64,000 bases of DNA from assembly GCF_902170785.1 (NCBI RefSeq), contig NZ_CABHYG010000017.1:62001-126000 (forward strand), in the 5' to 3' direction. Numbering within the stretch: position 1 is the stretch's first letter; each line of letters begins with the position of its first letter. The notes under the pieces were generated by a model. That model searched no databases, was not told where the DNA came from, and worked only from the letters and a program-made list of their open reading frames with translations. Source of the stretch: Yersinia proxima. GTDB lineage: Bacteria; Pseudomonadota; Gammaproteobacteria; Enterobacterales; Enterobacteriaceae. Position numbers and translations under genes: made by a program. Shown piece after piece: positions 1 to 64,000 of this stretch.

Positions 1-1
1 C

Positions 2-763
2 ACGGCGACCAAACCGGATGCCATGGCACTGGTTGGGCCAATCGCCGAGTATAAAGTCTATGTAACACAAGAGGTTGCCCAGCTAGTGACCCAAACCAAA
101 GCCTTCACCGATGCAGTGAAAAAAGGCGATTTGGCATTAGCGCGCAAGCTCTACGCACCGACCCGGCAGCATTATGAACGTATCGAGCCCATTGCTGAGT
201 TATTTTCTGATTTAGATGGCAGCATTGATGCCCGCGAAGACGATTTTGAACAGAAAGCGGCAGATCCGAAATTCACGGGTTTCCACCGTTTAGAGAAAAT
301 CCTATTTGGTGACAATACCACCAAAGGAGCGGATAAATTTGCTGACCAACTGTATCAAGACACGCTGGAACTGCAAAAACGGATAGCGGGTCTGACATTC
401 GCACCAAACAAAGTGGTAGGCGGGGCGGCAGGTCTCATCGAAGAAGTGGCAGCCAGTAAAATCAGTGGTGAAGAAGATCGCTACAGCCGCACTGACTTGT
501 GGGACTTCCAGGCGAACGTTGATGGCGCACAGAAGATTGTTAATCTGCTGCGGCCGTTATTGGAAAAAGCGGATAAGCCGTTGTTGGATAAAATTGATGC
601 CAACTTCAAAACGGTTGATAGCGTATTAGCAAAATACCGCACCAAAGATGGCTACGAATCTTATGAGAAGTTAACCGATGCTGATCGCAATGCGATGAAA
701 GGGCCAATTACGGCACTGGCGGAAGACCTTGCTCAACTGCGTGGCGTATTGGGTCTGGACTGA
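2..763 (+). CDS. efeO: EfeO, iron uptake periplasmic protein (C-terminal part, cut by window edge)
   Basis: Periplasmic component of the EfeUOB ferrous/ferric iron uptake system. The visible part is the M75 peptidase-like helical domain with its HxxE signature (HRLE, residues 88-91 counted from the Met at 23), proposed in the family to bind metal. The frame is open to base 2 upstream of that Met, so the true start and the usual N-terminal cupredoxin domain lie outside the window. The stop is 8 bp before efeB, as expected for one operon. Full EfeO is about 375 residues; roughly two thirds is present. Confidence 0.93.
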
Positions 764-771
764 GGATTAAA

Positions 772-2076
772 ATGAGTCAGAAAACCGGCCCGCAATACGG
801 GCCGTATCAGCAAGATAACGGGGCGGAATTGCCGTCCCGTCGGCGTTTGCTCCTCGGTATGGGCATGATGAGTGGGGCATTGGCGCTTGGCGGGGCAAAA
901 ATAGCCCGCGCGGCGGATTGCCCCGCACCCGAATCCGCACCCGCGCAAGATGAACGTTGGCAGAAGCAGCCTTTTTACGGACAGCATCAAGCCGGTGTAT
1001 TAACCCCACAGCAAGCGGCGATGATGCTGGTGGCATTTGATGTGCTGGCAACAGATAAAGCAGCATTAATCCGGTTATTCACGTTATTAACTGAACGAAT
1101 TGCTTTTCTGACTACTGGCGGGCATGCGCCGTCAGTTAACGCGAAATTGCCGCCGCTGGATTCGGGCATTATGGGGCCGGAAATTTACCCCGATAATCTG
1201 ACGATCACGGTTTCCGTCGGTGACTCACTGTTTGACGAGCGTTTTGGCTTGCAAGGGCAAAAACCCCTGCGACTTCAAAGAATGACTCGTTTCCCCAATG
1301 ACTCACTGGATGCCGGATTGTGCCACGGTGATATGTTGCTGCAAATTTGCGCGAATACCAATGAAACCGTGATTCATGCACTGCGCGATATCATCAAACA
1401 CTCGCCGGATCTTCTCAGTGTGCGCTGGAAACGTGAAGGGTTTATTTCTGCCCATGCTGCCCGCAGTAAAGGTAAAGAAACACCAATCAACTTGTTGGGT
1501 TTTAAAGATGGAACCGCGAATCCGAAAACCAGTGATAAGCCGCTGATCAACCAAGTAGTTTGGGTTCAGGAAAATACCGGAGAACCTGCATGGGCGGTCG
1601 GTGGCAGTTATCAGGCGGCTCGGATTATCCGTTTCAAAGTGGAATTCTGGGATCGGACTCCCTTGCAAGAGCAGCAAACTATTTTTGGTCGCGATAAGCA
1701 CAGTGGCGCGCCTTTGGGTATGGTGCATGAACATGATGAACCGGATTACACCAAAGACCCAGACGGCAAAGTGATTAAGCTGGATGCACATATTCGGCTG
1801 GCAAATCCGCGTACCGCTGAAACCCAGAATAACTTGATGCTGCGCCGTGGCTACAGCTACTCGCTGGGGGTATCAAATTCGGGACAATTGGATATGGGCC
1901 TCTTATTTGTCTGCTATCAGTCTGATTTGGAAAAGGCATTCCTAACCGTGCAAAAACGGCTGAATGGGGAAGCGCTGGAAGAGTATGTGAAACCCATTGG
2001 TGGCGGCTATTTTTTCACCTTGCCGGGGGTGGCAGATGCTAACCACTATTTAGCTCAAGGGTTATTAGAGGCTTAA
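772..2076 (+). CDS. efeB: EfeB, Tat-exported DyP-type haem peroxidase / deferrochelatase
   Basis: Dye-decolourising peroxidase family, 434 residues, the usual EfeB length. The N-terminus has a twin-arginine signal (SRRRLLLG followed by a hydrophobic stretch ending near ARAA), so export is as a folded haem protein. The DyP signature GxxDG is present (GFKDGTANP), and the HIRLANPR segment fits the proximal haem-ligand region of the family. In E. coli EfeB acts in the periplasm with EfeO. It follows efeO by 8 bp and is the last gene of the operon; an ERIC element and a bidirectional terminator follow. Confidence 0.95.
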
Positions 2077-2201
2077 TATACTCGTCATACTTCAAGTTGC
2101 ATGTGTGTTGGCTGCTCTCAATCACCCCAGTCACTTACTTGTGTAAGCTCCAGGGGACTCACTCGTTTGCCACCTTCCTGCAACTCGAATTATTTAGAGT
2201 G
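2077..2201. repeat. ERIC (enterobacterial repetitive intergenic consensus) element
   Basis: About 125 bp of imperfect palindrome directly after efeB. It contains both conserved blocks used for ERIC typing: CACCCCAGTCACTTACTT near 2125 and TGTAAGCTCC-AGGGGA-CTCAC near 2142, with outer arms CTTCAAGTTGCA and TGCAACTCGAATTATTT. ERICs are non-coding, miniature-transposon-like repeats that lie in transcribed intergenic regions and can alter mRNA stability. Identification is by remembered consensus. Confidence 0.88.
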
Positions 2202-2210
2202 TTTTGAAAT

Positions 2211-2236
2211 AAAGCACCACTTTAGCGGTGCTTTTT
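2211..2236. terminator. bidirectional rho-independent terminator between efeB and wrbA
   Basis: Perfect 8-bp stem AAAGCACC / GGTGCTTT with an 8-nt loop. A T-run follows on the plus strand and A-rich sequence precedes it, so it can serve both convergent genes, efeB (+) and wrbA (-). Confidence 0.8.
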
Positions 2237-2244
2237 ATAACAAT

Positions 2245-2844
2245 TTAACTGGCTAATTTGGCCGTGATTTTCGCCACATGTTCACCCTGGAAACGGGCGA
2301 TGGCGAGCTCCTCAGCGCTTGGCTGGCGGGAACCATCACCACCTGCAATAGTGGTAGCGCCATAAGGCGTGCCACCGCGGGTCTGCGAAACATCAAATAA
2401 CTCTGTTGCGCCATAGCCGATCGGCACAATAATAAAACCGTGATGGGCTAATGTGGTCCAGGTTGAGGTGATGGTGTGTTCTTGCCCACCCCCCGTACCG
2501 GTAGAAGCAAATACACTGGCGACTTTGCCGTACAATGCGCCCGATGCCCACAGGCCGCCAGTCTGATCAAGGAACGTACGCATCTGCCCGGCCATATTAC
2601 CAAAGCGGGTTGGCGTGCCGAAAATGATGCCATCGTAATCGGCCAACTCTTGTGGTGTTGCTACTGGCGCTTTCTGATCGGTTTTACCACCGGCTTTGGT
2701 AAAAGCATCCGCTGGCATAGTTTCTGGCACGCGCTTAATGGTCACTTCAACGCCACTAACCTTTTGAGCACCTTCGGCAACTGCGCCAGCAAGTGTCTCG
2801 ATATGTCCATACATGGAATAGTAAAGCACTAGAATTTTCGCCAT
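2245..2844 (-). CDS. wrbA: WrbA, NAD(P)H:quinone oxidoreductase (flavodoxin-like)
   Basis: 199 residues starting [16 protein letters not shown], the typical WrbA N-terminus with the FMN-phosphate loop, and the GTPTRFGNM and STGTGGGQE segments that contact FMN. WrbA is a tetrameric cytoplasmic FMN protein that reduces quinones by two electrons, a stationary-phase/oxidative-stress function. The ATG at 2844 is chosen because GGAG lies 9 nt upstream and it matches the family start; a longer reading from an upstream TTG would have no ribosome site. Convergent with efeB across the ERIC and terminator. Confidence 0.95.
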
Positions 2845-3014
2845 CTCGCTTCGCTCCAATCATATTTATTGAATAACGTTGATGATGTCATCATAGTCGC
2901 TGCTTATGACACTTATTAACCATACCCCAATACGCTCAAGCTGCAATGTTAGCGACACAAAAAGTCACCGCAATAAGAGATCCCAATCTGGTGACTTTGA
3001 TTTGCTCAGCTTAC

Positions 3015-3497
3015 TTACAAATTACGTAACTTCTTTTGTAGGCGTTTTTGCTGCCAGCGCTCCATCCAATTACCGAGCAAGAATAGATTTATCGCTCTTA
3101 AACCTAATGGAATACCTAACCCCAAAACGACCCACCAGGCCCACATATAGCTTGGGGAGGTAAACCAGTTAATCGCGAACAATATTGAGCACAGGATCAC
3201 CGCCCGCAGTAATTGGCGCAAAAAAGACATTTCATTTTCAACGGCTTCGCGTGCATCCACTACGCGCTGGTCAACCGCTTCGCCAGAAGCTTCGGGTGGT
3301 TGACTCGAATCTGGAGCGTAGAGTTCGCTGACTTTTAACTCCATCACCGCGGCAATGGCACTCAACGTTTCAAGGCTGGCTTGCTCACCATTCTCTATAC
3401 GCTGAATAGTGCGCACGTTAAGGCTGCAAAGCTCGGCTAATTGCTCTTGTGACCAGGCCCGGGCCTGACGTAATTCACGAATACGATAAAGATTCAT
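3015..3497 (-). CDS. XRE-family helix-turn-helix regulator with C-terminal two-transmembrane domain
   Basis: 160 residues. Residues 3-57 form a Cro/CI-type HTH (RQARAWSQEQLAEL ... VRTIQRIENG). Residues about 92-140 contain two hydrophobic segments separated by a short turn, resembling the 2TM domain found fused to HTHs in enterobacteria. It is thus probably a membrane-anchored DNA-binding protein. AGGAG lies 9 nt before the ATG. It stands alone between wrbA and nanM; targets unknown. Confidence 0.8.
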   Translation of the reverse strand: MNLYRIRELRQARAWSQEQLAELCSLNVRTIQRIENGEQASLETLSAIAAVMELKVSELYAPDSSQPPEASGEAVDQRVVDAREAVENEMSFLRQLLRAVILCSILFAINWFTSPSYMWAWWVVLGLGIPLGLRAINLFLLGNWMERWQQKRLQKKLRNL

Positions 3498-3706
3498 AAT
3501 GAATACTCCTGGGTTTGAAGAGATATCTACAAACCTAAATGCCCGCGCCCAACACTGCCACGACAGTCACCAGACAATAACACGACATCTTCCCGACACT
3601 GGCTGACTGCCTTGATTCAGCCTGATTGCCAGAGAATAGCCCACCTAAGTTAACTCAAATATTTATTCATCCCTGAGGTATTTATCACAATGGCTTGTTA
3701 TCTACA

Positions 3707-3735
3707 TTGACAACGCAGCGGCCAATTAATATCTT
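3707..3735 (+). promoter_or_regulatory. candidate sigma70 promoter of nanM
   Basis: TTGACA (3707-3712), 17-bp spacer, TATCTT (3730-3735), about 95 bp upstream of the nanM start. Perfect -35, 4/6 in the -10. Pattern match only. The rest of 3498-3830 holds no gene that I can support. Confidence 0.4.
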
Positions 3736-3830
3736 GAATGATAGTTAAACTCCAATTTAAATAACTAAGTGGAGTTTTATTGTTGTCACCATTCACCCAA
3801 TATAGTGATTAATTAATGAGGAACATCTTG

Positions 3831-5009
3831 ATGACTCAGATATACCACCAATATAAGAAAAAATTGAGTACAAAAGTCATCCTATTGAGTGTGCTAACTC
3901 TTTGCATCACGTTCTCGCTACCTTACGCCAATGCCGAACGCTATCCCGATGTACCGGTTCCCTTTAAGTATGGAACGGGCGCTCAGGTTGATAACAATTT
4001 ATATGTCGGCTTAGGTAGCGCCGGTCAATCGTGGTATCGCCTTGATATGGATAAAGCCAGCAGTGGTTGGCAGAAAATAGCCGACTTCCCAGGGCAGCCT
4101 CGTGAGCAGGCCGTCACTGTGGCATTAAGCGGTAAGCTGTATGTTTTTGGTGGCGTGGGTAAAAATAGCGCCAGTGACACGCAGGTACGTGCGCTGGATG
4201 ATGTGTATCAATATGATCCACAAACTAATCAGTGGCAACGGTTGGCAACGCGAGCGCCGCGTGGCTTGGTGGGAACCGCCGCAACCACATTGAATGGCAC
4301 TCAGGCGCTGCTACTGGGTGGCGTCAATAAAGCTATTTTCGACGGTTACTTCACGGATCTGGCTGTAGCTGGCAGCAATGAAACCCAGAAAAATGCAGTT
4401 GTTAATGCGTATTTTGACCAGGCTCCGGCGGACTATTTCTATAACCGCGATGTGCTGATGTATGACCCTGCCAAGAATCAGTGGAAAAGTGGCGGGCAAG
4501 TGCCATTTTTAGGTACGGCCGGGTCAGCTATCACTGCTAAAAAGGGTGATTTGATATTAATAAATGGTGAAATTAAACCCGGATTACGCACGGCAGCAGT
4601 ATGGCAGGGCAAAGCGCAGGGCGCAGAACTGAAATGGCAACAGCGACCGGATTTGGTAGGTGCTGAAAAAGGCGCAGTGCAAGAAGGGCTGGCGGGGGCG
4701 TTTTCTGGTGTTAGCCATGATGTGGTGCTGGTGGGCGGCGGAGCCAATTTCCCAGGTTCATGGCAACAATTCAATGCGGGTCAGTTATATGCCCATAAAG
4801 GGCTAAAAAAACAGTGGCAACAGCCTATTTATGCGCTGGTGGCTAATCAATGGCAGGTGGTGGGGAAGTTACCTCAGCCGCTGGCTTACGGCGTATCCAT
4901 TCAAGATAAAGATAAAGTGATTTTGCTGGGAGGAGAAACCAGCGACGGTGTTGCAACCTCAGCAGTGACTCAGCTCTCCTGGCAAGGTGGTAAGCTGCAT
5001 CTTGAATAA
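3831..5009 (+). CDS. nanM: NanM, periplasmic N-acetylneuraminate epimerase (Kelch-type beta-propeller)
   Basis: About 392 residues: a cleavable signal peptide (hydrophobic core around residues 16-34, cleavage near YANA-ER), then Kelch repeats (for example LYVFGGVG and ALLLGGVN). NanM converts alpha- to beta-N-acetylneuraminate outside the inner membrane, speeding sialic acid capture. Start 3831 is preferred over the ATG 15 bp upstream because TGAGGA lies 8 nt before it. In E. coli the gene lies beside nanC/nanS; here it stands alone between the XRE gene and the convergent rut operon. Confidence 0.92.
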
Positions 5010-5021
5010 ATAGACTGAAAT

Positions 5022-5068
5022 GATAACGCTCTGTATTGAGCTGTCAGGCACAATATAAGAGCGTTATC
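5022..5068. terminator. inverted repeat between convergent nanM and rutG
   Basis: Perfect 11-bp arms GATAACGCTCT (5022-5032) and AGAGCGTTATC (5058-5068) separated by 25 bp. Placed between two converging transcription units, so a shared terminator is plausible, although there is no long T-run directly after either arm. Confidence 0.5.
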
Positions 5069-5078
5069 CCTCTGATAA

Positions 5079-6416
5079 CTAACCGTCTTGCGGCAAGGGC
5101 TTACCGTCACTCCCCAGTTTCGGCAATATTTTACGGCGTTGTAATAACGCATTGAGCAAAATGGCACCGAAAGTCGCTGTACCGATGCCCCCGAGGGTAA
5201 AGTTACCTAAGGTGAGCGCGAAGTTCCCCGCTCCTAACACCAGTGTGACGGCCACCATAATCAGGTTACCGTTATCACTGAGATCCACTTTGTTTTGTAC
5301 CCAAATACGCGCGCCAGCAACCGCAATCAAACCGAAAACCACAATTGAGGCACCGCCCAATACCGGCCCCGGAATGGTGTGAATCAACGCGCCAAATTTG
5401 GGTGAAAAACCCAGTAAAATGGCGACCAGTGCTGCGGCGACAAAAACCAAAGTAGAATAGATTTTAGTCACTGCCATAACGCCGATATTCTCGGCATAAG
5501 TTGTGACACCAGTACCGCCCACCGAGCCGGATAGCATCGTTGCCAACCCATCACCCACAAAAGCCCGCCCCATATACGGGTCCAGATTTTGTCCGGTCAT
5601 TCCCGCCACGGCTTTTATATGCCCCAGATTTTCTGCCACTAAAATCACGGCCACGGGAGCGATCAGCAACATGGCATGAGCATCAAATACCGGTGTGGTA
5701 AATTGCGGCCAGCCAAACCAGGCGGCCTGGTTGATGGGGCCGAAATCAATTGGTGTTCCCCAACCCAACATATTGGTGACAACCCAATAAATGACATAAG
5801 ACAAAATCAGACCAACCAGAATCAGCAGGCGCTGAATCATTCCTTTAGTAAATACGGCTACCACACCGATACATAAAATAGTGACTACCGCCATCCAGCT
5901 GTTAAAAGATGAGCCGGAAACACTATTTACGGCAATCGGTGCCAGATTGAGGCCAATGGCCATCACCACTGCGCCAGTGACCACCGGCGGCATTAAGCGC
6001 TCGATCCAGCGGGTGCCGACACTCATCACGATAAAACCAATTAAGGTGTAAATCGCCCCGCAGGCAATAATGCCGCCCAGGGCTAAAGCAATATTGGGAT
6101 TAGGGCCGCTGCCGCTATAGCCGGTGACGGCAATGACCAGACCGACAAATGCTGCGCTGGAGCCAAGATAGCTGGGCACCCGACCACCCACAATCAGGAA
6201 AAACAGTAGGGTGCCGATGCCGGACATCAAAATCGCCAGATTGGCGTCAAAACCCATCAACAGCGGCATCAGCACGGTAGCACCAAACATGGCCACCGCA
6301 TGTTGTAACCCCATAATCAATGTTGCGCCGACGGGGAGGCGCTCATCAGGAGCAATAATGGCTCCATCCAGATTACCACTGCGTTTACGCCATGTTGGAA
6401 ACCAGTTATTCGCCAT
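5079..6416 (-). CDS. rutG: RutG, pyrimidine permease (NCS2 family)
   Basis: 445 residues with about a dozen hydrophobic segments; the N-terminal LQHAVAMFGATVLMPLL stretch is typical of the uracil/xanthine permease family. RutG is the inner-membrane transporter of the Rut pathway and brings in uracil or related pyrimidines. GGAG lies upstream of the ATG. It is the last gene of the rut operon, 70 bp after rutF. Confidence 0.95.
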   Translation of the reverse strand: MANNWFPTWRKRSGNLDGAIIAPDERLPVGATLIMGLQHAVAMFGATVLMPLLMGFDANLAILMSGIGTLLFFLIVGGRVPSYLGSSAAFVGLVIAVTGYSGSGPNPNIALALGGIIACGAIYTLIGFIVMSVGTRWIERLMPPVVTGAVVMAIGLNLAPIAVNSVSGSSFNSWMAVVTILCIGVVAVFTKGMIQRLLILVGLILSYVIYWVVTNMLGWGTPIDFGPINQAAWFGWPQFTTPVFDAHAMLLIAPVAVILVAENLGHIKAVAGMTGQNLDPYMGRAFVGDGLATMLSGSVGGTGVTTYAENIGVMAVTKIYSTLVFVAAALVAILLGFSPKFGALIHTIPGPVLGGASIVVFGLIAVAGARIWVQNKVDLSDNGNLIMVAVTLVLGAGNFALTLGNFTLGGIGTATFGAILLNALLQRRKILPKLGSDGKPLPQDG

Positions 6417-6486
6417 AATGTACTCCGTGAGTCACTGAGAAATATCAATAAATTACCGCAGAGGAATCCATCAATTCGTTTTTGAA

Positions 6487-7035
6487 TCAGCGGCTCTGGC
6501 GCATTAACGGGTGATAGCAGCGGTCAAAATAGGCCAGACCATGTTGGTCATCGTTATGAATAACGGCGGCAGCCTGACAAAACAGAATGTCATGAGTGCC
6601 GACAGAAATAACTTGTGTGATATGGCAGTCAAAAGAGGCAACAGCACCACTGAGCACCGGGGAACCGGTGACCAGGGTTGACCAACGGGCAGCAGAGAAG
6701 CGCATTTCCATCGGCGTTTTGCCACCAAACAAGTTTGACAGTGACTCATGCTCGGCACATAAGGTATTGACGCACAACGTCTGATTTTGCTGAAACACCG
6801 AATAGACTGATGCTGAGCGATTGAGGCACACCAACAAGGTTGGTGGGGTATCGGTCACACTGCATACCGCCGATGCGGTAAATCCGGCGCGGCCAGCTGG
6901 GCCATCAGTAGTGATAATATTCACCGCCGAGCCGAGTCGCGCCATCGCATCACGGAAATCCTGTTTATCTACGGCGACACTGCGTAATGCTGACGATGCA
7001 GGTAAAGAATCTGTTGGTAAGGATTGTGTTTGCAT
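6487..7035 (-). CDS. rutF: RutF, flavin reductase of the pyrimidine oxygenase system
   Basis: 182 residues, NAD(P)H:flavin oxidoreductase split-barrel family ([17 protein letters not shown] start of the domain; [10 protein letters not shown] flavin-binding strand). It supplies reduced FMN to RutA. GAGG is found 7 nt before the ATG. Lies between rutE and rutG in the operon. Confidence 0.95.
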
Positions 7036-7083
7036 AGACCACCTCAGGATTAAGAATCAGTTCAACAAAAAACAGCCTAAAAA

Positions 7084-7674
7084 TCAGAGCACCAGACACG
7101 CCTCGTCGAACGCCAAACGCGGTGAGCGTTCATACAATTTATTGATATCGCCATAACCAATATTCACTAGCAAATTGGATTTCCAGCCTTTTTCTGCCAG
7201 AAAAATCTCATCAACCTGTGTATTGTTAAAACCTGACATCGGGCCGGTATCCAACCCCAAGGCCCGACAGGCAATAATCAGATAGGCCGCTTGTAAGCTG
7301 CTGTTACGAAAAGCGGTTTCAGTGGCTAACTCTGGGCTGGAAGTGAACCAGGAGCGAGCATCGCCGTGTGGAAACAGCTTGGGTAATGCATCATAAAAAA
7401 CCGGATCATAGGCGATGATGGCCGTGACCGGTGCTTGCAGGGTTTTGGTCAGATTGCCACTGGACAGCGCCGGTTTAAGCCGCTCTTTGGCCTCAGATGA
7501 GCGAATAAAGACAAAACGCGCCGGGCAGCAGTTGGCTGAAGTCGGCCCCATGCGCGCCAGAAGATAGGCTTGTCTGAGCAGAGCATCATCGACTGGTTTA
7601 TCCAGCCAACCATTGTGGGTGCGGGCGTCAGTAAATAAGGTTGCCAATGCATCCGGGGTTAATATTTGTGTCAT
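7084..7674 (-). CDS. rutE: RutE, probable malonic semialdehyde reductase (nitroreductase family)
   Basis: 196 residues, the family length, starting [14 protein letters not shown]. Nitroreductase-fold flavoprotein with the [16 protein letters not shown] segment of the RutE/HadB group. Together with YdfG it removes toxic malonic semialdehyde to 3-hydroxypropionate. The start at 7674 is chosen because GGGAG precedes it; upstream codons in the same frame run back into rutD. Starts 11 bp after the rutD stop. Confidence 0.93.
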
Positions 7675-7685
7675 AACGACTCCCT

Positions 7686-8522
7686 TTAAAAATGAATAGC
7701 TGATGTATTGGATTGATTTAGCACCTGTTTGCACTTAGCGATATCTGTGTCCATCAGCAAATAACTGAGTAATATGCCGTTAAATTGCTCGCTGTTAGTC
7801 ACACTCATGGCGTGGCCGCCGTAACTCATCTGCGCCCATTCGCCGTAAGGCAATAGCTCGGCCAAAGCCTGTGAACAGGGGTATGGCACCAATAAATCAT
7901 CGGTGGCGCACAAAGCCAGTATCGGGGTAGTGATGTGAGGCAATGCCGGGCGGAAATCAGCATTCATCAATGCGTTCAGGCGGCGTAATAAGTTTTCCAT
8001 GCCCTGAAAATGAGTAATTTGCTGTGCCTCTTCCTGTTCAAGCAGCAGGGTATTACGCGATAGCCAATCTGCTGGATAGAGAAACAACGGCTGGGCGCGA
8101 ACATAAGCGGCTACACCACTGTTGAGCAGTAAATCTTGCCGCACATGGAAGCAACGCCGTGTTTGGCTATCAAGCACCGGCCAGCTATTGATAGCCACCA
8201 GCCGCTCGACACACTGAGGATGCGACGATGCCAGTTGCAAACCTATCATTCCGCCCAATGCGTGACCGACAAAGTGATAGCGCTCAATATGTTGGCTGGC
8301 TAATAAGTCCGCCAGTTCGTCCGCCATATCAGCCAGCGTGTAGCCAGATGGGATCACACCGGAACTGCGCCCGGTGCCATATTGATCGTAAGTTATCACG
8401 CGAAAGTGCTGACCCAACGCACTCAACTGGGGCTGCCAAAAGCTGCTACTGCCACCCAGTCCCGCAGATAAAACCACTGTTTTAGCGGCTGGCGAATTCT
8501 GACCGGTTATCTCGAAATACAT
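7686..8522 (-). CDS. rutD: RutD, alpha/beta-hydrolase, putative carbamate hydrolase of the Rut pathway
   Basis: 278 residues, alpha/beta-hydrolase fold. The nucleophile elbow reads GHALGG, with Ala where most hydrolases have Ser; E. coli RutD also has GHALG, so this is a family trait. Oxyanion loop [12 protein letters not shown]. It acts on an intermediate of uracil breakdown (aminoacrylate/carbamate step). The ATG at 8522 is preferred over the GTG at 8528 because GGAGG is then 7-8 nt away. Confidence 0.92.
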
Positions 8523-8554
8523 TGCCACGCCTCCGTTATTTGTTGTTTGCCAGG

Positions 8555-8941
8555 TTAGCGTGGCAGATGCGCCACTGACGCGATTTCAATCAGGGCATCG
8601 GGTTTGACCAAACCGCATTGAATACAAAAGCGGGCCGGTTTATCGCCGGGGAAATATTCGGCGTAAACCTGATTAATAGCGGCGTAATGCTGCCAGTCAG
8701 TCAGAAAAATAGAGTTAAAAGTGATGTCATCCAGCGAACCACCCGCAGTCTCAATCACACTTTTTATAGTTTCCAACACATGGCGGGTTTGCCCCGCAGC
8801 ATCACCGATATGCACCACATTATTCTGTTTATCAAAAGCCAGGGTGCCGGACACGTACACCACGCCATCGGCCAGGGTGCCGGGCGAAAAAGGGGCGAGG
8901 GGAGTACCACTGCCCGGTGGGGTAATAATGGTCTTAGGCAT
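8555..8941 (-). CDS. rutC: RutC, RidA-family 3-aminoacrylate deaminase
   Basis: 128 residues, the E. coli RutC length. YjgF/YER057c/RidA fold with the family strand [10 protein letters not shown] and the active-site Arg region PARFCIQCG. It catalyses or accelerates deamination of 3-aminoacrylate in the Rut pathway. Two consecutive ATGs; the second is chosen for spacing to GGAG (6 nt). Confidence 0.94.
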
Positions 8942-8990
8942 CATCTTCTCCAGTTATCTGAGTGTTGGGGGCGGCAATAGAATGCATTTA

Positions 8991-9779
8991 TCATGCCGAC
9001 TGGGTGAGTTGTGCCGATGGTGCAAGGCAGTTGCAGAATGTCTCCACATCAGATACCCAACCAAAGAAGGTTTCGATGTTATAAAGTGCAGCTTTTTGGG
9101 CAAAATCCGGCCCTGCCTGATGGGTTGCATCCTCCAGTACCACCCCGAAGTACTCAAAGAAGAAGCCGTCGCGCAGGGTGGACTCGACACAGACATTGGT
9201 GGCGATACCGGTGAAAATCAGGTGATGAATCCCTTTGGCGCGCAGAATGCTGTCGAGTTGGGTATTGAAAAATCCACTGTAACGCGGCTTGGCGATCACG
9301 ATATCGCCCGTTTGTGGTTGCAGTTCGTCCACTAATGCATAGTCCCAATCGCCTTTTGCCAGCAGCTTACCCATCAGTTCAGGTTGTTTACGCATGGTCT
9401 TCAGCGCATTGGATTTATGCCAGTTTGGCGAGCCTTCCCCGCCCGCTTCAACATATTGTGGATCCCAACCATTCTGGAAAAAAATCACCTGAATACCCGC
9501 GGCCCGCGCAGCAGTGATCGCGCGTTTGATATTGGCGATAACCGGAGCGGTGGCTGAAACATCAAATCCGGCCAGATCGAGATACCCCCCCTCTGAGGCA
9601 TAGGCGTTTTGCATATCAACCACAATCAAGGCGCTGGCCGAGGTAGGGAAGGCGATAGGTTCCGGTCGCGCATTCAGAATAACTTCGTTGCTGCTGATAC
9701 CTGGATTGCGACGAACTGGCTGTTGAGGGGCGACAGACGGTTTGGTTTCAATCGATTGACGGCTTTCAACAATTTTCAT
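8991..9779 (-). CDS. rutB: RutB, ureidoacrylate amidohydrolase (isochorismatase family)
   Basis: 262 residues. Cysteine-hydrolase catalytic triad visible: D55 (VVDMQ), K164 (AKPRYSGF) and C197 (NVCVES). It hydrolyses the ring-opened ureidoacrylate peracid product of RutA, releasing carbamate and aminoacrylate. Its ATG overlaps the rutA stop by 1 nt (TAATG), so translation is probably coupled. The N-terminal extension of about 40 residues is longer than in E. coli RutB and poorly conserved in appearance. Confidence 0.95.
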
Positions 9780-10882
9780 TAGGCCACCTCACGTGCGGCG
9801 GGTGGCAGGATGTCAAAGATATCGGCGCGGCTGTTCATCAACGGCTGGATATGTTGACCGAAATTTTCAATACCAGAGAGGAAGTCATCGAATGTCAGCA
9901 AAATACCCTCGGTTCCCGGCACCGTGGCAATGTCATCCATCATCTTTGCCACATTGGCATAAGAGCCAACCAGCGTCCCCATATTGATGTTCACGGCAGA
10001 GGTCGGGTCAGCCATTTGGCGCACATTGGTATCTGCCCCCGATTGGGTATCTTTACCACTTTGTTCGGTTAACCAGGCCAGTGCTTCGGTGTCGGCTCCG
10101 GCCTTGTAACTTTCCCATTTGGCGCGGGCCAGCTCGTCGGTTTCGTCGGCGATTATCATAAATAACACATAGCTACTGACCTCACGTCCGGCCTGTTCTG
10201 CCGCTTTTTGCAGGCGAGCGGCTGTTGGGGCAAAGGCGGTCGGGGTATTCACACCCTTGCCGAAACAGAAGTTGTAATCGGCATATTTGGCCGAAAAAGC
10301 CATGCCAGCATCACTTTGTGCCGCGCAGATTAATTTGATTGGAGTTTGCGGTTGCGGGCTGACCCGGCAATCATCCATTTGGAAGAACTCACCTTTAAAA
10401 TCAGATTGCCCTGTGCCCCAAAGGTCTTGTAATACTTCCACATATTCAGAGAGATAGTCATAGCGACGACTGAAATATTCATCTCCCGGCCACAATCCCA
10501 TCTGCTCATATTCTGGTTTTTGCCACCCGGTCACCACATTCAGGCCAAAACGGCCATTGGAGATAGAGTCAATGGTGGAAGCCATGCGCGCGACTATGGC
10601 TGGAGGAAGGGTTAAGGTTGCCGCAGTGGCATAAATCTTAATGCGAGAGGTGACCGCAGCCAGCCCGGCCATCAGGGTGAAAGACTCCAGATTATGATCC
10701 CAAAACTCGGTTTTGCCGCCAAATCCGCGCAGTTTTATCATCGATAAGGCGAAATCGAACTGATAGTGTTCAGCTTTTTGCACAATAGCTTTATTTAACT
10801 CAAAGCTCGGCATGTACTGCGGTGCATTGCTGGAAATTAACCAACCGTTGTTGCCGATAGGAATAAATACGCCAATTTTCAT
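9779..10882 (-). CDS. rutA: RutA, FMN-dependent pyrimidine monooxygenase
   Basis: 367 residues, bacterial luciferase-like flavin monooxygenase fold, starting [17 protein letters not shown]; internal [17 protein letters not shown] segment is typical of RutA/SsuD relatives. It opens the uracil ring with O2 and FMNH2 from RutF. First gene of the operon. AGAGGTG lies 6 nt before the ATG, and a sigma54-type promoter lies about 55 bp upstream. Confidence 0.96.
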
Positions 10883-10936
10883 TTGAGCACCTCTGCATGG
10901 TGAGTGGGACTATCTGTACGTCTGCATCAGTACCTA

Positions 10937-10952
10937 AGCAAAGCCGATGCCA
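10937..10952 (-). promoter_or_regulatory. candidate sigma54 promoter of the rut operon
   Basis: On the minus strand the bases read TGGCATCGGCTTTGCT: the -24 GG and -12 GC are separated by exactly 10 bp and match TGGCAYR-N4-TTGCW except one position. Distance to the rutA ATG is about 55 bp. E. coli rut is known to be NtrC/sigma54-dependent, which agrees. I could not find a convincing paired NtrC site upstream; a GGTGCA half-site lies near 11081. Confidence 0.65.
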
Positions 10953-11006
10953 GTTTTTGTAAAACCTTTTTAATCAATGTGTTGGTAAACTTTGGTAAAT
11001 AAAATG

Positions 11007-11022
11007 CTGAGCAAATGGTCAA
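11007..11022. promoter_or_regulatory. candidate RutR operator
   Basis: CTGAGCA-AA-TGGTCAA compared with the RutR consensus TTGACCA-NN-TGGTCAA: right half perfect, left half 5/7, correct 2-bp spacing. It lies between rutA and the divergent rutR, about 55 bp upstream of the sigma54 element. Confidence 0.6.
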
Positions 11023-11182
11023 AAATGGACTGTTTGGTAAAATAATTGTGCACAAAAAACTGGCGCGTCTGCCCAGTCACGGTGCAGTTATTCACTAGAA
11101 AGAGGTATTCGGGGAAGAGATCGGCATGTTATAGGTAGCTTGTTATTTTCAGTTTCATCAATATTCTGTTTTATCAATATTT

Positions 11183-11857
11183 ATGAAGGGACTATCAGTG
11201 AAGCTAGCCACCAGCGATACACCAGCACCTGAGATAAAACCTTCCCGCCGCAGCAAGGCCGGAGCCGCGAAACGGCAACTCATCATGACTGCCGCCCTTG
11301 AGCTGTTTTCGCTTTATGGCATTCACGGCACCAGTCTGGATCAGGTCGCTGAGCGGGCTGATGTCTCAAAAACCAATCTGCTGTATTACTTCCCTTCGAA
11401 AGAAGCGCTGTATATCGCGGTGTTAAAAGACATTCTGGCCATCTGGCTCGCACCACTCAAAGCATTACAGGCCGATCAGCAGCCAATCGACGCTATTCGG
11501 CACTATATTGCCCTTAAATTAGCGGTATCTCGCGATCACCCGCAAGCATCACGTCTGTTTTGTCTGGAGATGATCCAGGGTGCGCCATTGCTTAAGCAAG
11601 AGCTGGCGGGGGAGTTGAAAACTCTGTTCGATGACAAGGTCTTGATTATTCGCCGTTGGATGGATGATGGCCTGATAGCCGATGTTGAGCCACAACATTT
11701 CATTTTCATGTTATGGGCGACAACCCAGCATTACGCCGATTTTAGCGCCCAAATTGAGGCCATTAGCGGCAAAAATCTCAGTGATAAAGAATTCTTCCAA
11801 CAGACAGTAGCGAGTGTGCAACAGTTGGTGATTGGCGGCATTGCCCGACGAGAATAG
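11183..11857 (+). CDS. rutR: RutR, TetR-family pyrimidine-responsive repressor
   Basis: 224 residues. TetR HTH at about residues 30-75 (QLIMTAALELFSLYGIHG, then SLDQVAERADVSKTNLLYYF), followed by the helical YcdC/RutR ligand domain. RutR represses rutA-G and is released by uracil or thymine. Divergent from rutA with the shared control region 10883-11182. Upstream start codons close together leave the exact N-terminus uncertain. Confidence 0.94.
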   Translation: MKGLSVKLATSDTPAPEIKPSRRSKAGAAKRQLIMTAALELFSLYGIHGTSLDQVAERADVSKTNLLYYFPSKEALYIAVLKDILAIWLAPLKALQADQQPIDAIRHYIALKLAVSRDHPQASRLFCLEMIQGAPLLKQELAGELKTLFDDKVLIIRRWMDDGLIADVEPQHFIFMLWATTQHYADFSAQIEAISGKNLSDKEFFQQTVASVQQLVIGGIARRE

Positions 11858-11879
11858 CCATTGAGTGAGAAGAGAAAAG

Positions 11880-11902
11880 GGCGTCAGAAGCGTTCTGACG
11901 CC
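11880..11902 (-). terminator. terminator of cycA
   Basis: Perfect 10-bp stem GGCGTCAGAA / TTCTGACGCC with a 3-nt loop. On the minus strand it is followed by CTTTTCTCTTCTC, so it most likely ends cycA transcription. It lies between the converging rutR and cycA. Confidence 0.75.
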
Positions 11903-11914
11903 GGAGGATAAGTA

Positions 11915-13336
11915 TTAGTTATTGTTACTATCGAACAGACGCGTTCTGCGTTTTTTCAAGATAATGTAACCGATGGTCAGAATGACAAACCACAATGGCG
12001 TCACCATCAGCGCCTGGCGGGTATCACTTTCTAACGTCAACAGAACCAAGACAAAGGCGAAGAACGCCATACACACCCAAGACATGAAAATCCCAGCTGG
12101 CATTTTGTAAATCGACTTCTTATGTAGTGCCGGGCGTCTTTTGCGATACACCAGATAAGAGCAAAGGATAATCGTCCAGACGAACATAAACAGAATCGCC
12201 GATACGGTGGTGACCAAAGTAAAGACGGTCATGACATTCGGGATCAGGTAAATCAGCACCACGCCGCCCAACAGGCAAATACAAGAGAATGTCAGGCCGG
12301 ATGCGGGAACCGAACGGCGTGATAACTTGCCAAACTGCTTTGGTGCATCACCTTCTTTCGCCAAACCGAACAACATGCGGCTGGTGGAGAACACGCCGCT
12401 GTTGGCGGAGGAGGCAGCGGAGGTCAACACCACAAAGTTGATCACACTGGCAGCGGCAGGTAAACCGACCAGAACGAATAACTCAACAAATGGGCTTTTA
12501 TCCGCAACCACGGAGCTCCAGGGGGTCACGGACATAATCATAATCAATGAGAAAACATAGAACATGATGATGCGGATCGGAATGGAGTTAATCGCGCGCG
12601 GTAATACCACCTCAGGATCTTTGGTTTCAGCAGCGGTAGTTCCAACTAATTCAATACCCACGAAGGCAAAAACGGCAATCTGGAAACCAGCAAAGAAGCC
12701 GCTGATTCCTTTCGGGAACATGCCACCATCATTCCATAAATGTGTAAATGAGGCCGTCGTACCTGATGGGGACTGATAGCTCATTAACACCATCGTCAGA
12801 CCGGCAAAGATCAACGCCACGATTGCCACAATTTTGATCATGGCGAACCAGAACTCCATCTCACCGAACATTTTTACTGTTGCCAAATTCAGAGATAACA
12901 GTAGTAAAACCACTAACAATGAGGCGACCCATTGCGAAAAGCCGGGGAACCAGAATTGCGCATAGGCAGTGATGGCGACGACATCGGCGATGCCGGTGAT
13001 GACCCAACAAAACCAGTAAGTCCAGCCAGTGAAAAACCCCGCCCAAGGGCCAAGTAAGTCAGCGGCAAAATCACTGAATGATTTGTACTTCAGGTTCGAG
13101 AGCAGCAACTCACCCATTGCTCGCATCACGAAGAACAACATAAAGCCGATTATCATATAAACGAAGATGATCGACGGCCCGGCCAGGCTGATGGTTTTAC
13201 CCGAACCCATAAACAAGCCAGTACCTATGGCACCACCAATAGCAATCAACTGAATATGGCGGTTGGAGAGACTTCGTTGAAGGTGCTCTTCAGGTTCCGG
13301 CAAAGGCTCTGCCACTATCTTGGATTGGTCTACCAT
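11915..13336 (-). CDS. cycA: CycA, D-serine/D-alanine/glycine:H+ symporter
   Basis: 473 residues, amino acid/polyamine/organocation permease with 12 predicted membrane segments. The stretch NRHIQLIAIGGAIGTGLFMG and the segments after it match E. coli CycA almost residue for residue, which makes the identification firm. It imports glycine, D-Ala, D-Ser and beta-alanine. The start at 13336 (MVDQSK) matches E. coli CycA and has AGGGA 9 nt upstream; the ATG 9 bp earlier is too close to it. A 350-bp non-coding region separates it from the divergent tRNA-Lys. Confidence 0.94.
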   Translation of the reverse strand: MVDQSKIVAEPLPEPEEHLQRSLSNRHIQLIAIGGAIGTGLFMGSGKTISLAGPSIIFVYMIIGFMLFFVMRAMGELLLSNLKYKSFSDFAADLLGPWAGFFTGWTYWFCWVITGIADVVAITAYAQFWFPGFSQWVASLLVVLLLLSLNLATVKMFGEMEFWFAMIKIVAIVALIFAGLTMVLMSYQSPSGTTASFTHLWNDGGMFPKGISGFFAGFQIAVFAFVGIELVGTTAAETKDPEVVLPRAINSIPIRIIMFYVFSLIMIMSVTPWSSVVADKSPFVELFVLVGLPAAASVINFVVLTSAASSANSGVFSTSRMLFGLAKEGDAPKQFGKLSRRSVPASGLTFSCICLLGGVVLIYLIPNVMTVFTLVTTVSAILFMFVWTIILCSYLVYRKRRPALHKKSIYKMPAGIFMSWVCMAFFAFVLVLLTLESDTRQALMVTPLWFVILTIGYIILKKRRTRLFDSNNN

Positions 13337-13659
13337 CTTTCCCATTCCCTCTTCCTGTATTTATTTGTGAAGTTGTTGAGCTCTATGTTGGCTCTTTGGT
13401 CTTACCCTGTCTGTCTTTGTTTTTTTGTATGCTTTAAATACAATTTTTGAATTATTTAATATCTTCGCAACAATAATTACACAATACGCCTCGTTTTCCA
13501 GTGTTTATATTTCACACACTGAATTTTGTTAAGTTCATCACAGCGCATGGAATTACAACATGAAGTGACATAACTAACAATAATCGCAACTACCAGATGC
13601 ATAATTAATCCACAGGGATGAATATCACCCAGTATAAAGAGAAAAATCCGATGAAGTGT
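13337..13659. other. cycA upstream region, no gene seen
   Basis: AT-rich intergenic DNA between the divergent cycA and tRNA-Lys. It should contain the cycA promoter and leader; I could not place either with confidence. Confidence 0.5.
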
Positions 13660-13688
13660 TTGACAGCCAGGGCCAACAGGAGAATAAT
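13660..13688 (+). promoter_or_regulatory. promoter of tRNA-Lys
   Basis: TTGACA (13660-13665), 17-bp spacer, AATAAT (13683-13688), 10 bp before the mature tRNA 5' end. Strong sigma70 pattern at the expected place. Confidence 0.65.
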
Positions 13689-13698
13689 TATCGCTGTT

Positions 13699-13774
13699 GG
13701 GTCGTTAGCTCAGTTGGTAGAGCAGTTGACTTTTAATCAATTGGTCGCAGGTTCGAACCCTGCACGACCCACCA
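13699..13774 (+). tRNA. tRNA-Lys (anticodon TTT)
   Basis: 76 nt with encoded CCA. Acceptor GGGTCGT pairs with ACGACCC; D-arm AGCTCAGTTGGTAGAGC; anticodon loop with TTT; T-arm GCAGGTTCGAACCCTGC. A single tRNA at the edge of an AT-rich, gene-poor segment. Confidence 0.98.
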
Positions 13775-14485
13775 ACAGAATCAATCACTTAGTATTAATC
13801 TTTAATTTCAAATCTATTTCATGGGACATATTTTCGACTCAACTATTAAATATTGCGTCTATTTGTCTGGCATGTTCATTTAAATTATTTGGTAAAAGAT
13901 GCGCATATCTTTTAACCATTTTAATGGTTCCTCATCCACCCATTTATTGTAATGCAGAAATAGGAACTCCGGATTAAACTAACCAACTTTTTCATGTGCG
14001 TATTAAATCATGAAATCTAAAGTTTTCAATTTCCGCTCATTTTAATAATGTGTTCCAAACTGTATTTCCATCAACTCTCATTTTCCATATTTCGGGTGTT
14101 AATGAACCATCAGGCCTATTTGATACGTGAGTGTCAACAAAGACATATTTATTATGCTTATCGCTGTTTATATGCTGCGAATATCTTTTCTTCGGTAATA
14201 CCGCATTGTGCCAGGCGTAACGTTAGCGATATTCAGGAAAGAGAATGAAGTCATAAAGACTGAGTTGGCCTGGATGTTTGCACGAAAACACAAGACTCCG
14301 TAAATTGAATAATAACACCAATTGGCGACCTGATAATTTTAGGAACTATGGGTTACATAAATTTTTTACGCTACCCCTCATTGATGGGTTTCATGGCCGG
14401 TTCAAAATGAGTTATTTTGATAATAAAGATAAATTGAGAGCCACCTTTCACAACGGCTCTCAAGAGTATTTAATTATTAATGATT
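13775..14485. other. AT-rich segment after tRNA-Lys, no supported gene
   Basis: About 700 bp, AT-rich. Two open frames of 66 and 71 codons (14048-14248 and 14278-14493) lack ribosome sites and recognisable sequence. No integrase, terminal repeat of the tRNA or IS remnant was found. Confidence 0.5.
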
Positions 14486-14752
14486 TTACATGACCCTACA
14501 AAAGAATACTTTAACCCACGCACCAGGGCCTGGTGGCATGTATTTAATTGTTGCTTGGTTGGCCGCATCAGCTTCACTGTTAGCATTAAAAATACCATCC
14601 CACAGCCCAGTATCTGTTGCATCACCGTGAGAGCCGCTACAAATGTATTGCTGAGATTTAGCCACTACAGCATGAGAGGGTAATATTGCAAAAGTGGACA
14701 ATAGAAAAACCGTGGGCACCAGAAACTTTCGAAACTCAGTAGATAAACTCAT
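14486..14752 (-). CDS. small secreted protein of unknown function
   Basis: 88 residues. Signal peptide with hydrophobic core at about residues 12-25 and a likely cleavage after PSHA; the mature part is about 60 residues with two cysteines (YICSG and near the C-terminus FFCRV), suitable for one disulfide. GAGGAG lies 8 nt before the ATG at 14752, strongly supporting translation from there. I do not recognise the family. Confidence 0.6.
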   Translation of the reverse strand: MSLSTEFRKFLVPTVFLLSTFAILPSHAVVAKSQQYICSGSHGDATDTGLWDGIFNANSEADAANQATIKYMPPGPGAWVKVFFCRVM

Positions 14753-15112
14753 TTTGAAATCTCCTCTTATTTCCATATAAACGATAGTATTTTGCTGAAA
14801 ACCAAATCAGCATTTGCAACATATCATTACAAACGTGTAGTTATTTAAACCTGATATAAACAGAATATTGCTTTGGCTTATCTATGCGAGACAACAACGG
14901 GCTGGATACCCTCATTGGCGGAGGTACTAAAACCGGAGGGACTACAGGGGTACGTCCGTGTGCTAGACATCCCACCACTAAGTTGTTTTTTTTATTTTCC
15001 TCCCCGTACACTTTTTTTTACATAGGTATATTTGTACTAAATATCCTTAATATGAAGTTTAGTTGATTAGGAGGTAGCTTTATATCTCACATGTTTTATA
15101 CAAGGAATTAAC
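14753..15112. other. intergenic DNA between two small secreted-protein genes
   Basis: Divergent upstream region of the genes at 14752 and 15113. It has T-rich tracts near 14985-15020. A 60-codon open frame (14884-15066) has no ribosome site and low-complexity content, so I do not call it. Confidence 0.4.
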
Positions 15113-15430
15113 ATGAAAATACTTCTAAGTATCCTACTTATATCAAATTCGGCGTTTTCTGCTTCTTCTTCGACAAATGAACGTATTCCAGTGCCTGCGA
15201 TAATGCGAGTATCGGAAGCTGCGTGTATTCGCAGTTATTCGGTGAAAGAACGTATTGCATGTATAAAACTGGTAGATTCCTCGATAGTTAAAGCATACTG
15301 GGCTGGGAAAATGAGCCAGTTTTGCAAGTCACCATTCAACAAAAGTGCCGGAAAAGACAAGCAATGTAGGGTAGTGACAATGCTTTCTGGTGCTTTGGAT
15401 GAAATGAGTGGTAGGTATCTTGAAGAGTAA
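15113..15430 (+). CDS. small secreted four-cysteine protein of unknown function
   Basis: 105 residues. Short signal peptide (MKILLSILLISNSAFSA, cleavage near residues 15-17) and a mature part with four cysteines (AACIRS, IACIKL, QFCKSP, KQCRVV), spaced as for two disulfides. AAGGA lies 6 nt before the ATG. Family not recognised. It could be a periplasmic inhibitor or immunity-type protein, but nothing in the sequence shows this. Confidence 0.65.
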   Translation: MKILLSILLISNSAFSASSSTNERIPVPAIMRVSEAACIRSYSVKERIACIKLVDSSIVKAYWAGKMSQFCKSPFNKSAGKDKQCRVVTMLSGALDEMSGRYLEE

Positions 15431-16116
15431 ATAATAGTCCCTACACCAGCAAAATCAGAAAATGGACTTTGCTTACTGGCGCGTCCGTGCGCCGGTGGAT
15501 TCCTTCATTTGAGGATTTCATATACAGCAGTAATTCACTCTAATGGATTATTCTTAAATGCTAATAACCAGTCAGAACTCTGGATATTACTGAGCAAATC
15601 ATTGGGGGCGATTGACTATGGTTCGTGACTCAAAGAGGTTTTGCTCCCAAGGAGGCGCTCTTGAACCAGTGGAAGTGCTACTGGCAAACTCATTGTCTCC
15701 TTCATCACTAGTCCATTCGTCAAGTTAATAGTTATTTGGCTAAGTCAGACAAAAAAGAAAACAGATGAGTCTGATCCTGTAGATATTGTCAGATCATACT
15801 TTTCATTTTAATTATCATATTAAAAACAAGTAAAAACAAATAGTTATCTCTTTGACCAAAAATAACATTATTATTGGTTATAAATTCTGTGCAGTAATAC
15901 GATTTAGAACTCCTGCAATATACTCAACCAGTATGGCGTATCGACAAAATAACTTATGAAAAATACTAATAATAGTAAGAGAGGAATGGCAGGGGATTTG
16001 AACAGTAGACATTCCAAATTGGATAAATGTTGGAAGCGATATAGATGAGATGTCAGTGGGGTCAACATTTCTGATACTATCAACCCCGTCGATTTTTGCC
16101 TATTTTTAATGATACA
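15431..16116. other. 700-bp gene-free segment
   Basis: No open frame with a ribosome site. A 16-base stretch at 15988-16003 resembles the T-loop and 3' strand of a tRNA on the minus strand, but the pairing partner is absent. Confidence 0.4.
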
Positions 16117-16146
16117 AAAAGATCCTCAAATTTGCAGGACTCTTTT
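16117..16146 (-). terminator. probable terminator of the 27-residue gene
   Basis: Imperfect stem AAAAGA-CCT / AGG-TCTTTT with a T-run on the minus strand, ending 5 bp after the stop of the small gene. Confidence 0.45.
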
Positions 16147-16151
16147 AACAA

Positions 16152-16235
16152 TTACTGAAAAATAAAATGGATAGCACCTATAATTAGTAGCAAAAATGCG
16201 GTGTATTGTAAGTAGTACGCTGACATTGTTTTCAT
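16152..16235 (-). CDS. 27-residue single-span membrane protein, unknown
   Basis: Tiny reading frame starting MKTMSAYY with a hydrophobic stretch TAFLLLIIGAIHFIF running to the C-terminus. AAAGGAG lies 7 nt before the ATG, a near-perfect ribosome site, and a hairpin with T-run follows the stop. The size and single hydrophobic helix fit the small-membrane-protein class of enterobacteria, but I recognise no named member. Upstream in-frame codons to 16361 have no ribosome site. Confidence 0.55.
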   Translation of the reverse strand: MKTMSAYYLQYTAFLLLIIGAIHFIFQ

Positions 16236-16466
16236 AAACGGCTCCTTTGATATGCTTACTGTTAATAAGCAATTTCTGAGCCATAGATAACTCTTTGATA
16301 AAATGATATTTTTAAATATTATTAAGTGAATGAATGCACTGAATTGGGGAATTGGCACCATTTTGGAGCGAATTGACGGATGTCTGTTTTGACTTAGGGG
16401 GGGGGAGTAAACCTCCCCAAAAAAAGGAATTAATTTAGAGTTATTTATGAGTAATATAAGATTATT
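16236..16466. other. intergenic region with nine-G homopolymer
   Basis: Carries a G9 tract at 16397-16405 next to a short inverted repeat (GGGGAG / CTCCCC). It is not placed between obvious -35 and -10 boxes. No gene seen. Confidence 0.4.
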
Positions 16467-17201
16467 TTATGCAGGTTTATGTGCGGAGAGTAAAAAAATC
16501 ATTGGACGTTCTTTTTCCTCCTCCAATGCAGGGCAATCTATAATTTGCTGTGCTGTCGGGCCCCATTCTTCTAAATGCTTAATAACAAATCCATGTTTTA
16601 CCAAAAGGTTAATATAAGTCCCTAATGTCCTATGTTGCTTTATAACGCCTTCAGCCAACCAATTTGTTACCCGCTCTCCTTCTGCTTGATAGCTATTTAT
16701 CGGCCATGATTTTTGCCCATCATTAGCAATCAGCCAACCAGGCTGTTTTGGTGCGGTGTAAATAGGGTGTTCTGCAGAAAAAATGAAGCTACCACCAGGA
16801 AGCAAAGCATCATAAACAGCCGTCAGTAAGGCTGGCAGGGCTTTTATATAGTGCAATGTTAGAGAGCTATATGCCAAATGGTATATCTGTTGCGGTAATT
16901 GGATACTTTCCAAATCTTCCTGGCGATAAATGATGTTGCTATCAGATGTCATTTCTTTAGCGCGATTTAGCATTCTTTCTGAAACATCCAACCCTAAAAT
17001 CTCAGTCGCGCCTTGTAAATGAGCGTAGCGACAAAACCAACCATAACCACAACCTAAGTCAATGATTTTACGCCCTGATAGTGGTGGTAGAATTTCACGA
17101 ATGGCCGGCCATTCTGGCGCGCCGTCTAATCCATCAACAGAACGACTAAGTTTGGCGTAGCCTGAGAAAAAATCTTGATTATCATAAATATTTTGAGTCA
17201 T
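16467..17201 (-). CDS. class I SAM-dependent methyltransferase
   Basis: 244 residues. Rossmann SAM site: motif I KIIDLGCGYGWF (about residues 45-56), acidic end of strand 2 LGLDVSERM, then RQEDLESI. C-terminal part contains conserved HPIYTAP-like and W-rich segments seen in small-molecule methyltransferases. Substrate not predictable. Isolated, with about 400 bp of non-coding DNA upstream. Confidence 0.85.
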   Translation of the reverse strand: MTQNIYDNQDFFSGYAKLSRSVDGLDGAPEWPAIREILPPLSGRKIIDLGCGYGWFCRYAHLQGATEILGLDVSERMLNRAKEMTSDSNIIYRQEDLESIQLPQQIYHLAYSSLTLHYIKALPALLTAVYDALLPGGSFIFSAEHPIYTAPKQPGWLIANDGQKSWPINSYQAEGERVTNWLAEGVIKQHRTLGTYINLLVKHGFVIKHLEEWGPTAQQIIDCPALEEEKERPMIFLLSAHKPA

Positions 17202-17603
17202 GTATCGTCCTCTTTAATTGTTATTCCTATTGATTAATAAAAAGCATCGCTAGTTTATCATCAATAGATGACCTTAAATAAGGCCGCAAGATCTGTGGAT
17301 ATTATTTTTTGTTTAGAATACTCAATGTCACAGCCGCGCTAATGCTGTGTTGATAAAAGGAAAGAGTAAAAATGGCTAAATACAAGTGCTAGTTAAAAGA
17401 GCAGCGATTACTTATCTTACTCATCATCTAATAATAGGCTAAACTTTATACAGTTCGAGTTGGCAATTCATTGCCGGCCGTACTGAGATTTTTAACTTTT
17501 CCAAAGACTGATAAGGTATCCCTATATTGCCCGTGTAGTTGGATATTATGGTCAACCAAGGTGCTTTATCGCTGACTGGATGCTTCTCTTGAAGGAGATA
17601 GCG
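17202..17603. other. intergenic region without supported gene
   Basis: Divergent upstream region of the methyltransferase and of the membrane-protein gene at 17604. At 17372 a ribosome-site-like GGAAAG precedes a six-codon frame (MAKYKC) closed by TAG; see rejected items. Confidence 0.4.
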
Positions 17604-18101
17604 ATGACTCCCGTACAAATACTGATTATTCTGGTGCTTACACTTTTTGCGTTGTACCGTCAGTCGGTCAGTCACGAGGTATCGTTAGGCCCTGCTCGTT
17701 TTAAATGGGCTTGGGTCTATGGGATGGTCGGTCTGGTAGTGGGTGGCACATATATGCCAGCTACAATGACTTCCTGGGTTGTTTTAGGCAGTGGTGTTTT
17801 ATTTAGTATTATCATCGGCGTTTTACAAGGTCGCCTTATCGAGATCTGGCGTGAACCTGATGGGCGTATTTTTTGCAAAGGAACACCACTGACTATTACT
17901 TTATTTTTACTGCTGGTTGGGTCTAAATGGATTATTGGCACACTGCAGTACCTTTATAATCAACCAACTGAACAAGGTGGATTTGGTGAAATCCTGATTA
18001 TGATTGCAGTTATGGCTGCATTCCAGGTTGAAATTGTCCGACGTCGTATCCGTGCTTTATATCCGGATAACCCGGTTGATTCATTACCTGAAGGGCGATA
18101 A
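17604..18101 (+). CDS. integral membrane protein, unknown
   Basis: 165 residues with four or five hydrophobic segments, beginning MTPVQILIILVLTLFALY, and a charged C-terminus (EIVRRRIRALYPDNP). The ATG at 17604 is chosen because AAGGAGATAG precedes it at good spacing; an upstream in-frame ATG has none. It resembles DUF1453-type small membrane proteins in overall layout, a weak suggestion. Confidence 0.6.
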   Translation: MTPVQILIILVLTLFALYRQSVSHEVSLGPARFKWAWVYGMVGLVVGGTYMPATMTSWVVLGSGVLFSIIIGVLQGRLIEIWREPDGRIFCKGTPLTITLFLLLVGSKWIIGTLQYLYNQPTEQGGFGEILIMIAVMAAFQVEIVRRRIRALYPDNPVDSLPEGR

Positions 18102-18117
18102 GAAAGTGTTCTATCAA

Positions 18118-18142
18118 CTAACAGTCGAGGATTGACTGTTAG
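18118..18142 (+). terminator. hairpin after the membrane-protein gene
   Basis: Perfect 9-bp stem CTAACAGTC / GACTGTTAG with a 7-nt loop, extended by further partial pairing. No T-run, so either an inefficient terminator or a shared stem for the two converging genes. Confidence 0.5.
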
Positions 18143-18182
18143 CTGATATAAAAGTGCAATGAGCTTCTTAATGTGCATCAAA

Positions 18183-18512
18183 TCAATCAACAATAAAAAG
18201 TTTGGCTCCGGATATCGTTGATGATCGATGTGCTTCTGCATGGTCTGCGACCTGGTAACTCATGCCTGCTTTTAATATAAAAATACGCCCATCAACGAGT
18301 TCAGTGCTTAATTCACCGTCAAGGCACAGTAAAATATGTCCTTTGGAACACCAGTGGTCTGCTATGTATCCTGCGCTGTATTCAACCATACGAACCCGGA
18401 TGTTGTTAAAGTTCTGAGTTCTCCAATATGCAATTCCTTGAGCTCCTTTATGCTCGGTTTTCTCCACTGTAGACCAATCAGTGATACCGAAAGGAATATC
18501 TCTTATGTCCAT
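18183..18512 (-). CDS. DHCW-motif cupin-fold protein
   Basis: 109 residues of small beta-barrel cupin type. The motif DHWCSKGHILLCLDGEL holds the characteristic Asp-His-Trp-Cys and a second His; the family is annotated by this motif and its reaction is unknown. GGAGG lies 6-7 nt before the ATG. Stands alone between the membrane gene and amyA. Confidence 0.75.
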   Translation of the reverse strand: MDIRDIPFGITDWSTVEKTEHKGAQGIAYWRTQNFNNIRVRMVEYSAGYIADHWCSKGHILLCLDGELSTELVDGRIFILKAGMSYQVADHAEAHRSSTISGAKLFIVD

Positions 18513-18655
18513 TTAGACCTCCTAACAGACAAAAAATGAGATTCACATTAGCTCATTAGTAAAAGAAATACACAGTCTATTACTTTATTGCCAGTCAAAA
18601 ATTTATAAACTGGGCCATACTATGAGAGAAGCAATAAAACGGAGTTACCAAGCCT

Positions 18656-20155
18656 ATGAAAAACCCCACAATTTTTCAGTTTTTCCATTGGTATTATCCT
18701 GATGGAGGTAAATTATGGCAGGAGGTTGCTGAACGAACAGAACATATTAGCCACCTCGGGATTAATTATGTTTGGTTACCTCCTGCGTATAAAGGTGCTT
18801 CGGGAGGGTATTCGGTCGGATATGACACTTATGATTTGTTTGATTTAGGTGAATTTGATCAGAAGGGGACTAGGGCAACAAAATATGGAGATAAAGAAGG
18901 GTTGCTGCATGCGATTAATCGATTGAAGGATGTAGATATCAAGATCCTATTTGATGTCGTCTTCAACCATAAAATAGGGGCTGATGAAAAAGAGCCGGTA
19001 AGTGTCCATAAAGTTAATCCTGAAAATCGCACTGAAATTGACGAAGCAGTTATTGATGCACAGGCCTATACCCGATTCACTTTCCCAGGTCGCAATGAAA
19101 CCTATTCATCCTTTATCTGGGATAAACAGTGCTTTAGTGGTGTTGACCATATTGAAGATCCACTAGGTGAAGGTATTTTTAAGATTATAAACGATTATAG
19201 TGATGAGGGCTGGAATACCGAGGTTGACGACGAGTTAGGTAATTTTGACTATCTGATGGGAGCCGATATTGATTTTCGCAACCCTGCAGTTATGGGAGAA
19301 CTAAACTATTGGGGAGAATGGTTACTAGATACATTACCAATTGATGGTTTTCGCTTGGATGCAGTAAAACATATCCCTGCATGGTTTTACAAACAATGGA
19401 TTCAACATGTACAAAATAAAGCAAGTCATGATTTATTAATTATCGCAGAGTACTGGTCTCCGGACATTAAAAAATTACAGCAATATTTAGAGCGGGTAGA
19501 CGGTTCAGTGATGTTATTCGATGTGGCTTTGCACCATAAATTTCACGAAGCATCAAATCAAGGTGAAGATTTTGACTTAACACAGATATTTAGTGGCACA
19601 TTAATCGAAGCCGATCCAATGCATACAATCACTATAGTGGCAAACCACGACACTCAACCACTCCAATCGCTGGAAGCACCTGTTGAGCCTTGGTTTAAAC
19701 CACTAGCATATGCATTGATATTACTTCGTGAGCAGGGCATCCCATGCGTGTTTTATCCTGATCTGTTTGGTGCCAGCTATGAAGATATCGGGGATGATGG
19801 GGGAACGTATCAAATAGAAATGCCCATTATTGCTGAGTTGGAAAGATTAATTCAGGCCAGAAAACGCTTCGCGCATGGTACACAAATTGACTATTTTGAT
19901 GATAAAAACTGCATAGCGTTCGTTCGCTCGGGCACAGGGGAAGACCCCGGCTGTGTCGTTGTTATTTCTAATGGTGCTGAAAATGAAAAAACAATTCGGC
20001 TAGGAGAGGATTTAGCTAACAAAGAGTTTGCTGATTTCCTGGGTAATCATCTCGCCATTATAACCACTGATGATCGCGGCGAGGCAGTATTCCCAGTCAA
20101 CGGGGGTAGTGTAAGCCTTTGGGTGCAGAAAGAATTTTGCAATAATATTGAGTGA
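18656..20155 (+). CDS. amyA: AmyA, cytoplasmic alpha-amylase (GH13)
   Basis: 499 residues, no signal peptide, close to the 495 of E. coli AmyA. GH13 barrel with catalytic residues visible: nucleophile D235 (GFRLDAVKH), acid/base E265 (IIAEYW) and D332 (VANHDTQP), plus the first conserved region DVVFNHK (100-106). It cleaves alpha-1,4-glucans inside the cell. The ATG has a weak upstream GGAG-like site (ACGGAG, 14 nt). In E. coli the gene also lies near the leuZ/uvrY region. Confidence 0.95.
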
Positions 20156-20201
20156 GTTGAATTGTATGCTCCTAATTCATCTTCCCAAATAAGATTTCGG
20201 G

Positions 20202-20325
20202 CACAAAAAAACCGCCTCTCGGCGGTTAACGACATACTCATACTACTTTGTTTTACTTAGATTTGTTTCCATGGTGCCCGGGGCGGGACTTGAACCCGCA
20301 CAGCCATAAGCCGAGGGATTTTAAA
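20202..20325. repeat. attL, 124-bp direct repeat (displaced leuZ 3' part and terminator)
   Basis: Identical to 55311-55434 over 124 bp; the copies diverge at the base before (G/A) and after (A/T). Holds a minus-strand terminator (AACCGCC-TCTC-GGCGGTT with T-run) at 20205-20228 and the last 54 nt of leuZ. This terminator may also serve amyA. Confidence 0.95.
20272..20325 (-). pseudogene. tRNA-Leu 3' fragment left at attL
   Basis: 54 nt identical to the 3' part of leuZ (55381-55434), from the anticodon loop to CCA. The 5' part is missing, so it is not a functional tRNA. Created by prophage integration. Confidence 0.92.
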
Positions 20326-20432
20326 AAATAAAACATAACCAATAGAATCATAAAGTTAATTTATATCAATTGGTTAGTCGTGAGCATGTTTGGCTATATT
20401 TGCGTAGGGTTAGTTTGTGCCGCCATTAAAAA

Positions 20433-21440
20433 TTAGTCATTTTCGAACTTGTCATAGGGATTTAATGTTAGTGCTGCATCCAGATGATCCGGGGCGAAAT
20501 GTGAGTAACGCATAGTCATCACGATAGTGCTGTGACCAAGGATTTGTTGCAGTACCAGAATGTTGCCGCCCCCCATCATAAAGTGGCTGGCAAATGTGTG
20601 CCGCAGTACGTGAGTACGCTGTCCTTTAGGCAGTTCTATCCCCGCCCTTTTTAGTGCATTTTTGAAAGCATCATAACAGGATGAAAACATTGGCCCGCGC
20701 CGTTTAGGCAAGCGGTCATATAAACGTTTGGATATGGGAACTGTACGATTACGCTTACTTTTAGTCTGAGTAAATGTGACACGATTCGGCATAAGTTGAG
20801 ACTGAGAAAGCCCCTGCGCTTCACTCCATCTCGCGCCGGTAGCTAGGCATAAGCGAACCACATTACCCAGGTCTTTATTTTCCGACTCGTCACAAGCAAC
20901 CAATAGTCGCTTTATATCGTCAGGATAGAGAAATGCGAGTTCCTGATCTCCCTCTTTAAACTGGCGTAAGCCATCCAGAGGATTATCACCCTCCCATTCT
21001 CCTAACCGTTTTAACTCTGAAAATACCGCCCGAAGATAAGAATATTCACGGTTAACCGTTGCTTGTTTCGGTGCTGCTCTGCCCTTAGCTTGCCATCTGC
21101 CGTTAAGCCGCTGTTCCCGATAAACAGCAAAAGCGTTCTTATCAAAATCCGTGACCAGTGGATCACCCAACCGTTCACAGATAGCCTCTAACTTTACCTT
21201 TCGGGTTTCACCCGATGTTAGAGTTTGCCCGTGCATCTCGTACCAACGACTAACCAAATTGCTGAGTTTCAATGTATTACCAACCGAAGCCTCAACAACT
21301 TGATCTTTTTGCATCATACGACGCTCAAATGAGAGCGCCTCGCCTTTAGTAGCAAACTGCTTGCGAAGCCGTTCACCACGCCGTCCATTGGGATAGCACT
21401 CACAAATCCATTTGCCAGTTGTAAGCTTGCGGATAGTCAT
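20433..21440 (-). CDS. int: P2-type tyrosine-recombinase integrase
   Basis: 335 residues, P2 Int length. N-terminal arm-binding region with KLTTGKWICECYPNG; catalytic residues R204 (GARWSEA), a Lys near 227-229, H277-x-x-R280 (HVLRHTF), H303 (LGHS) and Y312 (MRYSH). It recombines attP with the 3' part of leuZ. Lies about 110 bp from attL, as in P2. Its ATG overlaps the stop of the upstream BRCT gene (ATGA), so its expression is likely coupled to that gene. Confidence 0.96.
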   Translation of the reverse strand: MTIRKLTTGKWICECYPNGRRGERLRKQFATKGEALSFERRMMQKDQVVEASVGNTLKLSNLVSRWYEMHGQTLTSGETRKVKLEAICERLGDPLVTDFDKNAFAVYREQRLNGRWQAKGRAAPKQATVNREYSYLRAVFSELKRLGEWEGDNPLDGLRQFKEGDQELAFLYPDDIKRLLVACDESENKDLGNVVRLCLATGARWSEAQGLSQSQLMPNRVTFTQTKSKRNRTVPISKRLYDRLPKRRGPMFSSCYDAFKNALKRAGIELPKGQRTHVLRHTFASHFMMGGGNILVLQQILGHSTIVMTMRYSHFAPDHLDAALTLNPYDKFEND

Positions 21441-22627
21441 TTGGCAAATAAATCCGCGCGAATAGGTTTACTCCCCTTATCTTTTTTCCAATAACATCCA
21501 GTTTGGAGTAAAGCAATAAATTCGTTTTGATCCATGACTAAGGTTTCCATCAATTTTATTTTCTCCCTTTCGATACTCGGCCGAAATACTTCAATTGTTA
21601 AAGTGCCAGCATCATATGACTGACTTTCAATAAGTATTGGCAATTCCGTTAGTTCTTTAGACGTAATTAAGTTATCGGGAATAAAACTTCCGGTAAATTT
21701 CCCATCAAGTGTTGCAATGGTTTCATATCCAGCAAAACACTCGAATTTCACTTGTAGAACCACTGCATCTTCCAATTTCAGAAATTCTGCCCAATCTGTA
21801 TAGCCTAACTTACTACTATAAAACGTATCTCCACGGTGAAATGAGTATGATGCACCCTGAGTCCAAGTATCGTATTGGTGTCCTTCAAATACTGATTTAG
21901 TAAGTTTAATATCTAAAGCCTCTTTATACACTTTACTGACAGCAAATCGCCAACCAGCAGCATAGCCATCAGAAAAATGAGCAATCAAGGCATTACTACG
22001 CTGTAAAGAGCGTACGATATTAAAAGTTGACGCAGCATTTTCATGTAGAGCTTTTATTTTTTCATCCATTGGTTCCACTAATTCTTTTTGCTGACCAAGT
22101 TCAAATGATTCTTGTAAAATCTCACCAGTTTCAATGAAGTGTTCGAATTGTTCTGAGGTGATAAGAAATACCCCTTTACCATTCGCAAGCTCTATTTTTC
22201 TTGGGCCAGCATTCTCACCGCAACATAGGAAATAAAGCTTTGATGTCACACCAGACTTAACATCAAGTCCATTATTTTTAGCTAATTCAGTAAGTCTATC
22301 TTTCTCTTCTTTATTAAACCCGGTAAAGCAAATTTCTATTTTAGAAACTTTAGCTACCTTGTTTTTACTATCATTTAATAACTTACTATTAAAAGTCTCG
22401 CCATCATGAGAAGTGCTAACTAGGGGAGGCAGTTGACTTTTATCATCGAACATCTCTAATACCCTATCTTTTCTAAACGTCCTATAAGAACGTTTATCTA
22501 TAGAGTATCCCTGGAAGTAATCATCCTTATGAACAAATTTGGCAATATGGTGAGGAGAGACCTCCCCTTTAGAGTTTACATATACAAAAAAGGCTTCCTT
22601 ATTGATAACTTTACTTTCTTCAAACAT
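21437..22627 (-). CDS. BRCT-domain protein coupled to int, unknown cargo
   Basis: 396 residues. Residues about 12-60 form a small beta-rich region (DDYFQGYSIDKRSYRTFR) resembling WYL/SH3-like domains. Residues 96-169 fit a BRCT domain: KIEICFTGF, then helix, GLDVKSGVTSKLYFLCC, GKGVFLITSEQFEHFI. The last 190 residues are unrecognised and contain aromatic-rich strands. BRCT domains bind DNA ends, nicks or phosphopeptides. P2 has no such gene between int and the repressor. AT-richer than neighbouring phage genes. Overlaps int by 4 nt. A role in DNA repair, integration control or defence is inference. Confidence 0.7.
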   Translation of the reverse strand: MFEESKVINKEAFFVYVNSKGEVSPHHIAKFVHKDDYFQGYSIDKRSYRTFRKDRVLEMFDDKSQLPPLVSTSHDGETFNSKLLNDSKNKVAKVSKIEICFTGFNKEEKDRLTELAKNNGLDVKSGVTSKLYFLCCGENAGPRKIELANGKGVFLITSEQFEHFIETGEILQESFELGQQKELVEPMDEKIKALHENAASTFNIVRSLQRSNALIAHFSDGYAAGWRFAVSKVYKEALDIKLTKSVFEGHQYDTWTQGASYSFHRGDTFYSSKLGYTDWAEFLKLEDAVVLQVKFECFAGYETIATLDGKFTGSFIPDNLITSKELTELPILIESQSYDAGTLTIEVFRPSIEREKIKLMETLVMDQNEFIALLQTGCYWKKDKGSKPIRADLFAK

Positions 22628-22658
22628 TTTGCAGCTCCGTCTGTTCTGAATGGTTAAG

Positions 22659-23027
22659 TTAATTGCTTTCTGATTTCAATTGAGGCTTCGATTGCGCGAA
22701 CGCATCGCCAACCGCCTGTATATTTAGCCTTGCCGAGTCATCCATTGCTCGGTAATTCTCTACTAGTTTCAGCTCTTCTGTAGAGATAGTATCTGGAGGG
22801 GTTCGTTTCCCAGTCAGTATATACATGACGTCTAAACCATACTGAGCATTCAACAATGCGAGTGTGGCAGCATCAGGTACGGTTTCCCCTCTCTCATATT
22901 TGCCCCAAGTTCTGGTTGAAACACCAAAATTTGTCGCCATAGCCTCTTGGCTTTCACCCGTTTTTTCCCTTTCTTCACGCAGTCGTGCGCCAATTAGGAA
23001 TAATAATTCCTCTTTTTTGTTTGACAT
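22659..23027 (-). CDS. prophage repressor (P2 C/CI-type, XRE HTH)
   Basis: 122 residues. HTH at about residues 12-65 (REEREKTGESQEAMATNFGVS, TRTWGKYERGE), then a short C-terminal dimerisation region. It lies in the P2 C position, divergent from the cox-like genes. P2 C has 99 residues. The C-terminal region has no LexA-type peptidase motif, so induction is probably not by RecA-stimulated cleavage. One operator overlaps its own first codons. Confidence 0.9.
   Translation of the reverse strand: MSNKKEELLFLIGARLREEREKTGESQEAMATNFGVSTRTWGKYERGETVPDAATLALLNAQYGLDVMYILTGKRTPPDTISTEELKLVENYRAMDDSARLNIQAVGDAFAQSKPQLKSESN
22996..23011. promoter_or_regulatory. candidate repressor operator O1
   Basis: Perfect 16-bp palindrome AGGAATAATAATTCCT inside the first codons of the repressor gene. 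It shares the AGGAA-N6-TTCCT pattern with O2, 32 bp away. Confidence 0.6.
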
Positions 23028-23049
23028 AGGAACAATACTTCCTTAAATT
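23021..23049 (+). promoter_or_regulatory. early lytic promoter (Pe)
   Basis: TTGACA (23021-23026), 17-bp spacer, TAAATT (23044-23049). It drives rightward transcription of the cox-like and replication genes; O2 lies in its spacer. Confidence 0.65.
23028..23043. promoter_or_regulatory. candidate repressor operator O2 inside the early promoter
   Basis: AGGAACAATACTTCCT, pattern AGGAA-N6-TTCCT. It falls exactly in the spacer of the early promoter (-35 at 23021, -10 at 23044). Distance to O1 is 32 bp, about three helical turns on the same face. A third half-site AGGAA is at 23059-23063. Confidence 0.65.
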
Positions 23050-23087
23050 GTGTTGTACAGGAACTTAGTGGATCACAATATACCATT

Positions 23088-23279
23088 ATGAAACAAGTCG
23101 AACATGATCAACGCTCGCGATTACCGAAAGGAATCGCCTCAAAAAATCCTACCCCTATGCGTTTATCTGATGGTGAACGCTCTGAATTAGAAGCACTTGC
23201 AGCAAAAGAAAGTCGTTCAATTTCCAGTATGGCCCGCTTGGTTTACTTGCGCGGGATCGCTGCTATTCAGGCTGATTGA
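23088..23279 (+). CDS. small ribbon-helix-helix-like early protein
   Basis: 63 residues: basic N-terminus, then TPMRLSDGERSELEALAAKESRSISSMARLVYLRGI, which has the strand-helix-helix layout of Arc/CopG-type DNA-binding proteins. First gene of the rightward early transcript, 38 bp after the promoter. It may take part in the lysis/lysogeny switch; this is inferred from position and fold. Confidence 0.7.
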   Translation: MKQVEHDQRSRLPKGIASKNPTPMRLSDGERSELEALAAKESRSISSMARLVYLRGIAAIQAD

Positions 23280-23291
23280 TAGGGGGAAATT

Positions 23292-23495
23292 ATGGGTAAT
23301 GTCACCATTAATATCACCGTACCCACGGGCTATGTCTCTCTGAAAGAATATGCCGTAATGACTGGTATCCCGTTCGCTACCTGCCGGGGAATGGTGCGCG
23401 ATGGGCGGATTATTATTCGTCCGAAAATTAAAGCCGGTGACAAGGTTGAAGTTAACTTGGTCGCTATGTTGAAAGATGCCATAGCCAATAGTTAG
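23292..23495 (+). CDS. cox: Cox-like regulator/excisionase
   Basis: 67 residues with a winged-helix/MerR-like excisionase core VSLKEYAVMTGIPFATCRGMV followed by DGRIIIRPKIKAGDK, the layout of P2 Cox (EFAKLIGKSTGAVRRMI ... GKLP). P2 Cox represses the repressor promoter and is needed for excision. Its place in the early operon agrees. GGGGG lies upstream of the ATG. Confidence 0.7.
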   Translation: MGNVTINITVPTGYVSLKEYAVMTGIPFATCRGMVRDGRIIIRPKIKAGDKVEVNLVAMLKDAIANS

Positions 23496-23506
23496 GGGAA
23501 AATACG

Positions 23507-23713
23507 ATGCATGCCTTAAGTGTTATCAGCCGTAATGCATGGTTTTATCGCGGGTTCGTGATTAATTTTCGCCGCAGAACGACCATTAACTTACTTAACC
23601 GTTATGAAGTTTTCTTGGGTGAGCAGTCTTTCGGCTTATTTGATGCTCAGGCCCTCGCAACGGGCTTTATCGATCAGTTGTACACCGAGCGTGAGACGGG
23701 AGTTGCAGCATGA
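23507..23713 (+). CDS. small early phage protein, unknown
   Basis: 68 residues, rich in Arg and aromatic residues (NAWFYRGFVINFRRRTTINLL). AGGGGA lies upstream of the ATG. Overlaps the next gene by 4 nt. P2 has several unnamed small genes (orf78-orf83) in this region; no function recognised. Confidence 0.65.
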   Translation: MHALSVISRNAWFYRGFVINFRRRTTINLLNRYEVFLGEQSFGLFDAQALATGFIDQLYTERETGVAA

Positions 23714-24024
23714 AATCACCTTGCCTACAGATAGCTAACGCCATATTGCGCACGCACAGTGCTGATATAGCCGAGTTAATCAATCGCTCAGTAGGGAAAG
23801 ATGGAATTTATTCAATAAGAACAACGCTTCATCACCGTGAAAGAAATTCTATTGCCAGTAATACCCTTGCGGGCTTAAGTATGATTACCGCCATAGCGTG
23901 GCAATTGCGTGAAAACGAGTTAGCCACTTTCCACCAACTGAATACAGCAACACAGCAATTCCGTGAATCCGGCGATCTTCCGCCGCTATTTAATGAAGAG
24001 GTGCCGACATGCCAGGGCAACTAA
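23710..24024 (+). CDS. early phage protein, unknown
   Basis: 104 residues, mainly helical, no recognised domain. Starts by 4-nt overlap (ATGA) with the preceding gene and overlaps the 51-residue gene after it by 16 nt, so the three are probably translationally coupled. Confidence 0.65.
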   Translation: MKSPCLQIANAILRTHSADIAELINRSVGKDGIYSIRTTLHHRERNSIASNTLAGLSMITAIAWQLRENELATFHQLNTATQQFRESGDLPPLFNEEVPTCQGN

Positions 24025-24164
24025 TTGAATTGACCGGAGGCGCATTAATCATGCTGGCCGTGCTTATTTGGATTGCTGTTTTGTCTGTCCGCGCCGCAAT
24101 TCGTGATCACCGCCATCGCACCAGTATCAAGAAAGAAGAAGTAGCACGCAAAGCGCGTCTGTAA
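24009..24164 (+). CDS. 51-residue single-span membrane protein
   Basis: Begins MPGQLIELTGG, one hydrophobic helix (ALIMLAVLIWIAVLSV) and a basic tail (RDHRHRTSIKKEE). GAGG lies 6 nt before the ATG. It overlaps the end of the preceding gene by 16 nt. Too short to be picked up by many callers. Function unknown. Confidence 0.6.
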   Translation: MPGQLIELTGGALIMLAVLIWIAVLSVRAAIRDHRHRTSIKKEEVARKARL

Positions 24165-24204
24165 GTTTAAACCGTATTAATTGTTCTCTCGTGAGGTGCG
24201 AATA

Positions 24205-24510
24205 ATGGGGCAAATAAATACCGATGAATCACCACTTTCAATGCAGGAATGGAATCAGAAAGTAGGCTTACGGCATTTAGACCACATAAAGGAACTGTTT
24301 AAAAAAGATCCAGATGAAGAGTTTGAGCAACGTTTGGAGTCATTAAGCAGGGGTAAGACCAAAGGTATTATTTATTATGCCGCTGGGATAAAGAAAGACG
24401 GCCACGAAAGAAAATTTCGGGAGTTGGAATATCACGAAAGAAAAGCGGTGCGTAAAGCAGCGTTGGATCTATGGGTTGATTTGAATTCAATACCAAAAGA
24501 CTTGTTATAA
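24205..24510 (+). CDS. early phage protein, unknown
   Basis: 101 residues, strongly charged, no recognised domain (repeated EL/EYHERKAVRKAAL helix near the C-terminus). The start at 24205 is preferred because GAGG lies 8 nt upstream; the longer frame begins at a TTG without a ribosome site. Confidence 0.6.
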   Translation: MGQINTDESPLSMQEWNQKVGLRHLDHIKELFKKDPDEEFEQRLESLSRGKTKGIIYYAAGIKKDGHERKFRELEYHERKAVRKAALDLWVDLNSIPKDLL

Positions 24511-24592
24511 AGAAATAACCTTTTAGCGGGTTATTAAATATGGCGCATTTATCGCGTCGGGATTCCTATTATCTAAAGTTAAGGATTCGAAT

Positions 24593-24790
24593 ATGCCGAG
24601 TAAGAAAATTAAAAATGCTGATTTACTCAATGATGCCCTGATAAATGAACGTAGGAAACAAGCAATACTGACCTCTGCGCTTCTGGAAAATCTGGCAAAT
24701 GTCATTATTGCTCGTGCTTTATGCGTTAAAGAATCGGTGGAATTACTGCGCCAGGAATCCGATAAAATCCAAAATCAAATAAATGAGTAA
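24593..24790 (+). CDS. small helical phage protein (DUF2732-like)
   Basis: 65 residues, nearly all helical: ALINERRKQAILTSALLENLA, then a second helix rich in Glu/Gln. The layout resembles DUF2732 proteins common in P2-like phages, from memory. Overlaps dam by 8 nt. Confidence 0.55.
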   Translation: MPSKKIKNADLLNDALINERRKQAILTSALLENLANVIIARALCVKESVELLRQESDKIQNQINE

Positions 24791-25622
24791 GCGGCTAATG
24801 ACAATAAATCGCTCTCCGCTGAAATGGGCCGGTTCAAAGGCTCGCATTATGCCAACCTTACTTCAACATTTGCCAACCGGTAAACGATTGGTAGAACCGT
24901 TTGCTGGTTCCTGTTCTGTGATGCTGAATACGGATTATGATGAATATCTGATAACAGATATCAATGATGATCTGATTAACTTCTATGAAGTCGCCAAAAG
25001 AGAAACGAGCGACTTAATCAATGTGGCTTCCTCACTGTTTCTTACGGCTAATTCCGACGAACAATATTATATTTTCCGCAAAATATTTAATGCACGAAAC
25101 CGTGATGATATATCCAGAGCAGCAATCTTCCTTTATCTTAATCGCCATTGTTTTAATGGTATTTGTCGCTATAACCAACAAGGGCAATTTAACGTCCCCT
25201 ATGGCAAATACAAAGCACCTTATTTCCCCGAAGCCGAGATCCGTTTCTTTGCTGAAAAAGCCAAGAAAGCGACTTTCTTATGTTGTGATTTCTCCGAAGC
25301 ACTGGAAATGGCTGTTGCGGGTGATGTGATTTATTGCGATCCGCCTTATATCCCAGTCTCCAGCACTGCTGACTTTACCCATTATCACACCGATGGTTTT
25401 AGCGCTGATCAGCAATTTCGTTTAGCCCGCCTACTGGCAAGGGCCGCTGAAAATGGCTGTCATGTTGTTGCCTCCAATAGCGATACCTCTATCAGTCGCG
25501 ATCTCTATAGCCGTTTCACCCTCCACTCGATTACGGCTCCGCGCTCTATCAGTTGTAAAAGTGATGGCAGAAAAAGTATCGGGGAAATTATTGCGACAAT
25601 TCCGGCGCAATTATATGACTGA
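24783..25622 (+). CDS. dam: Dam, phage DNA adenine methylase
   Basis: 279 residues, D12-class N6-adenine methyltransferase: SAM motif PLKWAGSKARI (residues 12-22), VEPFAGSC, and catalytic DPPY (CDPPYIPVS). GATC specificity is inferred from family resemblance. P2-like phages of enterobacteria often carry dam at this place next to gene A. An ATG five codons downstream is an alternative start. Overlaps gene A by 8 nt. Confidence 0.9.
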   Translation: MSKRLMTINRSPLKWAGSKARIMPTLLQHLPTGKRLVEPFAGSCSVMLNTDYDEYLITDINDDLINFYEVAKRETSDLINVASSLFLTANSDEQYYIFRKIFNARNRDDISRAAIFLYLNRHCFNGICRYNQQGQFNVPYGKYKAPYFPEAEIRFFAEKAKKATFLCCDFSEALEMAVAGDVIYCDPPYIPVSSTADFTHYHTDGFSADQQFRLARLLARAAENGCHVVASNSDTSISRDLYSRFTLHSITAPRSISCKSDGRKSIGEIIATIPAQLYD

Positions 25623-28239
25623 GCATGCCCGTGGCCGCATCATCCCAACATCACCGCTGCCTTATCCAGGCAACGGTGATGTTTCTATTGAATGGGAGCA
25701 CTCATGGAATGCCCCGCGCCCAGCCATTGGTGGCTACCAATCTTTAGCGCCGGTCGCAGTGGTAGTAAAACCAAAATCTCACCCGCTGGTTATTCGCTAT
25801 GTGAAGCGGCTGAATGCATTGGGGTATACAGAATTACGGGAGCCTAACCAGACATTACTTAAAATGCGCAGGGAGCGCGCTGAGCTGGAGCGCGAGATCT
25901 ATTTGCGTGATAAGCAACAATGGGCGGATTCACCGCAAGGCGTAGAGGCTCGTATTGATCAGCAACCTATTTTTATTAAATCGCATTTTCAAAATAAAAT
26001 TAGATGGTTACGTGAAAATCATGGCGATAAACATACCAATGCATTCTTAACCGGCACCGGCAAGAATGCATTGCTACGTCTGGATGCTGTGCGCGAATAT
26101 CAGGGTGTGAGCAAGGGCCGTAAATCTGAGTTAATGGCTTATTTTCAGGGCATCTATAGCCACCTTGCCGAACTGAATAAACGCCGGGTTAAATCACTGG
26201 CAAATGATATTGCTGGCCGCATTAATGAAATGTTCTGCACCGAGGTATCCACGCCCACCGAAGAAACCCGCAATTTATCTGATGCCGAGTTATTAACCAT
26301 TTATCGCAATATTGCGCTTGAAGTGTGGTCTTTGCGCGTCAGGCCGTCGCACTGGCGTGAATTGGGGTCGAAGCCCGGCCACCAGGATCAGCCCGTAGAC
26401 CGCGCCACCTTTTACTCCGCTATTGCCAGATTGATTAATGCCGATTGGTGGGAGCGTAAATTGTGGCGGTTGCGTAATGATTGGCGAGAAAGTCAGTTGC
26501 GCGCCGCTGGCTTGATCCATAAGCGTGCCGCACCTTATGTCAGTAAAGAGGCATTGGCCGACTGGATAGAGCAAAAACGCCGCAATCGTGAATTTTTTAA
26601 ACGACATGAATTAGTTGATGATGAGGGCAACACCGTTTCTTTAGAGGCAATGGTGGATGCCAGTATCAGCAATCCGACTATTCGCCGTCATGAGTTGATG
26701 GCGCGCATGAAAGGGATCGAACTGGTTGCTCAGTCGCGTGATGATGTGGGTATGTTCTATACCATTACTTGCCCGTCTAAATACCACGCCAACAACCAAA
26801 GCGGCCACGCTAACCCGAAATGGAACTACACCACGCCGTCACAAGCGCAAGCCTATCTCACCAAGTTATGGAGAAACATTACTTCAAAATTGGGTAGGGA
26901 AAATCTGCGCGTCTACGGTTTTCGTGTGGCTGAGCCGCATCATGACAGTACACCGCACTGGCACTTATTGTTATTTATGAAACCGCAAGAGTGCCACGCG
27001 ATCACCGAAATTATGCGCGCCTACGCTGTCAAAACTGATCGCGCCGAATTAGGTAAGCGCACCAGCGCCCGATTTACCGCTAAACGGCTGGATCCGAAGA
27101 TAGGCAGCGCCACCGCCTATATCGCTAAATACATCAGTAAAAATATTGATGGTTACGCGCTGGATGGCGAATTAGACCATGAAACTGGCAAGCCGCTGAA
27201 AGAAACGGCTCGTTTTGCTATGGCCTGGGCATCTCGCCACCGTATCCGCCAATATCAGCCCATAGGCACGCCGCCGGTGACTGTCTGGCGGGAGTTGCGC
27301 AAGCTGAATAACCAGCTACTCAATGATCTGATTAAATCAGATGAATTTAAGTTAGCCATACAGCGCCTGATAGATAAAAAAACCGACCCCGCAGACATTG
27401 CAGCGAAAGTAGCCGCCATGCGAGGGAAAAAGCTATTACTTGATCCGGCAATGGATGCGGTTATGTCGGCGGCTGATGTCAGTTGTTTTGCTACCTATAT
27501 CATGCAGCAGGGTGGCGTCTTAATTCCCCGCGAAGAGTACACCGTGCGCATTGCCTGGCAGGACAATGAACAGCCCAACGCCTACGGCGAAATCACCGAG
27601 AAGATTTTCGGTATCTATTCCCCGCTTTTGGGCGAGGCGTCGCGCATCTGTACTCGCCTAAAAACTTGGAAGATTGTCGCCCGCCAAAAGGTGAAACCCG
27701 CCGTTGCCGTGGGGTTTGATGTTTTTCAGGACGGCTCCGCCGTCCCTTGGAGTTCTGTCAATAACTCTCCGGTAGAGCAAAAAATAGTCGAACCGGAGGA
27801 GGCCATAGACAGAACATTAGAAGAAAAAACAATCGATTTCACCGCACTCACCGATGCAGAACGCCGGACCTTACTGCGCAGGATTAAAAACGCGCCGGTA
27901 GCAACGATTAAAACTAATCCATTGACGCCAGCCGAGGAATTATCACGCCAGGTATCAGCCGAAAAGGCCGCCCAGCGGCAAGAAAAAACCGTACAACTGG
28001 CACCAGTGACAACAAAAATCCGCGATTTTGCCGAGTCAATCGGGCTTTCCATTAGCAAGCAGCAAGCGCAATCACTGGCTTGTGGCGCAACGTTGACCAT
28101 CAGCGGCCAGAACTGGCGGGCAAGAGAGGATTGTTGTTTGTACCAGTGCCAACCAACCACCGCCCAGCGGGTATTTAGCGTCATGAGCCGGGTGGCGAAA
28201 TTACGAGAGGGAGTAAACCGTGAAAGTCACCAATATTAA
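25615..28239 (+). CDS. A: GpA, rolling-circle replication initiator endonuclease
   Basis: 874 residues, larger than P2 A (761). HUH-type nuclease: H448-W-H450 (TPHWHLLLF) and a pair of catalytic tyrosines Y502 and Y506 (YIAKYIS), the two-Tyr arrangement of P2 A. It nicks the phage origin, which in P2 lies inside A, and starts rolling-circle replication. The start at 25615 (MTEHARG) is chosen because the frame further upstream lies inside dam. The C-terminal 100 residues are variable. Confidence 0.93.
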   Translation: MTEHARGRIIPTSPLPYPGNGDVSIEWEHSWNAPRPAIGGYQSLAPVAVVVKPKSHPLVIRYVKRLNALGYTELREPNQTLLKMRRERAELEREIYLRDKQQWADSPQGVEARIDQQPIFIKSHFQNKIRWLRENHGDKHTNAFLTGTGKNALLRLDAVREYQGVSKGRKSELMAYFQGIYSHLAELNKRRVKSLANDIAGRINEMFCTEVSTPTEETRNLSDAELLTIYRNIALEVWSLRVRPSHWRELGSKPGHQDQPVDRATFYSAIARLINADWWERKLWRLRNDWRESQLRAAGLIHKRAAPYVSKEALADWIEQKRRNREFFKRHELVDDEGNTVSLEAMVDASISNPTIRRHELMARMKGIELVAQSRDDVGMFYTITCPSKYHANNQSGHANPKWNYTTPSQAQAYLTKLWRNITSKLGRENLRVYGFRVAEPHHDSTPHWHLLLFMKPQECHAITEIMRAYAVKTDRAELGKRTSARFTAKRLDPKIGSATAYIAKYISKNIDGYALDGELDHETGKPLKETARFAMAWASRHRIRQYQPIGTPPVTVWRELRKLNNQLLNDLIKSDEFKLAIQRLIDKKTDPADIAAKVAAMRGKKLLLDPAMDAVMSAADVSCFATYIMQQGGVLIPREEYTVRIAWQDNEQPNAYGEITEKIFGIYSPLLGEASRICTRLKTWKIVARQKVKPAVAVGFDVFQDGSAVPWSSVNNSPVEQKIVEPEEAIDRTLEEKTIDFTALTDAERRTLLRRIKNAPVATIKTNPLTPAEELSRQVSAEKAAQRQEKTVQLAPVTTKIRDFAESIGLSISKQQAQSLACGATLTISGQNWRAREDCCLYQCQPTTAQRVFSVMSRVAKLREGVNRESHQY

Positions 28240-28450
28240 TTGCACCGACACCCTTTGCATATTGTCAGCCGATGAACAGCGAGTTGCTCAAATGCTTGGC
28301 GATGCATGGAACCAATATTTACAGCTTTCGATTGAACACCCCTGTGAACGTGATGAGTTCTGCCGGGCAATCCACGCCTGTCAGGGCATTGTATTGGCTC
28401 GTCCGGCAATTCGTGGGCTGGCTGAAAAAGGGCAGGGATATAAAAAATAG
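28220..28450 (+). CDS. small phage protein, unknown
   Basis: 76 residues, overlapping the end of A by 20 nt; a GAGAGGG site lies before the ATG. It has three cysteines (CTDTLC, PCERDEFC, HACQG) but no clear metal-site spacing. Function not recognised. Confidence 0.6.
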   Translation: MKVTNINCTDTLCILSADEQRVAQMLGDAWNQYLQLSIEHPCERDEFCRAIHACQGIVLARPAIRGLAEKGQGYKK

Positions 28451-28473
28451 CCATATCTTATTAGGAGAATGAA

Positions 28474-28794
28474 ATGCTCAAAGCAGATATTCAGTTTTTA
28501 TTTGATGAAGAAATGGAACGCCGCAGAGTTGAAATGGTTACAGTTAGAGCTGTTTGTTTCGTCAATAGCTACCTTGCGGCTCGGTTAGTCTTTGGCGACT
28601 TTAAAAACCAAACCCTAAAATTTCATGAGAATGGCATTGTCGATGTTTTTGCAGAAATCGCATTGCTTCACCGGATTGCGGCGTTAAAAACATTTAAAGA
28701 AGATGAGGAAAGCTATAAACATTTCACCTCAAAAATAGAAATTATTGGCCTGGGGCGCTGGTATTCAAATCGATTTATACGGATTAAATTTTAA
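28474..28794 (+). CDS. phage protein, unknown
   Basis: 106 residues, preceded by AGGAG at 8 nt. No recognised domain. In the early operon after A. Confidence 0.6.
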   Translation: MLKADIQFLFDEEMERRRVEMVTVRAVCFVNSYLAARLVFGDFKNQTLKFHENGIVDVFAEIALLHRIAALKTFKEDEESYKHFTSKIEIIGLGRWYSNRFIRIKF

Positions 28795-28807
28795 AAGGTG
28801 TCTGATT

Positions 28808-29152
28808 ATGACAGCAGCAAGTGACCGTAAACGCGCCCAGCGCCAGCGCGATAAAGAGTTAGGCATCACCGAGCTTACTTTGCGTATAGATACCGCAGAA
28901 ATGGCAATGTTTTTGGAGGGTTGCGAACAGCGCCGCATTGCTCGCGGGCCTTATGAGCGGGCTGAATATTTGCTAGGTTTGCTCCGGCAGGACAATAAAT
29001 TGCTACACAAACAGCTTAATGAGTTGAGGAAAGGTAGTTGTAAGCGGTGCGGTGACACATTGCCGGGTGATAAGGCTGGTTGCTGTTTGCAGGGGGACAC
29101 GGAGTGTTGGCAGACGTTGGGGTATAAGAAACTGATGTTGGATACAATTTAG
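28808..29152 (+). CDS. RHH-like phage protein with Cys-rich tail
   Basis: 114 residues. N-terminus SDRKRAQRQRDKELGITELTL resembles DNA-binding strand-helix proteins; the C-terminus has CKRC, CC and C spaced as in a small zinc-binding knuckle. AAGG lies 9 nt before the ATG at 28808. The last codons (YKKLML-DTI) are repeated at 31280 as YKKLML-KNL-stop in frame, so the 3' end has apparently been rebuilt by the neighbouring cargo insertion. Confidence 0.7.
   Translation: MTAASDRKRAQRQRDKELGITELTLRIDTAEMAMFLEGCEQRRIARGPYERAEYLLGLLRQDNKLLHKQLNELRKGSCKRCGDTLPGDKAGCCLQGDTECWQTLGYKKLMLDTI
29123..29139 (+). repeat. 17-bp direct repeat, left copy (end of the RHH-like gene)
   Basis: TATAAGAAACTGATGTT, identical to 31280-31296. 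It encodes YKKLML at the end of the gene at 28808. Confidence 0.85.
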
Positions 29153-29169
29153 CTGACTGATAATTATAT

Positions 29170-29196
29170 AAAAAGCCACATATTTTTATTGTGGCT
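29170..29196 (-). terminator. terminator of the two-gene cargo
   Basis: Stem AGCCACA / TGTGGCT, 9-nt loop. On the minus strand it is followed by TTTTTATA, so it ends the leftward transcript of the cargo genes. Confidence 0.6.
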
Positions 29197-29279
29197 CATA
29201 GACGACAATCAGGTCATGTTTGAAGTGGCACATATTATCCACAATCTAGTAGCCCTTTACACACGATAACTAACACTTT

Positions 29280-30227
29280 TTAGTCATGCCATGATTTGAA
29301 CGTGTACCGTTTTTTCGCATCTTGTTCTGACATTCCTATGTAAGTTGAAAACTTTGAAAAATCTGGTTTGATTATAGGCTCCAAGCATTTCAAATATGAT
29401 TCCTGCTTATTCCCATAGGTTGGAATTCCTCCCCACTCTCTGATCCTGCTTAACTCAATATTACTCGTAGCAATGGCGGGAAACTCTAACAGGAAGTGAT
29501 GAAACTCAACTATCAGATTGTCTATAAGTGCGATAGAAGATTCTGTTATGTGCACATATTCGCTACAAAGTTTGCGGCCAAGAATAATCTGGAACTTTTC
29601 AGGCGTTAATTTATTATCATCAAGAGGAATCTTTTCTTTAACTTGTTCACTCAATTCATTTCTGAACCGAAGCATGCCCATTGCCTCGTTATAGTTACCG
29701 AACATAGTGCTAACTCTAACGCTGTTTCTCCATGTTTTCCTCAGCTCTTCGGGGGATGGAGTTTTGACCTTCATCTTCAAGATGTGATGCTTGATTTTCC
29801 ATGTGATAGACTCAAAGCATGTTTTGTTTGCTGTAGGTATGGATCGTATAAAATATAGACCGTTAGTGCCGAATGTTACATCCTCAAACTTGGTAACTAT
29901 CGTAGCGAAAGCTATAGCTCTTGCTAGCGGTTCATCGCTATCAATGTCAATATAGTTGTTCTTGATAGAAACCAAGCGATTGATACAGTCTTGTGCAAGA
30001 GCTACGGCCTGTATGGATGTAAAAAGATTATCTCTGGCGATTCTTTGCAGCCCCTGTATTTTGTTGATATATACGGCAGATAAGCCCCCAAAAAAGGCTG
30101 AACCGAACGCTAACGCTACAGGAAAAAGATAATCTTTCGCATAGTCGGTTGTAGGCCGAAGTGACTCGATAGCTTCAACTATCGCATCAGTATTTTGGTT
30201 CATCATGAGGAAGTCTGTAATGGTCAT
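29280..30227 (-). CDS. cargo protein with one N-terminal transmembrane segment, unknown
   Basis: 315 residues. One hydrophobic span at about residues 31-53 (LFPVALAFGSAFFGGLSAVYI), the rest soluble and helical. No recognised domain. It is the second gene of a leftward pair, 34 bp after the DUF2971 gene, and sits in the P2 tin/orf91 position between A and Q. AT-richer than the phage genes. A membrane effector or anchor for its partner is possible but not shown by the sequence. Confidence 0.7.
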   Translation of the reverse strand: MTITDFLMMNQNTDAIVEAIESLRPTTDYAKDYLFPVALAFGSAFFGGLSAVYINKIQGLQRIARDNLFTSIQAVALAQDCINRLVSIKNNYIDIDSDEPLARAIAFATIVTKFEDVTFGTNGLYFIRSIPTANKTCFESITWKIKHHILKMKVKTPSPEELRKTWRNSVRVSTMFGNYNEAMGMLRFRNELSEQVKEKIPLDDNKLTPEKFQIILGRKLCSEYVHITESSIALIDNLIVEFHHFLLEFPAIATSNIELSRIREWGGIPTYGNKQESYLKCLEPIIKPDFSKFSTYIGMSEQDAKKRYTFKSWHD

Positions 30228-30261
30228 AGTCGATCCGTAGCTAAGTAAATTAAAAACGTAT

Positions 30262-31128
30262 CTAAGAAGTTTGGTAATCTAATCCTATCGTATAACTATC
30301 ATTTGATAGCTTTGTCCTGCAAATTTTCTTTATTCCCAATTCTTTTGCAATTGATAATAAAAACTTAACTTGATAATTAGGCATTTTTTCACCAATGCAA
30401 AGTAATTCAATATGCTCAGGACTGTACTTGAAAAGCCTGTTCCCCTCCATTGAGATATATCTAACTTCTTGCTCATACTCCCAGTCTTTATTTTTAGATG
30501 AAGTTAACTTACCAATATGTTTAAACACCTTAAGTTGGTTTTTTTCGACATAAAGCTGGTTAGATAACTCAACTAAATTAACAACAGGATAATCATTTAT
30601 ATAATCTATTTTATATGGCCCAGAAATTATTTCTTTTTTTAGCTCGCTATTTACATCACAGAATATGTCATCTCTAAATTTCAATGCAAACCCACGAAGG
30701 CCGTTACCGTAATGTCCCCACATAAGTCTACTTGTTAAAGGGCTTAGCGAATCGTCAGATGGATTTCCATCAGAAACAAAGCAGCAAGCTCCGCCATTTG
30801 TGTAGCTCTCAACAACAGTATTAAAGGCATGCCTAGCTATTCTAAGAATTTCATTCTTAAGTGTTTCACCTTTATTCAGTATCATTATTTTTGCGAGTGC
30901 ATCTAATGTTTCATTAGAGTTTTTTAAATTCAGAAACCTATTCAACTCTCCTGATGAATTCATAGCTTTAATCAATTTAACCATATTAGAATCTGTCAAT
31001 TCTCCATCTATTATTTTAACCTGACCCTCAAACGGATCATTGAAATCGCAGACCTTTGAAAACCAGAGAGAAGAATTATATAAGGAGGATAGAGAATTAT
31101 CATTTAAAGTGAAAAATTTATATAGCAT
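30262..31128 (-). CDS. DUF2971-domain cargo protein
   Basis: 288 residues. DUF2971 signature segments: LYKFFTLNDNSL at the start, DFNDPFEGQ (28-36), RLMWGHYGNGLRGFALKF (134-151) and KDWEYEQEVRYI (214-225). The biochemical function of the family is unknown to me; members recur in defence islands and on phages. First gene of the leftward pair, in AT-rich DNA, bracketed by the 17-bp repeat. No strong ribosome site before the ATG. Confidence 0.8.
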   Translation of the reverse strand: MLYKFFTLNDNSLSSLYNSSLWFSKVCDFNDPFEGQVKIIDGELTDSNMVKLIKAMNSSGELNRFLNLKNSNETLDALAKIMILNKGETLKNEILRIARHAFNTVVESYTNGGACCFVSDGNPSDDSLSPLTSRLMWGHYGNGLRGFALKFRDDIFCDVNSELKKEIISGPYKIDYINDYPVVNLVELSNQLYVEKNQLKVFKHIGKLTSSKNKDWEYEQEVRYISMEGNRLFKYSPEHIELLCIGEKMPNYQVKFLLSIAKELGIKKICRTKLSNDSYTIGLDYQTS

Positions 31129-31279
31129 TCTGCCGTCTTAGCCTTTAAGTATTCAATTTTTATGTACATGCTACACAAGGATGAAGATAAATCACACAAT
31201 AACAATGTGTTTTTGAGGCTAAAGAGGTTTGAGCTGCTTCTTTTAAGCGTTGTAGCTCATGAGTATATAGACGCAAAAC

Positions 31280-31296
31280 TATAAGAAACTGATGTT
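31280..31296 (+). repeat. 17-bp direct repeat, right copy
   Basis: TATAAGAAACTGATGTT followed by AAAAAACCTATAG: in the frame of the gene at 28808 this reads YKKLML-KNL-stop. It looks like the original 3' end of that gene, separated from it by 2.1 kb of cargo. Confidence 0.8.
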
Positions 31297-31428
31297 AAAA
31301 AACCTATAGCGGGTGCTGATAGTGTACCACGGCAATATTGGATAAGATATTAAAATGAATAGATATGCGTCAATTTGAATAGAATAAAAATCACATCTAA
31401 TTTACGCCCCAAATTACCCCACACAAAA

Positions 31429-31461
31429 GCGCCTCTACACTACACAGAGAGGCGCGTTTTT
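31429..31461 (+). terminator. rho-independent terminator of the early operon
   Basis: Perfect 8-bp stem GCGCCTCT / AGAGGCGC followed by GTTTTTATTT. Downstream of the right copy of the 17-bp repeat; before the cargo came in it would have ended the A operon. Confidence 0.75.
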
Positions 31462-31576
31462 ATTTCACCTCTCATAGCGAATCGTTTCGAGCCAAAAGGC
31501 AGGGTGCCGCACATGCATTCAGGGGGTGATTTCGGGCATATATGAAAAGGATTGAAGCACCGCTCACACCTCTTTC

Positions 31577-31601
31577 CGCGCGCCCCCCCGCCCGCGCTTT
31601 G
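31577..31601. other. candidate cos core
   Basis: A very GC-rich inverted repeat (GCGCG ... CGCGC around a C7 run) in AT-rich surroundings. Position fits P2 cos, and the minus strand has a GGCGGGG-rich stretch plus GGAAAG as in P2 cohesive ends, but in the opposite orientation. Tentative. Confidence 0.3.
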
Positions 31602-31807
31602 TGTGACTAAATATTCAGTTTTTATGCAGTTAGAAAGAGGCTAAAAACCCAGTATTGGCGCGGCTTAGATAATAATTAAGGGGTGAATAGAATCATACGG
31701 ATTGTTGCGGTATGAACTTGCAGGGTTGTGGTAGTCAGCTTACTAAACATTTTGAGCAATTATAACTAATTTTCGCGGTGGCCGTTGCGGCTTGCTCTTT
31801 TAAAATC

Positions 31808-31853
31808 GTGACATGGCACAAAAACAAAATCAAGAGCCTTGTGACATGTCACA
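31808..31853. promoter_or_regulatory. tandem palindromes upstream of the 31972 gene
   Basis: GTGACATGGCACA (31808-31820) and perfect palindrome TGTGACATGTCACA (31840-31853), 33 bp apart, with a further half TGTGACA at 31873. The arms resemble Ogr-box halves (TTGTGCCA / TGGCACAA) but without the 4-bp centre. Candidate operator for a regulator. Confidence 0.45.
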
Positions 31854-31971
31854 GTCATTAATAATTCTAAAGTGTGACAACGATCTTTAACTGATAGATC
31901 CATCTCTATAAACAGAGGTATGCGTAAAATTAAAAGTATAAAATATTTACAACTAACAACATTTACAAGTG

Positions 31972-32694
31972 ATGAAAAAGATTATGACTCTCGTGATAGC
32001 GATTATAACTGTGCTTTTGGGAACAATTTTACCTTTCTTCGTTTACCGACATTCTGTATGGAGAGATAAATATAAATTAGATATTGAATTAATAGCAGAG
32101 CATGAAAAAAATCCATGCAACAAATATCTTGTTGAGAAATTATTTTTCTGGCTAACAAAATGTCCGAATGTCACATTAGATGAAATTAACGCGTTATTAA
32201 ACTCAAAGCACCCGTCGAGGTCAGTAATGTCGTTTGAAAGCGCCAGACGTTTTTTAGTTACTTGTCATGTAATTAATGAAAGTTTAGCTATCTATGCTGA
32301 TGGGTATAAATCTAAAAAAGATAGGGGTAGAAAGAGAATGATGTATACATTTTTGTATATCATCTGTTGTGCCGTGCCTGTAATTGCATATACATTAATA
32401 AGCAAAAGCCCAATAGTGACAAGCAGTAATTTTTCACATTCAAACCTAACCCTAATTAAAGAGATTGGAAGCATTGTAATAAGTTTGTTAATTTCATTGC
32501 TTTTTATTGCGATGGCATTTCGCGGTTTATCAATCAGTGACAGCATTAATAGGACTGAAAAATTTATTGAGTACTTTAATAATCAACCCAATGAAATTAA
32601 CAATCCTAGTGCTAACGAACCATCTATTAGCTCAGTGCCGAGTGACGAAGCTCATACTGATCAGTTATTGCCCGCAGAAACTAACAACTCATAG
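31972..32694 (+). CDS. membrane cargo protein between cos region and Q, unknown
   Basis: 240 residues: one N-terminal span (about residues 4-25), a soluble middle of about 95 residues, then two spans (about 123-146 and 165-188) and a Ser/Asn/Glu-rich tail. AT-rich. Runs convergent to Q and overlaps its 3' end by 34 bp. In the place of P2 old/tin; exclusion or defence is inferred from place only. Start is either GTG 31969 or ATG 31972; neither has a good ribosome site. Confidence 0.65.
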   Translation: MKKIMTLVIAIITVLLGTILPFFVYRHSVWRDKYKLDIELIAEHEKNPCNKYLVEKLFFWLTKCPNVTLDEINALLNSKHPSRSVMSFESARRFLVTCHVINESLAIYADGYKSKKDRGRKRMMYTFLYIICCAVPVIAYTLISKSPIVTSSNFSHSNLTLIKEIGSIVISLLISLLFIAMAFRGLSISDSINRTEKFIEYFNNQPNEINNPSANEPSISSVPSDEAHTDQLLPAETNNS

Positions 32695-33707
32695 GGCTTG
32701 AATCTGATAACTTCCTCACCAACCCAGTCATTAATTTCCATCAGCCGTTCTTGCAGGGGGGCCAGTTCGTTAATGGCAAATACACGCGCGGCTTTCTCTA
32801 CATCGCCAAAACCGCCGGTGTTGTTGGGTAAAATACCCATCAATTGCGGCGGTACTCGCTGCATGGCGAGCTGGTCGTCGCGGGTGACGTTCTTAATACT
32901 GGCGAACTCATCTTTCGCCGCCACTTCTGCCAGTGGGATCACCTGTATGCCGTCTTTTTTACCGGCGGGGGCGTACATAAACAGATTGCGGAAATTGCCT
33001 GGCCCTTTGGACTCTTTCAGTGCTTTGCGTAAGGCGTCAATATCTTCCTGTTTATGGGCGGCATCGTTCATATACAGAATAAATCCGGCGTGACTGCCAT
33101 TCAGGTAATATTTGCGGCGAAATAGTGTGGCGGCCTCATTGAGCCAGGTCGAGTTTAGCGAGGCGAGATATTCAGGAACGCCATACATTTCCTGATTAAT
33201 ATCTGGGTCTAGCAGGTGAAAAACGCTGTTGGCTTCAAAGGGGTGTGGATTGGCATAGGATGAGACATACCAATAGGTGTCTGCCTCCACGCCTCGGCGG
33301 GTGTATTTTGCCGGGCTGGGAACCAGTTTCATGATGCCGCCCAACCGGTTATAGCGGGCCTCTAAAAACGAGTTAGCGAATACCAAAAAATCCAGCGCAT
33401 AGCGGCTAAAATCCTGCTTTGATAGCAGGCGGTGCGGCTCAAACAGGCTAACCAGTACATTACGTTTCATATAGATAGGCGAGCTGTGATGCACCGCCGC
33501 GCGAAAGGATTTAGCCAGGCCATTGAACGATACCGGCGGCTCATACCAGCGATCCATTACTGCACATTCGAGATAATCCAGAATATCGCGCTGATCCATC
33601 ATCGGGATCGGGTCGTCAAACGTAAACGCCTCGGCTTGTGGGGTGCTATTGCTCGCCATAGCTGTTGTCACCTTGGCCGAGCGGCTTTTCCTGTTGCGTT
33701 TACTCAT
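32661..33707 (-). CDS. Q: GpQ, portal protein
   Basis: 348 residues, P2 Q family (PBSX-type portal): MDQRDILDYLECAVMDRWYEPP near the start and the NTGGFGDVEKAARVFAINEL segment late. Forms the dodecameric portal through which DNA is packed. ATG overlaps the P stop by 1 nt. Confidence 0.96.
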   Translation of the reverse strand: MSKRNRKSRSAKVTTAMASNSTPQAEAFTFDDPIPMMDQRDILDYLECAVMDRWYEPPVSFNGLAKSFRAAVHHSSPIYMKRNVLVSLFEPHRLLSKQDFSRYALDFLVFANSFLEARYNRLGGIMKLVPSPAKYTRRGVEADTYWYVSSYANPHPFEANSVFHLLDPDINQEMYGVPEYLASLNSTWLNEAATLFRRKYYLNGSHAGFILYMNDAAHKQEDIDALRKALKESKGPGNFRNLFMYAPAGKKDGIQVIPLAEVAAKDEFASIKNVTRDDQLAMQRVPPQLMGILPNNTGGFGDVEKAARVFAINELAPLQERLMEINDWVGEEVIRFKPYELLVSAGNN

Positions 33708-35470
33708 TAATATATCTCCATCACACTGGTGTTATTGCTGTTAATGCCCTCAAGAGGCTCATGGAATAGGGCGTGCATAATGGCCCAGGCCACATCACCG
33801 TGGCTGACGTCTTTGGAGCGGTCAGTCACAAAGGTGGCGTTGCGCCCGGTGGCGGTCATGGTTTTGCGGATCGACATAAACGCGGTGGCGATATCAATGC
33901 AGCCCGCGTCAAACTCCAGGCGGCCGCCCTGAATAATATTTTTGGCCTTATAAATCAGGTCAGCTTTCATTTCTAAGCTGTAGTGAATGGCGTTCACCGC
34001 CGGGAAGAATTGCCGCACTAATTGCGTCACGGAACGGCCCAGACCGGTATCATCAATGCCGATATAGGTGACGTTATAGCGCTCGGTGATCTTTTTGATA
34101 TTGTTGGCCTGGTCGGCAAAATCCATGCCCTTCCACTGGTGGCGCTCCAATACCCTGAATTTACCGCCCGCCACTACCGGCGGCGCAATCACCGCACAAC
34201 CGGCGCTATCGCCGGTGCTGGCCGGGTCGTAGCCAATCCATACCGGCCGATCACCAAACGGGCGCAGCGCCAGCAGTTTGACGTCTGACCATTTTTCCCA
34301 GCTATCGACCATACAACGCTGCATTTCGGCCAGTTTGAATGTGGAGGCGTTATCATCAATAAAGCCGCACATAAACAGGTTTTCAAAATCTTCCTCACTG
34401 TTTTCATTGCGTAATTCATCAATATCAAACAGGTCGCAGCCGCCATTTAGTGCATCCTCAATGGTGACAATCTGGCGGTACTGCTTATCCTCACACAACC
34501 GGCCAGCCGCCAGCCGTGGATAACTGACATCGATTTCAATGCGTTTATCTTTGGCTTTGCCTTTGTTAAACAGCGTGCCAGCCCAGAACGGGTAAGCCTC
34601 ATGCGAGGTGCTGGAGGGAGTAGAAAAATAGGTAGAACGGTATCTTTTCTGCGAGGCCATGCCGGATGCGGCGCGGCGTAACTTCTGAAAGCCGGGGATC
34701 CAAAAATATTCATCCAGATAGAGATTACCGGGGCGGCCCTGTGCGGTGCTGGCGTTGGTACCGAGAAAGTGCATTTCCGCGCCATTAGGTAAAATAATTA
34801 CCTCGCCGCGCAAATCAACATCCACCTGACGAGCTGCTGCCACAATATAGTTTTTAAACTGGTGCGCCTGTGCTTTGGAGGCAGAAACAAACATCTGGTT
34901 GCGGCCAGTGTCGAGCGCATCAAGCAGCGCTTCCCATGAGAAAAAGTAGGTTGCCCCGACCTGGCGCGATTTTAACAAGTTACGAATACGGAAATCAGGC
35001 GATAAACCGGCTTCATACCAGTTACGTTGATAGTCGAACATGGATTCATTGAAAATATCTTTCAGTTTGGCAACCTGCGCCTCACTGAATACATTTTTCT
35101 GCGCGGCCTTGCGTGTGCCACTGTTGCGCTTCTCAATATTGGGATTGAGATCGGCCTCATTACCGCCATCATTGTATTTACCAATGCGGGCGTGGCGTTC
35201 AGCTTGTCGGCCCAGCAAATCAATCTCTTTGTAGTCTTTGGCCTCCTTGACAGGCTTCATGATCAGGCGGCAATATTCCGCTGCCGTGGTCAGTTGCATC
35301 TGATCCAATGGCCCGTAAGCGTCCCACTTGTCGCGGCGTTTCCAACTGTGTACCGTGACCGCTTTCTCGCCGATCATTTCCGCAATTCGGGCGATACGCA
35401 GCCCTTGCCAATACAGATACATGGCTTGACGGCGGGGATCTAAATCGGCATTGATAGAAACGCTTTCCAT
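33707..35470 (-). CDS. P: GpP, terminase large subunit (ATPase)
   Basis: 587 residues, P2 P length. N-terminal HTH-like region (GLRIARIAEMIGEKAVTVHSWK), ATPase with a Walker A-like SRQVGAT, and nuclease-like acidic motif GYDPASTGDSAG. Drives DNA translocation with GpM. First gene of the leftward P-Q operon, driven from the shared Ogr box at 35544. Confidence 0.96.
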   Translation of the reverse strand: MESVSINADLDPRRQAMYLYWQGLRIARIAEMIGEKAVTVHSWKRRDKWDAYGPLDQMQLTTAAEYCRLIMKPVKEAKDYKEIDLLGRQAERHARIGKYNDGGNEADLNPNIEKRNSGTRKAAQKNVFSEAQVAKLKDIFNESMFDYQRNWYEAGLSPDFRIRNLLKSRQVGATYFFSWEALLDALDTGRNQMFVSASKAQAHQFKNYIVAAARQVDVDLRGEVIILPNGAEMHFLGTNASTAQGRPGNLYLDEYFWIPGFQKLRRAASGMASQKRYRSTYFSTPSSTSHEAYPFWAGTLFNKGKAKDKRIEIDVSYPRLAAGRLCEDKQYRQIVTIEDALNGGCDLFDIDELRNENSEEDFENLFMCGFIDDNASTFKLAEMQRCMVDSWEKWSDVKLLALRPFGDRPVWIGYDPASTGDSAGCAVIAPPVVAGGKFRVLERHQWKGMDFADQANNIKKITERYNVTYIGIDDTGLGRSVTQLVRQFFPAVNAIHYSLEMKADLIYKAKNIIQGGRLEFDAGCIDIATAFMSIRKTMTATGRNATFVTDRSKDVSHGDVAWAIMHALFHEPLEGINSNNTSVMEIY

Positions 35471-35543
35471 GTGAAATAGCCTGCTTTATTACTTAATTGC
35501 AGCAAGGCTACCTATCCGCACCTCCTCCATCCCGCATTACACC

Positions 35544-35563
35544 TTGTGCCAGCCATGGCACAA
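35544..35563. promoter_or_regulatory. Ogr box of divergent late promoters PP and PO
   Basis: Perfect palindrome TTGTGCCA-GCCA-TGGCACAA, satisfying the P2 Ogr rule TGT-N12-ACA. It is centred 84 bp from the P start and 87 bp from the O start, so both promoters can place it near -55. Confidence 0.8.
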
Positions 35564-35640
35564 CAGCGCCTGATTGTTCCGCTGGTCACTGGTCGCCAAC
35601 ATAGGTCACTACTGTATCGAATCAGACCGGAGCATCACGC

Positions 35641-36456
35641 ATGACCGCAAAAGCAAAAAAATTCCGCATTGGCGTGGAGGGGGCCACTACTGATGGCCGC
35701 ACTATCACCCGCGAATGGCTGACGCAAATGGCCGACAGCTACAACACCACGCTATACGGTGCTCGTATCAATATGGAACACATTAAAGGGTATTCACCGG
35801 ATGGTACTTTTAAACGCTATGGCGATGTGACCGGCTTGAGTGCTGAGGAAATAAAAGACGGGGCGTTGTCGGGTAAAATGGCGCTATATGCCGAAATCAG
35901 CCCGACCGCTGACCTGGTAGAAATGGTGAAAAAACGCCAAAAGGTTTACACCTCAATGGAGGTGAATACAAAATTTGCCGATACCAACAGCGCCTATCTT
36001 GTCGGCCTTGCGGTCACCGATGATCCCGCCAGTCTGGGTACTGAAATGTTGAATTTCAGCGCCAGCGCCTCCGCCAACCCACTGGCCTCTCGCAAGCTAT
36101 CCCCTGAAAACCTGTTTACTGCCGCAGAAGAAACACTAATTGAATTTGAGGCCGCACAGGAACCCAAAGTTAACTTGTTTAGCACCATCAAAACCCTGTT
36201 TAGCAAAAAAGAGGCTAGCGACGACGCACGTTTTAGCGATGTGCATCAGGCGGTTGAATTGGTTGCTCAACAGGTTGAGGGGAAATTTAGCGCTCTTACC
36301 GCACTGGAACAGAGATTTTCCGAGCTTAAAACTGCCAGTGACGCGACAAACCAAGAACTTACTGAGTTGAAAACCACGCTCAGTAAAACAGACCGCAATT
36401 TCTCCCAGCGCGAGCGCTCAACGGGCAGCGACAGTGCCATGTTGACTGACTGCTAA
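35641..36456 (+). CDS. O: GpO, capsid scaffold and maturation protease
   Basis: 271 residues (P2 O 284). N-terminal serine protease with likely triad D18, H47, S105, aligning with the D19/H48/S107 of P2; C-terminal coiled scaffold (HQAVELVAQQVEGKF onward). Assembles and then cleaves the prohead. First gene of the O-S late operon. Confidence 0.94.
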   Translation: MTAKAKKFRIGVEGATTDGRTITREWLTQMADSYNTTLYGARINMEHIKGYSPDGTFKRYGDVTGLSAEEIKDGALSGKMALYAEISPTADLVEMVKKRQKVYTSMEVNTKFADTNSAYLVGLAVTDDPASLGTEMLNFSASASANPLASRKLSPENLFTAAEETLIEFEAAQEPKVNLFSTIKTLFSKKEASDDARFSDVHQAVELVAQQVEGKFSALTALEQRFSELKTASDATNQELTELKTTLSKTDRNFSQRERSTGSDSAMLTDC

Positions 36457-36492
36457 TTCACTCCGCTTGCCATGTTAAGGATTTAATTTCAC

Positions 36493-37548
36493 ATGAAAAA
36501 AGTCACCCGACAAAAGTACAACCAATACCGCCAGCAGGTTGCCAGCCTGAACGGTTTGGAAAAAGCCGATGACATCAACACCAAGTTCACCGTTGAGCCA
36601 TCCATTGCGCAGAAACTGGAAACCAAACAACAGGAAAGCAGTGTTTTCCTGTCAAAAATCAACATTTATCCGGTGGATGAAAAAGAGGGTGAAAAGGTTG
36701 GCTTAAGTATTGATCGCCCGATTGCCAGCACCACCGACACCTCGAAGCAAGAGCGTGAAGCCTCCGATCCCAGCGGTCTGGATGGGACAAAATACAACTG
36801 TACCCAGACCAACTTTGACACCGCGCTGGCTTATATCAAATTGGATATGTGGGCTAAATTCCCTGATTTTCAAATCCGCATCCGTGATGCGATTGTGAAA
36901 CGCCAGGCACTGGATCGCATCATGATCGGTTTTAACGGTACTCACCGCGCAAAAACCTCTGACGGTAGCGTCAATAAGTTACTGCAAGATGTTAACCGTG
37001 GCTGGCTGCAAAGCATTCGTGACGATGCGCCAGGTCAGGTGATGGATAAAGTGGTTGATGAGCAAGGTGATGTTATCTCTGCAAAAATCCGCATCGGCAA
37101 AGGCGGTGACTTCCATAATCTGGATGCGCTGGTGATGGCCGCCACCGATGAGCTGATTCAACCGTGGTTCCAGGAAGATACCGAACTGGTGGTGATTGTT
37201 GGCCGTCAGTTACTGGCAGATAAATACTTCCCGATCGTTAATCAGGAACAGCCCAACAGCGAAGCGCTGGCCGCCGATTTAATTATCAGCCAAAAGCGTG
37301 TTGGTGGTTTGCCCGCAGTGCGTGCGCCCTCATTCCCGGCTAATGCCATCATGATCACTCGTTTAGATAACCTGTCTATCTACTGGCAAGACGGCACTCG
37401 CCGCCGCCACATTATCGACAATCCAAAACGGGATCGCATTGAAAACTATGAGTCAGTCAATGAAGCCTATGTAGTCGAAGATTTCGACGGCGTAGCGCTG
37501 ATTGAAAACATTGAATTCGGTGATTTCTCCGTTCCGGCTGGGGGCTAA
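36493..37548 (+). CDS. N: GpN, major capsid protein
   Basis: 351 residues (P2 N 357), HK97-type fold family; MKKVTRQKYNQY start and FDTALAYIKLDMWAKF are typical. The N-terminal about 30 residues are removed during maturation in P2. Confidence 0.96.
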   Translation: MKKVTRQKYNQYRQQVASLNGLEKADDINTKFTVEPSIAQKLETKQQESSVFLSKINIYPVDEKEGEKVGLSIDRPIASTTDTSKQEREASDPSGLDGTKYNCTQTNFDTALAYIKLDMWAKFPDFQIRIRDAIVKRQALDRIMIGFNGTHRAKTSDGSVNKLLQDVNRGWLQSIRDDAPGQVMDKVVDEQGDVISAKIRIGKGGDFHNLDALVMAATDELIQPWFQEDTELVVIVGRQLLADKYFPIVNQEQPNSEALAADLIISQKRVGGLPAVRAPSFPANAIMITRLDNLSIYWQDGTRRRHIIDNPKRDRIENYESVNEAYVVEDFDGVALIENIEFGDFSVPAGG

Positions 37549-37554
37549 TTCATT

Positions 37555-38211
37555 ATGAGTAACCCCGTTCGCCGCCATCGGCTGTTTGTGGCGGCTCAAC
37601 AATCGGATTCACTGAGTGAGGCGGCCAACCTGAGCCACGCCAGCAACTACGAGCTGTTGTTGTTCAAGCTGCAACAGGATATGGCTCAATTGGGCCGTAT
37701 TGAGTCGATCGCCCGCAAAGCCGAAGTTAAACAAGGCATGTTGCCCACTTATCAACCGTGGGTGGCGGGGGTGCTGGCGAAGGGAAGCGGCGAGCAGGAC
37801 GACATTCTGATGCGCATGTTGATTTGGCATCTGGATGTGGGCGATATCACCCGCGCTCTGGATATTGCGCAGTACGCCATTAAGCATGATTTGGTGACGC
37901 CCGATAGCTTTAAGCGCACCACCGCCTGTCTGATTGCCGAGGAAGTGGCCGCTATTGCGCAACGCACCTTGACCGACCAAAAACCGCTGGATACTCCACA
38001 GCTATTACGCGCCCAGCAAATTCTCACCGGGCAGGATATGCCGGATATGGTTTGCGCCCGGCTGCATAAGTTTGTCGGTTATGCCCTGCGTCAGGACGGC
38101 GACCACGTTCTCGCACTGGCAAACCTGAAAACGGCGCTGCAACTGGACGATAACAGCGGTGTGAAAACCGATATCAAGAATCTTGAGAAGCTGATTAAAG
38201 CGGCCTCATAA
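37555..38211 (+). CDS. M: GpM, terminase small subunit / endonuclease
   Basis: 218 residues, the P2 M family (RHRLFVAAQQ near the start and LWHLDVGDITRALDIA-like segment). It recognises and cuts cos. It starts 6 bp after N. Confidence 0.93.
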   Translation: MSNPVRRHRLFVAAQQSDSLSEAANLSHASNYELLLFKLQQDMAQLGRIESIARKAEVKQGMLPTYQPWVAGVLAKGSGEQDDILMRMLIWHLDVGDITRALDIAQYAIKHDLVTPDSFKRTTACLIAEEVAAIAQRTLTDQKPLDTPQLLRAQQILTGQDMPDMVCARLHKFVGYALRQDGDHVLALANLKTALQLDDNSGVKTDIKNLEKLIKAAS

Positions 38212-38227
38212 CCTTACGCCCCGGCGA

Positions 38228-38288
38228 GGGCGGCACGTTGGCTAACCCAGAATATTTATTACCCTGGCAAAGCCAACGTCCACCGCCC
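38228..38288 (+). other. strong mRNA hairpin in the M-L intercistronic region
   Basis: Left arm GGGCGG-C-ACGTTGGCT (38228-38243), right arm AGCCAACGT-CCA-CCGCCC (38271-38288): 15 base pairs with one small asymmetric bulge. The 27-nt loop can form CCAG/CTGG. It ends 21 nt before the L start and is followed by GTTTATTTTG. It could terminate, stabilise or process the late mRNA. Confidence 0.6.
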
Positions 38289-38309
38289 GTTTATTTTGCG
38301 AGTGTCAGC

Positions 38310-38801
38310 ATGGAAATCGTCATCAACACCAATCAGACACCAGAAGCGCCAGCATCGGTGGAACCAGCGGAAAACACGGTCATTAAAAATGACGGTTTCT
38401 GGCCGGATATCGACCTGAATCAGTACCGCGAAGAGTCACGGCAGGACGGCACCATCACCCAGCCGCGCGTGATTGAGGCGGCACTGTTTGCCATCAATGA
38501 AGTTAATGATCGGCTGACAGTCTGGCGCTTAACCCAGCAAAAACAGGGTTATCGGTCAGCGGCGGAGGTACCGGCGGAAAAACTGAATGATGAAAGTACC
38601 CGTATTCAGTTGTACCGCACGGCGGTGTTTTGCCTGATGCAAGCCCGTTTAACTGATCGTTTTCGTGGCTTTGATACCACTGGCGCGGGCGGCAAGCGGG
38701 CCGATTCACTGGAACCCACCATTGATAATTTGCGCCGTGATGCGGCCTGGGCGATTAACGATATTCAGGCCATCAACCGCATGACGGTGGAGCTGATTTA
38801 A
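38310..38801 (+). CDS. L: GpL, head completion protein
   Basis: 163 residues (P2 L 169). The FWPDIDLNQYREESR segment follows about 27 residues of N-terminus, as in P2 L, which supports the start at 38310. A longer frame from a TTG at 38238 would run through the hairpin and is rejected. Overlaps X by 1 nt. Confidence 0.9.
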   Translation: MEIVINTNQTPEAPASVEPAENTVIKNDGFWPDIDLNQYREESRQDGTITQPRVIEAALFAINEVNDRLTVWRLTQQKQGYRSAAEVPAEKLNDESTRIQLYRTAVFCLMQARLTDRFRGFDTTGAGGKRADSLEPTIDNLRRDAAWAINDIQAINRMTVELI

Positions 38802-39004
38802 TGCGCATTCTGGCCCAGCAGTACGACACCGTTGATGCCATGTGTTGGCGCTACTACGGCCGCACTGAGGGCGTGACTGAAAAAGTGTTGGCGGCAAATC
38901 CGGGGTTAGCGGATATCGGGCCAGTGTTACCGCACGGTTATCCGGTGGAAATGCCGGAAGTCAGCGCCGCTGTCACCACGCAGACCCTGCAACTTTGGGA
39001 CTGA
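38801..39004 (+). CDS. X: GpX, tail protein
   Basis: 67 residues, exactly the P2 X length; LysM-like TVDAMCWRYYG ... VLAANPGLADIGPVLPHGY. Essential tail component in P2. Confidence 0.94.
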   Translation: MRILAQQYDTVDAMCWRYYGRTEGVTEKVLAANPGLADIGPVLPHGYPVEMPEVSAAVTTQTLQLWD

Positions 39005-39034
39005 TTGCACAATTCCCCACAGGGGGTAACGGAT

Positions 39035-39421
39035 ATGAAAATGCCAGAAAAAGATCCAAGTTGGATAGGTGCGCTATTGGACTTTTATTCTACTCACTCC
39101 ACGACAATAAACGGCTTTCTAGTCGGTTCCATTGTGGCGTTTCGGCGCGTGATCTGGGGGGGTGGTAAGTTGCGCGAAGGCATTGGTGAGGGGGTGGTGT
39201 GTGGGCTGGTCGGCGTCAATATCGGCCCGGTCATCTCCCCGATGCTGATCCGCGCCATTGATGCCATTCCGTGGCTAAACGGCGCGTTAACCGAAGTTGC
39301 CGCCGGAAAAGTGGAAATCTTTATCAGCTGCTTGATCGGGCTAATCGGCTTGCAGGCTATCCGTGAGTTGGTGTTTAAAATTGTTAACAAAAAGGCGGGA
39401 ACCTCTGATGCCAAACCATAA
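39035..39421 (+). CDS. phage holin (lambda/PF05106-like)
   Basis: 128 residues, three hydrophobic segments (about 23-44, 55-78, 90-112) as in the lambda-type holin 3 family. It differs from P2 Y (93 residues). It forms the membrane lesion timing lysis. Start 39035 has GGGGG and GGA upstream. Confidence 0.8.
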   Translation: MKMPEKDPSWIGALLDFYSTHSTTINGFLVGSIVAFRRVIWGGGKLREGIGEGVVCGLVGVNIGPVISPMLIRAIDAIPWLNGALTEVAAGKVEIFISCLIGLIGLQAIRELVFKIVNKKAGTSDAKP

Positions 39422-39803
39422 ATTTATCTTCGGCAAGGCTAGCGAAAGCAATCTGATCGGCGTGCATCCTGATCTGGTCAAAGTGGTGCGCCGTGCGCTG
39501 GAGCTGACCCCGATTGATTTTAAAGTGATTGAAGGCCGTCGCACACTGGAACGCCAGCGCCAACTGGTCAAGGCCGGAGCCAGCCAAACCCTGAACAGCC
39601 GCCACTTAACCGGCCATGCGATCGATATCGTACCGCTGCCAGAGGGTAAGGTGAGTTGGGAGTGGCAATATTTCTACCCGATGGTCGATGCGATGAAACA
39701 GGCCGCCGCCGAACTGGGGATCGCCGTGGAATGGGGCGGTAACTGGAGCACCTTTAAAGACGGCCCGCATTTTCAATTGCCTGCCCGTCAATATCCGGGC
39801 TAA
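39408..39803 (+). CDS. M15-family peptidase endolysin
   Basis: 131 residues. Zinc peptidase M15C motifs: H66-x6-D73 (SRHLTGHAIDIV) and H121 (GPHFQLP). Such enzymes cut L-Ala-D-Glu peptide bonds in peptidoglycan. It replaces the lysozyme-like K of P2. Overlaps the holin by 14 nt. Confidence 0.88.
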   Translation: MPNHKFIFGKASESNLIGVHPDLVKVVRRALELTPIDFKVIEGRRTLERQRQLVKAGASQTLNSRHLTGHAIDIVPLPEGKVSWEWQYFYPMVDAMKQAAAELGIAVEWGGNWSTFKDGPHFQLPARQYPG

Positions 39804-39807
39804 CACC

Positions 39808-40233
39808 ATGCCACTTTTCAACACCGCCCCGCTCGCATGGGCGATTGCCACCGCCTTACTGCTAGCCAGTGGCGTACAGACTTACCGTTTGTCTGAGGCT
39901 CGCCAAGTGGTGATTGACCAGCAGTCAGCTGAGGGGGCCAGCAAAAACGGCCAACTTATTGCGCTGACACTGACCGCTAATGCCAATAATCAGGCGCAAG
40001 CGCAATTACGGCAACAGGTTGCCAGTACGGATCAGTTGTTGGCGCAACGTAATAGCCAAATCAAGAGGTTATACCGTGAAAATGAAACCTTACGCCGCTG
40101 GGCTGATACTCCCCTGCCTGATGATATTATCCGGCTGCGTCAGCGACCTGCCTTTACCGGGGCCGCAGATTACCGTCAATGGCTGTCCGAGAGTCACACC
40201 TTGCCCATTTCCGGCGGCGGAACCGCACACTAA
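39808..40233 (+). CDS. lysB: LysB, Rz-like spanin inner-membrane subunit
   Basis: 141 residues: N-terminal anchor (residues 8-24) and a long periplasmic coiled coil rich in Gln/Asn, as P2 LysB. Forms the spanin with LysC to disrupt the outer membrane. Confidence 0.88.
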   Translation: MPLFNTAPLAWAIATALLLASGVQTYRLSEARQVVIDQQSAEGASKNGQLIALTLTANANNQAQAQLRQQVASTDQLLAQRNSQIKRLYRENETLRRWADTPLPDDIIRLRQRPAFTGAADYRQWLSESHTLPISGGGTAH

Positions 40234-40345
40234 CGGTGACTTAAACGACGATATTGACCAGTTGGAAGCAGCGTTACATGCTTGCGCGGCGCAGGTTGAT
40301 ACGGTGCTGGCTTGCCAGCAAGGGGCCGCCAATGTTAAAGCCTGA
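40076..40345 (+). CDS. lysC: LysC, Rz1-like spanin outer-membrane lipoprotein (nested in lysB)
   Basis: 89 residues in the alternative frame within lysB. Lipoprotein signal LILPCLMILSGC with a lipobox LSGC. The GTG at 40076 is preferred because AGAGG lies 7 nt upstream; an ATG two codons later is the alternative. Nested Rz/Rz1 arrangement as in P2. Confidence 0.85.
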   Translation: MKMKPYAAGLILPCLMILSGCVSDLPLPGPQITVNGCPRVTPCPFPAAEPHTNGDLNDDIDQLEAALHACAAQVDTVLACQQGAANVKA

Positions 40346-40799
40346 TTCGCTGCGCACCGCTATTTTAAAAGCGGTGCCGTATATCAAGCAAAACCCAGAC
40401 TGCTTACATGTGTTTATTGATAAAGGGGCGATTATTGCCACGCTGGCCCCGTCACTCTCTTTTGAGTATCAGTACACCTTAAATCTGGTGGTGACCGATT
40501 ACGCTGATAGCATTGATTTGATTGTGGTGCCAATCCTGCATTGGTTGCGCACCAACCAGCCAGATATTATGGCAAATCCCGATAAGCGTCAGGATGGCTT
40601 CACCTTTGAGGCCGACTATCTGGATAATCAGGTTTGTGATATCAGCTTTGACATTAAACTCACTGAGCGAACCATTGTTAAGGAGCAGGACGGAACGTTA
40701 ACCGTGACGCATATGGCAGAGCCGGTGCCGCCGGAATATTTTGTCAAAAGTTATAAAGTGAATGTTGACGGTAAAACCGTGGCGGAGTGGGGCGCATGA
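40332..40799 (+). CDS. R: GpR, tail completion protein
   Basis: 155 residues, the same as P2 R; MLKPDSLRTAILKAVPYIKQNPD start is characteristic. Overlaps lysC by 14 nt; its TGA overlaps the S start (ATGA). Confidence 0.94.
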   Translation: MLKPDSLRTAILKAVPYIKQNPDCLHVFIDKGAIIATLAPSLSFEYQYTLNLVVTDYADSIDLIVVPILHWLRTNQPDIMANPDKRQDGFTFEADYLDNQVCDISFDIKLTERTIVKEQDGTLTVTHMAEPVPPEYFVKSYKVNVDGKTVAEWGA

Positions 40800-41242
40800 A
40801 TGACCTGCATGAGTTAGACCAAACCCTATCCATTTTACTGACGCAATTATCCCCACCGGCACGCGGCGCGTTTATGCGCCAGGTAGCCAAACAGCTACGC
40901 CAGCGCCAGCAAAAGCATATTCAGTCGCAGCAAAACCCGGACGGATCGCCCTTTGTGCCGCGCAAGAAAAAGCGCCGCGATAAGCAAGGACGTATCAAGC
41001 GCAAGATGTTTACCAAACTGCGCACCGCCCGTTATATCAAAAACGAATCCAATGCCGATGAGGCCGCCGTCACCTTTAGCGGCAAGGTCAATAATCTGGT
41101 GCGAGTGCATCACTACGGCTTACGGGATAAAGTCACAAAGAACGGGCCAACGGTGAAATACGAACGCCGCCAGTTATTGGGCTTTACTGACGGCGACAGT
41201 GAATGGATTGGGGATCTGGCGTTGGAGTGGATAGGGAAGTAA
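40796..41242 (+). CDS. S: GpS, tail completion protein
   Basis: 148 residues (P2 S 150), basic middle region (PRKKKRRDKQGRIKRK). Last gene of the O operon; immediately followed by cargo on the other strand. Confidence 0.94.
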   Translation: MNDLHELDQTLSILLTQLSPPARGAFMRQVAKQLRQRQQKHIQSQQNPDGSPFVPRKKKRRDKQGRIKRKMFTKLRTARYIKNESNADEAAVTFSGKVNNLVRVHHYGLRDKVTKNGPTVKYERRQLLGFTDGDSEWIGDLALEWIGK

Positions 41243-41280
41243 TTTCAAATGCTGGAGTTAGTTTCAGTATTGACATTTAA

Positions 41281-42342
41281 CTAATCAGATAAAACTATTT
41301 CGTTCTCATTTGTTATTACGTTCTTGCCTGTTGTCCGTTCAATAAAAGTTTTAAGTCTGTTGTAGTTATTATTTAGATAGATACATTGATTCAATTGTCT
41401 ATTTCTTCGGAAACCATCCACTAGGGTGCTTACATTTTCTTCCGTGAGTTTTTTGATGCTCTTATTCATACGATTGAATCGATGCTTAGATTCATCAAAA
41501 CTCTGGGATGCTATGAATGTAGAAATTAGTGCTTGTTGTATTCTTTCTGCTTTGCCGATGCTGTCAGCCAAAAGCATATTCAACAACTCGGCATTATGCG
41601 TGGGAGTGTCGAGGCTCCCTTTTACTGCTTGTAAATGACTAATAAATCCAGCAGGATCGACTTTGCCAACTTTTAGGGTTACAACTGGTTTATTTGCACC
41701 GAGAGCATAGCCAACCTCTTGGCACGTCCAGATACTGTCATTGAAATCATCCGTTAGTAAAACCAACATCACTTCCATTGTTTTCAGCCCGTTAACGATC
41801 TCATTTCTCCACTCTTTGAGTGGTTCGATAGTCTCATGGGCAACAAAACAACTGAAACCGTACTCCTCTAAGGAATTTGCTAATTCTTGCGCTTCACGCT
41901 TGTATTTGTCTCTATGGCTAATAAAAACTCGAATTAAGTTTGGCTTCCAAATGGATAACTCATCAGGATTCAGCACCTCGTTGACTACTTCATTGATACT
42001 GATAGCTTGCTGATATTCAGGATCTAATTCAGAATTCAGTTCTAATGCAACTTCGCCTATCCATTCACCATGGACAGATTTTGTCAAAAGATTGAGGTCG
42101 TTTTTAATTACATTTGTATATTCTTCTTGTTTAGAAATATGTATGCCTCTCAATATCTCCATTGGCAAGAAAAGACAGATATCATGACCAACAGCATCAT
42201 AATTAGGATCAACATGGTAATCTTCGCGAACAAATATTTTTGCATGACTAAGAACTTTATAAATAATAGGTTCACTTTCCTTATATTGTTCCCGAATTCT
42301 TTGTAAGTATCCGGGAACTTTGGGAGGAATGCAGCTTGCCAT
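41281..42342 (-). CDS. TIR-domain protein, probable anti-phage effector
   Basis: 353 residues. TIR domain at about 137-240: strand A LIRVFISHRDK, the DDFNDSIWTCQEVGYALG helix with E209 in the position of the catalytic NADase Glu of SARM1-type TIRs, then KPVVTLKVG. The N-terminal about 130 residues are unrecognised and the C-terminal helical region 245-353 likewise; one may be the sensor. GAGGG lies 4-5 nt before the ATG. AT-rich and opposite to the late genes, so expressed on its own in the lysogen. Many bacterial TIR proteins degrade NAD+ upon infection; this role is inferred. Confidence 0.85.
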   Translation of the reverse strand: MASCIPPKVPGYLQRIREQYKESEPIIYKVLSHAKIFVREDYHVDPNYDAVGHDICLFLPMEILRGIHISKQEEYTNVIKNDLNLLTKSVHGEWIGEVALELNSELDPEYQQAISINEVVNEVLNPDELSIWKPNLIRVFISHRDKYKREAQELANSLEEYGFSCFVAHETIEPLKEWRNEIVNGLKTMEVMLVLLTDDFNDSIWTCQEVGYALGANKPVVTLKVGKVDPAGFISHLQAVKGSLDTPTHNAELLNMLLADSIGKAERIQQALISTFIASQSFDESKHRFNRMNKSIKKLTEENVSTLVDGFRRNRQLNQCIYLNNNYNRLKTFIERTTGKNVITNENEIVLSD

Positions 42343-42408
42343 AATGTCCCTCTTAGCGGCTTCTCTGAGTAAGTTTTGACTGGTTATTGAAAAATAACGC
42401 CTAATAAA

Positions 42409-42699
42409 TCACAGCATCCCATGAGTTTTAGCGTAATCGCGCAACGCTTCGTTCATTTTGGTTTGCCATCCATCGCCCTGCGCCCGATAGGCGTCTACCA
42501 CATCGTGATCAATCCGTAGTTTAACCGGCTCTTTCGGATTTGCCAGTTTTGGCCGACCACGGGTTTTTATCACCTTTTCCGCGCCCTCTTTACCAAACAA
42601 CTCGGTAAATACCTCGGTGGCTGGACGTGCGCGGGCAAACTCTGCTTCGCCCCACTCAGGGTTATCTGTCATGGTGACTTTACTGATTTTTTTGTTCAT
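42409..42699 (-). CDS. brnA: BrnA-type antitoxin
   Basis: 96 residues. C-terminal ribbon-helix-helix region VKLRIDHDVVDAYRAQGDGWQTKMNEAL fits BrnA. It neutralises BrnT and should repress the operon. Overlaps brnT by 20 nt. An internal Met (residue 10) is a possible start. Confidence 0.88.
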   Translation of the reverse strand: MNKKISKVTMTDNPEWGEAEFARARPATEVFTELFGKEGAEKVIKTRGRPKLANPKEPVKLRIDHDVVDAYRAQGDGWQTKMNEALRDYAKTHGML

Positions 42700-42952
42700 A
42701 TCGCTTTACCTCACGGGAATTGGCCTTACGCAAGCTGATAACATGCACCTTGCCGTTACGTGGTGTGAATACCAACATATGTAACCGCTCTTCAATGTAG
42801 CCCAGTGCCTGAAAGCGCCGCTCTGGATATTCCTTACGTAGATCCTCAACAATTAGCGCGGTGGCAACTTCGAAATCACGCGCCATCTCAAAGGACAATT
42901 TACGTTCAGCAATATTTTTTTCGTTTTTGGTTGGGTCGTAAGATATGTCCAT
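42680..42952 (-). CDS. brnT: BrnT-type toxin (RelE-fold ribonuclease)
   Basis: 90 residues: MDISYDPTKNEKNIAERKLSFEMA start is typical (DPxKxxxNxxKHxxxF pattern), then HVISLRKANSREVKRY. BrnT is an mRNase of type II TA systems. Toxin gene first, as usual for brnTA. Upstream in-frame Met at 42988 rejected because family start fits 42952. Confidence 0.9.
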   Translation of the reverse strand: MDISYDPTKNEKNIAERKLSFEMARDFEVATALIVEDLRKEYPERRFQALGYIEERLHMLVFTPRNGKVHVISLRKANSREVKRYEQKNQ

Positions 42953-43023
42953 GCATTTAATGTACCCCCAATAAATGGAGCAATGCAAGCGATATCAGCA
43001 TTCATGCTTTAGTTTCATTTCTC

Positions 43024-43043
43024 TTGTGCCATCCCTCACACAA
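43024..43043 (+). promoter_or_regulatory. Ogr box of late promoter PV
   Basis: TTGTGCCATCCCTCACACAA, TGT-N12-ACA. It directly follows the brnT control region, so the cargo was inserted between S and PV. It aligns base by base with the PF box. Centre is only about 55 bp before the V ATG. Confidence 0.75.
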
Positions 43044-43088
43044 AACCCATTACATGCCGCGCGCGCCTGTAGGCGGCACACTGGCCGC

Positions 43089-43724
43089 ATGAATATTCTT
43101 ATTGCTGGCCTCACACGCCTATTGGCTAACATTATCCGCATTGGCATTGTCTCAGACGTCGACCTTGCTAACGGATTGTGCCGGGTCAAAATCGGTAACC
43201 TTGAAACCGATTGGCTCAATTGGTTAACGCTACGCGCCGGTCGGGTAAGTTTTTGGTCTGCGCCATCGGTGGGTGAACAAGTGATGGTACTCAGTATCGG
43301 CGGTGAACTCACCACCGGTTTTGTGCTGCCCGCCATCTTTTCAGATGCCAATCCAGCGCCGTCACAATCGCCTGACGCCATCGTGATCACTTTTCCCGAT
43401 GGTGCGCGTTTTGAGTATGAGCCGGAAACCAGCCACTTAGCCGTAACCGGAATAGCCACTGCGGTGATTGAGGCCAGCGAGTCAGTCACTGTCACTGCCC
43501 CCAATATTACCTGTACTGCCTCGGTCAAAATCACACTGGATACTCCCGAAGTGGAGTGCACCCAGCATCTGACTACCGCCACTTTACAAGTAAAAAAGGG
43601 CGGCACAATGGGCGGAGATATCACGCATTCCGGCGGCCAGTTCTCATCTAATGGGGTGGTGGTTGATAAGCATAACCACGGCGGAGTGCAGCACGGTGGA
43701 AGCTGGACGGAGGGGATTAAGTGA
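43089..43724 (+). CDS. V: GpV, baseplate spike
   Basis: 211 residues, exactly P2 V. OB-fold then beta-helix; C-terminal tip KHNHGG with the HxH iron-binding motif. Start 43089 (MNILIAGLTRLLANIIRIG) aligns with P2 V; the longer frame upstream crosses the promoter. Confidence 0.95.
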   Translation: MNILIAGLTRLLANIIRIGIVSDVDLANGLCRVKIGNLETDWLNWLTLRAGRVSFWSAPSVGEQVMVLSIGGELTTGFVLPAIFSDANPAPSQSPDAIVITFPDGARFEYEPETSHLAVTGIATAVIEASESVTVTAPNITCTASVKITLDTPEVECTQHLTTATLQVKKGGTMGGDITHSGGQFSSNGVVVDKHNHGGVQHGGSWTEGIK

Positions 43725-44077
43725 CAACTGATAAGTATATCGGCATGAACCGCAACAGCGGTTTAAACATCGAAGATATTGACCATATTCGCCAGTCAAT
43801 CAGCGACATTCTGACCACGCCGCAAGGCACGCGGGTGATGCGCCGTGATTATGGCTCGCTGTTATCCACTCTGATCGACCAGCCACAAAACCCCGCTTTA
43901 CGTCTCAAAATGATGGCGGCGGTGTATGGCTCGGTGATGCGTTGGGAACCGCGTGTGACTTTAAATGCCATCAGTATCACCACCCAGATTGACGGCCAGA
44001 TGATAGTGGATTTATCCGGTAGCCGCACCGATAGCGATAGCCGGTTGAGTTTGGCCGTACCACTAGGAGGCCAATAA
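43721..44077 (+). CDS. W: GpW, baseplate wedge protein
   Basis: 118 residues (P2 W 115), T4 gp25-like: GTRVMRRDYGSLLSTLIDQP is the conserved core. Overlaps V by 4 nt and J by 1 nt. Confidence 0.95.
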   Translation: MTTDKYIGMNRNSGLNIEDIDHIRQSISDILTTPQGTRVMRRDYGSLLSTLIDQPQNPALRLKMMAAVYGSVMRWEPRVTLNAISITTQIDGQMIVDLSGSRTDSDSRLSLAVPLGGQ

Positions 44078-44985
44078 TGGCAATCATTGATTTAAGCCAG
44101 TTACCGGCCCCACTGGTGATTGAATCACTGGATTTTGACAGCCTGTTTGCCGTGCGCAAAGAGGCGTTTATTGCCTTATATCCGACTGACCAACAAGACG
44201 CGGTGCGCCTAACACTATCATTTGAGTCGGAACCCATTGTGAAGCTGTTGCAGGAAAGTACCTACCGTGAATTGCTGTTGCGTCAGCGTGTCAATGAGGG
44301 GGCGCAGGCGGTGATGGTGGCTCATGCTATCGGTAGCGATTTAGATCAGCTGGGCGCAAACAATGGCATTGCGCGACTGACCATCACGCCAGCCAATCCA
44401 GACGCCATCCCGCCGATTACCGCAGTGATGGAATCTGACGACGATTTTCGGGTGCGTATCCCGCAAGCCTTTGAGGGGTTGAGCGTGGCCGGGCCAACTG
44501 GCGCTTACGAATATCACGCCCGCAGCGCTGATGGCCGGATTGCTGACGCCTCCGCGATTAGTCCATCCCCCGCTTGCGTTACCGTCACCGTACTTTCACG
44601 CGAGGGCAACGGCATAGCCGCACAAGATTTATTGGATAAAGTTTTTACCGTGCTAAACGATGAGAACGTGCGGCCGGTGGCGGATCGGCTAACGGTTAAT
44701 TCTGCCGCTATCGTGGAATATCAGATTGACGCCACGCTCTATTTTTATCCGGGGCCAGAAGCCGAACCGATCCGCGCCGCCGCCGAAGCCAGGCTAAACA
44801 CCTATATCAGCACCCAACGCCGCTTAGGTCGCGATATTCGCCAATCTGCTATTTATGCTGCACTGCATGTTGAGGGGGTGCAACGGGTCGAGCTGGTCGC
44901 GCCGCTGGCAGATGTGGTGTTGGATAGAACGCAAGCCGCTCATTGCACCGGTTATAGCTTGACGGTGGGCGGCTCTGATGAATAA
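44077..44985 (+). CDS. J: GpJ, baseplate wedge protein
   Basis: 302 residues, the P2 J length; baseplate J-like family with GPTGAYEYHARSADGRIADAS. Overlaps I by 8 nt. Confidence 0.95.
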   Translation: MAIIDLSQLPAPLVIESLDFDSLFAVRKEAFIALYPTDQQDAVRLTLSFESEPIVKLLQESTYRELLLRQRVNEGAQAVMVAHAIGSDLDQLGANNGIARLTITPANPDAIPPITAVMESDDDFRVRIPQAFEGLSVAGPTGAYEYHARSADGRIADASAISPSPACVTVTVLSREGNGIAAQDLLDKVFTVLNDENVRPVADRLTVNSAAIVEYQIDATLYFYPGPEAEPIRAAAEARLNTYISTQRRLGRDIRQSAIYAALHVEGVQRVELVAPLADVVLDRTQAAHCTGYSLTVGGSDE

Positions 44986-45586
44986 ACGCTTATTGCCAGT
45001 TGGTTCTACCCTGCTGGAGATCGCCGCTGCGCAAGCCTGTGCCCGTATGGCGGATATTGAGGTGCCATTAAGCAAGCTGTGGAACGCCGACACTTGCCCG
45101 CTGGTATTGCTGCCATATTTAGCCTGGGCGTGGTCGGTGGATCGCTGGGATGAGCAGTGGCCGGAAGCCACTAAGCGCTCAGTGGTTAAAGCCGCTTACA
45201 CCGTGCATAAACGCAAAGGCACCATTGGTGCTATTCGTCGCGTGGTTGAGCCGCTCGGTTATCTGATCAAGGTGATTGAGTGGTGGAAGACCAACGAAAC
45301 CCCCGGCACCTTTCGCCTTGATGTGGGGGTGCTGGAAACCGGTATTACCGAAGAAATGTATCAGGAGCTGGAGCGGCTGATTGATGATGCTAAGCCGTGC
45401 AGCCGCCATCTGATCGGCCTGTCGATAAATCTCGATGTTAACGGCACGATCCCCATTAGTGCCGCCAGCTATGACGGTGATGAAATGACTATTTACCCCT
45501 ATTTACCCGAAACTATTACCGTCAGCGGCCAGGGCTATTGCGGCGGTGTGGTGCATCTAATTGATGATATGAGAGTGAACCCATGA
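44978..45586 (+). CDS. I: GpI, tail/baseplate protein
   Basis: 202 residues (P2 I 176). LLPYLAWAWSVDRWDE and VHKRKGTIGAIRRVVEPLGY are typical of the family. The C-terminal extension of about 25 residues differs from P2. Overlaps H by 4 nt. Confidence 0.94.
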   Translation: MNKRLLPVGSTLLEIAAAQACARMADIEVPLSKLWNADTCPLVLLPYLAWAWSVDRWDEQWPEATKRSVVKAAYTVHKRKGTIGAIRRVVEPLGYLIKVIEWWKTNETPGTFRLDVGVLETGITEEMYQELERLIDDAKPCSRHLIGLSINLDVNGTIPISAASYDGDEMTIYPYLPETITVSGQGYCGGVVHLIDDMRVNP

Positions 45587-46737
45587 CAGTGAAATATTTT
45601 GCGCTACTGACCAATTTGGGGGCGGCCAAGTTGGCAGATGCGGCCGCTCTCGGTACTCAATTGCAGATTACACAGATGGCGGTGGGGGATGGTGGTGGTG
45701 TATTACCCACACCTAACCCGGCACAAACTCAGCTTTTGGGTGAAAAACGCCGCGCTGCACTGAATTCATTAAGTATTGATGAGGCGAATAGTAGCCAGAT
45801 TATCGCCGAGCAAGTGATCCCCGAAACGGACGGTGGTTGGTGGATACGTGAAGTTGGCCTATTCGATAAAGACGGCATTCTGATCGCCATTGCCAACTGC
45901 CCGGACACCTATAAACCACTGTTACAAGAGGGCAGTGGCCGCACGCAGACCGTGCGCATGGTGTTGATTGTCAGTAGTACCGAAGCGGTCACGCTGAAAA
46001 TCGATCCGTCGGTAGTGCTGGCAACGCGTAAGTATGTGGATGATAGGGTGATTGAGGTAAAAGCCTATGCAGATGACCTGATGGTTAAACATCTGGCCGC
46101 TCCTGATCCCCATTCACAATACGCGCCGAAAGCCAGCCCCGCACTGACGGGTAAACCAACTGCCCCTACACCGGCTGCGGGAAATAATACCCAACAATTG
46201 GCGAATACCGCTTTTGTGCAAGCCGCCCTCACTGCTTTGGGTTTGGGAGATGCAGCTAAATTAAGCTCTGGTATCGCCGGAGGCGTTGCACTCTTTAACG
46301 ATACGCTCCGCGTGGTTAATGACTTAATCGAAATTAAAAACAAAGGTGAAATCGCCAAAACTAACGCCAGAATTAATCTCGGTTGTGGAACGGTGGCGGT
46401 GAAAGATGTCGGAACGGGAGTGGGGCAAATACCCGACATGAATTCATTCACGTCTGGCACTGGCTGGGTGAAATATCCTGATGGCACCATTATCCAACGT
46501 GGGCGGGCGACCAGCTCCGATGCTGGTTATGCATTGGTAAATTTCCCTATTCCGTTTATCGCCGGATTTACATTGGCTTTATTACCAGTGAGTGCCGGAA
46601 ATCCACCGGGTACGCGTTACTCAGCACATATGGGGCCGTTGGGTGACGGTAGGACAAACTTCTCATTTGCCATGTGGTTATTAAATTCAAACACCCTTGG
46701 CATTGTAGGTACTGATTACATCGCCATAGGAAAATAA
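45583..46737 (+). CDS. H: GpH, tail fibre (short form)
   Basis: 384 residues against 669 in P2. The N-terminal about 160 residues are the conserved baseplate-attachment domain (KYFALLTNLGAAKLADAAALG). One LTGKPTAPTPAAGNNTQQ-type fibre repeat follows, then a short C-terminal part with WVKYPDGTIIQRG, common in adhesin tips. Host range is set by the C-terminus; the receptor cannot be inferred. Confidence 0.9.
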   Translation: MTVKYFALLTNLGAAKLADAAALGTQLQITQMAVGDGGGVLPTPNPAQTQLLGEKRRAALNSLSIDEANSSQIIAEQVIPETDGGWWIREVGLFDKDGILIAIANCPDTYKPLLQEGSGRTQTVRMVLIVSSTEAVTLKIDPSVVLATRKYVDDRVIEVKAYADDLMVKHLAAPDPHSQYAPKASPALTGKPTAPTPAAGNNTQQLANTAFVQAALTALGLGDAAKLSSGIAGGVALFNDTLRVVNDLIEIKNKGEIAKTNARINLGCGTVAVKDVGTGVGQIPDMNSFTSGTGWVKYPDGTIIQRGRATSSDAGYALVNFPIPFIAGFTLALLPVSAGNPPGTRYSAHMGPLGDGRTNFSFAMWLLNSNTLGIVGTDYIAIGK

Positions 46738-46738
46738 A

Positions 46739-47221
46739 ATGAAATATTTATTCAGTGATATTAAAAATCTATTTTTCCCTTACTCAAGCATGGAAGATTA
46801 TAAACAAGCCGGAATGTGGCCCGAGTCTGGTGTAGATGTTGATGAGGATATATTTACACTTTACACAGGGGAGCCGCCAGTGGGTAAGGTGCGTGGCTCT
46901 GTTGATGGAGTGCCTGCCTGGGTAGATGCTTCCCCACAACAACCACTAACAGCCGATGAACTTGCAGCAAAAGCCCGTATTCACCGTGATGATTTTATTA
47001 TTGCAACCGATCCCATGATGGTCAGTGATTACTCGATTGATGATATACCACTGACGGAAGCGCAACGCGCAGAACTCACCGCAACCCGCGCCGCGTATCG
47101 TTCGTGGCCAACACTGGAAAACTGGCCGCTGATTGAGTTACCAGAATTACTACAGTGGTTACTGATTGAAGCGGTGAATCAAGGTTATCGGGTGCCAGTC
47201 TGGCCGCCTGTCATCGAATAG
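46739..47221 (+). CDS. G: GpG, tail fibre assembly chaperone
   Basis: 160 residues, Caudovirales tail-fibre assembly family: DDFIIATDPMMVSDYSI and LTEAQRAELTATRAAYRSWP, ending WPPVIE. Directly after H. Confidence 0.92.
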   Translation: MKYLFSDIKNLFFPYSSMEDYKQAGMWPESGVDVDEDIFTLYTGEPPVGKVRGSVDGVPAWVDASPQQPLTADELAAKARIHRDDFIIATDPMMVSDYSIDDIPLTEAQRAELTATRAAYRSWPTLENWPLIELPELLQWLLIEAVNQGYRVPVWPPVIE

Positions 47222-47305
47222 CTTATAAACAATACTGTTAATGCGTGCCGTCCAAATAGATGTATAGTGATATTTATCATCCAGATAGCAGCAATAGGAG
47301 CTGTG

Positions 47306-47911
47306 ATGTTCGGGCAAGATAAAACCGCTGGCACCATGATATGGTGGGAAAAAACTGTTGAATATTATTTCGTGGCTAAATATTTGAGTAAAACAGCCGC
47401 TATAGCCCCATTAGCTGGCAACCACGAGAAAGCCGGTGACAATATATTTACTCAGGGCAATAAGTGGGTATTAATTGAATTTAAAAGAAGTAAGGCCGAC
47501 TTAGAATCCGAAAAAATAAAGTTTATTAATTATGAACAAGCTAAAAGCACGCTATCAGGCAATGATGATCATCATTTCCTGATTTATGGCGGCATGCTTA
47601 ATCCAGGTGAATTTACACTCTGGGCGCAAACCTATTTCTCTGGTAGAACCGGTGTCTCCTTAAATGATGTTCTCAATAATGGTAAAAGCATAAGAGCTTT
47701 TATTATTTATATGGAAGCATTTATTGCCTTTAAAAAAGGTGGCAATCCTGGTGGTTCGGGAGGTCTGGGGCTAACGGATTATGCGCAGGTGGCTTGCGTC
47801 AATAAAGATGGGGATTTATGTGCCTGTATGTCTCTTGCTGAATTCCGGCAGTCATTAGGTGCAAAACCAACGCCTGACGCAAAATACGAAAGTGCCGCAC
47901 CGGGTATGTAA
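47306..47911 (+). CDS. PD-(D/E)XK nuclease-like protein in the fun(Z) locus
   Basis: 201 residues. E15, D45 and E58-x-K60 (WVLIEFKRS) are spaced as in PD-(D/E)XK nucleases (helix Glu, strand Asp, strand ExK), in the first 60 residues. A Gly-rich linker (GNPGGSGGLG) near 155 precedes a small C-terminal region with two or three cysteines. AGGAG lies 5 nt before the ATG at 47306. P2 carries fun(Z), which blocks T5, at this point between G and FI; I cannot say whether this is related. Function inferred. Confidence 0.65.
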   Translation: MFGQDKTAGTMIWWEKTVEYYFVAKYLSKTAAIAPLAGNHEKAGDNIFTQGNKWVLIEFKRSKADLESEKIKFINYEQAKSTLSGNDDHHFLIYGGMLNPGEFTLWAQTYFSGRTGVSLNDVLNNGKSIRAFIIYMEAFIAFKKGGNPGGSGGLGLTDYAQVACVNKDGDLCACMSLAEFRQSLGAKPTPDAKYESAAPGM

Positions 47912-47937
47912 TCATCCTTATTTGTTTCTATAAATAG

Positions 47938-47972
47938 TGGTACTCATTACTTAATCAGTAATAGTGCCACCT
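47938..47972 (+). terminator. hairpin after the fun-locus gene
   Basis: Arms GTGGTACTCATTACT and AGTAATAGTGCCAC, one mismatch and one bulge, loop TAATC. Followed by CTTATCTTG. It separates the cargo from the PF promoter. Confidence 0.5.
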
Positions 47973-47976
47973 TATC

Positions 47977-47996
47977 TTGTGCCACCGCTCACACAA
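47977..47996 (+). promoter_or_regulatory. Ogr box of late promoter PF
   Basis: TTGTGCCACCGCTCACACAA, TGT-N12-ACA, centred about 80 bp before the FI start; a -10-like CATAGC lies about 45 bp downstream of the centre. Confidence 0.78.
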
Positions 47997-48066
47997 CCCC
48001 CATCAACTGCCCCGCGCGTAGTTATCCGGCATCATAGCGAATGAACGCTTAACCGGAGAAAACCGC

Positions 48067-49242
48067 ATGTCTGCAACCGATTACCACCATGGTGTGCGCG
48101 TCATTGAAATTAACGAAGGCACTCGCCCGATCCGCACTGTCAGTACGGCGGTGGTCGGGATGGTATGTACCTCCGATGATGCTGACGCCACCCTGTTTCC
48201 ACTCAATACCCCGGTATTGCTCACCGATGTGCTGGCCGCCAGCGGCAAGGCCGGTGAAACCGGTACCTTAGCCCATTCACTGGATGCTATCAGCGACCAA
48301 ACCAAGCCACTCACTGTAGTTGTTCGTGTGGCACAGGGTGAAACCGAAGCTGAAACCACTTCCAATATTATTGGCGGAATAACACCCGATGGCCGTTATA
48401 CCGGCATGAAAGCGCTGTTAGCCGCCCAGGGTAAGTTTGACGTCAAGCCGCGCATCTTGGGCGTGCCAGGGCATGACACCAAAGCAGTTGCCACTGAACT
48501 GCTTGCCATTGCTCAGAGCCTACGCGCTTTTGCCTACATCAGCGCCTATGGCTGTAAAACCAAAGAAGAGGCCATTATCTACCGTGATAACTTTAGCCAG
48601 CGCGAAGCGATGGTGATTTGGCCGGATTTCCTTAGTTGGGATACCGTCGCCAACGCCGAAACCACTGCTTACGCCACGGCCCGCGCCTTGGGGTTGCGCG
48701 CCAAGATTGATAATGATGTCGGCTGGCATAAAACACTGTCCAACGTCGGGGTGAATGGCGTCACTGGTATTAGCGCAGATGTGTTTTGGGATCTGCAAAA
48801 CAGCGCCACCGATGCCAATTTACTCAACAGTAAAGACGTCACCACGTTGATCCGCAAAGATGGTTATCGCTTCTGGGGTTCCCGCTCTTGTTCTGATGAT
48901 CCGCTGTTTGCCTTTGAGAACTACACCCGTACCGCTCAAGTGTTAGCTGACACCATGGCTGAGGCCCATATGTGGGCTAACGATAAGCCGCTTACCCCGT
49001 CACTGGCAAAAGACATTATTGAGGGTATTCGCGCCAAAATGCGCGAGCTGAAATCATTGGGCTATTTGATCGATGGCGATTGCTGGTACGACGATAGCGT
49101 GAACGATAAAGACACTCTCAAAGCGGGCCGCCTGTTTATTGATTACGACTATACGCCGGTACCGCCGCTGGAAGATTTAACCCTGCGCCAGCGCATTACT
49201 GATCGCTATCTGGCTAATTTCGCCGCCGCCGTTAATAGCTAA
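48067..49242 (+). CDS. FI: GpFI, contractile tail sheath protein
   Basis: 391 residues (P2 FI 396). [17 protein letters not shown] start and [20 protein letters not shown] near 275 are typical. Major sheath subunit. Confidence 0.97.
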
Positions 49243-49253
49243 GGAGCTTAATT

Positions 49254-49769
49254 ATGGCATTACCACGCAAACTTAAGTTCCTGAATGTATTCAATGACGG
49301 GAACAGCTATCAAGGGGTGGTTGAATCCATCACCTTGCCCAAATTAAACCGCAAATTTGAAGAGTTTCGCGGTGGCGGCATGAACGGCAGCGCTAAGGTC
49401 GATTTGGGGCTGGCTGACGGGGCGCTGGATGTTGACTGGACGCTGGGCGGTATTGAGTCCGAGATCTACAAGCAATGGGGCGTCACCAAGGTTGATGGTG
49501 TGTTACTGCGCTTTGCTGGCTCCTATCAGCGCGACGATACCGGCGAAACCCACGCGGTAGAAATTGTGATGCGCGGCCGTCATGAGGAAATTGATGGCGG
49601 CGACAGCAAGCAAGGTGATAACACCACCACCAAGATTTCCACCAAAAACAGCTATTACAAATTGACCTGGGACGGCGAAGTGCTGATCGAGGTCGATATT
49701 GTGAATATGGTCGAAATGGTCAACGGCGTCGATATGTTGGAAGCCCACCGCCGCAATATTGGCTTGTAA
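49254..49769 (+). CDS. FII: GpFII, tail tube protein
   Basis: 171 residues (P2 FII 172). LPRKLKFLNVFNDGNSYQG start. Major tube subunit, 11 bp after FI. AAGGAG before the ATG. Confidence 0.97.
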   Translation: MALPRKLKFLNVFNDGNSYQGVVESITLPKLNRKFEEFRGGGMNGSAKVDLGLADGALDVDWTLGGIESEIYKQWGVTKVDGVLLRFAGSYQRDDTGETHAVEIVMRGRHEEIDGGDSKQGDNTTTKISTKNSYYKLTWDGEVLIEVDIVNMVEMVNGVDMLEAHRRNIGL

Positions 49770-49795
49770 CATCCCTCCATCAGAGAGTGGATGAC

Positions 49796-49892
49796 GAGTC
49801 GCGATAGCCCAATCGATGGGGAAATGTTCCGTTCGGGTCGTAGCGGCTTAGGCCGCCGGAGCGCCCGTAGGAACAGTCGCCCCGTCGCACTC
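49796..49892 (+). other. 97-nt nested RNA stem-loop between FII and E
   Basis: Nested complementary segments: GAGT-C-GCG (49796-49803) with CGC-ACTC (49886-49892); GGGG (49818-49821) with CCCC (49880-49883); TGTTCC (49825-49830) with GGAACA (49870-49875); CGGG (49834-49837) with CCCG (49864-49867); GCGGC-TTAG-GCCGC as the tip. No reading frame runs through it. A transcription attenuator, RNA-processing site or small palindromic insertion are possible. Confidence 0.6.
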
Positions 49893-49929
49893 GCGGGCAA
49901 GCCTCCTAACTTTTAATCGGATAATTATT

Positions 49930-50241
49930 ATGAAAAAAGACACGACTGAACCCCAATTTAATGTAATTACTCTGGATGTGCCTATTGTCCGGGGTAATAC
50001 CACCATCACCGAAGTTACGGTGAATAAACCCACCGCTGGCGCATTACGCGGGGCCAAGTTGCAAGCGCTGTTAGATACCGATGTTGACGCGCTGATCCGT
50101 GTATTACCTCGCATCACTACCCCTAATCTGACCGTGCCAGAAATCAGCAATCTTGATCCAGCAGATATTTACGCGCTGTCTCAGGCGCTGGCGATTTTTT
50201 TCTTGCCGAACTCGGTCAAGTCAGACTACCTGAGTGCTTAA
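49930..50241 (+). CDS. E: GpE, tail assembly chaperone
   Basis: 103 residues (P2 E 91). Short product of the E/E' pair; contains the slippery T TTT TTC near its end. Confidence 0.9.
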   Translation: MKKDTTEPQFNVITLDVPIVRGNTTITEVTVNKPTAGALRGAKLQALLDTDVDALIRVLPRITTPNLTVPEISNLDPADIYALSQALAIFFLPNSVKSDYLSA

Positions 50242-50375
50242 CGGTTGACGATTTAGTTGCTGATATCGCGGTCACCTTTCACTGGCCGCCATCCGCCACC
50301 GATCCAATGACTATTGGCGAGCTTTTAGAGTGGCGACATAAGGCCATTATCCGTAACGGGGGCAATGATGAGTGA
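49930..50375 (+). CDS. E': GpE+E', -1 frameshift product
   Basis: The heptamer T-TTT-TTC at 50196-50202 is in the correct phase. A -1 shift there leads to a frame ending with TGA at 50373-50375, giving about 148 residues (P2 E+E' 142). The extension reads LAELGQVRLPECLTVDDL, then GELLEWRHKAII, a segment typical of tail chaperone extensions. It overlaps the start of T by 11 nt. The shift sets the E/E+E' ratio in tail assembly. Confidence 0.88.
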
Positions 50376-53292
50376 TAAGAACCTCCGCTTGCAGGTTTCT
50401 TTAAGTGCCATTGATAAAGTTACCAAGCCATTTAAATCTATGTTGGCCAGCAATAAAACGCTGGCCGCATCTATTAAAAATTCCAAACAAGAATTAAAAC
50501 AACTCAATAGCCAGGCGGCTAACATTGAGGGTTTTCGTAAGAATAAAGCGGCGGTTAATGGTGCCGCTCAGGCGCTGGCCGCTGCCCGTGATAAAGCGCG
50601 TCAGCTTGCCAGCGAACTAAAAAACAGTGCTGCACCGACCGCGAAGCAAACCAGAGAGTTTAAACGCGCCAGCGAAGCCGCCGCCAAACTAAAACAAAAA
50701 TACAATGACTTACGCACCGCGCTACATACCCAGCGTAGCGCATTGCAAAATAGCGGTATTGCCACTAACCGATTAGGTCAGGCACAGCGATCCCTTAAAG
50801 CCAATATCACCAGCACCACCGCCGCACTGACCGCACAACAGCGCCGGTTAGAACAGCAAGCCCAGCAGCAACAGCGACTTAGTGCCGCCCGTAACCGCTT
50901 TGATAACAGCAATCAGCGCAAAGCCATTGCCGCCGGACTGGGTTACACCTCGCTCTCCACTGGTCGCGCCATGGGCCGTGGAATAGCCGGAGCGCTGCAT
51001 GTGGGCTATGAGTTTGACGGTATGATGAGTAAAACCCAAGCCGTGACCCGCATTCCTGATAAAAACGCCGCGGATATGCAGGCGATGCGCCATCAGGCCC
51101 GCACCTTGCCGCTCTCTTCTAAATTTACCGATCTGGAAGTGGCGCAAGGGCAATATTTCCTGGGTCGCACCGGTTATAGCCCGAAACAGGTATTAGGCGC
51201 GATGCCGGGTATGCTGAATTTGGCAGCAGCCGGTGATATTGATCTCGGTACTACCGCCGATATCGCGTCTAATATTCAAACCGCCATGGGGATTCCGGCG
51301 GAGAAGATGGATCGGGTGGCCGATGTGCTGACGGCGTTATTCACCCGCAATAACGTGGATATCCCGATGCTGGGCGAGTCTATGAAATATTCCGCTGGCG
51401 TTGGGCGCGAATACGGCCAGAGCCTGGAAACTGTCGCAGCCTCTACTGCCATGCTGGGCAGCGCCGGTATTCAGGGCAGTCAGGCCGGTACCACCATGCG
51501 CAGTATTTTAAGTCGCATTGGTAACTCTAAAGCGGTCAGCGATTTAGGGGTTAAGACCGCCGATAAGAACGGCAATATGCGCGATTTGGTGGATATCCTC
51601 AAAGATATCAGTGATAAAACCGCCAAAATGGGCAACGTTGAACGCGGGGCTATCTTTAAAAATATTGCCGGACAATATGCTGTCACCGGTTTTGGTGTGT
51701 TGATGCACGCTGCCGGTAATGGCTCGTTAGATAAGATGCGTGGTAAGCCCGGTGAATATGATGGTGAAGCGGCGCGGGTAGCGTCAACCATGCTGGATAA
51801 TCTCAAAGGTGATATGACCATTCTGCACGCGGCGATGGAAAATATCAGTGTTGAATTATTTGAGAAAAATAATGATTGGTTGCGCTCTGCCGCCAAAGGG
51901 ATCAGCGAGTTTATGCACGGTGTGGCTGAATTCCTGAAAGCACACCCGCAGGTCAGTACCGCGATAGTGAAAATAGGTACCGTAGTGGCTATCACTACCG
52001 CCGCATTTGGTGCGCTGGCGATTGCCGCCGTGGGTATTTTAGGGCCATTCGCGCTACTGCGCTTCACCACCTCGGTATTAGGTATCCGCTTACTGCCGCG
52101 CCTGTCGTTTGGTATGTCTAAACTGGCGAGTACCACCCCCATCACTACCCAACAGATCGGCCACTTTAGCCGCTCACTGCTTACCCTGTCTAAAAATGGT
52201 GGTCAGTCGGCGATTGCCACCCTTAAAGGGCTGGGTAATGGTCTGGTTAACGTGGTGCGTTCGCCGGTTAAATCCGGTATCAGCGGTTTTAAAATGTTGG
52301 GTAATGCCGTGAGCTGGCTGGCTAAATCCCCGCTTAAATTCCTGCGTTTTGCCCTTGGCGGTTTAGGGGGCATGTTCGGGATATTAATCAGCCCGATAGG
52401 CCTGATTGGTGCGGCTATCGCGGGTGCTGGCCTGTTGATTTACAAGTATTGGCAGCCGATTAAGGCGTTTCTCGGTGGCGTGGTGGAGGGCTTTATGCAA
52501 GCCGCCGCCCCGATTAGAGAAGCGTTGAAACCGCTGGGGCCGGTGTTTGACTGGATTGGTGATGCGGTAAAAAACGTGTGGAACTGGTTTAAAAAATTAC
52601 TGGAACCGGTGCAATCAACCACCGCCAATTTAAACAGCGCTGCCGATGCCGGTAAATCTTTCGGTCAGTTTCTGGCCGATGGTATCAGCTTTGCCATGAC
52701 TCCCCTTAATGCGCTGATTTCATCCATTAAGTGGGTATTGGAAAAGCTGAATGAGGTGAAGCAGCGATCCGAGAAAACCCGCGAACTGGCACAAGCTAAT
52801 CCGGCGGTAGCCGCTGCCGCTGGCAACTACGGCATTACCTGGAAGCCCGCGCCAAAGGGCAATAGCGCCGCTGATATCGCGGCGAAATATACCGGTGAAT
52901 ATGATAACGGCGGTGACATCCCGTTGGGTAAATTTGGTGTAGTAGGGGAGCATGGCCCGGAAATTATTAACGGCCCGGCGCACGTCACCGGCCGCCGTAA
53001 TACTGCCGCTATGGCGGTTGCCGCTTCCATGTTATTCAGTGGCTATCAGGCCGCTGCCGCACCGCTGCATCCCTACAGTTTACCCGCGTCGCAGTATCGC
53101 AATCACAGCAGCGGCCAGCCAGGGAATCAGCAGCAAAATCAATCTACTAATAGCGCACCAATTATCAATATTTACCCCTTGCCGCAGCATGATGCGCAGG
53201 ATATCGCCCGCGAGGTAGCCCGCCAATTAGCGGCTCATAACCGCCAGACGCAAAGTAAATTAAACCGCAGCTATCAAGACCATGACGACTAA
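50365..53292 (+). CDS. T: GpT, tail tape measure protein
   Basis: 975 residues (P2 T 815), so the tail is expected to be longer than P2's. N-terminal 190 residues are coiled coil (Lys/Gln/Ala-rich); TP901-type tape-measure region about 200-480; hydrophobic spans about 535-575 and 669-697; C-terminal PLPQHDAQDIAREVARQL. Starts within the end of E'. Confidence 0.96.
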   Translation: MMSDKNLRLQVSLSAIDKVTKPFKSMLASNKTLAASIKNSKQELKQLNSQAANIEGFRKNKAAVNGAAQALAAARDKARQLASELKNSAAPTAKQTREFKRASEAAAKLKQKYNDLRTALHTQRSALQNSGIATNRLGQAQRSLKANITSTTAALTAQQRRLEQQAQQQQRLSAARNRFDNSNQRKAIAAGLGYTSLSTGRAMGRGIAGALHVGYEFDGMMSKTQAVTRIPDKNAADMQAMRHQARTLPLSSKFTDLEVAQGQYFLGRTGYSPKQVLGAMPGMLNLAAAGDIDLGTTADIASNIQTAMGIPAEKMDRVADVLTALFTRNNVDIPMLGESMKYSAGVGREYGQSLETVAASTAMLGSAGIQGSQAGTTMRSILSRIGNSKAVSDLGVKTADKNGNMRDLVDILKDISDKTAKMGNVERGAIFKNIAGQYAVTGFGVLMHAAGNGSLDKMRGKPGEYDGEAARVASTMLDNLKGDMTILHAAMENISVELFEKNNDWLRSAAKGISEFMHGVAEFLKAHPQVSTAIVKIGTVVAITTAAFGALAIAAVGILGPFALLRFTTSVLGIRLLPRLSFGMSKLASTTPITTQQIGHFSRSLLTLSKNGGQSAIATLKGLGNGLVNVVRSPVKSGISGFKMLGNAVSWLAKSPLKFLRFALGGLGGMFGILISPIGLIGAAIAGAGLLIYKYWQPIKAFLGGVVEGFMQAAAPIREALKPLGPVFDWIGDAVKNVWNWFKKLLEPVQSTTANLNSAADAGKSFGQFLADGISFAMTPLNALISSIKWVLEKLNEVKQRSEKTRELAQANPAVAAAAGNYGITWKPAPKGNSAADIAAKYTGEYDNGGDIPLGKFGVVGEHGPEIINGPAHVTGRRNTAAMAVAASMLFSGYQAAAAPLHPYSLPASQYRNHSSGQPGNQQQNQSTNSAPIINIYPLPQHDAQDIAREVARQLAAHNRQTQSKLNRSYQDHDD

Positions 53293-53303
53293 GGAGCACT
53301 AAC

Positions 53304-53765
53304 ATGATGATGGCATTTGGGATGTTTGTTTTTATGCTGCAAACCGTCCCCTATCAAGATTTTCAGCATCAAATGGCATGGCGTCACCCGTCTGCGCGTA
53401 TTGGCAAGCGGCCAGTGAGTCAATTTCTGGGGCCAGATGAAGAGTCTATTACGCTATCCGGCGTGTTATACCCTGAATTGACCGGCGGTAAAGTCTCGTT
53501 GATGGCGCTGCAACTGATGGCGGAAACCGGCAAGGCCTGGTCATTGATTGAGGGGAGCGGGGCGATCCACGGCATGTTTGTGATTGAGAGTCTGAGCCGT
53601 ACCAAGAGTATATTTTTCAGTGATGGCTCGGCGCGTAAAATTGAATTTACGCTGACATTAAAACGCACCGATGAATCATTAAAAGAGATGTTTGGTGATT
53701 TATCCCAGCAATTTGACGATATCGCTACTCAAATATCGGACACCGCCAGCGGATTATTATCATGA
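53304..53765 (+). CDS. U: GpU, tail protein
   Basis: 153 residues (P2 U 159), starting with MMMAFGMFVFMLQTVPYQ as P2-like U proteins. AAGGAG before the ATG. Overlaps D by 4 nt. Confidence 0.95.
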   Translation: MMMAFGMFVFMLQTVPYQDFQHQMAWRHPSARIGKRPVSQFLGPDEESITLSGVLYPELTGGKVSLMALQLMAETGKAWSLIEGSGAIHGMFVIESLSRTKSIFFSDGSARKIEFTLTLKRTDESLKEMFGDLSQQFDDIATQISDTASGLLS

Positions 53766-54868
53766 CGATGATAGATAGCCTGTTAAATAACGGTCATAAC
53801 GCACCGGATTATTCTATTACCGTGGATGGCATTGATAAAAGTGGCGGCATTAAAAAGCGGTTGATGTCGTTAACTTTGACCGATAATCGGGGCTTTGAAG
53901 CGGATCAGCTTGATATTGAACTGGATGATTCAGACGGTAAATTAGTGCTGCCCCGTCGCGGAGCAAAAATAGCCGTTGCGCTAGGCTGGCAAGGGGCGGC
54001 GTTGGTTAATAAAGGCATATTCACCGTAGATGAAATAGAGCATAGCGGCGCACCGGATAAGCTGACGATTCGCGCCCGCAGTGCGGATTTTCGTGAAACG
54101 CTCAATATTCGCCGTGATCACTCTTATCATAAAACTACTATTGGCGGGATAATTAAAACCGTCGCCGAGCGCAATAAACTCACGCCAACGTTAAATAAAG
54201 TCATGGCTGATTTGGCGGTTGACCATATAGACCAAACCAACGAATCAGACGGCAACTTTATTACCCGACTGGCAAAACAATATGGCGCGATTGCCGCTGT
54301 GAAAAATGGCAATCTGTTATTTATCCGTCAGGGCCAGGCGAAAACCGCCAGCGGTAAACCGATTCCGGTGATGACTATTATTCGCAGCCTGGGTGACGGC
54401 CATCAATTTAATATGGCTGACCGGGGCGCTTATACCGGTGTGGTGGCGAACTGGCTGAATACCCGTACTACCGAAAAGCCGGTGGTTAAGGTAAAGCGTA
54501 AGCGAAAAAGCAAAGCAACCAATACCGCCAAACCCAAACAGCCAGAAGAGAAGCAGGGCGAATATTTGATTGGTACGGATGAAAATGTGCTGACTTTACG
54601 CACCACTTACGCCAGCAAACACAATGCACAGCGAGCGGCTAAATCGAATTGGGAACGGCTGCAACGCGGCGCGGCGAAATTCTCTATCCAACTGGCGAAA
54701 GGGCGCGCGGATCTCTATCCAGAAGTGCCAGTTAAAGTGAGCGGATTCAAAAAACAGATTGATGAAGCAGATTGGACGTTGGTGACTGTTACTCATTCCG
54801 TGAGTGACGGCGGTTTTACTACCGCGCTGGAATTAGAGGTGAAAATAGATGATTTGGATCTGGAATGA
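53762..54868 (+). CDS. D: GpD, tail protein (baseplate hub)
   Basis: 368 residues (P2 D 387). YSITVDGIDKSGGIKKRLMSLTLTDNRGFEADQLDIEL typical beta-rich hub domain (T4 gp27/VgrG-like); a basic KVKRKRKSK linker near 240, then a DUF-type C-terminal domain. Confidence 0.95.
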   Translation: MTMIDSLLNNGHNAPDYSITVDGIDKSGGIKKRLMSLTLTDNRGFEADQLDIELDDSDGKLVLPRRGAKIAVALGWQGAALVNKGIFTVDEIEHSGAPDKLTIRARSADFRETLNIRRDHSYHKTTIGGIIKTVAERNKLTPTLNKVMADLAVDHIDQTNESDGNFITRLAKQYGAIAAVKNGNLLFIRQGQAKTASGKPIPVMTIIRSLGDGHQFNMADRGAYTGVVANWLNTRTTEKPVVKVKRKRKSKATNTAKPKQPEEKQGEYLIGTDENVLTLRTTYASKHNAQRAAKSNWERLQRGAAKFSIQLAKGRADLYPEVPVKVSGFKKQIDEADWTLVTVTHSVSDGGFTTALELEVKIDDLDLE

Positions 54869-54942
54869 TGATTTTTAATCAATAATCACGCATAATTCTC
54901 ATTAACACCGGCCATAGCCGGGATGATGCCGGAGTCCGGATC

Positions 54943-55158
54943 ATGTTCAATTGCCCTTTATGCCATAGCGCAGCCCATACCCGTAGTAGCAGCCAAATCA
55001 CCATCGAAACCAAAGAGCGCTATCACCAGTGCATTAATGTGAATTGCGGCCATACCTTTGTGACGATGGAAAGTTTTATGCGTTCAATATCAAAGCCAGG
55101 CGAGATTAACCCGGTAATGCCTCACCCGCAAACTGGAGGGCAGGTGGTGATGTTCTGA
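54943..55158 (+). CDS. ogr: Ogr, zinc-binding late transcription activator
   Basis: 71 residues (P2 Ogr 72). Zinc site C4-x2-C7 (FNCPLCHS) and C-x4-C (HQCINVNCGH). It activates PP/PO, PV and PF through TGT-N12-ACA boxes; those three boxes are all visible in this prophage. A small hairpin CCGGC/GCCGG lies upstream at about 54908-54921. Confidence 0.96.
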   Translation: MFNCPLCHSAAHTRSSSQITIETKERYHQCINVNCGHTFVTMESFMRSISKPGEINPVMPHPQTGGQVVMF

Positions 55159-55190
55159 CGGCTGGAAATAAATTTATCTGCCTTGCTCTG

Positions 55191-55216
55191 ATCCCGCTTT
55201 TGCGGGATTTTTTTCG
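55191..55216 (+). terminator. terminator of ogr
   Basis: Stem ATCCCGC / GCGGGAT, 4-nt loop TTTT, followed by seven T. Ends the rightmost phage transcript before attR. Confidence 0.85.
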
Positions 55217-55310
55217 CCTAAATCACTGCCAGACTATCCTGCTCAAAAAAGCTCCGCCGCCAAGGTGTCGCCATTCTGTCGCCACTTTTCAATTTTTGAT
55301 AATCGCTAGA

Positions 55311-55434
55311 CACAAAAAAACCGCCTCTCGGCGGTTAACGACATACTCATACTACTTTGTTTTACTTAGATTTGTTTCCATGGTGCCCGGGGCGGGACTT
55401 GAACCCGCACAGCCATAAGCCGAGGGATTTTAAA
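55311..55434. repeat. attR, 124-bp direct repeat (phage-derived leuZ 3' part and terminator)
   Basis: Perfect copy of 20202-20325. At this end it is fused to the chromosomal 5' part of leuZ, restoring the tRNA, its CCA and its terminator. Confidence 0.95.
55314..55337 (-). terminator. terminator of the glyW-cysT-leuZ operon
   Basis: On the minus strand AACCGCC-GAGA-GGCGGTT followed by T7. It lies 44 bp after the leuZ 3' end, inside the att repeat, so the active copy is phage-supplied. Confidence 0.8.
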
Positions 55435-55466
55435 TCCCTTGTGTCTACCGATTTCACCACCCGGGC
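55381..55466 (-). tRNA. leuZ: tRNA-Leu (anticodon TAA), intact at attR
   Basis: 86 nt with CCA. Acceptor GCCCGGG; anticodon stem AGGGA/TCCCT with loop TTTAAAA (TAA). Long variable arm present. The prophage crossover lies in the last 54 nt. Confidence 0.97.
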
Positions 55467-55476
55467 TCTGGAAAAC

Positions 55477-55550
55477 TGGAGGCGCGTCCCGGAGTCGAAC
55501 CGAGGTAGACGGATTTGCAATCCGTAGCATGGCCACTCTGCCAACGCGCC
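55477..55550 (-). tRNA. cysT: tRNA-Cys (anticodon GCA)
   Basis: 74 nt with CCA, discriminator U73 as required for Cys; anticodon loop TTGCAAA. Order glyW-cysT-leuZ as in E. coli. Confidence 0.97.
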
Positions 55551-55602
55551 TTATTCTTCTTTGCCTTACTACTGAGGTTCGCCTAAAGCCAACCTACTAA
55601 TT

Positions 55603-55678
<76 letters not shown>

Positions 55679-55822
55679 AACATTAGAACTTACTGATTCT
55701 TTTGCTATCTTTCGACATTTCGTTGCTGCCGTCTGATGCGATGCATTCTACTTACCTGACGCGATGAGTCAATAAAATTATCTGACTAATTCGTTCGTTT
55801 GCTGCTTTTTCCGGCGCTTCGA

Positions 55823-56371
55823 TCAAGGTTCGAGCAAATCTTTCCAGGCAGCGTTTAAATATTGAAACATTGACCAAAATGTCAGAACCGCTGCGATGTA
55901 GAGGAGAATAAAACTCGCCAGTTCAACATTATGATCTGGCCGCCAAAGTAGTCCAACTAATGAACCCATTTGAGCGGTTGTTTTGACTTTACCAACCCAT
56001 GAGACCGCAACACTGCTACGCTTACCAATTTCGGCCATCCATTCACGGAGGGAAGAAATGATAATCTCACGAGCAATCATTGTTGCTGCTGGTAAAGTTA
56101 TCCACCAAACATGGTAGTGCTCAGCAACCAAGACTAACGCAATGGCCACCATGACTTTATCCGCAACCGGGTCAAGGAAAGCACCAAAGCGGGTTGTTTG
56201 TTTCCAGCGCCGAGCTAAAAAACCATCAAACCAATCGGTTGCAGCTGCAAACACAAATATGATGGCACAAACCATCGGGGCCCAGACGAATGGCAGGTAA
56301 AACGCCAGAACGAAGAATGGGATGAGTACAACACGGAACAGGGTAAGCCAAGTCGGTATATTCAATTGCAT
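55823..56371 (-). CDS. pgsA: PgsA, phosphatidylglycerophosphate synthase
   Basis: 182 residues, membrane protein of the CDP-alcohol phosphotransferase family with D49-G50-x2-A53-R54-x8-G63-x3-D67-x3-D71. It makes PGP from CDP-diacylglycerol and glycerol-3-phosphate. 58 bp after uvrC, as in E. coli. Confidence 0.97.
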
Positions 56372-56429
56372 AATGCTACGATAACTATCTGGCTGGTGTG
56401 GATATTATGAGTATGGTGCAACATTAGCT

Positions 56430-58262
56430 TCAGTGTTTCAATGCATTGTAGATTTTTTCTGCCAATGCATGTGAAATACTCGGCACTTTTGCAATTTCCT
56501 CGACGCTAGCGTTAAGTAAAGGTTGCAGTCCTCCCATATACTTCAGCAGTATTTGCCGCCGTTTAGGGCCCACTCCCTCTATTAGTTCTAATGCGCTAGT
56601 ATTTTTTACTTTTGAACGACGCTGCCTATGCCCTGTTATGGCATGGTTATGAGAATCGTCACGAATATGTTGAATCAAATGTAATGCGGGTGAGTCTGGT
56701 GGCAATGAAAAGCCCTCCCCCTCAGCAGCCAGGAATAATGTTTCCAATCCTGCTTTTCGATCACTGCCTTTGGCAACACCAACTAATAAAGGTTTTTGTT
56801 TATCCCATGGAACATTGAGCGAGGCAAAAACATCAAAAGCCTGCGATAACTGACCTTTCCCTCCATCAATAAAGATAACATCCGGGATTTTTTTATCATC
56901 TAATGCTTTGCCATATCGACGTTTAAGCACTTGAGCCATTGCTGCATAATCATCACCGGGCGTGATACCACTAATATTGTAGCGCCTATATTCCGAACGT
57001 ACAGGGCCATTTGCATCAAATACTACGCAGGATGCAACAGTTTGTTCCCCCATCGTATGGCTGATATCAAAACATTCCATGCGATTTATCTCATCAAGTT
57101 TAAGAATTTTAGCTAATTCTTTCATTCGTTGATGGATAGTCGATTGCTGGGACAAACGTGTAACCAGTGCCGTTGACGCATTGGTTCGGGCGAGTTTAAG
57201 ATAACGAGCCCTATCACCACGAGGACGACTTTGAATTTGAATTTTTCTTCCCGCTAATTCAGAAAGAGAAGATGCCAATAGATCTTTTTCAGCAAGTGTG
57301 AAATCCAACAAAATCTCACCTGGAAGCGTACGCATCTGGCTTCCTTGCAGATAGAACTGTCCGACAAATGTTTGAACAACTTCACTCAATTCCGTACCCG
57401 CAGGAACTTTGGGGAAATAGCTGCGACTGCCCAGAACTTTTCCTTGCCTAATAAAGAGCACATGGACACAGGCTAACCCGGCATCAAATGCCACACCGAT
57501 GACATCAAGATCTTCGCTATCGCCAGAAACAAACTGTTGTTCCGTCACTCGCCGTACAGCCTGTATTTGATCACGGATACGTGCCGCATCTTCAAAATGA
57601 AGCAATCGGCTGGCCTCTTCCATGCGAGAGATCAGTTGTGTCAATACTTGTTGATCTTTGCCTGACAGGAACAAACGCACATAGTCAACCTGGCGCTGAT
57701 ACTCTTCTTCACTCACCAAACCTGCTACGCATGGCCCAGAACAACGGCCAATTTGATATTGTAGGCAAGGCCGCGACCGGTTGCGATAGACACTGTTTTC
57801 ACATTGCCTAACAGGAAAGAGTTTTTGCAGTAATGCTAAGGTTTCGCGAACTGCGTAGGAATTAGGGAATGGCCCAAAATACTCCCCTTTTTCATGTTTA
57901 GCTCCGCGATGAATAGCTAAACGCGGATGCTTATCCGCACTGAGAAAAATAAGTGGGTAGGATTTATCATCCCGCAACAGTACGTTGTAGCGGGGTTGAT
58001 AAAGTTTGATGTAGTTATGCTCAAGCAGTAGCGCTTCCGTCTCAGTGTGAGTAACAGTCACGTCAATCTGAGCAATATTTTTAACTAAAGTTTCTGTTTT
58101 ACGGCTAGCAACATTAGCGCGGAAATAACTTGTCAGACGCTTCTTAAGGTCTTTTGCTTTTCCAACATAAATAACTGTCCCCGTTTTATCATACATACGG
58201 TAAACACCAGGTTGGCTGGTGACAGTTTTCAAAAACTCTTTAGAATCAAAACAATCAGTCAC
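56430..58262 (-). CDS. uvrC: UvrC, excinuclease ABC subunit C
   Basis: 610 residues when read from the GTG at 58262, exactly E. coli length. GIY-YIG nuclease at the N-terminus ([21 protein letters not shown]), UVR/UvrB-binding motif, RNase H-like nuclease, and C-terminal HhH ([21 protein letters not shown]). The GTG lies inside the last codons of uvrY (8-nt overlap GTGACTGA), so translation is coupled. A longer frame upstream is inside uvrY and rejected. Confidence 0.95.
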
Positions 58263-58911
58263 TATTAGATAATGTCTCCGCGTTGAACAAGCCATGGCGG
58301 ATAGCCAAGTGAGTCAATTCAACGTCACCACTAATATTCAGCTTGCTAAACATCCGATAGCGGTAGCTGTTCACAGTTTTCGGGCTCAGGTGAAGTTGCT
58401 CTGATATCTCATTCACCTTTTGGCCTTTCGTTATCATTATCATAATTTGTAACTCACGCTCTGACAAACAGCTAAAAGGTGTTTCTGTCGGCGGCTCTAA
58501 CTGCCCCAAAGCCATCTGTTGTGCAATGTCAGAAGCAATGTAACGCTGCCCGGAATGGACAGCTCTGATGGCAGTTACCACATCCTGAGGTGCCGCGCCT
58601 TTACTCAGATATCCACTCGCACCAGCCTGCATAACTTTCGCAGGCAACGGGTTTTCTGTATGGATAGTTAGCATGATAACTTTAGTATCTGGGGAAAAGC
58701 GTAAAATTTTACGAGTTGCCTCCAACCCGCCGATGCCGGGCATATTCATATCCATCAAAACGATATCAACAATATGGTTACGGCACCATTTTACCGCATC
58801 TTCGCCACACTGCATCTCATCCGCTACTTTGATACCCTTGATGTCTTCAAGAATGCGTCGTATCCCTGCGCGCACCAGTTCGTGGTCATCAACAAGAAGA
58901 ACGCTAATCAA
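58255..58911 (-). CDS. uvrY: UvrY, response regulator of the BarA/UvrY system
   Basis: 218 residues, E. coli length. Receiver domain with phosphoacceptor D54 (VLMDMNMPG) and acidic pocket D8-D9; C-terminal LuxR HTH ([25 protein letters not shown]). It activates csrB/csrC sRNA genes. Heads the uvrY-uvrC-pgsA group. Confidence 0.97.
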
Positions 58912-59590
58912 AGAAAATTCTCCAAAAATAAGGGAGTAACCTAATCACGCTTTACTTACGGCAATGATATTACTTGTTTTCGCGCAAAGAATGAATACAG
59001 AATAATTGCAAATTCATATCTATATTGTTTGACAGATATTATTCTTATCATCTCTTTTGCTATGTACATAAAATAGCAGGCTTATCAATTATGACATGAT
59101 AAAAAAAGAAAAGTTTTTAAGATTTTTCTTGGCATTACTTCGGGACGTACAAAAAAATAATTATTAAACTTCCCAAAGTTAATTTTATACAACAAAACAC
59201 AACGTGTTGAAAAAACTAACAATCAGACAGTTCTACAGCATTCACAAAGCTAGGAATAATTCTTATTTTTTATTTATTAATTATCTCTTATATACTTTAA
59301 AAATGCGTGATTTTTGGCGCTGCTTATCTGTACCCCAAAAGATATGTTCTTTATGAACAAATGTAACTTAATTAAGTTAATTTATGCCGATAATGATATG
59401 GCGGGGTGGGGGGCGACAACATTGCACTCCGACTTCCTTGGTCTATGTCACCCATTTAGATTGCGCACAGGTTATCAAAGCTAATCATCAGTTTATGATA
59501 TAATACTATAATTGTTTAATAATGCCGCTATGTTCACTGTGGTGCAGGGGAACCCCATCATCTTGTCTAGAGGCTATTTCAGGAAAAAAA
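58912..59590. other. intergenic region uvrY-yecF
   Basis: 680 bp without a supported gene; AT-rich, contains the upstream control region of uvrY and of yecF. A TATAAT at 59499-59504 is a possible -10 for yecF without a good -35. A G-rich stretch GGCGGGGTGGGGGG lies near 59400. Confidence 0.45.
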
Positions 59591-59815
59591 ATGAGTAATC
59601 CAGACTTTACTACTTCAGCAGACCCAGAAACTTTAGCGAATGAAGTTGCATTTTTGAAAGCGACTGTAACTCTACTGTTAAAAGCGATCGGCCAAGCCGA
59701 TGCAGGGAAAGTAATCTTAAAAATCGAACGTTCCATTGGCGATGTTGCCGACACCGCTCAAGCTGAAGTTTTCGCCAATACACTTGCTCAAATTAAAAGT
59801 GGTTACCGCCAATAA
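59591..59815 (+). CDS. yecF: YecF, DUF2594 protein
   Basis: 74 residues as in E. coli YecF, with LANEVAFLKATVTLLLKAIGQADAGKV matching. Function unknown. AGGA lies upstream of the ATG. In E. coli it is likewise next to uvrY; E. coli has sdiA beside it, which is not in this window. Confidence 0.9.
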   Translation: MSNPDFTTSADPETLANEVAFLKATVTLLLKAIGQADAGKVILKIERSIGDVADTAQAEVFANTLAQIKSGYRQ

Positions 59816-59916
59816 CCGCTTGAGACAACTTGTAACGCCCCTATACACTCATGCTGCCGCTTAGATAGTTCTTTTTAGGCTATAGGCAGCTTGTTTTATA
59901 ATCGTTCGAGACAATG

Positions 59917-60255
59917 ATGAGTCTGTTACTTAAAGCATTAATCGGTGCCTGTGTAGTGGTATTGATTGGAATATTAGCGAAAACACGCAATTACTACATC
60001 GCCGGTTTAATTCCGTTATTTCCCACATTTGCTCTTATTGCGCATTATGTTGTCGGCAGCGAACGTAGCATCCAAGCCCTGCGTGTAACAATAATCTTTG
60101 GGTTATGGGCTATTGTTCCTTACTTCATCTATCTGATATCACTATATTTTTTGATTGATCACTTACGTTTACCCGTAGCATTAACAGCCGCAGTCTTATG
60201 CTGGATGATTGCTGCCTGGATACTTATTTCAGCGTGGAGTCAATGGCACAGTTAA
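59917..60255 (+). CDS. glpM: GlpM family inner-membrane protein
   Basis: 112 residues, four hydrophobic segments; the region NYYIAGLIPLFPTFALIAHY is nearly identical to E. coli GlpM, which is linked to alginate and stress-related membrane functions in some bacteria; role in enterobacteria unclear. Two consecutive ATGs; the second aligns with E. coli. Confidence 0.88.
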   Translation: MSLLLKALIGACVVVLIGILAKTRNYYIAGLIPLFPTFALIAHYVVGSERSIQALRVTIIFGLWAIVPYFIYLISLYFLIDHLRLPVALTAAVLCWMIAAWILISAWSQWHS

Positions 60256-60278
60256 AGCAGACCTTGCTATAAAACTGT

Positions 60279-60533
60279 TTAGCGTAATAGCAATAAAATA
60301 AGAGCATGAATAGCCAGCATTACTGTAGAGAAAGCCAAGTTTATATTACTAATAGACTTCGACCTGGTCTCAACTGATGGTTCGTCACTTACCTGAATCT
60401 TTCTTACTCTATAAACCCAGTACCCGCCCAGCCCTATAAAGAGTAGCGCTAATGACACCGCTAATAGGGGATATTCCCACACCAAATACTCACTGAGTCC
60501 TGCAATAACAAACCAGATAATGACAAAGACCAT
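60279..60533 (-). CDS. small membrane protein, unknown
   Basis: 84 residues, three hydrophobic segments (about 2-15, 21-41 and 66-83) with a basic/polar loop between the second and third. AGGTG lies 6-8 nt before the ATG. Convergent to glpM and divergent from the GhoS-like gene. No family recognised. Confidence 0.6.
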   Translation of the reverse strand: MVFVIIWFVIAGLSEYLVWEYPLLAVSLALLFIGLGGYWVYRVRKIQVSDEPSVETRSKSISNINLAFSTVMLAIHALILLLLR

Positions 60534-60825
60534 GATTGTTCACCTAATGTTTTGATTATCCGATTTTAGCACATGCTGTAAAAACGCTTAAGCTATGTCC
60601 ATAAAATAGTAATAAAGAACTAAAGTGATGAAAAATTTAGAATAAAGCATCATAAAAATCTTAATCATTGTTAATGGTTTGTCTGTTTTATTGATGTGAA
60701 TCAACTTGGTTTGGCTCTAATATTCAATGCTGGGACTTCAGCCACATCTTGCAAGGTTACTTGCTTTCCACAGGCAAAGGAAATTGATATGTTGGCTATT
60801 CCATAGTTAATGTAGGGTTTTTGAA

Positions 60826-61113
60826 ATGGCTAAATTTACTGTTAGAGTTGAATTGCGTGATCCAGAAGCCACAGACTACGACGATCTTCATAAAAAAATG
60901 GAAGAGAAAGGTTTCTCGCGAACGGTAATTATTACTGCATCAGGTGTGAGAAAAATACTTCCAGGTGCCGAGTACAACTATAAAAGTGAAACTAAATCTA
61001 CGGCAGAAGTTGGGGGACTTGCAGAATCTATTGCAGAAAAGGTAAAAATGAATCCTAAAGTAATGGTAACTAAATCAGCAGGTTGTTATTACGCTAATCT
61101 TGATTTGGCTTAG
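60826..61113 (+). CDS. DUF2622/GhoS-like small protein
   Basis: 95 residues, alternating strands and helices (ferredoxin-like): FTVRVELRDPEATDYDDLHKKMEEKGFSR. Length and pattern resemble the DUF2622/GhoS family; GhoS is an RNase antitoxin that cleaves ghoT mRNA. The identification is by memory and moderate. No ghoT-like gene follows. It lies in an otherwise non-coding 900-bp region. Confidence 0.5.
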   Translation: MAKFTVRVELRDPEATDYDDLHKKMEEKGFSRTVIITASGVRKILPGAEYNYKSETKSTAEVGGLAESIAEKVKMNPKVMVTKSAGCYYANLDLA

Positions 61114-61433
61114 TTATCTTATTTAAAGATATTTTTAGCAATCTAAATGCAGGTATTGTTTCCTGCATTTGTTCTATCGCTTCAATTCACATAGATAAGG
61201 TAGAGATTTTATTTTTTAAGTGCATTTATTCCTAGTGTGCTAATAATATGTATTTTAACTGATATTATCGTGCAGAATATAACGATGAGTGCCAACATGG
61301 TTTTGTTGGAGAATCAAATAAATGCAGAATTATGGTGTAAAGTAAAATATTCTTTACGATGGTGGAAATGTTGAAGCCTATATTTCAATCATCAATTGCT
61401 ATAGAATCAACAGAGTAGCAAATGTGATGAGGT
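61114..61433. other. intergenic region before the channel gene
   Basis: 320 bp, AT-rich, no gene seen. The start of the channel at 61434 has TGATG/AGG sequence just upstream. Confidence 0.4.
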
Positions 61434-62489
61434 ATGTTTGAGGACATAAAGCATATGGTTGCTCAGTTTACTATGGAAAATATTGTTGGACTGATTTTAG
61501 TTATCGGTTGTGTCATTGCTTTATTAATTGTATCGATGTGGGGAATGAGACGGCACCATTCTCGATATAATTTTATTTTACAGTTTGTTAGTTTCCTTCT
61601 GTGGTCTGTAATGGTGATTGTGGCGGGAAACATTATTAATAATGCGCTCGCTGGTATAAAAGTAAATTTTGTCACACCCCGGACGGTTAATTTCGTCTGT
61701 ATGTCACTAATTCTATTGATGTTAATTCGTAAGATGTTTGCATTATTTGATGTGCTGGAAAAACGGCAGGTGGCGAAAGGGAGTGATATTACCAGCGCTA
61801 AAATCATATCACGCATGCTAAAAATTACACTCGTAGTAGTGGTGGTTCTACTCTATGGTGAGCATTTGGGTATGAGTTTTTCTGGGTTGGTGACCTTCGG
61901 TGGTATTGGCGGTCTTGCCGTAGGTCTGGCCGGAAAAGATATTCTGAGTAATTTCTTTTCTGGTGTGATGCTTTATTTTGATCGTCCTTTTAATATCGGA
62001 GACTGGATACGTTTGCCAGACCGCCACATTGAAGGGGTTGTTGTTGAAATAGGTTGGCGATTGACAAAAATAATGACGTTTGAAAATCGTCCACTGTATG
62101 TTCCTAACTCCATGTTCACGGATGTTAGCGTTGAAAATCCAGGTCGCATGACAAATCGCAGAATAAAAACCACGATAGGACTGCGCTATGCTGACGCGGA
62201 TAAAATTGGCGCGATTGTGGATGAGATGCACAATTTTTTAGCCAATAATGATGATATTGATCACCAACAGACCTTGCTGGTCTATTTCAATGGATTCGGC
62301 GATTCTTCTCTCAATATTATGGTTTATTGCTTTACCAAGACTAAAGTATGGGCTGAATGGTTGGCAATTCAGCAGCGCTGCTATTTGAGATTTATAGATA
62401 TAGTGCATAAACATGGAGCAGACTTTGCTTTCCCCAGCCGTTCGCTATATATCGAGAATAGCACTGAGTTGCCGGAAATTTCTAAATAG
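61434..62489 (+). CDS. ynaI: YnaI-type mechanosensitive channel (MscS family)
   Basis: 351 residues; about five membrane spans. The pore-lining helix region [20 protein letters not shown] and the beta domain [18 protein letters not shown] match E. coli YnaI (343) closely. It opens under membrane tension to release solutes in osmotic downshock. Monocistronic, followed by a terminator. Confidence 0.9.
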
Positions 62490-62512
62490 TGGTAATCCTG
62501 TCTTTGTCACTA

Positions 62513-62540
62513 CACCGGGCATAACAGCCCGGTGGCTTTG
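62513..62540 (+). terminator. terminator of the channel gene
   Basis: Perfect 8-bp stem CACCGGGC / GCCCGGTG with a 6-nt loop, followed by GCTTTG, about 24 bp after the stop. Confidence 0.7.
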
Positions 62541-62805
62541 AGTGGGATGCTAACCTGCGGGGTTAACAAGAAAACACCCACTTATATTAACTCTATCAAA
62601 TATCCTACTTATCTGCTTTCAGATTGTCAGAACTTGCTTGCCTAAGCGACTGTTGTGCCGTTGATGATTGGATTAAACCACAGGGTTGCATGCATATCAA
62701 TTAATAGGTTGTATTACTATCAATCGGAGGGTTATCTTTTTGAATGGCAGGCGAAAAAAAACGACTAAGATCGGTTATATTGCTGATTCTAGTTATTTGA
62801 TTTTT
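62541..62805. other. intergenic region
   Basis: 265 bp without a gene. The segment 62640-62665 (CCTAAGCGACTGTTGTGCCG) resembles 63788-63806 (CCTAAGCAGTTGTTGTGCCA). Confidence 0.4.
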
Positions 62806-63225
62806 CTACTTTTTTAATAACTCTTTGAGATTTCTGGACTCCAGCAATTCGTTGAATAAGCGATCGTAATTTTCGACTTTAATTCGAAGCGCTTCAATAT
62901 GGTTATCTTTATCACTTTCTGGTAGACGGTCGAACAAATTCAACAATTCTCGTTGTCTGTCACTTAGAGTGATAGGTTGAACGATTGAGATGTCATCACC
63001 AGCAGGTTCATCACTTAGTAACCAGGAAAGGGACACACCAAAGGCTTCAGATAATTTTAAAGCCGAGTCTTTGCTTATTTTCCCTTTAGTGAACCAACGA
63101 CCAGCCGCCTGGGGGCTGATTCCACATATGCGAGCAAGCCCCGACTTGTTTACACCGGTTTTATTCATCAACTGATAAAGGCGAGCTGCTATAGGTGGTT
63201 CTTGATAATTTTTTTCTTCTTTCAT
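62806..63225 (-). CDS. XRE-family phage-type repressor
   Basis: 139 residues. HTH about residues 15-70 (LMNKTGVNKSGLARICGISPQAAGRWFTKG), then LSWLLSD and a helical C-terminus, as in repressors of P2/186- or Mu-like elements that lack a peptidase domain. The ATG at 63225 is the first good start; the frame upstream begins only at a TTG. Operator-like repeats lie just upstream. Confidence 0.75.
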   Translation of the reverse strand: MKEEKNYQEPPIAARLYQLMNKTGVNKSGLARICGISPQAAGRWFTKGKISKDSALKLSEAFGVSLSWLLSDEPAGDDISIVQPITLSDRQRELLNLFDRLPESDKDNHIEALRIKVENYDRLFNELLESRNLKELLKK

Positions 63226-63236
63226 TTCAAAATTAT

Positions 63237-63273
63237 AAACCAAAGGTTTAATAATATAAATAACCCAAAGGTT
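63237..63273. promoter_or_regulatory. candidate operators of the XRE repressor
   Basis: Two related inverted repeats: AAACC-AAA-GGTTT (63237-63249) and AACC-CAAA-GGTT (63262-63273), 24-25 bp apart, immediately before the repressor gene. Confidence 0.5.
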
Positions 63274-63568
63274 GTATTTTGATGTAACCCTATGATTTAA
63301 TCTTGCGGTTGATAGTGAAGTTGGTTGAAACCACTACAACAAAAAATGCGCATATTGAGAAGAATCGAGATGGCGTTCAACCAGGCCATTTAGTGACGGG
63401 TTGGGTAATGGGTTTGACAATGCGGCTGTCTATAACTTTTATAACAACAGCCCTGGCAAGTTGATGTTAGCTATTTCCAATCTGTGGCTTGACTTAACTT
63501 TGTGAGAACTGAAATCGAGTTTAATCATGTCCCCTGTAGGGGGTTAATAATATAAGGATGTTACCCTA
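63274..63568. other. region between repressor and small divergent gene
   Basis: 295 bp; expected to hold the divergent promoter of the gene at 63569. No gene seen. Confidence 0.4.
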
Positions 63569-63751
63569 ATGATTCCTATAGAGAACTTGATTAAATTTCT
63601 ACCTTCGGATGGTACGGTCTTAATTCGTTGCGAGCATGGTGAGATAGTGAGTGTTGAGAACTTAAAAGAGAACCAATTTGTCGCGACATTACCGGTATTT
63701 ATCGAACTGGCGGAAATCGCTGGTTATACAATTTCAATGCCCGATGTTTGA
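63569..63751 (+). CDS. small protein, unknown
   Basis: 60 residues, beta-rich start (TVLIRCEHGEIVSVENLK). AAGGATG lies about 10 nt upstream of the ATG. Divergent from the XRE repressor, as for early genes in phage switches, but no other phage gene is near in this window. Function not recognised. Confidence 0.5.
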   Translation: MIPIENLIKFLPSDGTVLIRCEHGEIVSVENLKENQFVATLPVFIELAEIAGYTISMPDV

Positions 63752-63798
63752 CGGAATAATAGCTCTGTCAGTCTGAACACCTGACAACCTAAGCAGTT

Positions 63799-63844
63799 GT
63801 TGTGCCATCACCCTAGGGGGCAAGGTGGCACAACTATTACTCAT
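63799..63844 (+). terminator. hairpin after the small gene
   Basis: Arms GTTGTGCCA and TGGCACAAC with partly pairing interior (CACC/GGTG). About 47 bp after the stop. No strong T-run. Confidence 0.45.
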
Positions 63845-64000
63845 TAAATTTGGTAATCAAACACTGACATCGGTCATATTCGCTGTTAGGGAATTTCTGC
63901 ATTGTAAAATCAAGTTGGCTATTACTTCATTATCCAAATGTTTGATGGTTCTAAATCGAGAAAACCTAAATCAATCACGCTTGTGCCAACAGACAATACC
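63845..64000. other. window end, no gene seen
   Basis: AT-rich non-coding sequence; the window ends before the next gene can be judged. Confidence 0.4.

What the first reader, a model, noticed from the sequence alone, without database searches (positions are those of the whole stretch)
29123..31296. Two-gene cargo bracketed by a 17-bp direct repeat that rebuilds the 3' end of a phage gene
The last codons of the early gene at 28808 (YKKLML) are duplicated exactly at 31280-31296, where they continue in frame to another stop (KNL-stop). Everything between, a DUF2971 gene, a membrane-protein gene and their terminator, is a discrete 2.1-kb cassette. It seems to have entered at the end of the gene and supplied a new 3' end, leaving the old end stranded. 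This gives clear borders for a module that can be looked for in other phages.
Basis: seen in the sequence. Interest (0 to 1): 0.72.

Follow-up and report, generated by a model that had tools for sequence, protein, structure and literature searches.

The report
Recombination scar in phage defence hotspot
A virus dormant in a Yersinia chromosome carries two probable phage-defence genes in a slot where related viruses keep other defence genes or nothing, and a leftover stump of the neighbouring gene shows how they probably got in.

Summary
The 17-bp repeat occurs twice in the genome. Nine of 49 related loci have the predicted empty site: terminator 106 nt past the 28808 gene, against 2265 here. 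The reading needs correcting. Empty genes end LDTL-stop; the window's KNL-stop is a decayed copy. The repeats are not the edges of a mobile unit: the 28808 gene switches from empty-phage to filled-phage sequence at 29023-29077, while the right-hand stump and spacer are empty-phage type. So DNA from a cargo-bearing phage probably entered an empty phage by a crossover inside the gene plus a joint at the recipient's old 3' end; L113 looks like a second such joint. The two genes are not a fixed pair: Y. frederiksenii has the DUF2971 gene and stump with another partner, and relatives of the other gene occur without DUF2971. The site is the Yersinia counterpart of the known P2 gpA-gpQ defence hotspot; relatives hold PARIS, reverse transcriptases or Abi_alpha there. 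The DUF2971 model weakly resembles ADP-ribosyltransferases (DarT, Tpt1). A known kind of place with an unusually readable scar; anti-phage function untested.

The parts
28808..29152 (+). 114-aa gene (phrog_536, annotated transcriptional regulator), the last conserved gene left of the hotspot; mosaic of empty-type and filled-type sequence
   Evidence: PHROGs 1.1e-35; diagnostic sites
29023..29077 (.). Stretch that holds the left crossover (gene nt 216-270)
   Evidence: Empty-type at 29 of 33 diagnostic sites up to nt 258, filled-type at 7 of 7 from nt 270 to 311; break statistic at nt 216-221
29123..29139 (+). Left copy of the 17-bp repeat, inside the working 3' end of the gene
29153..29193 (+). 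Post-gene segment shared with phages that carry other cargo
   Evidence: Homology to L084 ends 44 nt past the stop, to L090 43, to L091 42
29173..29197 (-). Hairpin followed by T run at the end of the leftward cargo genes, probable terminator
   Evidence: -10.4 kcal/mol, 0 of 200 shuffles as good; not listed by the consensus scan
29280..30227 (-). 315-aa protein (phrog_21267), probably anchored by an N-terminal membrane helix
   Evidence: PHROGs 4.4e-54; hydrophobic stretch read from sequence; model pLDDT 73.9, long helix 29-89
30262..31128 (-). 288-aa DUF2971 protein, PADLOC candidate PDC-S31
   Evidence: Pfam 1.8e-10; PDC-S31 5.7e-36; model pLDDT 90.7
31269..31309 (+). Stump: stranded, decayed 3' end of the recipient's copy of the 28808 gene; holds the right 17-bp copy 31280-31296
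   Evidence: Matches the empty-type end, not the filled-type end; its first 11 bases (31269-31279) are the least certain part
31310..31421 (.). Empty-type spacer
   Evidence: 82% to empty-site L006 over window 31269-31862
31429..31455 (+). Conserved terminator hairpin, right-hand landmark of the hotspot
   Evidence: -15.1 kcal/mol, z -4.9; found in most relatives

Best explanation
This is a filled copy of the P2-type phage hotspot between replication gene A and portal gene Q. Shown: related phages have, between the end of the 28808 gene and a conserved terminator, either nothing or one of many cargos; in the window that gene is a mosaic; the right-hand repeat is the decayed end of an empty-type gene. 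Inferred: in an ancestor, DNA from a cargo-bearing phage recombined into an empty phage, by a homologous crossover inside the 28808 gene (29023-29077) and a short-homology or illegitimate joint at the recipient's last codons of the same gene. The recipient's end was left as a stump (31269-31309) beside its own spacer and terminator; the 17-bp repeat is that scar. The DUF2971-to-stump joint was later reassorted with different left partners. The cargo is most likely two separate prophage-borne anti-phage genes, read leftward: DUF2971 as an intracellular effector (possibly ADP-ribosyltransferase-like), the other a membrane-anchored exclusion or effector protein. Their function is inferred from the site and from PADLOC's candidate list, not shown.
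For: Empty site at exactly 106 nt from gene end to terminator in 9 of 49 loci and 118 nt in L055. Mosaic gene in window, L073 and L072. Stump and spacer of empty type in window, L073, L088 and L113. Same DUF2971 and right joint with another partner in Y. frederiksenii. Relatives carry known or candidate defence genes at the same place: AriA/AriB, RT-protease, PDC-S06, PDC-S20, PDC-S47/Abi_alpha. No tyrosine integrase or resolvase inside the hotspot of 28 records.
Against: The donor has not been found, so the order of events is inferred. Against their own left copy the right copies of L088 (11 of 17) and L113 (12 of 17) do not beat shuffled sequence (best 12 and 13); they are recognised only by their match to the empty-type end and spacer. 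The break statistic spreads over nt 216-270. DUF2971 has no PDB fold match by Foldseek, and I found no published test of it.
Confidence: 0.75

Rival explanations
1. Site-specific insertion: the cargo is an integrative cassette and the 17-bp repeat is the duplicated core of an attachment site at the gene's 3' end, which the element rebuilds.
For: Exact repeat at both ends; stump-bearing joints in two unrelated cargos (window type and L113) fall within about 12 bases of each other; 13 of 28 cargo groups diverge within 13 nt of the gene's stop.
Against: No recombinase among the two cargo genes; of 28 records 24 have a tyrosine integrase match, 33 matches in all, 0 inside the hotspot; resolvase in 0 of 28. 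The left crossover is inside the gene body. Right borders of other cargos do not share the core. In L088 and L113 the left and right cores differ.
Confidence: 0.1
2. The empty sites are secondary: they arose by deletion between the two repeats of a filled ancestor.
For: Deletion between 17-bp direct repeats would also leave a single gene end followed by the spacer.
Against: Empty genes carry the empty-type end (GACGCAGGGG in most...GACACCCTATA) rather than the filled-type end; empties are diverse, fall in two clades and all nine have 106 nt to the terminator; the window's right copy is a decayed form of the empty end.
Confidence: 0.07
3. Exchange through ligated cos ends, as Rousset et al. speculate for the E. 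coli hotspot: one joint at cos, one by homologous recombination.
For: Proposed in PMC9122126 (passage). In a few groups right homology to the window starts only at 31560-31583 (L083, L090, L100, L109, L112).
Against: The window's right joint is at 31269-31280, with recipient spacer and terminator kept between it and any cos downstream. I could not locate cos, so this is tested only in part.
Confidence: 0.08

Closest known systems
P2 gpA-gpQ defence hotspot (Rousset et al. 2022, PMC9122126; 'P2 defence hotspot #1', PMC9519451; old/tin locus of P2)
   Same: Same place between gene A and portal Q; very variable content; PARIS, reverse transcriptases and other defence genes among relatives
   Different: Yersinia-type phages; here the left landmark is the 114-aa phrog_536 gene; a stranded gene end records the exchange. 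The passages I read do not describe such scars
PADLOC candidate PDC-S31 / Pfam DUF2971 (PF11185)
   Same: Profile matches 5.7e-36 and 1.8e-10
   Different: Candidate only: no activity known to me; partner genes differ between relatives
DarT (DNA) and Tpt1 (tRNA) ADP-ribosyltransferase fold
phrog_21267-type prophage genes
   Same: 92% in L073; 33-38% relatives in other prophages; 23% in E. coli phage P2_AC1; 71% DNA identity in 3 of 5426 E. coli genomes
   Different: Neighbours differ: in L125 it follows a 367-aa gene with 4-bp overlap in an island with an integrase gene; in P2_AC1 a TIR gene lies nearby

Membership tests
P2 gpA-gpQ defence hotspot | Lies between gpA and gpQ of a P2-like phage | tested here: met
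   Phage_GPA 5.4e-106 at 25453-28239; Q of phage 42.18, annotated portal vertex protein GpQ, matches the window's 32661-33707 protein at 96%
P2 gpA-gpQ defence hotspot | Content varies strongly among relatives, with empty forms | tested here: met
   28 filled cargo groups among the 47 loci compared; 9 of 49 loci empty
P2 gpA-gpQ defence hotspot | Contains known defence systems in relatives | tested here: met
   AriA 6.2e-41 and AriB 2.4e-23 in L072, RT-protease 3.1e-190 in L083
P2 gpA-gpQ defence hotspot | Adjacent to cos | tested here: inconclusive
   Cartapus cos gave no alignment above background in the window
Integrase-borne cassette at an attachment site | Cargo encodes a site-specific recombinase | tested here: not met
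   Neither cargo gene matches one; 0 of 33 integrase matches lie inside the hotspot in 28 records, resolvase 0 of 28
Integrase-borne cassette at an attachment site | Identical core at both ends of different cargos | tested here: not met
   Right copy seen in 3 of 28 groups (window type, L088, L113), in two of which left and right cores differ
PDC-S31 / DUF2971 | Profile match | tested here: met
PDC-S31 / DUF2971 | Anti-phage activity | not testable with these tools
   No assay possible; papers naming DUF2971: 1, seen as listing only
ADP-ribosyltransferase superfamily | Shared fold | tested here: inconclusive
ADP-ribosyltransferase superfamily | Sequence-profile relation to DarT or Tpt1 | tested here: inconclusive
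   hhalign P 0.22 and 0.20 against small alignments of 6 and 5 sequences; unrelated control P 0.76
ADP-ribosyltransferase superfamily | NAD+-dependent transfer activity | not testable with these tools
   Needs an assay; invariant E219, E221 and Y140 and nearly invariant H139 are suggestive only, and the motif comparison is recalled

The most novel reading that the evidence does not exclude
DUF2971, a family of unknown function found in many prophages, is an unrecognised branch of DarT/Tpt1-like ADP-ribosyltransferases that serves as a single-gene phage-defence effector carried in P2-type hotspots. (The companion claim, that these hotspots are turned over by a crossover in the conserved flanking gene plus a recurrent joint at its last codons, is part of the best explanation.)
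Probability: 0.3. Interest if true: 0.65.

Novelty: new member of a known kind. Interest (0 to 1): 0.5.

Why it matters
P2-type hotspots are large reservoirs of phage-defence genes, but how their contents are exchanged is open: Rousset et al. only speculate about cos ends (PMC9122126, passage). Here one phage lineage seems to preserve both joints of an exchange, with the two parental types told apart base by base, and L113 looks like a second case. That makes the exchange mode testable by looking for stranded 3' ends of the flanking gene in other hotspots. It also gives a concrete, if weakly supported, enzymatic hypothesis for DUF2971.

Tried and rejected
Integrase cassette: not supported.

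Two-gene defence system: not supported as a conserved pair. DUF2971 stands beside an Abi_alpha gene in L088; relatives of the 315-aa gene stand near a TIR gene (P2_AC1), after a 367-aa gene without Pfam match (L125), or among phage structural-type genes without DUF2971 (L134, L220, L221; the reading of the neighbours is by eye). Against this: a 232-aa gene beside the L090 relative looks DUF2971-like to the eye, but Pfam finds nothing, and the window's two genes are only 34 nt apart.

Locating cos by comparison with Cartapus: nothing above background. Promoter scan: 6 sites against 8.7 expected. Solved-structure sequence search with the DUF2971 profile: 0 at E<=1. BFVD fold search: 0 at E<=0.001. 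The model of the 315-aa protein (pLDDT 73.9) was not searched. DUF2971 by tblastn in the phage collection: no match. Literature: DUF2971 in 1 paper, listing only; with ADP-ribosyltransferase in 0; PF11185 in 0; seen as listings only; Odegrip 2006 not held. PMC9122126 and PMC9519451 were read as passages.

An early note says that right borders mostly stack at the terminator; on recounting this holds for 6 of 14 Yersinia-clade groups only (see full report).

Rows dropped: searches used 7 empty-type and 15 filled-type rows of the Yersinia clade; duplicates (L080-L082, L092, L111, L118-L120), L055, L056 and the second clade (L095-L110, L112, L114) were left out; L113 was kept although its first third does not align. 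One search used 44 of 45 non-redundant cargo proteins (a 116-aa piece left out), themselves from 62. One search treats L083 and L086 as one group on more than 250 bp of similarity. L052, L088 and L119 cover the same stretch and count as one case; other loci are also held in two collections, so the 49 are not all independent. Alignment A4 for the model used 31 of the relatives found.

Full report
What is there. The window lies in a genome whose nearest held relatives are Yersinia (same-genus contigs match records named Y. thracica, Y. aleksiciae, Y. frederiksenii and Y. ruckeri). Around the finding stand gene A (25453-28239, Phage_GPA 5.4e-106), a 76-aa gene, a 106-aa gene, the 114-aa gene at 28808 (phrog_536), two minus-strand cargo genes, a terminator hairpin, a 241-aa gene and portal Q on the minus strand. 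This is the order of a P2-like prophage. The repeat is real, has two places in the genome and is unlikely by chance (2 of 2000 simulations).

Empty sites. A scan of viral contigs (45 loci) and one of genome contigs (4 loci) gave relatives of the 28808 gene. In 9 of these 49 (not all independent) the terminator match starts 106 nt after the coding part of the gene: L074-L079, L099, L104 and L117 (Y. thracica). In L055, from the genus search, it starts at 118. In the window it starts at 2265. No terminator match was found in L080, L102, L115 and L116, and the matches in L089, L090 and L111 are at the edge of significance. The empty genes of the window's clade end YKKLMLDTL-stop, LDSL in L079. 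So the predicted empty site exists, while the predicted KNL-stop ending was not seen: the window's right copy has changed GGACACCC to AAAAAACC and lost two bases after the stop. Y. frederiksenii (L088) keeps a nearly intact form at the same joint.

Two parental types. The 342-nt gene was compared with 7 empty-type and 15 filled-type rows. At 42 diagnostic positions the window is empty-type at 29 of 33 up to nt 258 (2 filled-type, 2 neither), filled-type at 7 of 7 from nt 270 to 311, and empty-like at 323 and 325, where some filled phages (L003, L091) agree as well. L073 (31 of 33, then 7 of 7) and L072 (30 of 33, then 7 of 7) show the same switch. A break statistic over all consensus differences puts it at nt 216-221 in the window and L073 and 253-255 in L072, reached by 1, 0 and 0 of 2000 shuffles. 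The crossover is therefore at window 29023-29077, inside the gene. Past the stop the window continues for up to 44 nt with sequence shared by phages with other cargo. On the other side the stump (31269-31309) and the spacer up to the terminator are empty-type. The simplest history is an empty recipient, a filled donor, a homologous crossover in the gene, and a joint of donor DNA to the recipient's last codons. The repeat exists because donor and recipient both carry the end of that gene.

How general. Y. frederiksenii (L052, L088 and L119 are the same stretch) has a filled-type gene at left and the window's DUF2971 gene and stump at right (window 30244 onward, 91%), so this right joint is old and has been reassorted. 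L113 has a filled-type gene, an unrelated KAP NTPase cargo (PDC-S20) and a stump that begins within about 12 bases of the window's: on sequence, a second, independent joint. Measured against their own left copies these two stumps do not beat shuffled sequence; they are recognised because they match the empty-type end and run on into empty-type spacer. No stump was seen in the other 25 of 28 cargo groups, though in three of those (L087, L101, L102) the right flank was not found. Left borders lie within 13 nt of the stop in 13 of 28 groups and 25-129 nt past it in the other 15. Right borders scatter: in the 14 Yersinia-clade groups homology to the window starts between 31280 and 31574, six of them at 31400-31457 about the terminator; in the second clade, compared with its own empty sites, it often starts 27-67 nt past the stop, inside the spacer. 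This fits repeated exchanges bounded by a gene that must stay intact. That two joints share the same codons may mean a preferred site; two cases cannot prove it.

What it is. For E. coli, Rousset et al. (PMC9122126; passages) describe the region between gpA and gpQ as a hotspot with 1,650 gene arrangements in 18,150 loci and speculate that cos ends drive exchange. PMC9519451 (passages) calls it P2 defence hotspot #1. The Yersinia site is the same place by gene order and by content: AriA/AriB (PARIS) in L072, RT-protease in L083, PDC-S06 in L085, Abi_alpha in L088, Ppl in L003; among 44 cargo proteins Pfam also finds SMODS, NACHT, OLD-like and RelA_SpoT domains, and one transposase (25 of 35 families shown). 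L072 carries the same mosaic gene as the window but PARIS in place of DUF2971 and the 315-aa gene, so cargo seems to have been swapped within one lineage. The finding is a new member of a known kind. Its value is the preserved joint, which in this case points to a crossover in the flanking gene plus a joint at its old end, with no recombinase in the cargo; cos was not located, so its role elsewhere stays open.

Noticed in passing
window 28449-28807: The 106-aa gene 28474-28794 is a second presence/absence slot: in several relatives (for example L003, L007, L008) homology jumps from 28448 straight to 28808, while L072-L074, L076 and L117 have the gene there.
   Followed up: partly
window 31969-32694: The 241-aa gene between terminator and portal Q is also variable: relatives carry versions at 25-98% identity or other genes in that place, so a second variable slot lies right of the terminator.
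   Followed up: no
L006 788-1483: In Y. thracica a 231-aa gene that looks to the eye like a DNA methylase stands between gene A and the 76-aa gene; not scanned.
   Followed up: no
L092 8399-9250 and 9511-10056: The Y. ruckeri-type cargo has two neighbouring DUF2971-like genes (4.4e-12; the second 0.0015, below Pfam's cut-off). In L053 the first is split into shorter frames.
   Followed up: partly
L062 (G000:C13) and L064 (G000:C10): The window's own genome holds two further loci with P2-like genes, so recombination between co-resident P2-like phages is possible.
   Followed up: no
L056 (G017:C5) and L113 8001-8329: The flanking 28808-type gene is broken in G017 (stops inside) and changes frame in L113 (two tblastn pieces), so it may be dispensable in some prophages.
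   Followed up: no
window 31349-31372: A short AT-rich motif (AAAATGAATAGATATGCGT) in the spacer is kept in the empty sites and resembles a stretch of the second-clade spacer, near where many second-clade right borders start.
   Followed up: no
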